Assembly: GCA_013002345.1 (NCBI GenBank)
Contig: JABDKH010000321.1
Span: forward strand, 1-34,199
DNA from: Rhodothermales bacterium
GTDB lineage: Bacteria > Bacteroidota > Rhodothermia > Rhodothermales > JABDKH01
Reading direction: 5' to 3'
DNA length: 34,199 nt
Below, piece by piece: positions 1-34,199 of this stretch. Below the pieces are notes generated by a model. It was not told the DNA's origin, searched no databases, and saw only the letters and a list, made by a program, of their open reading frames with translations. Both the position numbers and the translations under genes were made by a program. Positions within the stretch are counted from its first letter, which is position 1; every line of letters begins with the position of its first letter.

Positions 1-655
1 ACTCCCTGATCCGATCGAAAATCACAACGGTGTCGTTCAGGGAGTATCCTACAATCGTCAGGAAGGCAGCAATGATCGACTGGTCGATCTGCATCGAAAA
101 CGGCACGATGCCATACAGCGCCGAGAAAACGCCCAGCGTGATGATCACATCATGGAAAAGCGCGGCTACTGCTCCGAGCCCGAAGCGCCATTCGAAACGG
201 ATCAGGATGTAGACGAAGATCACGAGCAACGACCCAAAGACCGAGTAGATCGCACCTCGTTTTAGATCAGCGGCAAAACGGGGTCCGACGATATCCGTCT
301 TGAGCACTCTCGGATTCGAGTCTGTAAATGCTGAAGCAATTCCACCCGTTATCGCATTCTGAATCTCATTGATGTCGCCTTCGTCGAGGGCCCTGATCAG
401 TAGCTCGCTGTCGCCGTAGGCCTTCACCTCCGGTGTGCTGGTCAGAACCTGCGCAAGTTCCTCGCGGACCTGAACAACGTTGAGGGGTTCCGTGGTTTCC
501 ACGACGAACTCCATGCCGCCCCGAAAGTCGATGCCCATTTCGAGCCCGCGACTGACAAGCGACACGATACTCAGCGCGATCAGAATGCCGGAGAATATAT
601 AACCCTTGGTGCGGCTCTGAATAAATTTGTAACTGATGTTTTCGAAGATTCTCAT
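1..655 (-). CDS. secF: Protein translocase subunit SecF (C-terminus cut by window edge)
   Basis: SecF works with SecD in the inner membrane, using the proton motive force to help preproteins leave the SecYEG channel. Reading the minus strand from an ATG at 655 gives a frame open to the window edge, about 218 residues, starting MRIFENISYKFIQ. One membrane helix lies near residues 16-36. The SecF-type stretch GLEMGIDFRGGMEF follows, then a periplasmic region. Near the edge are membrane segments and the SecF signature GYSLNDTVVIFDRIRE. The last membrane helices are outside the window. secD lies 64 bases upstream on the same strand, so the two probably share a transcript. The identification is secure; only the missing end is uncertain. 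Confidence 0.96.
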   Translation of the reverse strand, partial: MRIFENISYKFIQSRTKGYIFSGILIALSIVSLVSRGLEMGIDFRGGMEFVVETTEPLNVVQVREELAQVLTSTPEVKAYGDSELLIRALDEGDINEIQNAITGGIASAFTDSNPRVLKTDIVGPRFAADLKRGAIYSVFGSLLVIFVYILIRFEWRFGLGAVAALFHDVIITLGVFSALYGIVPFSMQIDQSIIAAFLTIVGYSLNDTVVIFDRIRE

Positions 656-671
656 GGCCTGTATGGATCAT

Positions 672-688
672 GGCGCCAAGAGGGCGCC
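672..688. other. Pure-GC hairpin between secD and secF
   Basis: GGCGCC at 672-677 and again at 683-688 can pair as a 6-bp all-GC stem with a 5-base loop. It sits in the 64-base gap between the secD stop and the secF start. There is no run of T after it in the direction of transcription, so it is not a classic terminator. It could tune secF expression relative to secD or protect mRNA ends. The pairing is visible; any function is inference. Confidence 0.4.
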
Positions 689-719
689 GTTGAATGTTGG
701 CTGGTGGACTGTCTGCAAC

Positions 720-2585
720 TCAGCCGTAGTTCACGGACAGTCGTCGCTCGATGACCATGTAGTCAAAGATGATTCGTGTAAACACGATGGCGCTGAACAT
801 GGACGCGAGGATACCGGCCATAAGCGTCACGGCGAATCCCTGAATCGGACCCACACCAAACGAGTAGAGGATGGCTCCGACAAAGAACGTCGTGATGTTT
901 GCATCGACGATGGCCGACAGCGCTTTGGCGAATCCGCCGTCGATCGCCGCCTTGAGCGTCTTGCCGGTAGTCTGTTCCTCTCGGATTCGCTCGAAGATCA
1001 GCACGTTGGCGTCAACAGCCATACCGATCGTGAGTACGATACCCGCGATGCCGGGTAGCGTTAGCGTCGCTCCAAACCCGGCAAGGATGCCGAGAATGAA
1101 GATGATATTCAGCACGAGCGCGAGGTCGGCGACAACACCGCCGGTTCGATAGTAGGCGATCATGAAGAGCGCTACGATCAGCAAGCCGACCATAACGGAT
1201 AGAAACCCGGCCCTGATCGAAGCCTGACCAAGGCTCGGACCGACCGTCCTCTCCTCAACGATCTCGACGGGCGCCGGCAGGGCACCCGATTTCAGGATGG
1301 TCACGATATCCTGCGCTTCTTCCTGTGAGTCAAGTCCGCTGATCGCTGAACGGCCTCCGGTGATTCGTTCGTTGACGACCGGGTACGAATACACCACCCC
1401 GTCAAGTACAATCGCCACCTGCTTGCCAACGTTCGCGCCGGTAAGGCGGGCCCACGTGCGAGCCCCCTCAGAATTCATCACCATTGTCACTTCGGGTGCG
1501 TTGGTGATCTGGTCGAAGTCAACTCTCGCATCCTCGATGACCTCTCCGGTCATTTCGATGTCGTCGCGAACACCCAGGATGTAGTACATCTCGTGGCCAT
1601 CTTCGGTCAGACCGATCGGAGATGACGTGTACATGAGCTTGATTCCGGACGGCAGAAGCGCCCTGATCTCGGGCGCGCGCAGCAGCGTGTTGGCTGCCGC
1701 CGTGTCATTCTCGGCAACCGCTCCGTAGACGACCCCCTGCCCCACGGGCTGCATGACCTCAAGCAGCGCGTTGGCCGCCTGCGCCTCTTCCTCCAGAAGA
1801 GCGGAAATGTCGAGCAAAGTGTCTGCCGCAGCAGCGTCGGTCGCAGATTCTGCCGACGTATCCACGGCACTCTCCTCGTAGTACTCGATCATACCCTGAA
1901 GCGAACGCACCACGTCCTGCGGATCGGCCATAAGCCGAAACTCAAGTCGAGCCGTTCCCTTCAGCAGCTTGCGGATTCGTTCGGGATCGTCAATTCCTGG
2001 CATCTCCACAATCACGCGGCGCGACCCCTGCTTCTGAATGGAGGGCTCCGTCACGCCGTACCGGTCAACGCGGTCTCGAATGATTTCGATCGCTCTCGTG
2101 ACCGCCGCATCCGCTTCGCCTCTCAGGTACGATGCGACCTCGACATTGGTGGATCGACGTGTAATCCCCTCATCGTCGTTTCGGAAGTATCGAGAGAGTC
2201 TGGCGTTCTCATCCCTCGACTCGAACTCGTCGACAAAGGCATCGATTACCGAGACCCCTTCTCGAGCGGCCCGACCGGAGGCTATTGTGAGCACTTCCTC
2301 GAAGACCTCGTCGGTCTCGCGGGACAGTTCGCGGATCAGCGACTCGACGCCCACTTCAAGCGTCACGTGCATGCCTCCAAGCAGGTCCAATCCGAGCTTG
2401 AGTGCCTTTTCCTTGACTTCCCGCAACCGGGCGAAATTCTCGCGCTCGTACTCCTGCCTGGCCTCTACCTCCATATCACCGATTCGCTGATTGTAGTAGA
2501 GGTTCTGCGCGGACGGCCACAGGTAGTACCCCGTGACCAGGAGGAAGAACACGGTGAGAAATATCTTGAATCCGTTGCCTTGCAT
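720..2585 (-). CDS. secD: Protein translocase subunit SecD
   Basis: SecD is an inner-membrane RND-type protein that pairs with SecF and pulls translocating proteins into the periplasm using the proton motive force. The 621-residue product has an N-terminal membrane helix (about 7-25), the SecD motif LGLDLLGGMHVTLEV near residues 64-78, a large periplasmic region, and a C-terminal bundle of membrane helices from about residue 455 carrying DANVLIFERIREEQ. An Ala/Asp/Glu-rich stretch (roughly residues 236-285) looks like a lineage-specific insertion. The length fits the longer SecD of FCB bacteria. The start is the ATG at 2585. The gene precedes secF in a two-gene unit. Confidence 0.97.
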   Translation of the reverse strand: MQGNGFKIFLTVFFLLVTGYYLWPSAQNLYYNQRIGDMEVEARQEYERENFARLREVKEKALKLGLDLLGGMHVTLEVGVESLIRELSRETDEVFEEVLTIASGRAAREGVSVIDAFVDEFESRDENARLSRYFRNDDEGITRRSTNVEVASYLRGEADAAVTRAIEIIRDRVDRYGVTEPSIQKQGSRRVIVEMPGIDDPERIRKLLKGTARLEFRLMADPQDVVRSLQGMIEYYEESAVDTSAESATDAAAADTLLDISALLEEEAQAANALLEVMQPVGQGVVYGAVAENDTAAANTLLRAPEIRALLPSGIKLMYTSSPIGLTEDGHEMYYILGVRDDIEMTGEVIEDARVDFDQITNAPEVTMVMNSEGARTWARLTGANVGKQVAIVLDGVVYSYPVVNERITGGRSAISGLDSQEEAQDIVTILKSGALPAPVEIVEERTVGPSLGQASIRAGFLSVMVGLLIVALFMIAYYRTGGVVADLALVLNIIFILGILAGFGATLTLPGIAGIVLTIGMAVDANVLIFERIREEQTTGKTLKAAIDGGFAKALSAIVDANITTFFVGAILYSFGVGPIQGFAVTLMAGILASMFSAIVFTRIIFDYMVIERRLSVNYG

Positions 2586-2694
2586 CGTATCGTGTTACTT
2601 GGTGATCAAATGGTGCCCGCCGGCAAATTAGAACCGGTGTGGACTCTTGGAAATGTGCCGCTAGCGACACGTAAAACGGAGGTGGAAGAACCCG

Positions 2695-3222
2695 CTAAGG
2701 CCCGAGCGGCAACGCTGCGATCAGATGACGAATTTGCCAACTCGTGAGATTTGGCCCCTCAGCCAGGCGACCGATCGTCGTGACAGGCATTCTGGCCCGG
2801 AGGGTCCGGGAGAGGATCGTAGCCGCTGAAATGACATGGCCCGCCGCCCGCGGCGTAAGCGATCGTGCGAGTTTTACGGCCTGTCGGAGTTCAACGAGCC
2901 ATCCCCCGCTCAAGAACTGCTCGAGCGATATGGCCGGGATCACGAGAGAAAGGGCCGCGCGGGCAGCCGCGTCATCGGAGCCGTCCAACTCTACGATAAT
3001 GGCAGCCACGAACTCGTCGAGTGTCGATGGCGCTGTATCGAGCGCCGCCTCGATGGCCTTGATGACATTTTCGTCCTGCGCGTGCAGGCGCTGGCGAATC
3101 CATTCGCCCGACAGGCTCCGATCGGCCGGCAACAACGCGTGCAGGCCCGGGGCGGCCGCCATAAACAGCATCAGAGCCGTCGTCAGAGCGACCAGAGCAA
3201 ACTGACCCGGTTTTCTGCGCAT
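2695..3222 (-). CDS. Unknown exported protein, 175 aa
   Basis: I do not recognise this family. The product starts with a positively charged stretch and a hydrophobic core (about residues 7-30) that reads as a signal peptide or single anchor. The rest is mostly predicted alpha-helix rich in Ala, Leu and Arg, with acidic residues around 55-85 and no cysteine pair, metal motif or enzyme signature. The ATG at 3222 is the natural start. It lies upstream of secD on the same strand (109-base gap) and diverges from ctaA. Coding potential is supported by the long open frame, the export signal and the fit between neighbours; the plus-strand frames over it look like shadows. Confidence 0.6.
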   Translation of the reverse strand: MRRKPGQFALVALTTALMLFMAAAPGLHALLPADRSLSGEWIRQRLHAQDENVIKAIEAALDTAPSTLDEFVAAIIVELDGSDDAAARAALSLVIPAISLEQFLSGGWLVELRQAVKLARSLTPRAAGHVISAATILSRTLRARMPVTTIGRLAEGPNLTSWQIRHLIAALPLGP

Positions 3223-3334
3223 GAAAGTAGCCGTCCTTGTGTTCGAGGTGACCCGTTCGACGAAGCGCCGACCCGGCCGTTCCCGACCTTCAAAGCTACG
3301 GGTTCACGCTGCGGTGATCAATTCGCTTTCTTGA

Positions 3335-3350
3335 ATCATTCCGGAATGAT
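3335..3350. promoter_or_regulatory. Perfect 16-bp palindrome in the divergent promoter region upstream of ctaA
   Basis: ATCATTCCGGAATGAT is identical on both strands. It lies in the 244-base gap between the unknown exported gene (start 3222, minus) and ctaA (start 3467, plus), about 117 bases before ctaA. A symmetric site of this size between divergent genes is what a dimeric repressor or activator binds. The rest of the gap (3223-3466) shows no other gene, RNA or clear promoter box. No regulator gene is adjacent, so the binding protein is unknown. Confidence 0.45.
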
Positions 3351-3466
3351 GTCCCTCTACACGCCCCCTCGGGCCCCGGACTGGAACACACGCAGATGCG
3401 AGGGGGTACCGATCCGCTACCGATCGTTTCTGGAACTACTCGATCGACAACACCGATTCCGCCGGC

Positions 3467-4411
3467 ATGCGAGCACGTCACCTCTTCACCCTTCTCACCG
3501 TGTTTGCGACGATACTCCTCATGGGATGGGGTGCATTCGTCACCAGCATCGACGCCGGACTGGCCGTTCCTGACTGGCCATCCTCGTTCAATTCCTACGA
3601 TCCGCTCAACCCGTGGCCTGGATGGTGGACGATCACCCCGGTCCTTGCAGAACACGGGCATCGCCTGCTCGGGGCCCTGGTCGGTTTGCTCGTCTTGATT
3701 CTGAGCATCTGGACATTCGCCGCCGACTCGCGCCGATGGATGCGTCGACTCGCCGTCGGGGTCCTGGCGCTCGTCATGTTGCAGGGATTTCTTGGCGGAC
3801 TCCGCGTCGTGTGGGTATCACTCGACCTTGCGGTCGTCCACGCCTGTGTTGCGCAGTTATTCTTCAGCATGATGGTCTGCATGGCCCTCTTTACCTCTCG
3901 CTCGTGGACGGATGTCGAGGACTCGCACGTTGGCCAGTCCGCCGTATCCAATCGGCTGGTCAAGCTTGGCGCGGCGGCGTCTGTCGCGATCTACATTCAG
4001 ATCATTCTTGGCGCCCTGCTCCGGCATCCGGGCACCGGCATTGACCTGAGTCTGGCAGGTTTGCATATCTTCTGGGCCTTCGTTGTTGTCGGACTCGTCC
4101 TGGCCACGGCCTACGAAGTCCACAGATCGCATCGCCATATTCCGACAATCCGACGATCCAGAGATGCAATGCTCGGCCTCCTCGTCGTACAGTTTATGCT
4201 TGGCCTGACCGCTTTCTTCGTGTTGCTCGACGAAGTCGGAATGGTGCAGCCCAGCAATCTGCAGGTGGCGTCTAACACCTCCCATATGGTGATCGGAGCA
4301 CTGCTGATGGCGAGTTCCGTCGCGTTGTTGACGTGGTCGCTGCGGGAGCGTCACAGATTCGCACCCGGGGCCTCCCCGATCTCACCCAAATCCGTCCCAC
4401 AACCCGCGTGA
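3467..4411 (+). CDS. ctaA: Heme A synthase, CtaA/COX15 family
   Basis: CtaA oxidises the C8 methyl of heme O to a formyl group, giving heme A for aa3-type cytochrome oxidases. The 314-residue product is a membrane protein with about eight helices. It begins with a helix and then the family stretch SIDAGLAVPDWPSS near residues 27-40. The four helix-associated histidines expected as heme ligands are visible in EHGHR, VVHACVAQ, GLHIFWAF and NTSHMVIG. The start is the ATG at 3467. ctaB, the preceding enzyme in the pathway, follows with overlapping ends. No oxidase subunit gene is in the window, but the pair implies that the cell makes a heme A oxidase. Confidence 0.93.
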   Translation: MRARHLFTLLTVFATILLMGWGAFVTSIDAGLAVPDWPSSFNSYDPLNPWPGWWTITPVLAEHGHRLLGALVGLLVLILSIWTFAADSRRWMRRLAVGVLALVMLQGFLGGLRVVWVSLDLAVVHACVAQLFFSMMVCMALFTSRSWTDVEDSHVGQSAVSNRLVKLGAAASVAIYIQIILGALLRHPGTGIDLSLAGLHIFWAFVVVGLVLATAYEVHRSHRHIPTIRRSRDAMLGLLVVQFMLGLTAFFVLLDEVGMVQPSNLQVASNTSHMVIGALLMASSVALLTWSLRERHRFAPGASPISPKSVPQPA

Positions 4412-5382
4412 CCGTGCCTCAAACAATCGAAATGCGACCTGACGCGAACAGACGCCCGATCGCCGTCGCCGAAGCCATCCCGGAGTCACGTAAGACGGCG
4501 CGCGTCTCGCGGTCGCTCGCCGGGGGTACGCTGGGTGATTATGTCGTTCTCACCAAGCCGGAGATCACATTCCTTGTCGTCTTGTCAGCGCTCGCGGGCT
4601 TTGTAATTGGAAGTCCCGTGGGGTTTGACGGACTCGCACTCGGATTCACTCTGATCGGCGTGGCGCTCAGCTCGGCGGGAGCCGGAGCGCTGAACCACTA
4701 TCTCGAGCGGGATCGCGATCTGGCCATGAAGCGAACGTTGAACCGGCCCCTGCCGGCAGGACGTATCCCAGCCACCCATGCGCGCAACGTTGGCCTCCTT
4801 CTCTCCGCGGCCGGGCTCGGCGTGCTGTGTCCGCTGGTCAACCCTCTCACGGCGATCCTCGCTGCGTTGTCGATGGCCCTCTACCTGTTCGTATACACGC
4901 CCATGAAGTCGAAGACGTGGCTGAACACGCTGGTAGGGACCATTCCCGGTGCGTTGCCGGCGATCGGCGGCTACACGGCTGCGACCAACTCACTGTCGGG
5001 CTGGGGCGCATGGCTCATCTTCGGCATCCTGCTGTGCTGGCAAATGCCTCACTTCCTCGCTCTTGCCTGGATGTATCGCAAGGACTACGGACGGGGTGGA
5101 TTTGCCATGCTTCCAGTGATTGACAGCGACGGTCTTGCGACCGCTGCACTTGCCCTCGCATTCACGGCCGCAACCGTCGCATTCAGCCTGGCCCTTGCCA
5201 GTGACCCGTCAATGGGCACTACGTATCTCGTAATTGCCGTTCTGAGCGGCGCCTTCTTCTTGCATCCAGCGGTGCGCTTCTGGCGGACGCGCACGAATCT
5301 GGACGCCAGACGCCTTCTGAAGAGCTCCGTGATGTACATTCCGGTACTTGTATTCTCGATCGTGCTCGATCGCATGATCTAG
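4408..5382 (+). CDS. ctaB: Protoheme IX farnesyltransferase (heme O synthase)
   Basis: CtaB, a UbiA-type membrane prenyltransferase, adds a farnesyl group to heme B to make heme O, the substrate of CtaA. The protein has the first Asp-rich motif, NHYLERDRDLAMKRTLNRPL, then YTPMKSKTWLNTLVGTIPGA and DYGRGGFAMLPV, with about nine helices. The frame is open back to a GTG at 4333 inside ctaA. I prefer the GTG at 4408, which overlaps the ctaA stop (GTGA) and suggests translational coupling; the ATG at 4432 is the alternative. None has a strong ribosome site. The N-terminal 40 or so residues before LTKPEITF are variable and hydrophilic. Confidence 0.93.
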   Translation: MTVPQTIEMRPDANRRPIAVAEAIPESRKTARVSRSLAGGTLGDYVVLTKPEITFLVVLSALAGFVIGSPVGFDGLALGFTLIGVALSSAGAGALNHYLERDRDLAMKRTLNRPLPAGRIPATHARNVGLLLSAAGLGVLCPLVNPLTAILAALSMALYLFVYTPMKSKTWLNTLVGTIPGALPAIGGYTAATNSLSGWGAWLIFGILLCWQMPHFLALAWMYRKDYGRGGFAMLPVIDSDGLATAALALAFTAATVAFSLALASDPSMGTTYLVIAVLSGAFFLHPAVRFWRTRTNLDARRLLKSSVMYIPVLVFSIVLDRMI

Positions 5383-5396
5383 GGGAGGAAGGACAC

Positions 5397-5951
5397 ATGT
5401 TGAATTTGGATTGCGCGGCACGCGCTCGATTCTTTCACCGCACTGTCTTCGGCACGCTGGCGCTTCTGCTCGCGGCTTGTCAGCCTGCTTCCGACAAGAG
5501 TAAGAATGCACCGGCTCCGTCGGCCGAAGAAATCGAGCAGGCCTACGTTGAGGTCGACGACCTTGTCCATCGATTTGGCCGCATGTGGGAAGATGAAGAC
5601 ATGGCCACGTTTGACCAGATCGTGGCGCACGACGAGGACCTCGTGATTATCGGGACTGACGCTGCCGAGCAGATTATTGGATACGATACGTATCGCGAGT
5701 TGAGAGAGCGCCAGTTCGCGTCGTTCGAAAACGTTGAGTTCGATGTTCGCAACCGGATAATCAAGGTCGCCGAGAACGGACGGTCGGCATGGTTTTCAGA
5801 GGAGTTTGATCTCTTCCTGTTGGCACAGGGTAATCCCGTAAGCCTCGAGGGTATGCGCTTGACCGGTGGTCTTGAAAAACGCGACACCAGCTGGGTCATC
5901 GTTCAGCTTCACACATCCGTACCGGTGCCCGGTCAGGCGGCCGAGTACTAG
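5397..5951 (+). CDS. Lipoprotein with SnoaL/NTF2-like fold
   Basis: The 184-residue product has a signal sequence ending in the lipobox LAAC, with the lipidated Cys at residue 28, so it should be anchored to a membrane facing the periplasm. Residues about 45-175 resemble the SnoaL-like/DUF4440 group of the NTF2 superfamily: an N-terminal helix with a Trp (FGRMWEDEDM), then strands ending in GLEKRDTSWVIVQLHTSVPV. These small cone-shaped domains bind or convert varied ligands, so no reaction can be named. A strong ribosome site (GGGGAGGAAGG, 5382-5392) lies just before the ATG at 5397 and fixes the start. The gene follows ctaB by 14 bases and is probably cotranscribed. Confidence 0.82.
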   Translation: MLNLDCAARARFFHRTVFGTLALLLAACQPASDKSKNAPAPSAEEIEQAYVEVDDLVHRFGRMWEDEDMATFDQIVAHDEDLVIIGTDAAEQIIGYDTYRELRERQFASFENVEFDVRNRIIKVAENGRSAWFSEEFDLFLLAQGNPVSLEGMRLTGGLEKRDTSWVIVQLHTSVPVPGQAAEY

Positions 5952-5967
5952 GTGTCCTGACACCTAG
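5948..5967. other. 9-bp inverted repeat overlapping the lipoprotein stop codon
   Basis: CTAGGTGTC (5948-5956) and GACACCTAG (5959-5967) are exact complements separated by CT. The TAG stop of the lipoprotein gene is inside the left arm. In RNA the innermost pair would open to leave a four-base loop. No T run follows, so a Rho-independent terminator is not well supported. It lies 41 bases before rlmN and could be an operator or an RNA processing or stabilising element. Confidence 0.4.
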
Positions 5968-6008
5968 CGACGAATCGAACATCAGGCCATTTCGACAGCG
6001 ACAACGTC

Positions 6009-7097
6009 GTGCCTAACTCCTTGTCCCCTACCCGCGTGGATCTGAAGACGCTCGACCGGACTGAGCTCGAGTGCCTGGCCGCGGAGATGAGAGAACCAGC
6101 CTACCGTGGTCGGCAGATGTTCGAGTGGCTGTACGGCAAGGGTGCCGCGTCGGTCGACGAGATGACTAATTTGCCGCTCCAGTTCCGCGAGAAGCTGCAC
6201 GAGACACACCGCATCGGCAAGATCGGCCCGGAGCAGATCAGTACGTCGGTGGATGGAACAACAAAGGCACTTGTTCGCCTCGAGTCGGGACTGCACGTTG
6301 AGGCCGTGCTCATTCCCGACGTGGTGGACGGCGACATACGGAGGCTCACCGCCTGCGTCTCCAGCCAGGTCGGTTGTGCGATGGCCTGTGCATTCTGTGC
6401 GACCGGCACAATGGGTTTCCATCAGAACCTGACGTCCGGTGAGATCTTCGACCAGGCGCGGCTCATGAACGAACTTGCCATCGAGCGATACGGCCGAGGA
6501 CTAACGAATATCGTCTACATGGGGATGGGCGAGCCACTGCTCAACTACGCCAACGTCGTCAAGAGCCTGCGAATCATCTCAGATCCGTCTGGTCTCGACA
6601 TCTCACCGAAGCGAATCACCGTCTCGACAGTAGGAATCTCCCGACGCATCCGGCATCTGGCAGACGATGATCCGGGAGTACGGCTTGCCGTGTCCGTACA
6701 CGCCCCCACAGACGCTCAAAGGAGCGCGATCATGCCGGTCAACCGGGCCGCCCGTACCGATCTTGCGGCTCTCCGAGCCGCCCTGGAATACTACTGGTCA
6801 AAGACGTCGCGAGACGTCACATACGAGTACTGCCTTTTCGACGGTGTCAACGACTCGGACGCCGACGCCAGGGCCCTCGCGGAGATCGTCCAGTGGATTC
6901 CGAGTAAGGTCAATCTCATCATGTACAATCCGGTCGGCGGCCTCCCCTTCGAGCGAACATCTGACGAACGTGTGAATCAGTTTGTGCGGGTCCTCGTTAA
7001 AAAGAGGGTAACGGTTACAATCCGAAAGAGTCGCGGCGACGATATTGCTGCTGCGTGCGGCCAGTTGGCGGTGCGGGAAGAGTCGTCGGCAGGCTGA
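6009..7097 (+). CDS. rlmN: 23S rRNA A2503 / tRNA A37 C2-methyltransferase RlmN
   Basis: RlmN is a radical-SAM enzyme that methylates C2 of A2503 in 23S rRNA and of A37 in some tRNAs, supporting accurate translation. The 362-residue protein shows the iron-sulfur motif CAMACAFC (Cys 123, 127, 130), preceded by the conserved TACVSSQVG, then the SAM-binding stretch YMGMGEPLLNY. A Cys near residue 350 in AACGQL matches the methyl-carrying cysteine, and Cys116 may be the second catalytic one. The start is a GTG at 6009; length and motif spacing fit the family. It lies in the same-strand run after the SnoaL-like lipoprotein and before a small membrane protein. Confidence 0.95.
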   Translation: MPNSLSPTRVDLKTLDRTELECLAAEMREPAYRGRQMFEWLYGKGAASVDEMTNLPLQFREKLHETHRIGKIGPEQISTSVDGTTKALVRLESGLHVEAVLIPDVVDGDIRRLTACVSSQVGCAMACAFCATGTMGFHQNLTSGEIFDQARLMNELAIERYGRGLTNIVYMGMGEPLLNYANVVKSLRIISDPSGLDISPKRITVSTVGISRRIRHLADDDPGVRLAVSVHAPTDAQRSAIMPVNRAARTDLAALRAALEYYWSKTSRDVTYEYCLFDGVNDSDADARALAEIVQWIPSKVNLIMYNPVGGLPFERTSDERVNQFVRVLVKKRVTVTIRKSRGDDIAAACGQLAVREESSAG

Positions 7098-7129
7098 GTG
7101 GCCACGAATAAGCTGCGGACTGAATCACT

Positions 7130-7384
7130 ATGTCAAGTTCGAACATGTCAACATTGTCGAAGGCCGGTCATGATGTCGCCGGCGTGAGCACGCGGTGGGC
7201 AATCGGTTTTTTCGGAGCACTCACCGCCTTGATGGTCCTTCCCAGGCTCATACGGTTCGCTGTCCGGCACTATGCCTTTCGCCTGATAGCAGAGATCATT
7301 GCCATCGTTTCCCTTGGCCTTCTGACCGAGAAAGTCGTCGAATGGACGGCCGAGCAAGAACGCGACTCAGGCCAGTCGCAATGA
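7130..7384 (+). CDS. Small unknown membrane protein, 84 aa
   Basis: The frame starts with an ATG at 7130, 32 bases after rlmN on the same strand. The product has a polar N-terminus (about 1-22), a hydrophobic segment near 24-42, a basic linker (RFAVRHYAFR) and a second hydrophobic segment near 51-66, then a charged tail. This looks like a two-helix hairpin in the inner membrane. I recognise no family motif. Position and membrane pattern support a real gene, but a short frame carries some risk of chance. It ends 11 bases before the convergent MFS gene. Confidence 0.55.
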   Translation: MSSSNMSTLSKAGHDVAGVSTRWAIGFFGALTALMVLPRLIRFAVRHYAFRLIAEIIAIVSLGLLTEKVVEWTAEQERDSGQSQ

Positions 7385-7395
7385 CCCGCGGATTA

Positions 7396-8790
7396 TTATG
7401 GGTCGAGGCGACTCGCGACCGCACGTGCGTCGACGTTGGGGCGGACCTGCCTGCGAAGTCCAAGCGCCGTGACAAACATCAAGATGCTCAGTACGGCCAC
7501 CGTCAGGAAAGCCGACTCGTAACCCATCCGACGTGTCGCACCCGACGCCGCGAGCGCTCCGACTACTGCGCCGCCGATCAGTAGACCGGCGTTGAGCGCC
7601 AGCGTGATGACACCCTGCGCAGACACCCGATCTTCGACGCTGGATTCGCGCAGCAGAATGTAGTTGAGCGAAGAGCCGAGCAATCCGGCGAGCGCCATTC
7701 CAACCAGAACGGAACCGGCGTAGAACGCCGGGCGGGTGTCCAGCAGTGCCAGCGCGCAGAGCCCTGCAAACAGCAACAGCGCACATGCTGATACAGTACG
7801 CCTGGGTCCTGCGTGATCAAGGACCCAGCCAAACAGGGGCGATCCGAGCGCCACGGCAAACGCCAAGGGCAAGAACATGAATGAGGCCGTCGACTTTGTG
7901 ACTTCGAAGGTTGCCTCGGCCAGCGACGGCACGAAGATCAACACCGCCTCGCAGAATCCCGCGGCTGCGGTCAGCGCGATGGCGAGGCGTGCCTCTCGCG
8001 ACCGAAGGACTTTGCTCGGCAGGAGAGGGTTCTCAGCCGTCGAGATCGCTCGGAACGCAAGGTAGCCAGATACGAGAGCAACGGACGCTCCACCCCATAC
8101 GCGCGGCTTAGAAAGACTGGCCAGAAAACCGACTGCATCTATACCATTCGTGCTGACGGCCAATGCAACCAGTGTGATGGTGAGCAAGACCAGACCTCGG
8201 ACATCGAATCCTGCGAGCGGCACTCCGCCCGTGACGGCCGGGACATACCGGCGACCCAGAACCATCGCCGTAGCAGCAAGCGGCAATGGTGCAATGAACA
8301 GCCACTGCCAGCTGTATCGAAGCAGGATGCCGCTGATAGCCGGCCCGACGATGAACGCGAGACCGAATACAGATCCAAGCACACCGAGTGCTCTCCCCTG
8401 CCGGTGGGCCGGAAACTCATCGCCAACCACTGCACTGGAAACAGGAAAAATCCCGGCAGCTCCAATGCCCTGCAAGGCGCGTCCTGCGAGCAGGACCCCG
8501 AACGGCGGCGACGATGCAACGATCAACGCGCCGACCGAGAACAACGCAATGTCCAGCGTGAACACAAACCGACGCCCGGCTGCATCAGCGAGCTTCGCCA
8601 TGAGGGGAACGCCGAGCAGGTTAAACAGCACGAAGACGTTGAGCGTCCATGCCGCGGCCCGCTCATCAATCCCGTAATGATCGCGTATTGCCGGAAGCGC
8701 CGGCCCTACCATCGCGATGTCCAGCGCCGCAAGAAGCACGCCGAGGAAAAGAACCGTCAGAAGGGAGCGACTACCGGAGCGGAACTGCAA
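7396..8790 (-). CDS. MFS transporter, 14-helix drug-exporter (DHA2) type
   Basis: This 464-residue membrane protein belongs to the major facilitator superfamily. About 14 hydrophobic segments can be counted, as in the DHA2 (EmrB/QacA) proton-antiporter branch. The motif-A loop between helices 2 and 3 reads GVPLMAKLADAAGRR, and motif C-like Gly/Pro-rich sequence lies in helix 5 (FIVGPAISGILL). Such proteins usually export drugs or other small molecules; the substrate cannot be read from sequence. The first available start is a TTG at 8790. It diverges from the sensor-kinase gene, and an inverted repeat just upstream could be a repressor site. No membrane-fusion or outer-membrane partner is adjacent. 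Confidence 0.85.
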   Translation of the reverse strand: MQFRSGSRSLLTVLFLGVLLAALDIAMVGPALPAIRDHYGIDERAAAWTLNVFVLFNLLGVPLMAKLADAAGRRFVFTLDIALFSVGALIVASSPPFGVLLAGRALQGIGAAGIFPVSSAVVGDEFPAHRQGRALGVLGSVFGLAFIVGPAISGILLRYSWQWLFIAPLPLAATAMVLGRRYVPAVTGGVPLAGFDVRGLVLLTITLVALAVSTNGIDAVGFLASLSKPRVWGGASVALVSGYLAFRAISTAENPLLPSKVLRSREARLAIALTAAAGFCEAVLIFVPSLAEATFEVTKSTASFMFLPLAFAVALGSPLFGWVLDHAGPRRTVSACALLLFAGLCALALLDTRPAFYAGSVLVGMALAGLLGSSLNYILLRESSVEDRVSAQGVITLALNAGLLIGGAVVGALAASGATRRMGYESAFLTVAVLSILMFVTALGLRRQVRPNVDARAVASRLDP

Positions 8791-9084
8791 GTTGCGGGTC
8801 GGTGCGAATCTGGGCGAGAGTGGACGCGAATAGACGGTATGGCGTCCGATATGTTCTCATGCGGCCCCCCGGACGTATCACATACAAACCGGGCGCAAAT
8901 CCCCTCAAGATGACCGGATACGGCCTGTGCTCGTCGTTAATGAAGGACCGCCGCTGCCGATACTAGGGCAAAATGGCTCCCTATTCATCCGATCAATCGA
9001 TTGTGGGCAAAGAGGTTGCGCCAAAGAGCCGCTGCCCTTCCTCTCTTGATCGCACATCCAGCTGAAGCATTGAGCGGATCCGGC
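8791..9084. promoter_or_regulatory. Divergent intergenic region between MFS gene and sensor kinase
   Basis: This 294-base gap must carry the start signals of both flanking genes. GGACGC (8822-8827) and GCGTCC (8842-8847) form a 6-bp inverted repeat with 14 bases between, 32-57 bases upstream of the MFS start, the position expected for an operator. CAATCGATTG (8994-9003) is a short perfect palindrome nearer the kinase. A TTG at 9001 opens a frame into the kinase, but the ATG at 9085 is preferred. I see no convincing small gene, RNA gene or clear -35/-10 pair. Confidence 0.35.
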
Positions 9085-11061
9085 ATGACACGGAAGCTGA
9101 CTCACGTCGTCTGGAGGCCACTCAGATCGCTACGCGCGAAGCTGACCATCTTCACGTTCGGCCTGATGGCCGTGATCTCGCTCTCGATCTACCTGTTCCT
9201 TCCGACCCGGATGGAAAACCAGGCCGAGAACGCACTTGTCGACAAGGCCTCGAATATCGCCGATATGACCGCCTTCGCGATCGGCGCATCGTCCGATACG
9301 GGAGATCCCGTTCACGTTCCAATCGTTCTGAACGGAGCCGCCCAGGTGGATGACCTTGTGTACGCCTACGTCACCGCATTAGACGGGAGTGTGGTTGCGG
9401 ACTTCAACCGTATGCCAAACATCTACACGGTACCGTATGAGTTCCGCATGCCAGGTGGGGTTTCAGACAATCGCGACATCTTCCGCGCTCGCCGCTCCAT
9501 CATCTCGCGCGGCCGATCGGCCGGAACCCTGCACATGGGCTTCTCGCTCGAGAGCGTCGCCACCATCGCCCGCCGGAGCCGTCTGACAATCGCGATTGCG
9601 AGCATCATGATCTTCGTGATTGGCCTGACGGGCGTGTTCGCTGTGAGCCACATCATCACTGCGCCTCTTCGACAGATTGCCAGCGTAGCCGAAAGGATCT
9701 CGGAAGGCGATTTCGAGGGTAGTCTGGAAATCCAGTCGAATGACGAAATCGGGCGCCTAGCAACCGCATTCAACAAGATGGTGAAGGGCTTGAGGTCCGC
9801 GTACCAACATCTTGAAAGCGCGAATGCGACGCTGGCCTACCACTCGCAGGACTTGCAGTCTGAGATTGCAGAGCGCCGCAAGGCTGAGCAGGCCTCCCGT
9901 ACGAGCGAGGCAAAATTCCGGGCGGTCGTTGAACATGCCACGGACATCGTCGCGGTCTTCGAAACGGACGCTTCCATTAAGTACATGTCACCCGCATGTA
10001 TAAACATGATGGGCGTCACTCCAGAGTCGCTAATCGGAGAAAAGGCTGACCAGTTCGTTCATCCGTCTGATCTGGCTCGATTTACGTCCGCCTTGCTCGG
10101 CAGCCGGCGGGACATCACCGTCGCCATCAATGTCGAGGCGCGGTGGCGTCACGCGAATGGCAAGTGGCGATACCTCGCGTTCCGCGGTCGAAACCTGAGC
10201 GACCTTCCCGGAATCGATGGCATTCTGTTCAACGTGACCGACATCACAGAGGCGAAGCGATTTGAGCGTGAGCTGTTACACGCCAAGGACAGAGCCGAAG
10301 AGATGGTGCGACTGAAGAACAGCTTTCTCGCAAACATGAGTCAAGAGATCCGTACGCGACTTACCGGCATACTGGGGTTCGCTCAGATTCTCAACTCGGA
10401 GATCGATCCGTCGCAGCTGGAGCTCGTTGAACACATCGAGGGTAGCGGTACCCGACTCCTGAACACGCTGAATTCCGTGCTTGATCTGGCTGAGTTGGAG
10501 GCCCAGTCCGTGCGTCCTGAGCTGGAGGCACTGGACGTTGTGAAAGAGATCCGCGAAACGACGAAGCTCATTTCACCACTTGCTCATCTGAAAGGTCTCG
10601 CGTTTCACGTCGACATTCCTGACGAACGAATCTTCGCACAGGCGAATTCGAGTTGCTTGCACCGTGTGATCGTGAACCTGGCCAGCAACGCCGTCAAGTT
10701 CACTGACGAGGGCGAGGTTCGAATCAAGACTACGGCCGACGACCGACACGTTCGCATTGCAGTCGTCGATACGGGCGTCGGCATTTCCGAGGAATTCGTT
10801 CCGCAGCTTTTTGGTGAGTTCACCCAGGAATCGACCGGTAATGCACGAACTCATGAGGGCAGCGGCCTCGGACTGGCCATCACGCGCCGTCTGGTCGACC
10901 TCATGGACGGTGACATCAATGTCCAGAGCGAGAAAGGCCGCGGTAGCCGGTTCGTCGTCACACTGCCCCGGGCGCAGGCTCCGGCTGCAGGTGAAGAAAG
11001 ACCGGACAAATTGCCGGTGCTGCGACCCGTGAAGCTTGGAGGGCGACGCTGGGCCTCGTGA
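9085..11061 (+). CDS. Membrane sensor histidine kinase with HAMP and PAS domains; phospho-accepting His replaced by Gln
   Basis: From the ATG at 9085 the product is 658 residues: helix 1 (20-39), a periplasmic sensor region (about 40-166), helix 2 (167-191), HAMP (about 191-245), a coiled-coil, PAS (about 274-385), dimerisation domain (about 408-475) and an ATPase domain with N box (HRVIVNLASN, Asn535), G1 (DTGVGI, from 562) and G2 (GSGLGLAI, from 592). The H box, normally SHEIRTPL, reads SQEIRTRL, so residue 420 is Gln and the usual Pro is Arg. ATP-binding motifs look intact, but His-Asp signalling should be blocked at this site. No response regulator is adjacent. A TTG at 9001 would add 28 residues; GAGCGGA before 9085 supports the ATG. 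Confidence 0.9.
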   Translation: MTRKLTHVVWRPLRSLRAKLTIFTFGLMAVISLSIYLFLPTRMENQAENALVDKASNIADMTAFAIGASSDTGDPVHVPIVLNGAAQVDDLVYAYVTALDGSVVADFNRMPNIYTVPYEFRMPGGVSDNRDIFRARRSIISRGRSAGTLHMGFSLESVATIARRSRLTIAIASIMIFVIGLTGVFAVSHIITAPLRQIASVAERISEGDFEGSLEIQSNDEIGRLATAFNKMVKGLRSAYQHLESANATLAYHSQDLQSEIAERRKAEQASRTSEAKFRAVVEHATDIVAVFETDASIKYMSPACINMMGVTPESLIGEKADQFVHPSDLARFTSALLGSRRDITVAINVEARWRHANGKWRYLAFRGRNLSDLPGIDGILFNVTDITEAKRFERELLHAKDRAEEMVRLKNSFLANMSQEIRTRLTGILGFAQILNSEIDPSQLELVEHIEGSGTRLLNTLNSVLDLAELEAQSVRPELEALDVVKEIRETTKLISPLAHLKGLAFHVDIPDERIFAQANSSCLHRVIVNLASNAVKFTDEGEVRIKTTADDRHVRIAVVDTGVGISEEFVPQLFGEFTQESTGNARTHEGSGLGLAITRRLVDLMDGDINVQSEKGRGSRFVVTLPRAQAPAAGEERPDKLPVLRPVKLGGRRWAS

Positions 11062-11179
11062 GCCACCGCTATCCCACGCTGTCCAGGTCGCGTCGGCAGG
11101 AACTTTGTGCCTTGCGACGGCTATTCAAAAGCCTTTCGCAAAAATGTTGACAGCGCAGTACACCCTGCACCCCCAAATC

Positions 11180-11524
11180 ATGCCGACCTACGTCTACAAA
11201 AGAGAAGACGGGACCACTTTCGAGCTCGAGCAGCGGATCACAGCGGACTCGCTCACGCACTGCCCCACCACAGGACAGCGAGTGGAACGCGTAATCAGTG
11301 GCGGTACAGGGCTGATCTTTAAGGGATCAGGGTTTTACATCACGGACTACGCCCGGAAGAACGGTTCGGCGCCGACTCCTGGCTCAGAGAAGAATGGGTC
11401 CGAGGCGTCAGAGCAGCCCAGGAAGGAATCAAGCGAAACGGCTTCGAAGAAGGAATCGAAAAAGGAATCGAATGACTCGTCTTCGAAGCCTGATTCGACG
11501 ACCAAACCGAACAAGGCGGACTAG
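11180..11524 (+). CDS. FmdB-like small protein lacking most zinc-ribbon cysteines
   Basis: The 114-residue product starts MPTYVYKREDGTTFEL at the ATG at 11180 and continues to ISGGTGLIFKGSGFYITDY, both hallmarks of the FmdB regulatory-protein family (about 60-110 residues, function poorly known). Typical members carry two CxxC pairs; here the first is replaced by KREDG and the second is reduced to CPTTG, leaving one Cys. Zinc binding is therefore unlikely. The C-terminal half (about 60-114) is low-complexity, rich in Ser, Lys, Glu and Pro, and probably disordered. The frame is open upstream to 11036, but the conserved start supports 11180. It follows the sensor kinase by 118 bases. Confidence 0.82.
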   Translation: MPTYVYKREDGTTFELEQRITADSLTHCPTTGQRVERVISGGTGLIFKGSGFYITDYARKNGSAPTPGSEKNGSEASEQPRKESSETASKKESKKESNDSSSKPDSTTKPNKAD

Positions 11525-11538
11525 CGCGTTCTGCGCTA
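11522..11538. terminator. Hairpin formed by the stop codons of two convergent genes
   Basis: TAGCGC (11522-11527) pairs with GCGCTA (11533-11538) around a five-base loop. The first three bases are the TAG stop of the FmdB-like gene and the last three are the reverse complement of the TAG stop of tpiA. The symmetric site could act as a weak two-way terminator, but no good T run is present on either side. Confidence 0.4.
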
Positions 11539-12291
11539 TGCCAGGCGTTTTGCCGATTCGACAATGCTCACGAAGGAGTCCGCGTTGAGGCTGGCTCCTC
11601 CAATCAGTCCCCCATCTACGTCCTTCTGACTGAGCAACTCGTCGGCGTTTCCGGGATTCATGCTGCCACCATACAGGATCTCGATGGCATCGGCCGCCGC
11701 CTCACCGAACTGGTCGCGAAGGAGACCACGTATATAGCTGTGCATCTCTTGCGCCTGAGCAGGCGTGGCCGTTCGACCCGTCCCGATGGCCCACACGGGC
11801 TCGTACGCAATCACAAGATCGCCGGGGCGACCAATCAGTACGCCCGACAGACCCTTCCGTACCTGGCGCGAAACCACGTCTTCTTCCTGACCCGCCTCCC
11901 GCTCCGCAAGATGCTCGCCGACACAGAGGATCGGCACGAGTCCATGCTCAACGGCCTTCCGAACCTTCCGGTTCACCGTGTCATCAGTCTCTCCGAAATA
12001 CTGCCTGCGTTCAGAGTGCCCGAGGATCACGTAGTGACAACCGACCGCGGACAACATCGCCGGCGAAGTCTCGCCCGTGAATGCCCCGGACTCCTCGTAG
12101 AACATGTTCTGGGCACCGACTAACAACGCTGTTTCATTGACGGTGCGTGCCACCTCGGAAACATTGACCGTCGGAGGACACACTGCCACCTTTACAGGCG
12201 CCGGGCTACCGATATCACCGGCTATTTCTCGTGCAAGTTCGATTGCTGAACCCACATCCGTATTCATTTTCCAGTTTCCCGCGATCAGCAT
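11536..12291 (-). CDS. tpiA: Triosephosphate isomerase
   Basis: TpiA interconverts dihydroxyacetone phosphate and glyceraldehyde-3-phosphate in glycolysis and gluconeogenesis. The 251-residue product starts with the ATG at 12291 and shows the expected catalytic residues: Lys8 in GNWKMN, His92 in ILGHSERR and Glu164 in AYEPVWAIGTG, whose following residues form the mobile lid. The phosphate-binding GGS is at 208-210 and the C-terminal GGASL is present. Length and motif spacing are typical, and nothing suggests loss of activity. It is the last gene of a minus-strand run from gatB and the thioredoxin-fold lipoprotein, and ends against the convergent FmdB-like gene. Confidence 0.97.
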   Translation of the reverse strand: MLIAGNWKMNTDVGSAIELAREIAGDIGSPAPVKVAVCPPTVNVSEVARTVNETALLVGAQNMFYEESGAFTGETSPAMLSAVGCHYVILGHSERRQYFGETDDTVNRKVRKAVEHGLVPILCVGEHLAEREAGQEEDVVSRQVRKGLSGVLIGRPGDLVIAYEPVWAIGTGRTATPAQAQEMHSYIRGLLRDQFGEAAADAIEILYGGSMNPGNADELLSQKDVDGGLIGGASLNADSFVSIVESAKRLA

Positions 12292-12307
12292 GAGTTTTGG
12301 TATCTAC

Positions 12308-12330
12308 GTTGGATGACTAGTGTTGGATGA
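12308..12330. repeat. Short tandem direct repeat upstream of tpiA
   Basis: GTTGGATGA occurs at 12308-12316 and again at 12322-12330, in the 61-base gap between the thioredoxin-fold lipoprotein gene and tpiA, just before the tpiA start. The 14-base repeat spacing is slightly more than one helix turn. It may be a regulatory site or a chance duplication. Confidence 0.35.
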
Positions 12331-12352
12331 TCGTGTCGTGACGGCGCCCGGA

Positions 12353-13711
12353 TCAGGATGAATCCGCGCCCGTCACTGCCATAAGGTCGTCAGCGACCGC
12401 CTGAATGGCGGGTCCGGAATACTTGCCAAGTATGATTCCGTCTTTGATCAGGAAGCGCTTCGGATGAACCCTGACGTTGAACGACCGGGCCAGTGGATCC
12501 TCTGCACCGAGCGGTAGAGCAATCTGGACGGTCGAAGGCTGCGATCCAAAGAAGGCTTCGTTGAGGTCTGAATCGGATTCCAGCGAAACGGACACAAAGG
12601 TCACGGTCTCACCCCGCTTGTATGAAGCCAGACTGTCTCGCAGAGCGCGTTCACGAATATACGTCGCGTCGGTGGGCCGGAAGAACTCGAGCAGGACGAT
12701 CCCGGTTGTTGACGGATCGAACGAATACTCTTCACCCGTCCAGGTCACGGTGCTGAATGAAGGAGCGAGCATACCGGGCATCAGGTTTTCGATCTCGTAC
12801 ACAGTACCGCGCGCCCATTCAGCCCACGGGCTGTCGGCATACTCTGCGTCAATCCTGTTTGCTTCGATCACGGCTTCGTCAAGCATGTTGCTGTCGGCGT
12901 AGGCGACGACCATCTCCGACGCCAGTGCGGCCTGCAGTGCCTTGTCCACCGTCTTTCCGGACAGGCCGCGCACGAGCGCGATGGCCGAATCCTGTCCCCG
13001 CATTCGCGCTTCAGCCCGTCGCGCTGCCCGGGCAACATCCACAAAACCAGGCCCCTCCATCGGCAGTGACATGACCCTCTCCACCACCAGGGAGTCGTTG
13101 ATTCCCTCCATCATCAGAACAGATTCAGCCGACGCCATGCCGGCGCCGATCGTGCCGGGGAATTGCTCGCTCAGCGCCCACAGGATCTGAGCACTCTGCA
13201 TGAAACGCGTGGCGTGGCTCTCGGCCGAATACTGGCCCGACTGAATAAGAGATAGCAGTTCCCGGTTGTGGACCATCTTACCGTTTCGATACGCCATCCA
13301 TGCCGCGTTTTCTACGGAGCGAATGATGAGCGGCCGATCACCGTCCGGTACCCGCAGACGCATCGATGCAGTGTCTGCCTCAGCCAGCACGATCTGCCCT
13401 TGTTTCACACGCGCTCCTCGCCGACTGACGATCAGCGGGTAAATGCCACGCTCCGGCGCTTCGATCAGCATCCGGAAGTAACCCGTACTGTCCGTCACCC
13501 CAAACCCGAGTGTGTCCGCCTCGCCATCCGAGGACGCAACGAGAACCTCAAAGCCGCGATAGTCCCGAGTCGAGTCCACCTCCGGACGTACCGTGACGTA
13601 CCCGTCGAATTGACTTCGCACGACGGGCCGATCGTCCGCGCGACAACCGGCGACAGAAACGACGGCCACTACTACCAGAAACCCCTTCCACGCCATTCCG
13701 GGTCGTAACAT
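12353..13711 (-). CDS. Lipoprotein with C-terminal thioredoxin-like fold lacking CXXC
   Basis: The 452-residue product has a signal sequence and lipobox SVAGC, with the lipidated Cys at 23. Residues about 35-110 look like a beta-sandwich region of the DUF4369/carboxypeptidase-regulatory kind; about 120-310 is mainly helical; about 315-450 resembles the TlpA/AhpC-TSA thioredoxin fold (APSFSTVTWTGEEYSF, then IVLLEFFRPTDATY, and the cis-Pro strand VRVHPKRFLIKDG, Pro417). At 343-349, where the redox CXXC should lie after the first core strand, the sequence is FFRPTDA, without cysteine. It cannot be a standard thiol-disulfide oxidoreductase and may be a binding or scaffold protein. The ATG at 13711 shares one base with the gatB stop, indicating translational coupling. 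Confidence 0.78.
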   Translation of the reverse strand: MLRPGMAWKGFLVVVAVVSVAGCRADDRPVVRSQFDGYVTVRPEVDSTRDYRGFEVLVASSDGEADTLGFGVTDSTGYFRMLIEAPERGIYPLIVSRRGARVKQGQIVLAEADTASMRLRVPDGDRPLIIRSVENAAWMAYRNGKMVHNRELLSLIQSGQYSAESHATRFMQSAQILWALSEQFPGTIGAGMASAESVLMMEGINDSLVVERVMSLPMEGPGFVDVARAARRAEARMRGQDSAIALVRGLSGKTVDKALQAALASEMVVAYADSNMLDEAVIEANRIDAEYADSPWAEWARGTVYEIENLMPGMLAPSFSTVTWTGEEYSFDPSTTGIVLLEFFRPTDATYIRERALRDSLASYKRGETVTFVSVSLESDSDLNEAFFGSQPSTVQIALPLGAEDPLARSFNVRVHPKRFLIKDGIILGKYSGPAIQAVADDLMAVTGADSS

Positions 13712-15210
13712 CAGCGATTCCTTCTTCTTTCCAGTTCTGAAGCCAGCAACTCCCGGACCCGCCGTGGATCCGGTGATCCGTCGAACGTTCGCATCACCTG
13801 GCCAATCAAAAAGCCCATGACGCCTTCCTTGCCTCCAAGGAACTGGTCGACCTGGGATGGATTATCGTCCAGAGCTCTGTGAACGACCGGCAGCAGCGCG
13901 TCCTCGTCGGAGACCTGCAACAGGTTGCGCGCCTCGGCAATCCGGATCGGATCGTCGGGTTGCTCCAGCATCAAATCGAAGAGCTCCGAAGCCCCCGTCG
14001 AGCTGATTCGATCCTCGATTCGAAGTTCAATGAGCCGAGCGAGACGGACCGCGTCGATGGGAAAGGCTTTCATCGTAATTCCCTTCTCGTTCACTACGCG
14101 AAGCACATCAGACATCAAGAAGTTCGACACCTGCTTCGCGACGGTACTCTCGTCTGCAACCTCCGCCGATATCACCGCTCCATACACTTCGTCAAAATAG
14201 TCCGCCAGCTCGCGCTCCTCGGTAAGGATACCGGCGTCGTACTCCGGCAATCCGAGTGAACGAACCAGGCGTGTTCTTCTGGCATCCGGAAGATCGGGTA
14301 GCGACATCCGCGCGGCCTGAAGCATCTCGTCAGTGACCACAACAGGCACCAGATCCGGATCCGGGAAATAGCGATAGTCGTGAGCCTCCTCTTTCGATCG
14401 CATGGATCGCGTGGCTCCGGCATCGGCGTCCCATAGTCGGGTCTCCTGCACGACCCGCTCACCCGACCGCAGAATCCCCGCCTGCCGTTCTATCTCGAAC
14501 TGGAGCGCGTTCTCCACATTCCTGAACGAGTTCATGTTCTTCACTTCCGTCTTCGTGCCCAGCACATCTTGCCCCGCGGGCCGGACGGATACATTCGCGT
14601 CGCATCTCAGCGAACCCTCCTCCATATTCCCGTCGCAGATTCCGAGATAGCGCACAATCTGACGAACACTCTGAAGAAACACGGCCGCTTCCCGGGGCGA
14701 TCGCAGATCAGGCTCAGTGACGATCTCGATCAGTGGAACTCCACATCGATTGAAATCGAGAAGTGTAGCCTGGGGGCTCTGGTCGTGGATCGATTTCCCC
14801 GCGTCCTCCTCGAGGTGGATTCTCGTGATACCGATCCGACGCTGCGACCGTTCTGCACCTAATTCGACTTCGACGTCCAACCATCCATCATGGCAGATCG
14901 GATCTTCGTACTGTGAGATCTGATACCCTTTCGGGAGATCCGGATAGAAGTAGTGCTTGCGCGCGAATGTCGAGCGCGGCCGAATAGAGCAATGCGTGGC
15001 AAGGCCCATCCGGATCGTGAAGTCGAGCACACGCTCGTTGAGAACCGGAAGCGTTCCCGGGTGGCCAAGACTCACCGGGTCGACGTTCGTATTCGGCTCG
15101 GCGCCGTACGCGGCCGACTCCGGACTGAATGTCTTCGCATTCGTCGCGAGCTGGCAGTGAACCTCGAGTCCGATTACGGGCTCGTATGATTGAACGCTGC
15201 TTTCCTTCAT
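13711..15210 (-). CDS. gatB: Aspartyl/glutamyl-tRNA amidotransferase subunit B
   Basis: GatB is the kinase and tRNA-binding subunit of the GatCAB complex, which converts Glu-tRNA-Gln or Asp-tRNA-Asn to the amide form in the cytoplasm. The 499-residue product begins at the ATG at 15210 and reads YEPVIGLEVHCQLAT, then LGHPGTLPVLNE, GYQISQYEDPI, IHLEEDAGKS, LIEIVTEPDLRSP and MEEGSLRCDANVSV, all typical of the catalytic core. The C-terminal helical and YqeY-like tail domain follows to ELASELERRRN. No gatA or gatC is in the window, so the complex is scattered. The stop overlaps the start of the next lipoprotein gene by one base. Confidence 0.97.
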   Translation of the reverse strand: MKESSVQSYEPVIGLEVHCQLATNAKTFSPESAAYGAEPNTNVDPVSLGHPGTLPVLNERVLDFTIRMGLATHCSIRPRSTFARKHYFYPDLPKGYQISQYEDPICHDGWLDVEVELGAERSQRRIGITRIHLEEDAGKSIHDQSPQATLLDFNRCGVPLIEIVTEPDLRSPREAAVFLQSVRQIVRYLGICDGNMEEGSLRCDANVSVRPAGQDVLGTKTEVKNMNSFRNVENALQFEIERQAGILRSGERVVQETRLWDADAGATRSMRSKEEAHDYRYFPDPDLVPVVVTDEMLQAARMSLPDLPDARRTRLVRSLGLPEYDAGILTEERELADYFDEVYGAVISAEVADESTVAKQVSNFLMSDVLRVVNEKGITMKAFPIDAVRLARLIELRIEDRISSTGASELFDLMLEQPDDPIRIAEARNLLQVSDEDALLPVVHRALDDNPSQVDQFLGGKEGVMGFLIGQVMRTFDGSPDPRRVRELLASELERRRNR

Positions 15211-15262
15211 AGTACCGCGGGTCCGGCTTCGACCTGACTTGTGTCGCTACCGGCCCTGCCGA

Positions 15263-15742
15263 TCAGGCTGCAGAAAACTTCTTGAGTATCTCGGCTGCAT
15301 GGTCGCCGACCTTCGGGCGTTTGAAGACGTGTATGATGATGCCCTTTTCATCGATCAGAAACGTGTGCCGCTTCGTCCCCATGAACTTGCGACCGTAGAG
15401 GGAACGTTCACCGTACACCCCGTACGCGTTGACGACTTTCTTGTCAACGTCGGCGATAAGCGGAAACGGTAGCTCGTACCGGCTTGCAAAGCTCTCGTGA
15501 GACTTGCGATCGTCGATCGAAACACCGACCACCGCAACGCCCGCGTCCAGAAGATCGCGATAGCCATCGCGAAGATTGCAGGCCTGTTTGGTGCATCCCG
15601 ACGTGTTGTCTTTGGGATAGAAATAGAGTGCCAGCTTGCGACCTCGATAGTCTGACAATTTCACCTGGTTACCATCCTGCGTGGTACCCTTGAACATCGG
15701 CGCCTTCTGTCCTGCCTCGGGCGTCGTGAATTCTTTAGCCAT
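15263..15742 (-). CDS. bcp: Thioredoxin-dependent peroxiredoxin, Bcp/PrxQ type
   Basis: Bcp reduces hydrogen peroxide and organic hydroperoxides using thioredoxin, in the cytoplasm. The 159-residue product has the peroxiredoxin active site YFYPKDNTSGCTKQACNLRD, where Cys50 is the peroxidatic cysteine and Cys55, five residues on, is the resolving cysteine typical of PrxQ. GVSIDDRKSHESFASRYELPFPLIAD and RHTFLIDEKGII follow as in the family. The ATG at 15742 is the start and the length is normal. It lies 52 bases upstream of gatB on the same strand and 161 bases after the fused E1 gene; the latter gap shows no further gene. Confidence 0.95.
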   Translation of the reverse strand: MAKEFTTPEAGQKAPMFKGTTQDGNQVKLSDYRGRKLALYFYPKDNTSGCTKQACNLRDGYRDLLDAGVAVVGVSIDDRKSHESFASRYELPFPLIADVDKKVVNAYGVYGERSLYGRKFMGTKRHTFLIDEKGIIIHVFKRPKVGDHAAEILKKFSAA

Positions 15743-15903
15743 TGTCGGTCATCGGTTTAGATGTGGAATGCATTTGATGGAGCAGCGAGCACCGGCCCGG
15801 CAGTCAGATGGCAGGGCCGATCGTGCGACACCGGCAGATCATCAAGATAACGTGCTCGATCGGGGCTGTTGTCGAGGTTTCTGCTAAACCAGCCCTGTTT
15901 ACG

Positions 15904-17889
15904 CTAGTATTTGATCAGCGTTCGGAGACCCGCGGCCAGTTTGATTCTCGCCGAGTAGACCTCCTTCTCCAGATTCGGCGAGAACGGGATGGGCGTGTCT
16001 TCCGCTCCGATGCGCATCGGAGGTGCATCCAGGTACTCGAACGCCGCTTCGGAGATACGCGAGGAAATCTCCCCACCAAATCCCCCCGTCAGCGGTGCCT
16101 CGTGGAGTATCAGCATTCTTCCCGTCTTCCGGACAGAATTGATCACAGCTTCCGCGTCCCACGGGATGAGTGTCCTAAGGTCAATTACCTCCACCTCAAC
16201 GCCCTGCGATGCCAGTTCAGCGGCCTCCTCGAGTGCCCAGTGTACTCCCAGGCCGTAGGTCACGACGGTGGCGTCGGTTCCTTGCCGTACGACGTGCGCC
16301 CGGCCCAGTTCGGTACCATAAAATCCATTCGGCACGGACCCTCTAACGGATCGATACAGGTGCTTGTGCTCGAAGAACAGCACGGGGTTGGGATCAAAGA
16401 TCGCAGAGATCAACAGCCCTTTTGCATCGGCGGGAGTCGACGGGATCACGACCTTCAATCCGGGGACGTGACAGAACCAGGCCTCGACGCATTGCGAATG
16501 GAATGGTCCCGCACCGATGTTGCCACCGTAGGGAGCGCGAATCGTCACGTTCAGCGCCTGTCCCCATCGGAAATGAGTTGTAGCCAGGTTGTTGACGATC
16601 TGATTGAACCCGCACGAAATGAAATCCGCGTACTGGATCTCAAGAACCGGCTTCAGGTCACGGATGGCCATCCCCATCGTGGCGCCGACGGCTCCGCTCT
16701 CAATAATCGGCGTATTGAGCACGCGTTCGTACCCGAACTGCTCCAGAAAGCCTGCCGTCACTTTGAACACCCCGCCATACTCGGCAATGTCCTGTCCCAG
16801 CATCACGACGTCGTCGTCAGACGCCATGGCTTCGCGAAGCCCGTTCGATACCGCGTCGATGAATCGCATTTCGGATGCAGACGAATTGCGTGGTCCCGGA
16901 ACGACCCTGCTGGCAGCGTACACGTCGGCACGTTCCGTCTCCGCGTCGCTGGTAACCAGCTCCTGGCTGAGCGCGAACTCGACAGCCTGATCGATACGAG
17001 ACTCCATCGTGCGTCGAAGAATTTCGATCTCATCTTCCGTGAGAATCCCCTCTGCCAGAACAAGAGATCGCAGTCGATCGACGGGATCCTTCTTGCTCCA
17101 GTCCTCTATCAACGAGGGCGGAACGTACTTCGTGCCCGACGCCTCTTCGTGACCCCTCATTCTGAACGTCTTCATCTCCAGCAGCGTCGGTCCGTTGCCC
17201 TCGCGAGCCCGATCTGCCGCACGGCGCACCGCATCACACACCGCGAGGATGTCGTTGCCATCCACGGATTCGCCCGCCATTCCGTATCCGGCGGCCGCTG
17301 CTGCGAGGTCGGCTACCGCCATCGCCTCGGCGGTGGGCGTGGAGAGACCGTAGCCGTTATTCTCGATGACGAACAGCACGGGAAGACTCCAGGCGGCCGC
17401 GAGGTTCAACGCTTCGTGAAAGTCTCCCTCGCGAGACGATCCCTCTCCGATGAAGCACGCTGCGACAAAGCCTTCCTTCCGATATTTGGATGCGACGCCC
17501 AGACCACAGGCCACCGGTACCATCGCACCAACGTGCGAGATCATTCCAATGATGCGCTTGTGCTGGAGACCAAAATGAAATGTGCGATCTCGGCCCTTGG
17601 TAAACCCGCCGTCGCGTCCCAACAGCTGGGCGAATAAACGACGTAACGGAACTTCCCTCGTCGTCCACACACCCAGATTTCGGTGCATCGGAAGGATGTA
17701 GTCGTCATCTCGGAGCGACATGGTCACTCCCACAGCAATGGCCTCCTGACCAAAGCCACTAAACCATTTCGAGATGCGGCCCTGCCGAATCATCCGCAGC
17801 ATCTTCTCCTCGATAAGACGCGGCAAGTAGAGCGACTCAAAGGTCGTCCTCAGATCGATATCGGTAGTCGTCCGACGCTCTGCCGTCAT
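15904..17889 (-). CDS. 2-oxoacid dehydrogenase E1 component, alpha and beta fused (branched-chain type likely)
   Basis: E1 uses thiamine diphosphate to decarboxylate a 2-oxoacid and pass the acyl group to lipoyl-E2. In the 661-residue chain, residues about 10-320 match the alpha subunit (GFGQEAIAVGV, HRNLGVWTTR, HVGAMVPVACGLGVA) with the thiamine motif from GEG (148-150) to NN (177-178). Residues about 337-661 match the beta subunit (VVMLGQDIAEYGGVFKVT, LNTPIIESGAVGATMGMA, FFEHKHLYR, LILHEAPLTGGFG). GEG rather than GDG, and the alpha sequence, lean toward the branched-chain type over pyruvate dehydrogenase; the substrate is not certain. No E2 or E3 gene is nearby. The start is the ATG at 17889. 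A long frame on the opposite strand is an artefact. Confidence 0.92.
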   Translation of the reverse strand: MTAERRTTTDIDLRTTFESLYLPRLIEEKMLRMIRQGRISKWFSGFGQEAIAVGVTMSLRDDDYILPMHRNLGVWTTREVPLRRLFAQLLGRDGGFTKGRDRTFHFGLQHKRIIGMISHVGAMVPVACGLGVASKYRKEGFVAACFIGEGSSREGDFHEALNLAAAWSLPVLFVIENNGYGLSTPTAEAMAVADLAAAAAGYGMAGESVDGNDILAVCDAVRRAADRAREGNGPTLLEMKTFRMRGHEEASGTKYVPPSLIEDWSKKDPVDRLRSLVLAEGILTEDEIEILRRTMESRIDQAVEFALSQELVTSDAETERADVYAASRVVPGPRNSSASEMRFIDAVSNGLREAMASDDDVVMLGQDIAEYGGVFKVTAGFLEQFGYERVLNTPIIESGAVGATMGMAIRDLKPVLEIQYADFISCGFNQIVNNLATTHFRWGQALNVTIRAPYGGNIGAGPFHSQCVEAWFCHVPGLKVVIPSTPADAKGLLISAIFDPNPVLFFEHKHLYRSVRGSVPNGFYGTELGRAHVVRQGTDATVVTYGLGVHWALEEAAELASQGVEVEVIDLRTLIPWDAEAVINSVRKTGRMLILHEAPLTGGFGGEISSRISEAAFEYLDAPPMRIGAEDTPIPFSPNLEKEVYSARIKLAAGLRTLIKY

Positions 17890-17935
17890 GCTTGCAGTTC
17901 TCGTGGTGTGGGATGGTGGAGTCGTGGGGATTCTG

Positions 17936-19390
17936 CTACCGGCCTTTCGCCGATAACGCAGTACGAATCGTCCTGAAGAGGATCTTCGAATCCATGCGAA
18001 GACTCATGTTTTCGATATAGAACAGGTCGTACTTCACCTTCTGTTGTACGTCGTCGAGCGTAGTATCGTACCGCCACTTGACCTGGGCCCAGCCGGTGAT
18101 GCCTGGCTTGACCCGGTGGCGACGATTATAGAGCGGTATTTCTTCCGCCAGACGCGAGACAAAGTATGGGCGCTCCGGACGTGGGCCTACGAGACTCATG
18201 TCCCCCTTCAACACGTTCCAGAACTGCGGCACCTCGTCGAGCCGAGTACGCCGCAGCCAACGTCCGAAAGGCGTGTATCGCGGGTCGTCTTCAACTGCCC
18301 ACACGGGACCGGTTGTCGCCTCAGCGTCCTTTAGCATCGTCCGGAACTTGTACATCGTGAATACCTTTCCGTCTCGTCCGACTCGTTCCTGACGATAAAT
18401 CGCCGGACCCGTTGATGCTACACGCAGGGCAACACCGATCAGAATCCAGAGCGGGAGCGCAACGACCAGGACCAACAACGACACAACGATATCGAGCAGT
18501 CGTTTGGTGCTTTCCTCCCACGCCGGCATGGGTTCGGGCAACACCTCGATCAGAGGCAGGCCGTACATGTGTTCCGTCCTCGCCATCCCGCCAACGACCG
18601 AATAGAAGTCGGGCACGAGCTTCAACCGGACCGGCTTGCCGTCACATACCCGAAGTACCTCCATCAGCGCGTCAAGGTCCTCCGATCCCAGCGCGATGAG
18701 GACATCCTGAATCCCGAGGTCATCGATCATGCGAGGCAATGCCGCTATGGCCTCCACTGACGATCGCGTGGCCGGCTTTAACAGGACATCCGTATCCAGA
18801 ACGCCCCCGCCTCCTCCGTCATGTCCGGAGTGTCCAGCTTCACCGTTCGCATCTCGATCCAGTCGCAGCGCGCCAAGAATGCTCAGACCGGCTTCCGGGT
18901 AGCGCGCGACTTCTTCGTACAGCGACTCGACGCGATCGCTCCATCCCACAATGAGAGCGTTATGAGTTCCATACCCGCGCAGCAGTAATGACTTCTGAAC
19001 GGATCGGACGATCACCCGGCCCAGCGCGATGCACACGAAGACTGAGAGCCAGTAGAAGAGAATGGCAAGTCGCGTCGATCCCGGAGCGAGTGCATCTATA
19101 TAGATCGCGAACACGAGAATGAGTATGCCAATCGACACCACCTTCAGCAGGGACACGAGCTCATCAAATCGGCTGTCGGCGTAGCGTTCCCGATAGAGAC
19201 CGAAGAAGGTGAAGATGAACAGCCAGAAGACGGTGAGAGTCAATCCCACAAGCGGCATGCCCGCCGGAAAAATTTCGGGCTCACCAAACCACTGCCAGTC
19301 GAACCGCACCGTGTAGTGCAGAACGTTGGCGACGTTCAGCGCAAGCGCGTCGACGATAACCAGTGCCGCTAGTTCAAGCTTCCGTGTCAC
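17936..19390 (-). CDS. Exopolysaccharide polyprenyl-phosphate sugar-1-phosphate transferase
   Basis: Enzymes of this family move a sugar-1-phosphate from a nucleotide sugar to undecaprenyl phosphate, the first step of building an exopolysaccharide or O-antigen repeat. The 484-residue product has about four to five N-terminal helices (to about 115), a CoA/NAD-binding-like middle domain, a further helix near 295-320, and the catalytic bacterial sugar transferase domain with IYRQERVGRDGKVFTMYKFR, TRLDEVPQFWNVLKGDMSLVG, PRPERPYF and KPGITGWAQVKW. A Gly/His-rich stretch near 195-215 is probably a loop. The start is a GTG at 19390. It is divergent from the Wzi-like gene. The sugar cannot be inferred. 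Confidence 0.92.
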   Translation of the reverse strand: MTRKLELAALVIVDALALNVANVLHYTVRFDWQWFGEPEIFPAGMPLVGLTLTVFWLFIFTFFGLYRERYADSRFDELVSLLKVVSIGILILVFAIYIDALAPGSTRLAILFYWLSVFVCIALGRVIVRSVQKSLLLRGYGTHNALIVGWSDRVESLYEEVARYPEAGLSILGALRLDRDANGEAGHSGHDGGGGGVLDTDVLLKPATRSSVEAIAALPRMIDDLGIQDVLIALGSEDLDALMEVLRVCDGKPVRLKLVPDFYSVVGGMARTEHMYGLPLIEVLPEPMPAWEESTKRLLDIVVSLLVLVVALPLWILIGVALRVASTGPAIYRQERVGRDGKVFTMYKFRTMLKDAEATTGPVWAVEDDPRYTPFGRWLRRTRLDEVPQFWNVLKGDMSLVGPRPERPYFVSRLAEEIPLYNRRHRVKPGITGWAQVKWRYDTTLDDVQQKVKYDLFYIENMSLRMDSKILFRTIRTALSAKGR

Positions 19391-19622
19391 GATAGACGAT
19401 CGACTGTGATCGCGAGGCAGACGATTCGAAAAGGCGTCAAACTTTGAAATGTATAAAAAATATCCCGATGGCAGATCGAGTCGGCGTGAACAGGGCTTCC
19501 CGGCACCCTTCCGTTCTGGCTTGCCCGCGACAGTTCACGGCGGCGGTAACGGGTACCCGTGAGGCGGCAACCCGATTCCGGAGGGTCCGACATATTCGCA
19601 TCCGCGCATCGCAGAGGCTAAT
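19391..19622. promoter_or_regulatory. Divergent region between the sugar transferase and Wzi-like genes
   Basis: This 232-base gap serves two surface-glycan genes. An AT-rich patch at about 19438-19465 containing TATAAA (19452-19457) stands out in GC-rich DNA and is the best promoter candidate. ACGGGTACCCGT (19549-19560) is a perfect 12-bp palindrome that could bind a dimeric regulator of the plus-strand gene. AGAGG (19613-19617) is a good ribosome site for the TTG at 19623. No gene or RNA is evident here. Confidence 0.4.
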
Positions 19623-21227
19623 TTGACCTCCGAATCAATGATATCTCGTCTCCACCGCATGAGAATTCGTCTACCAGCCACCATCTGGGTTGTCCTGCTG
19701 CTGCTGATAGCCGGGGACAGAAATGCCGCGGCCCAGGGCAACCGGGTTGTAACGATCGAGGACTGGCCAAACGCGTACATCGAGAGGTTGCAGCGGCGAG
19801 GCCATATGACCGACCTCAACCCGACTGACTTCCCGTACCGTGAACGTGAGATCGTACGATCGATGGCGAATGTGAATCGCGACGATCTGCCATCTCTGGA
19901 ACGTATCTGGTTTGATGCACTGGCAGAGCACTTCTCAAGATCGCTCCCCGGCGGTGAAGAAACCGTAGTCGGGGGTTCGTTCACCGGCCGACTTCGGGCG
20001 GCTGACGGGCGCCGCCTCGATCCGCTTCGTCCGATTGACAACGAAGCAAGAGCCTATCAGGCCGCGGTCATCCAGTTTTACGGCGAGAGCCGCCGGTGGA
20101 TCGCACATTTCGGTCTACGACATGACTGGTACTACGATCGTGACCCCGATGCGATCGACACGGCTAACAGGCTGTTCATCCGCAGTGAGGACGCCTACGT
20201 CGGGTACGGTGGCAAGCTCGTCTCGGCGTACGTCGGCCGATACCATTTCCACTGGGCCCCACTTGCGGACGACGCGCTCTTTATCAGTTCAAACCCGCGG
20301 AGTTTCGACGCAATAGACTTCCGAATCGGTGGCCGGAAAGTGTCGCTGCGGTCGATCTTCGGAGAGCTCGACAGCATCACGGCCGATGGCCGATACACGG
20401 GTGCTGCCGGAGCCGATTCCGTCCTGGTCGGAAGCGAGCGTCGACTCATTGTTGCGCACCGTATAGACTGGCGACCGTCAAGACACTTCCAGCTGACCGC
20501 ACTCGAGTCCACCATCTTCTCGGGTTCAAATACGTCTCTGTCCCCACGGCTGCTGAATCCGGCTCACGGATGGGGCTTCGAGTCGGACAACAGACCGAAG
20601 AACGACGAGAATAACGGCCTGCTCGGAGGTCTCGTCTGGATGAACTTCGATCGCCTGACCATTCACGGCCAGCTACTCATAGATGACGTTGATCTGCAGG
20701 GTACCACAGACGAACCCTGGTCGTATGCCCTGGCCGGATCCATCGTGTATGCAGGGATCGCGCAACGCGCCGACATCGGCTTCCGATTGACGCTCGTAGC
20801 TTCCCGCACGTTCAACGCCGACCAGGTCGAAGGACAGTACATCTACGTGAATCGTGGAATTGCGACGCAGTTCAGCGACTACGTGCATGGCCGTTTTTTC
20901 GGCGATATCTACCTCGACGATATCGTTCGCGGACTTTCCGTCTCCCCGCGCTTTGAGCTACTGCGTCAGGGCGAATTTGACATGCGTGATCCGTTTCCGG
21001 ATGACGAGCTGGGGTCCCTTCTTACCGGCACCATCGAGGACACGTATCGAGGCGCCGTGAGGGTGTACTATCAGCCCAGTCGGCGCTGGTGGGTCGGAGC
21101 CGATCTTGGTGTGAATCACGTCCGAAACGCGAAGCACATCGACGGCGCAGTTGACACGCGATTCTCGGGAATGCTGACCGTCGGCGCCAGAGTCTCTATC
21201 TCCAGCGGTATTGATCTCTGGAACTGA
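19623..21227 (+). CDS. Wzi-like capsule/exopolysaccharide assembly outer-membrane protein
   Basis: The 534-residue product has a signal peptide (hydrophobic core about 20-31, cleavage near AAAQG at 36-38) followed by sequence resembling the capsule assembly Wzi family: DLNPTDFPYREREI, a long series of alternating polar and hydrophobic strands with Tyr/Trp/Arg girdles, and a final aromatic-rich strand ending in DLWN. Wzi is an 18-strand outer-membrane barrel that helps attach capsule to the cell surface. A TTG at 19623 has AGAGG five bases upstream; ATGs at 19638 and 19659 are alternatives that keep the signal core. The gene diverges from the sugar transferase, which supports a role in surface polysaccharide. 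The family call is moderately sure. Confidence 0.72.
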   Translation: MTSESMISRLHRMRIRLPATIWVVLLLLIAGDRNAAAQGNRVVTIEDWPNAYIERLQRRGHMTDLNPTDFPYREREIVRSMANVNRDDLPSLERIWFDALAEHFSRSLPGGEETVVGGSFTGRLRAADGRRLDPLRPIDNEARAYQAAVIQFYGESRRWIAHFGLRHDWYYDRDPDAIDTANRLFIRSEDAYVGYGGKLVSAYVGRYHFHWAPLADDALFISSNPRSFDAIDFRIGGRKVSLRSIFGELDSITADGRYTGAAGADSVLVGSERRLIVAHRIDWRPSRHFQLTALESTIFSGSNTSLSPRLLNPAHGWGFESDNRPKNDENNGLLGGLVWMNFDRLTIHGQLLIDDVDLQGTTDEPWSYALAGSIVYAGIAQRADIGFRLTLVASRTFNADQVEGQYIYVNRGIATQFSDYVHGRFFGDIYLDDIVRGLSVSPRFELLRQGEFDMRDPFPDDELGSLLTGTIEDTYRGAVRVYYQPSRRWWVGADLGVNHVRNAKHIDGAVDTRFSGMLTVGARVSISSGIDLWN

Positions 21228-21239
21228 CCGCAGCGCGGG

Positions 21240-21992
21240 CTATTCGAGCACAAAGCGGAACGTCACCGTCCCTACCTGATTTTCCTGCGGAGCATTTGGC
21301 GGAAGCGGGTTGAAACGCCATGTGCTCAAGGTTTCCATGACAGATCGTTCGAGTGCCGGGTTCCCCTTGATAAGAGGGATTCGCTGAACCACGTGCCCTT
21401 GAGGATCTACCGTGATGCGAACTCGAATGACGGCATTGACCTGTTCGCTGTACGCCGGAATGGACGAACTAACGGGAATCCTGTTGAGCCCTTCGATTTG
21501 AAACGGAGCCGCCCTGCGTTCGTCGGTACCGGTGCCCTGCTCTCCTGCTGTTGCTGCTCCCGTTCCATCCGGCAGACCGGCACCCGTCTGCTGGTTCTGC
21601 TGGGAACGAGGGGTCGGACGCTGCACGACAGCGTCATCGGGATTCGTTTCTGTTCGGGGAGATATGGTCTCCGCATTAGACGAGGCAATGACCTCCTCAT
21701 CTTCCACACGTTGATCGGGCACGTCAGTCGGTCGCGCCTCATCGGGCGCCAATGACTCTGCCTGTTCTTCCGCCGGCGGAAGGTCTGCAGCCGGCACGTC
21801 CTGCTCCAGGTTCTCACGGGACCGCTGCACCGGCTGCCCGTCGGCGAACGGGCCGAAATCCACTTCGATGAACCCGATCGGCTGGGGTTCACTCGCGCCT
21901 GTCGTGATGAATGACAGGAGGACAACCAGCAGCGCGTGCGTCAACAGGCTCACACAGAATCCGACCCAATCATTCCGTCTTACGTTTCGCAT
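21240..21992 (-). CDS. TonB-like energy transducer protein
   Basis: TonB proteins carry energy from the ExbB/ExbD motor in the inner membrane to outer-membrane receptors. The 250-residue product has a short cytoplasmic start, one membrane helix (about 11-30), a long extended middle region rich in Pro, Glu, Gln, Asp and Thr (about 35-150) suited to span the periplasm, and a C-terminal TonB domain (about 165-250) reading VIRVRITVDPQGHVVQ and METLSTWRFNPLPPN. The start is the ATG at 21992, 25 bases after the GT2 stop in a tight porV-like/GT2/tonB run. No exbB or exbD gene is near. The partner receptor is unknown. Confidence 0.85.
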   Translation of the reverse strand: MRNVRRNDWVGFCVSLLTHALLVVLLSFITTGASEPQPIGFIEVDFGPFADGQPVQRSRENLEQDVPAADLPPAEEQAESLAPDEARPTDVPDQRVEDEEVIASSNAETISPRTETNPDDAVVQRPTPRSQQNQQTGAGLPDGTGAATAGEQGTGTDERRAAPFQIEGLNRIPVSSSIPAYSEQVNAVIRVRITVDPQGHVVQRIPLIKGNPALERSVMETLSTWRFNPLPPNAPQENQVGTVTFRFVLE

Positions 21993-22017
21993 GATTCGTG
22001 CGCCGGCAATCCCGGTG

Positions 22018-23043
22018 TCAGTTATTCGTTGCAGCGCCTTTTGCCTTGTCGGTCGCGGTCACCCGGTCGCGGGAAGGCGTACTGTCCGAGTTCCACTGGC
22101 GGCTGATAACGTAGCGTGGGCGGGCCTTCACTTCGTCGTACACGCGCGCCAGATAAGCCCCAACGATCCCGAGAAAGAAAAGTTGTAGTCCTCCAAAAAA
22201 GAAGGCCGTAAAAATCAGGCTCGCCCAGCCCGAAACAACCTCTGGCTTGAAGATCTTTGCCAGGATCGTCCAGATGATACCCAGCACGGAGAAAACCGAA
22301 ACCAGGAATCCCAGCCGCGCCGCGTATCGGAGCGGCTTGTCCGAGAATGCGACGATGCTGTTGAACGCAAGCTCGACCCGTTTTCGGAACGGATACTTGC
22401 TTCGTCCGACCACTCTGGCCGGTCGATCGTACTCGACGCCGGTCTGATTGAAGCCGAGCCACGAGACGAGTCCGCGCACGTAGGGTTGACGCTCTTCAAG
22501 ACGGGCGAACGCGTCGATGACCTCCCGCGACATCAGTCGGAAATCACCCACATCAACGGGGGTATCCGAATCCGCAAGTCGCTGAAAGATCCGATAGAAC
22601 GAGGCGGACAGCGTACGACCGAGCCACGAGTCCCCTTCTCGCCTCCTGCGTATTCCATAGACCACGTCGTAGCCCGACTGCCATCTGACGACCATTTCGT
22701 CAATCACTTCCAGCGGATCCTGAAGATCGGCATCAAGTACGACGGCAGCGTCGGCTGCCGTAGCGGCAAGTCCGGCAGTTATCGCCAGTTGGTGGCCGAA
22801 ATTCCGCGAGAATTGCACGAGCGTGTAGCCCGGCAGGTCGCGTGTGTGTTCGCGGACCAGGGTAGCGGTACGGTCGGTGCTGCCGTCATCGACCAGCACC
22901 ACCTCGGTCACAAAAGGTCTTCTCAATCGGAACGCTTCGACGGACGCGATCAACGTTGGTACGACCGCTTCTTCGTTGTAAAGCGGTATCACGAGCCCCA
23001 GCGAGCTTCGAAGACCTGAGTTTGGTGGGGCTGATGAGTCCAT
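22018..23043 (-). CDS. Family 2 glycosyltransferase with C-terminal membrane helices (GtrB/ArnC/DPM1 type)
   Basis: The 341-residue product has the GT2 fold: LVIPLYNEEAVVPTLI at the start, VVLVDDGSTDRT, VVLDADLQDP (the metal-binding Asp motif), DFRLMSRE and YVRGLVSWLGF. Two C-terminal helices (about 235-260 and 270-300) place it in the inner membrane. Members transfer a sugar to polyprenyl phosphate, giving a lipid-linked donor for surface glycans, lipid A or proteins. The ATG at 23043 is 27 bases after the stop of the porV-like gene, and tonB follows by 25 bases, so the three likely share a transcript. The sugar donor is unknown. Confidence 0.92.
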   Translation of the reverse strand: MDSSAPPNSGLRSSLGLVIPLYNEEAVVPTLIASVEAFRLRRPFVTEVVLVDDGSTDRTATLVREHTRDLPGYTLVQFSRNFGHQLAITAGLAATAADAAVVLDADLQDPLEVIDEMVVRWQSGYDVVYGIRRRREGDSWLGRTLSASFYRIFQRLADSDTPVDVGDFRLMSREVIDAFARLEERQPYVRGLVSWLGFNQTGVEYDRPARVVGRSKYPFRKRVELAFNSIVAFSDKPLRYAARLGFLVSVFSVLGIIWTILAKIFKPEVVSGWASLIFTAFFFGGLQLFFLGIVGAYLARVYDEVKARPRYVISRQWNSDSTPSRDRVTATDKAKGAATNN

Positions 23044-23070
23044 CGATAGACACGCCCTTCACCTGCGGCG

Positions 23071-24177
23071 TCAGTCTTCTTGTCCCTGTCGTCGGAGGCC
23101 GGGCTGCTCGAGCGTTAGCTTGATCGAGATGCGGTGTGAATACCCAAGATCGGAAACGAGGCCTGCAAAATCACCGAATCCATAATCGATAGCGACCTGG
23201 CGGAGCTGGATTCCTGTACCGACCGACGGTGTCATATCCAGGCCATATTGATCGGAATAGGCGATTCGGTTCAATCCAGCGCGAAACGACAGTACGTTTC
23301 GGTACGTGAACTCGGTACCGAGCCGCGGATGAAACGACACGTCGCCGAGGTTGATCACATTCGCCTGCTGGCCGTCGAATGCCAGGTCCAGGTCAAAACC
23401 CAGGGCTAGCTCATTCTCACCCAGCGGAAAAATGAAGCCCGAACCCAGACGGGCCACCGGAAGCACGAGCTCGGTTCCACCCTCGGGGAGTTCCTGTCCA
23501 AATACATCCTGAATATTCTGGAGAGAGCTCTGATTCACACTCCAGCTCTGAAGCATCGTCGACACATCCTGGATGTTTGCTCCAAACACATAGCGTCCGG
23601 TTCTGTACTTGACGCCGACGTCAAAGCTGTAGCCCCATGCGTCAGCGAAATCGCCGATGGTGCGACGGATCATCTTGCCGGTTACGCCTATCGAGAGGCG
23701 ATCGGTAAGGGCCCGGGCATAGCCGACGAAGAACGCGAAGTCGGCCGCCGAGAACGTCGTAAAAAAGCTTTCCGGATTCGGCTTCGGCTGGTCGCGCTCG
23801 GCATCCCAGGCATCGAGCGTGTTCTTGATGTCGTTCACTCCGCTACGGAAGAACGAGATGCCGACCGTGGATTGTGCATTGATCGGAAAGGCTGCGCTCC
23901 CGTAGTCGAACGAAACGACGCCGGCAAATCGCTCGGCGTGCATGTACGCAACTTCGGGGTACACCATATCTGCAAGGCCCGCGGGGTTCCAGTACCCGGA
24001 GCTCACGTCCCTCGTGAGGGCCACATGAGCCCCGCCCATGCCGAGCGCACGAGCTCCTACTCCCCCGGCGAGGAAGCCGGCTCCGTACTTGGCGACCTTC
24101 TGTCCGACCGCCGGCACGGCGACGAACACCGCGGTGAAGAGAATCAGTGAAAGCCTGATGTACGATCTACCGGTCAT
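23071..24177 (-). CDS. PorV/PorQ family outer-membrane protein
   Basis: The 368-residue product has a signal peptide (about 8-25, ending VPAVGQ) and the PorV/PorQ signature near the N-terminus: AGFLAGGVGARALGMGGAHV, then SSGYWNPAGLADM. The rest is a predicted outer-membrane barrel of alternating strands, like FadL-related proteins. In FCB bacteria PorV proteins act in type IX secretion and relatives are abundant with unknown roles. An upstream in-frame start at 24378 would overlap the divergent methyltransferase gene, so the ATG at 24177, which begins a normal signal peptide, is preferred. It heads the porV-like/GT2/tonB group. No other type IX secretion gene is in the window. Confidence 0.83.
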   Translation of the reverse strand: MTGRSYIRLSLILFTAVFVAVPAVGQKVAKYGAGFLAGGVGARALGMGGAHVALTRDVSSGYWNPAGLADMVYPEVAYMHAERFAGVVSFDYGSAAFPINAQSTVGISFFRSGVNDIKNTLDAWDAERDQPKPNPESFFTTFSAADFAFFVGYARALTDRLSIGVTGKMIRRTIGDFADAWGYSFDVGVKYRTGRYVFGANIQDVSTMLQSWSVNQSSLQNIQDVFGQELPEGGTELVLPVARLGSGFIFPLGENELALGFDLDLAFDGQQANVINLGDVSFHPRLGTEFTYRNVLSFRAGLNRIAYSDQYGLDMTPSVGTGIQLRQVAIDYGFGDFAGLVSDLGYSHRISIKLTLEQPGLRRQGQED

Positions 24178-24346
24178 TCGTGGTATCGGGTCACGCTTGT
24201 GGGGAAGAAGCGGCAGTTTCAGGTGAGCGATTCCAACCGGAAATGACAGGACCCGTTCCCTTTCCGTCAAAAGCGCACATATTATTACCCTCAACAGGGC
24301 GTACTCTGTAGTAACGAGAATCGACTGTTGACTGGCGTACTGAAGC
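24178..24346. promoter_or_regulatory. Divergent gap between PorV-like and RlmI-type genes
   Basis: This 169-base gap must hold the start signals for both genes. It contains an AT-rich patch (about 24277-24292, ACATATTATTA) suited to promoter melting. A TTGACT at 24327-24332 is too close to the methyltransferase ATG to be its -35 box. I see no clear operator or small RNA. Confidence 0.3.
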
Positions 24347-25534
24347 ATGACGATTGTACTGAAACCGAACAAAGACAAGTTTTTGCGAAAGGGCTATCCA
24401 TGGGTTTTTCGGAACCTGGTGGATCGGATCGAGGGAACGCCGACAACCGGCGACGTCGTGCGGGTGACCGATGCGTCCGGGCACGTGTTTGGCCAGGGGT
24501 TCTACCACGCCGAATCACAGATCGCGGTAAGATTCCTGACGCGTCACGCAGCTGCCACGATCGACGCCGACTTCCTGCGGGCCCGCGTGTTGAAGGCATA
24601 TCGGCTGCGACAGTCCGTGTTCGGAGAATCGACCCATTGTCGTGTCATCTATGGTGAGAGCGACGGCATGCCGGGAACGATCGTGGATCGCTACGGCGAC
24701 GTCCTGACGTGGTCAACACTCTGCTACGGAATGGAGCAGAGACGCGAAGTGATTCTGGACGCTCTGACTGAGCTGTACTCGCCGGCCGCGATTGTCGAGC
24801 GCAATGACAACATCCTTCGGGACAAGGACGGGTTGCCTCAAGCGAAAGGCGTCCTTCGGGGGACTCTGCCGGATCGAGTCTTGCTCGACGAGGACGGCGT
24901 CAAATTCGAAATCGATGTGCTGGACGGATTGAAGACCGGTTTCTTCATCGACCAGCGCGTAAACCGGCGACTGTCGAAACTCTTTGCCCGGGATCGAGCG
25001 GTGCTGGATGTGTTCTGTGCAGATGGCGGGTTCGGTCTACACGCGGCAGCAGCGGGAGCAACGTCGGTGTACGCCCTCGATTCGTCTCAGCCCGCACTGG
25101 ATCGGGTCAAGCGTAACGCAGAGATCAACGGACTCCAGGACCGTTTTACGTACGAGCGTGCGGACGCGATGGACCGGCTCGAGGAGTTGGCGAACGAGAA
25201 GAAGTTCGGGATGGTGATTCTGGACCCCCCCGCATTTGCCAAAGGGCGCCGCCATCGGGAATCCGGCATCAAGGCGTACCAGCGAATCAATATCAACGGA
25301 TTCAGGCTGCTCGAAGAAGACGGCATCCTCGTCACATCCTCTTGTTCACAGGCGATCGATGAGCAAGAATTCCTCAAAGTTGTTCGATACTCGGCGAAGA
25401 AGGCCGGGGTGTCATTCAGGATCCTGGCACGTGGCTTCCAGCCTCCCGATCATCCCGTCCTCGACTCCATGGAGGAGACGAGCTATTTGAAGCTCTACGT
25501 AGTGCAGAAACTGTCCGACGAACTGCCTGCTTAA
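24347..25534 (+). CDS. rlmI: SAM-dependent 23S rRNA cytosine-C5 methyltransferase, RlmI type
   Basis: The 395-residue product has an N-terminal PUA-like RNA-binding domain (LRKGYPWVFRNLVDRIEG, about 13-75), the linker HCRVIYGESDGMPGTIVDRYGD, the oligomer region KTGFFIDQRVNRR, and a Rossmann methyltransferase core with motif I VLDVFCADGGFGLHAA, motif IV LDPPAFAKGRR and the catalytic-cysteine motif VTSSCSQ. In Escherichia coli RlmI makes m5C1962 in 23S rRNA; the site here is inferred. The ATG at 24347 is the start. It ends three bases from the convergent rsmB gene, so the window has two m5C methyltransferases end to end. Confidence 0.9.
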   Translation: MTIVLKPNKDKFLRKGYPWVFRNLVDRIEGTPTTGDVVRVTDASGHVFGQGFYHAESQIAVRFLTRHAAATIDADFLRARVLKAYRLRQSVFGESTHCRVIYGESDGMPGTIVDRYGDVLTWSTLCYGMEQRREVILDALTELYSPAAIVERNDNILRDKDGLPQAKGVLRGTLPDRVLLDEDGVKFEIDVLDGLKTGFFIDQRVNRRLSKLFARDRAVLDVFCADGGFGLHAAAAGATSVYALDSSQPALDRVKRNAEINGLQDRFTYERADAMDRLEELANEKKFGMVILDPPAFAKGRRHRESGIKAYQRININGFRLLEEDGILVTSSCSQAIDEQEFLKVVRYSAKKAGVSFRILARGFQPPDHPVLDSMEETSYLKLYVVQKLSDELPA

Positions 25535-25537
25535 TCG

Positions 25538-26770
25538 TCAGTGGAGTCGTCGCAACCGCGCGGCGAACGCCCCGTCCATTCCGTCCCGATGCGGAAGCGA
25601 CGCGAAGAAGCCTCGCGGCGTCAGCATGGCCGTCGGGACAAAGGGAGCCGCCGACTCGACTTCGAAGTTGCCGTGTCGTCGCAAGAAAGCGTCGACGCGA
25701 TCATCGTTCTCCTCCGGCTCGATCGTGCACGTGCTGTAGACCAGCAGGCCACCCGGTCGGACGAGGGCCGACACGGAATCCAGAAGATTGTCCTGAAGTT
25801 CGGCCCGTGTTGCAAGGTCCGCCTCTGATCGTCTCCAGCGCAGATCGGGGCGCTTGGAAAGCACACCCAGGCCGGTGCACGGCGCGTCGATCAAAACGCG
25901 ATCGGCCAGCACGCCAGCGAGTTCAGGCTGAGGTGCGGTAGCATCTCCCGTCACAAACTGTACGATGGAGCACCCGGCGGCCACGGCCGACTTTTCGGCG
26001 AGCCGCAGCCGGGCCGCGTTGGCGTCCAGTGCCAGAATTCGGCCTCTATCCGCCATGCGTGTGCAGGCGTACAGCGATTTTCCACCGGGAGCGGCGCAGG
26101 CATCCACAACCGTCTCGTCAGGCTGCGGGTCGAGCACGCGCACAACGAGCCCTGCCGACTCGTCCTGAACGTGGACCAATCCGTCGAGAAGCATACCCGA
26201 CTGGAGCAGCGGCTGTACCGACTCGACTCGCAAGAAATCGTCAAGGACACCGGAAACGGACCAATCGACAGTCCTATCTGTCAACTGCGATTCCACCGCT
26301 GCACGGTCGGTGCGAAGCGTGTTCACACGTACACCAAACACGGGCCGCTTGTTGTTCCAGGCGAGAAGCGTCTGAGTCGCTTCATCACCATAGCGTGCGA
26401 GCCATCGCCTGACCATCCAAGTGGGATGGGAGAAACGAATGCCGAGGCGTTCTGCAGGGTCGGACATTTGCGGCTCCGGAAGTTCATCCCTGTGCTCCGA
26501 GACCCGTCGCAAGACAGCATTGATGAAGCCCTTGGCCTGCGGACGCGCCAGCCTGCCGGCAAGCGTGACGTATTCGTTTACCACGGCATGAACTGGACGC
26601 GAACGAACGGTCATCTCATACGCAGCGAGCCGGAGCATCTGGCGTACCGGAGAATCCAGCTGGTCGACGGGCCGCCGCGCATACTGCTCAATCACAAAGT
26701 CGAGCCACCGCCGCCAGCGGGTTACTCCCGCGACGAGATCGGTCAGCTGGCGTTTATCACGCGCATCCAT
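25538..26770 (-). CDS. rsmB: 16S rRNA m5C methyltransferase RsmB (Fmu/NOL1-NOP2-Sun family); true start probably further upstream
   Basis: The product has a NusB-like helical N-terminus (LTDLVAGVTRWRRWLD) and a methyltransferase core: VDACAAPGGKSLY (SAM motif I), DAPCTGLGVLSKRPDLRWRR with one catalytic Cys, and YSTCTIEPEEND with the nucleophile Cys. It methylates C967 in Escherichia coli 16S rRNA. From the first ATG (26770) it has 410 residues, but the same frame upstream reads NPRSEAVRQLERIESDGAFSG, clearly the missing first NusB helix, back to a stop at 26894-26896, with no ATG, GTG or TTG in between. The real start may be the CTG at 26876-26878, or a one-base frame shift may link to the ATG at 26895-26897. 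Confidence 0.92.
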   Translation of the reverse strand: MDARDKRQLTDLVAGVTRWRRWLDFVIEQYARRPVDQLDSPVRQMLRLAAYEMTVRSRPVHAVVNEYVTLAGRLARPQAKGFINAVLRRVSEHRDELPEPQMSDPAERLGIRFSHPTWMVRRWLARYGDEATQTLLAWNNKRPVFGVRVNTLRTDRAAVESQLTDRTVDWSVSGVLDDFLRVESVQPLLQSGMLLDGLVHVQDESAGLVVRVLDPQPDETVVDACAAPGGKSLYACTRMADRGRILALDANAARLRLAEKSAVAAGCSIVQFVTGDATAPQPELAGVLADRVLIDAPCTGLGVLSKRPDLRWRRSEADLATRAELQDNLLDSVSALVRPGGLLVYSTCTIEPEENDDRVDAFLRRHGNFEVESAAPFVPTAMLTPRGFFASLPHRDGMDGAFAARLRRLH

Positions 26771-26957
26771 TTGATCGGGCAGACCGAGCAGGCCAGAGAA
26801 CGCGCCATCTGACTCGATCCGCTCGAGCTGGCGAACCGCTTCGGAACGCGGGTTTGGATGTTTCTTCGACGAGGACAGTGCGGGAACCGGGATTCATCGG
26901 GGTCCGCAAGATAACACGCAACCGCCAGTCGCGTGGGTGGGCGATACGTATCGAGCG

Positions 26958-27299
26958 CTACATGAAGAGGCTGACCAGCGATGGACGTTCGATTTGCTTG
27001 ATCGAAACTGTGGCGGACGCTCCGTATGCCTCAGTCAATCGCCGCATAATGATCTCTTCAACTGGATCCGTCGGGTTCTGCTCTATCGCCACAGCGAGCC
27101 CCGTTCCTCGAAGCTCTTCAGAGAACGAAAGCTCACCTTCGGTCGGGTAATTGAACGGCGTGTCAGTCAGTGTCGTGTCCACCTTGAAGAAGTGAATGCT
27201 GAGCGAGTCATCCTCACCCTGCTGTGCCATGCACATGATACGTGCGTCGCCGTGGTCCATACTCACGACTGCGCCAAAGAACTTCGGGTCAAAACTCAT
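26958..27299 (-). CDS. Unknown 113-aa protein
   Basis: The frame starts with the ATG at 27299 and ends 61 bases before the rsmB frame opens. The product is soluble-looking, acidic in the middle, with alternating strand-like stretches at the start (FFGAVVSMDHGDARIMCMAQQ) broken by polar loops, and ends near a basic tail. It has no signal peptide, membrane helix, Cys pair or enzyme motif I recognise. It lies on the same strand between the FAD oxidoreductase and rsmB. The mix of residues looks like a real protein, but no family can be named. Confidence 0.55.
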   Translation of the reverse strand: MSFDPKFFGAVVSMDHGDARIMCMAQQGEDDSLSIHFFKVDTTLTDTPFNYPTEGELSFSEELRGTGLAVAIEQNPTDPVEEIIMRRLTEAYGASATVSIKQIERPSLVSLFM

Positions 27300-27390
27300 C
27301 GCTCGTATGACTGGTTATTAGGGTGAGTACATCGATGATAGCCATTCGGTGCAGGTATCGTCCGGCGGCGTGTAATGATTAGTTAAAGGC

Positions 27391-27425
27391 AGGGTCCTGC
27401 GACCCTCAGAGTCCGGAGTTTCCGG
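27391..27425 (-). terminator. Two adjacent small hairpins after the FAD oxidoreductase gene
   Basis: AGGGTC (27391-27396) pairs with GACCCT (27401-27406) around CTGC, and CCGGA (27413-27417) pairs with TCCGG (27421-27425) around GTT. They lie 34-68 bases past the stop of the minus-strand oxidoreductase, in the 159-base gap before the next gene. On that strand GCCTTTAA follows the larger stem, giving only a short T run, so this is a weak terminator candidate. Confidence 0.4.
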
Positions 27426-27458
27426 CTATGCCCCGAGACATCGTTGTATATGATCGGA

Positions 27459-28847
27459 TTACTGTTTTGTTGAGCGGATACCGCGCACTGCACGATTCGC
27501 GGCCACCAGCAGCGGATCCAGAGACGGGGCGAGGGGCGGTGCGTAGATGAGATCCAGATCACGTATGTCGCTCACCAACCATCCCTTCCAGATCAATGGA
27601 ACGAGCACGTTGACACGCAATGCCGCTCCTTCCGTGCCGACCGCTGCCCCACCCAGCAGTCGTCCGTTGCGGCGGTCGACTACCAGTTCGATATGCAACC
27701 TCTGCGCTCCCGGGTAGAAGCTGACGCGCGACCAATCATCTACCGACTCCACAAAGGCGTCGAATCCGGCGGCCCGGGCCTCATCCAGAGAGAGACCGGC
27801 CCTGGCGACTTCGAGCCCGAATACCTTGACGGCCGACGCTCCGCACACGCCGGGAAATTTTGCCGGCTGCCCGCGACCGCGTCGGGCTGCGTTCTCTGCG
27901 GCAACGCGCGCGGTGCGGAATGCCGTCTGAGAAAGCGGCAGTGAGATCTTCCGGCCATCCACGATGCGTTCGACCTCGACGCAGTCGCCACACGCCCACA
28001 CGTTAGCAGCGCTCGTGCGCATGTGCGGATCTACCTCCACCGTACCCGTTTCCGTGATTCGCAGTCCGGCGCGGCGCGCGAGTTCGGTATTGGGTCGTGT
28101 CCCCATCGCGGCTATCACCAGCTGGCACCCGATCGTCTCACCACTGTCCGTGCCCACCGAGGTTATCGCACCACTACTTGCCACGTCGAACCGGACCGCC
28201 TTCTCCGATCGAACCTGCACGCCATTCTTGTGCACCACATCCTGGACGTACTCGCGAAGCGCCGGTGACACATATCGGTTCAGCAGACCGGAGCCCGGCT
28301 CCAGAACGGTGGTCCGAATCTGACGACGAACCATGGCCTCAGCCATCTCAAGTCCGATGTATCCGCCGCCCAGTATGATGGCGTGACGGACGCGATGCGA
28401 CGACATGTAGTTTTTGATACCGATCGCGTCGGCAAGACAGCGTACGGTGAACAGGTTGTCTGCGTCCGAGCCCTGAATATCCGGTCGAATTGCTGAGGCG
28501 CCCGTCGCGAAGATGAACTTGTCGAAGCGCTCTTCACGAGACCGACCGCTTGCGAGTTCGCGGACGACCAGCCGATTGCGGCTCGGGTGAACGTCCGTGA
28601 CGTCGTGACCCGCAAAAACCGCGACTGACTTCTCCCGCTGGAACGATTCCGGATCGTGGATGACGAGTGTATCCGCGGACTCGATCTGGTCGGCGATGTA
28701 GTATGGCATCTCGCAGGCGCCATACGAGATGTGAGAACCCTTCTCGAAGAGGATGACGTCGGCATCCGGGTCAATGCGCTTTGCGTGTGCGGCCGCCGCG
28801 GGACCTGCCGCGACTCCGCCGATCACTGCTATTCGCTGCCTGATCAT
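27459..28847 (-). CDS. FAD/NAD(P)-dependent oxidoreductase, CoA-disulfide reductase/NADH oxidase group
   Basis: From the ATG at 28847 the product is 462 residues or slightly fewer. It opens with the FAD-binding motif VIGGVAAGPAAAAHAKR and has the single redox cysteine (about Cys45) in ISYGACEMPYYIA, the mark of the CoA-disulfide reductase/NADH oxidase/peroxidase group. A second dinucleotide motif for NAD(P)H is AIILGGGYIGLEMAEAM; VWACGDCVEVE is the conserved FAD segment near residue 290; a C-terminal dimerisation domain follows. It may reduce CoA disulfide, polysulfide or oxygen, which sequence cannot separate. An upstream GTG at 28916 would add 23 basic residues before the FAD motif and is less likely. 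It diverges from the epimerase-like fusion gene. Confidence 0.87.
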   Translation of the reverse strand: MIRQRIAVIGGVAAGPAAAAHAKRIDPDADVILFEKGSHISYGACEMPYYIADQIESADTLVIHDPESFQREKSVAVFAGHDVTDVHPSRNRLVVRELASGRSREERFDKFIFATGASAIRPDIQGSDADNLFTVRCLADAIGIKNYMSSHRVRHAIILGGGYIGLEMAEAMVRRQIRTTVLEPGSGLLNRYVSPALREYVQDVVHKNGVQVRSEKAVRFDVASSGAITSVGTDSGETIGCQLVIAAMGTRPNTELARRAGLRITETGTVEVDPHMRTSAANVWACGDCVEVERIVDGRKISLPLSQTAFRTARVAAENAARRGRGQPAKFPGVCGASAVKVFGLEVARAGLSLDEARAAGFDAFVESVDDWSRVSFYPGAQRLHIELVVDRRNGRLLGGAAVGTEGAALRVNVLVPLIWKGWLVSDIRDLDLIYAPPLAPSLDPLLVAANRAVRGIRSTKQ

Positions 28848-28945
28848 AAGCGTGTGACGCCGATGCGCCTTGATCCGCTGCCGTGAGAGAATTGTGCGTA
28901 AATTGCCGGGGTTCACAGGAGAATCGAAAGATACAACGCATCCTC

Positions 28946-29812
28946 ATGACGACGTTGGAGCATATCGGCATCGCAGTGGAGAATCCGAAGACGGTGGAGG
29001 CCCTGCTCGGTGATCTGCTCGGCCTTCGAACGTACAAAAGTGAAACCGTCGAGCGTGAGGGCGTGCGAACTCATTTCATCGGAGCCGGAGAGACGAAGCT
29101 TGAACTGCTGGAGGCGATCGACTCGTCTTCGCCCGTGCAACGATTCCTGACGAAGCGAGGTGAGGGCGTCCATCACCTGGCGTTCGAAGTCAAGAGTGTC
29201 GCTGAGGTCATCAAGCGGGCCACGGAGATGGGACTGAGTCCGCTGTCGGAAAGTAGCCAGGCCGGAGCCGACGGTAAGCGGGTCGCCTTCTTCCATCCGC
29301 GCGATACGCACGGGCTCCTGATCGAGGTGTGCGAGACCGCCGCCGCGACTAGCAAAGCGTCGCCGGAGATCGGATCCGTGCTTGAATTCGGAAGCAGGCA
29401 GTCGCCGGCCGTGGTCATTGTCACGACTGCCCACGGTCTTCAGCACGAGATCTGGATGCGCGTTGCTTCAATGCTGGAGAGCTGCTTCTACGTTGTCGTC
29501 GTCGGCACTCCGACCGGCGCCGAAAGCCCGGAGCAACCGGTGGCCCGACGCTTCACCGACGAGGAAGGGATGGCCTTGATTGTCTCAGCGCCGTACACGG
29601 ACTGGGCCCGGGAGTTTGCTCGGCGCCGGCAGCCCGCCGTACGGTCGCTGGCGGAGTGCAGTTTTCATGATTCCGAAGTTGTACTGGCAATCGAACTCGG
29701 ACGCCGGGCGGCGGAGCGATACGTGATACCGGCGGCCAGGGCTGCATCGCGGTCGTCCATCCGTCTCCTGGCTGATCTTATCGCTCAAACGATGTCCCCT
29801 GCCGATGACTGA
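28946..29812 (+). CDS. Methylmalonyl-CoA epimerase-like domain fused to a hydrolase-like tail
   Basis: Residues 1-130 match methylmalonyl-CoA epimerase of the VOC superfamily: LEHIGIAVENP (His6), LGDLLGLRTYKSETVEREGVRTHF, GVHHLAFEVKSV (His76/77) and GLLIEVCE (Glu127), which supply the metal ligands. This domain interconverts R- and S-methylmalonyl-CoA in propionate metabolism. Family members are usually about 130-150 residues, but this one has 288. The extra part (about 140-288) starts VVIVTTAHGLQHEIWMRVAS and then FYVVVVGTPTGAE, recalling the first strands of an alpha/beta hydrolase, without a clear Ser-Asp-His triad. The ATG at 28946 fits the VOC start; an in-frame start at 28883 would add 21 unlike residues. 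Confidence 0.8.
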   Translation: MTTLEHIGIAVENPKTVEALLGDLLGLRTYKSETVEREGVRTHFIGAGETKLELLEAIDSSSPVQRFLTKRGEGVHHLAFEVKSVAEVIKRATEMGLSPLSESSQAGADGKRVAFFHPRDTHGLLIEVCETAAATSKASPEIGSVLEFGSRQSPAVVIVTTAHGLQHEIWMRVASMLESCFYVVVVGTPTGAESPEQPVARRFTDEEGMALIVSAPYTDWAREFARRRQPAVRSLAECSFHDSEVVLAIELGRRAAERYVIPAARAASRSSIRLLADLIAQTMSPADD

Positions 29813-29890
29813 CCGCCAACCGCGCCCGGCGATAGAATTTCCCTGTAGCTACGAGCGAGCCCGGCACTCTTCCCAGAAGCCCCGACGATT

Positions 29891-31732
29891 GTGAACCCGA
29901 ATCTGAAGGACAAACTCGACCACTTGCCCTCGAAGCCGGGAACGTACCAGCACAAGGATGCTGCGGGTAAGACGATCTACGTCGGCAAGGCAAAAAATCT
30001 CCGGAGTCGCGTTCGCTCCTATTTTCAGGAAGGGCGCCCTCGCGACGGAAGGCTGGCGGCGATGATCCGGAAAGTTGAAGATGTGGAGATCATTGTCACG
30101 GACACAGAGGTCGAGGCACTCATTCTCGAGAACAACCTTATCAAGAGGCTCAAGCCTCGGTACAACGTCAACCTTCGTGATGACAAGAGCTACCCGTACA
30201 TCTGCATAAAGAATGAGCGGTTTCCACGGGTATTCCCCACGAGACGTGTTCGTCAGGACGGCTCCAGGTACTTCGGGCCGTACACGAGTGTAAAGCACAT
30301 GCGCCTCATGCTGGACACCATCCGGTCGATCTTCCAGCTACGAACATGCAGCCTGAATCTCGCTCCAGAACACATTGCTGCAAACAAATACCAGACTTGC
30401 CTCGAGTATCACATTAAGAAATGCAAGGGGCCCTGTGTGGGGTATCAGAGCGAGGAATCGTACGACCAGACGATCCGACAGGTTGAGAAATTGCTCGAGG
30501 GAAAGACACGAAATCTCCTGTCGCTCCTAAATGACGAGATGAAACGTGTGGCCGGCGACATGCAGTTTGAAGATGCCGCCGACCTGCGAGACAGGATCGC
30601 CGCGATCGAGAAGCATTCACAACGTCAGAAGGTCGTCAGCCAGGAACTGGTCGACCGCGACATCTTCGGTCTGCACCTCGATCGGGAGGAGGATTTCGGC
30701 GTTGGCGTCCTGTTCAAGGTGCGCGATGGAATGGTGATCGGAAGCCAGCACAAGTACATCAAGCGAGTCGACGGACGAAGTGAGGCGGAAGTGATGCAGG
30801 CATTTCTGGAGCACTACTACACGGAGGCGACCTTCTTTCCGGACGAGGTCGTGTTGTCCGATGCGCCCGACGAGCCGTCGACGCTGGAGGAATTTCTTCG
30901 GGAGCGACAGGGAAAGAAAGTGCCGCTGAAGGTTCCGGAACGAGGGGACAAAGCGGGCTTGATGCGAATGGTAGTCTCCAACGCGGGACTGCTCGCTGAG
31001 GAGTACAAGCTGCAGAAAGAGCGACAGCAGGAAGGTCGGATTCCTCATGCGGTAAAGACGCTGGCGGCAGACTTGAGACTGCCCGATCTGCCCCGCCACA
31101 TCGAGTGCTTCGATATCTCCCATCTCGGAGGTACAGGCACCGTCGCGTCGTGTGTAGTCTTTATTGACGGCAAGCCGCGCAAGAGCGAGTACCGGAGTTT
31201 CAACATTCGCGGCGTCGAGCATGGCAAGCCGGATGACTTCGAGTCGATGCGCGAGGTAATTCGTCGTCGGTATACACGTGTCAAGAGTGAGGACGGGCCA
31301 TGGCCGGACCTCGTGGTGATTGACGGCGGGAAGGGGCAACTGTCCAGCGCCGTTGAGTCGCTCAAGGAGTTGGACGTGTACGGACGATTTCCGGTCGTAG
31401 GATTGGCCAAGCGACTGGAAGAGGTTTTCTTTCCGGGAGATACCGAAGCAGCGCTGATTCCGCGCGCCAGTGCTTCGCTGCAGTTATTGCAGCGCATCCG
31501 CAACGAGGCGCACCGCTTCGCCATCATGATGCAACGGAAACAGAGAAAGAAATCTACGCTGACGTCCGAGCTCCTTGATATAAGGGGAGTCGGGAAACAG
31601 TCGGCGACCAAGCTGCTGAAGAAGTTCGGTTCCGTCAAGAAGATCCGCGAAGCCGGTGAGGCGGAAATCACGCAGGTCGTGGGCCGATCCATTGCGAGCG
31701 CCGTGCTGAGGCATTTCGCCGAGGCGGATTGA
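29891..31732 (+). CDS. uvrC: UvrABC excinuclease subunit C
   Basis: UvrC makes both cuts around a DNA lesion after UvrA and UvrB have located it. The 613-residue product starts with a GTG at 29891. It has the GIY-YIG nuclease domain for the 3' cut (GTYQHKDAAGKTIYVGKAKNLRSRVRSYF, about 17-47 onward), a UvrB-binding UVR motif (about 205-240, MQFEDAADLRDRIAAIE), the RNase H-like second nuclease (FDISHLGGTGTVASCVVFIDGK, VVIDGGKGQLSSA) and tandem helix-hairpin-helix motifs at the end (LDIRGVGKQSATKLLKKFGS). Length and order are typical. It follows the epimerase fusion by 78 bases and ends against a convergent small GIY-YIG gene. Confidence 0.97.
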   Translation: MNPNLKDKLDHLPSKPGTYQHKDAAGKTIYVGKAKNLRSRVRSYFQEGRPRDGRLAAMIRKVEDVEIIVTDTEVEALILENNLIKRLKPRYNVNLRDDKSYPYICIKNERFPRVFPTRRVRQDGSRYFGPYTSVKHMRLMLDTIRSIFQLRTCSLNLAPEHIAANKYQTCLEYHIKKCKGPCVGYQSEESYDQTIRQVEKLLEGKTRNLLSLLNDEMKRVAGDMQFEDAADLRDRIAAIEKHSQRQKVVSQELVDRDIFGLHLDREEDFGVGVLFKVRDGMVIGSQHKYIKRVDGRSEAEVMQAFLEHYYTEATFFPDEVVLSDAPDEPSTLEEFLRERQGKKVPLKVPERGDKAGLMRMVVSNAGLLAEEYKLQKERQQEGRIPHAVKTLAADLRLPDLPRHIECFDISHLGGTGTVASCVVFIDGKPRKSEYRSFNIRGVEHGKPDDFESMREVIRRRYTRVKSEDGPWPDLVVIDGGKGQLSSAVESLKELDVYGRFPVVGLAKRLEEVFFPGDTEAALIPRASASLQLLQRIRNEAHRFAIMMQRKQRKKSTLTSELLDIRGVGKQSATKLLKKFGSVKKIREAGEAEITQVVGRSIASAVLRHFAEAD

Positions 31733-31754
31733 CGGTGGCGCTTGCCGGTGTGGA

Positions 31755-31798
31755 ACGACCGTCGAGCGGGCAATCCCGACTCGCCCGTCGGAGGTCGT
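31755..31798. terminator. Large hairpin between convergent uvrC and GIY-YIG genes
   Basis: ACGACC (31755-31760) pairs with GGTCGT (31793-31798), and inside it CGAGCGGG (31763-31770) pairs with CCCGACTCG (31775-31783) with one bulged base around CAAT. The GC-rich structure fills the 78-base gap between two gene ends and is the best candidate for a two-way terminator here, although no long T run flanks it. Confidence 0.5.
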
Positions 31799-31810
31799 GA
31801 GACTTGCTGC

Positions 31811-32092
31811 CTAAGGTTCGTCCGCAAGATCTCGCCACCTCGGGTTGTGCATGCGGATAAGCGCCAACTTCTTTGATCTGCGCCATCCTTTGATCTGCTT
31901 TTCGCGGATGATCGCTTCGGAGATTGAATCGAACGACTCGACGTGGACGAGGCGAGTAACGTTGTACTTCGCAGCAAATCTGCTGCCAATCTTCGCTCGG
32001 TGCTCGGCCATGCGTCGACTCAGGTCACTGGTTACACCAACGTACAGCGTTCGTGTCTGGCTGGAGAGGATATACACATAGCATGTTCGCAT
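31811..32092 (-). CDS. Stand-alone GIY-YIG nuclease domain protein
   Basis: From the ATG at 32092 the product has 93 residues: CYVYILSSQTRTLYVGVTSD (residues 4-23) holds the YVY and YVG forms of the GIY-YIG motif, then RRMAEHRAKIG with the conserved Arg and His, and AIIREKQIKGWRRSKK with the catalytic Glu region, ending NPRWRDLADEP. These small UPF0213/YhbQ-like proteins are widespread as single-domain putative nucleases without a firm role. A longer frame back to 32206 runs through a dispersed-type repeat and is not likely coding. It is convergent with uvrC, itself a GIY-YIG enzyme, and has an inverted-repeat element 60 bases upstream. Confidence 0.9.
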   Translation of the reverse strand: MRTCYVYILSSQTRTLYVGVTSDLSRRMAEHRAKIGSRFAAKYNVTRLVHVESFDSISEAIIREKQIKGWRRSKKLALIRMHNPRWRDLADEP

Positions 32093-32493
32093 GGCAACAT
32101 CAGACAGACACACCAGCGATGTCCGCCATAACTGCGTGCCAGTGGCGGACACAGGTTCCTCGCGTGCGCTCGGAATGACGATTTTGTCTCGCCGCGCATC
32201 CACCACGAAACGTCCCGAGTCTTGCCCCGTTTTCGGCGTACGTCGGCCAGTCTCACCCTAACGTCATCCCGAGCCCGTCGAGGGATCTTTGTCTGCGAGC
32301 TGGCAACTCCTCGAAAGAATGCGCCCCCCCGTCTGCCACAAGTATCCGCCTCGCCTATTCCCCGTTCCCCAGCCCGTGACAAGATCTCCTTACGCAGCGG
32401 CCGCGGCAAATCCTGAAATACGGTCAATCAAGCCACGAAATCGTGACTCAATGCTTATCATGGTGGCGCCACCGCTCATTCGTCCTGCAAGCG
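32093..32493. other. 400-base non-coding stretch between the GIY-YIG and SpmA-like genes
   Basis: This is the longest gap in the window. It holds the inverted-repeat element at 32153-32288 and the start regions of both flanking genes. Open frames through it give low-complexity Arg/Ser-rich products that run across the repeats, so they are not credible genes. From 32320 there is a C-rich patch (GCGCCCCCCCG) and the NotI-like GCGGCCGC at 32397-32404. I see no RNA gene or clear promoter. Confidence 0.45.
32153..32288. repeat. 136-bp element with imperfect terminal inverted repeats upstream of the GIY-YIG gene
   Basis: The left arm (32153-32180) includes CTCGGAATGACG and the right arm (32262-32288) includes CGTCATCCCGAG. 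Read on opposite strands they match over about 27 bases with roughly four-fifths identity, sharing the blocks CCTCG and ATGACG. The arms face inward around about 81 bases of non-coding DNA. The words resemble dispersed intergenic repeats (GTCATCCCGAG...GAGGGATCT) that I recall from many bacterial genomes. It could be a miniature mobile element or REP-like pair. The repeats are visible; mobility and link to the nuclease are inference. Confidence 0.6.
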
Positions 32494-33507
32494 ATGCTCA
32501 ACTACATCTGGGCCGGCCTGATCATTTTCAGCCTGGTATTCGCGCTGGTCCGTGACGTATCGGATATCCAGAAGGACACGTACCGCAACGGCGAGTCCCT
32601 CCCCGTCTACCTGGATTTTCCCGACGGCTACGACACGACCACGAGACGTCTCGAGACCACGGTTCGCATTGACCCTGCGTCATTCCGAAATCACTATGGG
32701 ACTGACGCGACGCCCTCGGCATCGTATTCGGGCACGTTGATCCAGACTGCGGACGGTCGGCAACTTCGATTCGCCGCAGACGAAGCGTTGCCCGAACCGC
32801 TCGCCACGATCCGCGAGGTCGCCGGCGGACGCGACGGTGAACTTTTAGCCGTGTTCTCTTCTCTGACCCCGGCAGACTCTTCCGTCACGACCGCCACGGC
32901 CGCGATCGTCTTTCCGCCGGTCCGATTCGTCAAGATGAACGCGATTTCTCAGGCGGCGCTGGATTTTGCGGAAACGGCCGTTACGCTTGCCCTTGGACTC
33001 ATCGGCGCGCTTGCGTTGTGGCTCGGCTTGCTGAGAATCGCAGAAAAGTCGGGTATCCTCTATGCACTCGTTCGGTTTACCCAGCCGGTGCTGCGAAAGC
33101 TCTTCCCGGAGATTCCCGAGGGGCATCCGGCCATGGGAATGATCGCCCTCAATCTCACGGCCAATGTGCTCGGACTTGGAAACGCTGCAACGCCACTGGG
33201 CCTGAAGGCGATGGAGGAACTGCAGACCCTCAATCCGACCGACGACACCGCCACGAACTCGATGGTCATGCTGCTCGCCATGAACACCGCAAGCGTTCAG
33301 CTGGTACCACCGGTCTTGCTGGTCGCCGTGATGGGTCTTCAGATCAACAAGATCATCTTCTCGATCGTTATCGTGACCTCGCTTTCACTCGTCATCGCCA
33401 TCACAATGACCAAGTTGTTTGGCCGCATGAAGACGTATCGGCAATCTGACCCCGGCGTAATGCCATCTGAAGACACGGCCGCCGCTAATACGGATGAGGC
33501 CAGCTGA
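32494..33507 (+). CDS. SpmA-like nucleoside-recognition (Gate) membrane protein with large inserted domain
   Basis: The 337-residue product begins at an ATG at 32494 with MLNYIWAGLIIFSLVFALV, a first helix close to that of spore maturation protein SpmA. After about 130 residues without helices (about 25-155), the SpmA core resumes: LDFAETAVTLALGLIGALAL, then GLLRIAEKSGIL, HPAMGMIALNLTANVLGLGNAATPLGLKAMEEL and TASVQLVPPVLL. Spore SpmA is only about 200 residues, so the middle part is an extra domain on one side of the membrane. The substrate of these Gate-domain proteins is unknown. A GTG at 32443 would add 17 residues and lacks family support. spmB-like follows after two bases. Confidence 0.87.
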   Translation: MLNYIWAGLIIFSLVFALVRDVSDIQKDTYRNGESLPVYLDFPDGYDTTTRRLETTVRIDPASFRNHYGTDATPSASYSGTLIQTADGRQLRFAADEALPEPLATIREVAGGRDGELLAVFSSLTPADSSVTTATAAIVFPPVRFVKMNAISQAALDFAETAVTLALGLIGALALWLGLLRIAEKSGILYALVRFTQPVLRKLFPEIPEGHPAMGMIALNLTANVLGLGNAATPLGLKAMEELQTLNPTDDTATNSMVMLLAMNTASVQLVPPVLLVAVMGLQINKIIFSIVIVTSLSLVIAITMTKLFGRMKTYRQSDPGVMPSEDTAAANTDEAS

Positions 33508-33509
33508 TC

Positions 33510-34052
33510 ATGGACATCGTCCGTACCGTTATCGACATCCTGTCCGTCTTCGTGCTGCCCGCGATGATCGTCGGGTTTCCACTCTATGGACTCTACAAGC
33601 GCGTTCCGGTATACGAGGAGTTTGTCGAGGGCGCCAAGGAAGGATTTGACGTAGCGGTTGTAATCATTCCGTATCTCGTTGCGATCCTTTTCGCGATCGG
33701 GATGTTTCGCGCTTCCGGTGCCATGGACTTCCTCATTGAAGGTCTTCGACCGGTTCTCGCACTCGTCGGGATTCCCGCCGAGATGATTCCCATGGGCATC
33801 ATTCGACCGTTGACGGGATCGGGATCGGCCGCGATCGTGCTCGATATGATCAGTCAATTTGGCGAGGACTCGCTGCTGGTCAAGATGGCTGCGACCATGT
33901 TCGGGTCGACGGAGACCACTTTCTACGTGATCGCAGTGTACTTCGGCGCGGCCGGCATCAAGAAGACTCGCCACGCGATACCGGTCGGCCTGATCGCCGA
34001 CTTCGCCGCGTTCCTTATGGCGGTGTACGTCGTCCGATGGCTGTTCGGATAG
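33510..34052 (+). CDS. SpmB-like nucleoside-recognition (Gate) membrane protein
   Basis: The 180-residue product starts with the ATG at 33510, two bases after the spmA-like stop. It has about five membrane helices and family motifs: LYGLYKRVPVYEEFVEGAKEGF, IGMFRASGAMDFL, MGIIRPLTGSGSAAIVLD, MFGSTETTFYVIAVYFGAAGIKKTRH and IADFAAFLMAVYVV. Length and order match SpmB of spore formers. In Bacillus SpmA and SpmB are needed for spore core dehydration, but related pairs occur in Gram-negative non-spore-formers, where their job is unknown. The tight spacing suggests the two proteins form a complex in the inner membrane. Confidence 0.9.
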   Translation: MDIVRTVIDILSVFVLPAMIVGFPLYGLYKRVPVYEEFVEGAKEGFDVAVVIIPYLVAILFAIGMFRASGAMDFLIEGLRPVLALVGIPAEMIPMGIIRPLTGSGSAAIVLDMISQFGEDSLLVKMAATMFGSTETTFYVIAVYFGAAGIKKTRHAIPVGLIADFAAFLMAVYVVRWLFG

Positions 34053-34113
34053 GATCGGGTTCGACAATCGGCCGTGTCTGGTGCCGGCGGGAATCGAATC
34101 TCGGTCGATCCTA
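34050..34113. other. Inverted repeat after the SpmB-like gene
   Basis: TAGGATCG (34050-34057, which includes the spmB-like TAG stop) is the exact complement of CGATCCTA (34106-34113). Next to them GGTTCGA (34057-34063) can pair with TCGAATC (34093-34099) with one wobble. A long imperfect hairpin could form between two convergent gene ends, perhaps as a terminator or mRNA end structure. Confidence 0.35.
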
Positions 34114-34125
34114 CCGTGCGACCCG

Positions 34126-34199
34126 CTAGTCCGTCTTCGCGTCGTGCTTCCCGAACAGGGCCCACGCGGCTATCGCAAAGCACATCAGTGAGGCAAGAC
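34126..34199 (-). CDS. Possible C-terminus of a membrane protein (partial)
   Basis: On the minus strand a frame entering from the right edge reads LASLMCFAIAAWALFGKHDAKTD and then stops with TAG at 34126-34128. A hydrophobic helix followed by a short charged tail is a common end for a transporter or other inner-membrane protein, and a convergent gene here would fit the hairpin next to it. Only about 23 residues are visible, so the family cannot be named, and chance is possible. Confidence 0.35.
   Translation of the reverse strand, partial: LASLMCFAIAAWALFGKHDAKTD

Follow-up and report, generated by a model that had tools for sequence, protein, structure and literature searches.

A Rhodothermales sensor kinase, orthologous to hybrid histidine kinases, that appears to have lost its phospho-acceptor histidine, H-box proline and receiver domain

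The sensor histidine kinase HK1 of a Rhodothermales bacterium is, judged from its sequence and those of its relatives, a former hybrid kinase that appears to have lost the phospho-acceptor histidine, the conserved proline of the H box and the C-terminal receiver (REC) domain in its own lineage. The phospho-acceptor histidine is the autophosphorylation site of histidine kinases. With it replaced, neither kinase activity nor phosphotransfer is expected, and the loss of REC leaves the protein without an internal phosphate acceptor. HK1 thus probably no longer passes on phosphate. The reading ranked first, tentatively and at a little less than an even chance, is that HK1 acts as a phospho-silent regulator binding the receiver of another protein; a recently disabled gene is a close second. 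The window is the whole of a 34,199-nucleotide contig from a draft genome of 381 contigs (G000; contig C321). The features of the locus are as follows:

9085..11061, + strand: coding sequence of HK1, sensor histidine kinase; 658 amino acids from ATG 9085, 686 from TTG 9001
9139..9201, + strand: first hydrophobic membrane segment, residues ~47-67, read off the translation
9583..9651, + strand: second hydrophobic membrane segment, residues ~195-217, read off the translation
9643..9795, + strand: HAMP domain, residues 215-265 (PF00672, 60 bits)
9928..10260, + strand: PAS domain, residues 310-420 (PF08448/PF08447)
10315..10503, + strand: HisKA (DHp) domain, residues 439-501 (PF00512, 48.9 bits)
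10342..10344, + strand: Gln448, codon CAA, at the phospho-acceptor histidine site; His in 5/5 syntenic orthologues
10345..10356, + strand: E449-I-R-T452, retained HExxT positions, from the translation (roles from PMC3510030)
10357..10359, + strand: Arg453, codon CGA, at the conserved proline; Pro in all orthologues
10645..10647, + strand: Asn549 (D549N), where the homologues always have Asp; the sole private change in 36 invariant CA columns
10654..10974, + strand: HATPase_c (CA) domain, residues 552-658 (PF02518, 100.1 bits)
11046..11179, no strand assigned: site at which the orthologues have the receiver and hydrolase gene; neither is here, and the + strand frames hold no remnant of a receiver
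11180..11524, + strand: FmdB-type zinc-ribbon gene, next downstream of HK1 and syntenic (PF09723; synteny)

The open reading frame extends from the TTG (9001..11061, + strand), and the in-frame ATG at 9085 is the likelier start; homology to the orthologues begins at about residue 36 in the TTG numbering. The frame is fully open, without a stop or frameshift. The two hydrophobic membrane segments flank the extracytoplasmic sensor. All four domains (HAMP, PAS, HisKA and HATPase_c) exceed their Pfam cut-offs, which bears out the HAMP and PAS domains named in an earlier, sequence-only reading of this DNA. The HisKA score is well above its cut-off of 26.9 bits and below the 63-69 bits of the histidine-bearing orthologues. 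The H box reads NMSQEIRTRL, with its serine codon at 10339-10341, and the glutamine and arginine codons are as that reading had given them. It had also judged the ATP-binding motifs to be intact. The N (NLASNAVKF), G1 (DTGVGI) and G2 (GSGLGLA) boxes are indeed present, as is the F box (FGEFTQ). Measured against a competent HisKA kinase, HK1 therefore has the HisKA and HATPase_c domains and the ATP-binding boxes, and is missing the phospho-acceptor histidine. As had also been claimed, no response regulator adjoins it in the window.

The comparison took in one genome of the genus, that of HK1 itself, and orthologues from five genomes of the same family (G001-G005), in four other genera. These five relatives are 37-56% identical to HK1 and full-length, save the copy on a contig of the Rhodothermia MAG HDS-18 (G001), which is cut at residue 517 by the contig end. 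As far as the contigs reach, the six genes share the same place, with ctaA, ubiA, rlmN and an MFS gene upstream and fmdB and tpiA downstream; no match to the MFS gene was seen at the locus in G004. HK1 is thus orthologous to a membrane-bound hybrid histidine kinase conserved in the family, with the order sensor-HAMP-PAS-DHp-CA-REC. A SnoaL-like gene (5397-5951, + strand) lies between ubiA and rlmN, and among the relatives compared only G001 has a syntenic copy.

The H box is SHEIRTPL in all five syntenic orthologues. As each of them has both His and Pro, the glutamine appears private to the HK1 lineage, and the comparison points to a lineage-specific loss; a novel kind of signalling protein conserved among relatives is not what it shows. 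The change of the histidine arose after the split from G001. The sequence-only reading had likened HK1 to the pseudokinase DivL, and had advised an alignment to see whether the glutamine is conserved; histidine in all homologues of sister species would have spoken against its interpretation. Histidine is what the orthologues of the four sister genera carry. The description of a kinase without its phospho-acceptor stands, and the likeness to DivL as a conserved allosteric pseudokinase is not borne out by this comparison.

The receiver is present in the three orthologues with complete 3′ ends (G002, G005 and G004; Response_reg, 72-81 bits). The contig of G003 stops just where the receiver of its orthologue begins. 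HK1 terminates with the linker, at the point where the first strand of a receiver would begin. No receiver remnant is detectable past the stop codon; a KPFAKML stretch was considered as a receiver end and rejected, as 29 of 200 shuffles equalled the best match. Neither was a relocated receiver found elsewhere in the genome, where the best match, 45% identical, was dismissed as it is part of another kinase. The gene that follows the receiver in the relatives is also missing. In G004 and G005, a beta-lactamase-fold serine hydrolase lies between the kinase and fmdB, split over two frames in the latter genome; the G002 gene after the kinase was read as NagZ-like. The gap from the HK1 stop to the fmdB start is 118 bp (11062-11179) and holds neither a hydrolase nor a NagZ-like gene. 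A hydrolase homologue (47%) is found on another contig of the same genome, C297. Since the G001 contig ends before the receiver region, the loss of the receiver may predate or postdate that of the histidine. No clear match was found for a piece completing the 3′ half of the G001 orthologue.

The remainder of the catalytic region is well preserved. HK1 keeps 35 of 37 DHp columns that are invariant among 14 homologues (residues 424-505), the only changes being H448Q and P453R, and 35 of 36 invariant CA columns, or 70 of 73 in all. Tajima relative-rate tests of HK1 against G001 with five outgroups were flat and not significant, and the branch of HK1 in the tree (0.26) is ordinary for the family. 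When 80 random substitutions (4% of the gene) were simulated, 9% of the runs had no stop and 10% had three or fewer broken invariant columns. With 120 substitutions, these values fell to 5% and 2%, respectively. Synonymous sites between HK1 and G001 are near saturation (pS 0.69), which ruled out dN/dS as a means of dating the loss. Taken with this divergence, the simulated neutral decay indicates that HK1 has been under constraint for most of its own branch. The data fit both a protein still at work in a phospho-silent role and a loss of recent date.

In the HK1 lineage, the receiver was lost together with the gene following it in the relatives, the phospho-acceptor His became Gln, and the Pro five positions further along became Arg. 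It is proposed that HK1 persists as a phospho-silent sensor dimer, in which the signal- and ATP-dependent shape of the DHp and CA domains binds a receiver domain carried by some other protein. The bound receiver may be sequestered, or it may be dephosphorylated via the retained Thr452, and the outcome of either contact would be a damped pathway. Studies of HisKA kinases have shown that the Glu beside the His serves kinase activity and that a Thr or Asn at position +4 serves phosphatase activity, with the His enhancing the phosphatase reaction without being required for it (PMC3510030). As E449 and T452 of the HExxT motif remain, and Thr452 occupies the H+4 position at which dedicated HisKA phosphatases have Thr or Asn, residual phosphatase activity is possible in HK1. 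Against such a role, DivL, the analogue studied in most depth, is without phosphatase activity (PMC4211667). Further points count against a phospho-silent regulator: the glutamine has been seen in one genome of the genus, no partner response regulator or kinase has been identified, and Pro453Arg may disturb the DHp helix.

The close second is a gene that was disabled recently and is being lost, in which output disappeared with the receiver, selection was relaxed, and the His and Pro mutated to leave a functionless protein. Three functional losses in one gene of one lineage fit this account, as does the histidine kept in all five sister-genus orthologues, and as many as ~40-60 neutral substitutions could be reconciled with the open frame and the 70 invariant residues retained. 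Yet there is neither a stop nor a frameshift, no acceleration of rate is seen and the ATP-binding boxes are intact. The changes in the DHp domain have moreover struck exactly the H and the P as opposed to random conserved sites, a pattern that is partly a selection effect of how the gene was found.

The sequence-only reading had also suggested that HK1 may steer another kinase, which is no more than a possibility. In the specific form of a heterodimer, the CA domain of HK1 would phosphorylate the histidine of a partner, or the inactive half would alter the activity of that partner. The intact CA motifs would permit this, the genome encodes kinases with a related sensor part (e.g., on contig C38), and pairs of a pseudokinase and its paralogue have been documented, as for ChrS with HrrS in Corynebacterium (PMC9491836). 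The arrangement is nevertheless unlikely: HK1 is without a near paralogue, as the most similar DHp domains among the kinases of its own genome are 49-53% identical and none exceeds ~53%, and no complementary kinase with an intact His and a broken CA domain was noticed. Least probable of all is an error of sequencing or assembly, with true codons for His and Pro and the receiver in place. The genome is a draft and both CAA and CGA are one base off a His or a Pro codon. An error would nonetheless have to account for two independent substitutions and for a receiver cleanly missing from a locus whose gene order is kept on both sides, and the missing receiver was not recovered from the rest of the genome.

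A glutamine in place of the histidine, as in HK1, is rare within the order. Across 114 genomes, the canonical H-box pattern with His gave 651 matches (per-genome counts summed) and the same pattern with Gln gave two; the pattern is strict in that it requires the Pro and misses HK1 itself, and the rate refers to canonical boxes only. The two Gln matches were rejected as further Gln H boxes, as neither lies in a kinase. When the pattern had Asn ahead of the Gln, there were again two matches: a kinase on contig C132 of the same genome as HK1, and its orthologue in G001.

The C132 kinase (L067, 7898-10606, + strand) is a hybrid kinase of 902 amino acids with the H box NINQEFRKPI. Together with its orthologues (L068/L089, L069-L074, L107, L110 and L111), it forms a separate, well-supported clade that is found in 11 genomes of the order. 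The histidine is kept in six of the 11 (G002, G004, G009, G101, G102 and G104). It is replaced by Gln in G000 and G001, by Glu in G003, and by Asn in G023 and G010. A tree built from eight of the members places the two with Gln in one clade and the two with Asn in another, and the Glu member stands alone; if His is ancestral, this points to at least three independent losses. Where contigs allow, gene order is shared too, with the kinase gene lying downstream of a sodium-symporter-type gene and upstream of a thioredoxin-like one. The dN/dS between G000 and G001 is ~0.07-0.09, with dS near saturation. In L110 and L111 (G102 and G104), the His is kept and the phospho-acceptor Asp of the receiver is apparently lost (LVSAGL vs. 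LVDLGL/LMDVRL). It seems that in this group the relay has been lost at either end in different lineages. A conserved pseudokinase of the kind envisaged by the sequence-only reading is found in this group, outside the window, which is a stronger case than HK1 with its lineage-private glutamine.

Pseudo-histidine kinases have been described in nature before, DivL among them. Few have been studied in bacteria, and DivL dominates the literature found. The orthologues with and without the histidine at the HK1 locus allow the states before and after the change to be compared: absence of the His goes with absence of the receiver, and the ATP-binding fold is kept. With its several independent losses of the His and its purifying selection, the C132 group is the better system for studying the role that a histidine kinase can have once phosphotransfer is gone. 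It is conceivable, if doubtful, that hybrid kinases of this Rhodothermia family have repeatedly been turned into phospho-silent signalling proteins under selection, with HK1 as one instance and the C132 group as the better supported.

Among known systems, HK1 resembles ordinary hybrid kinases, including its syntenic orthologues, in its place among the genes and in its sensor, HAMP, PAS, DHp and CA domains. The orthologues have the His and the Pro, and those with complete 3′ ends the receiver as well, whereas HK1 is without all three. The ethylene receptors of plants that are without the His likewise keep degenerate histidine-kinase cores as signalling modules; they differ from HK1 in being eukaryotic and long conserved, and in signaling through a Raf-like kinase. 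The DivL protein of Caulobacter, whose structure (4q20) is among the PDB sequence matches of HK1, resembles it in its PAS-DHp-CA order and in having a residue other than His at the phospho-acceptor site, a Tyr in DivL. That substitution is conserved across the alphaproteobacteria, with Ala in one (PMC4211667). Inactive as a kinase and a weak binder of ATP, DivL acts on CckA and binds a phosphorylated receiver (PMC4211667). In contrast, the glutamine of HK1 is private to one lineage, its sister-genus orthologues having kept a phosphorylatable residue, and its ATP boxes look canonical. The ChrS pseudokinase variant of Corynebacterium glutamicum resembles HK1 in being catalytically inactive through a recent change. 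It was inactivated by a frameshift in the CA domain during laboratory evolution and can still matter through a paralogous kinase (PMC9491836). In HK1, by contrast, the CA domain is intact and it is the His that is gone.
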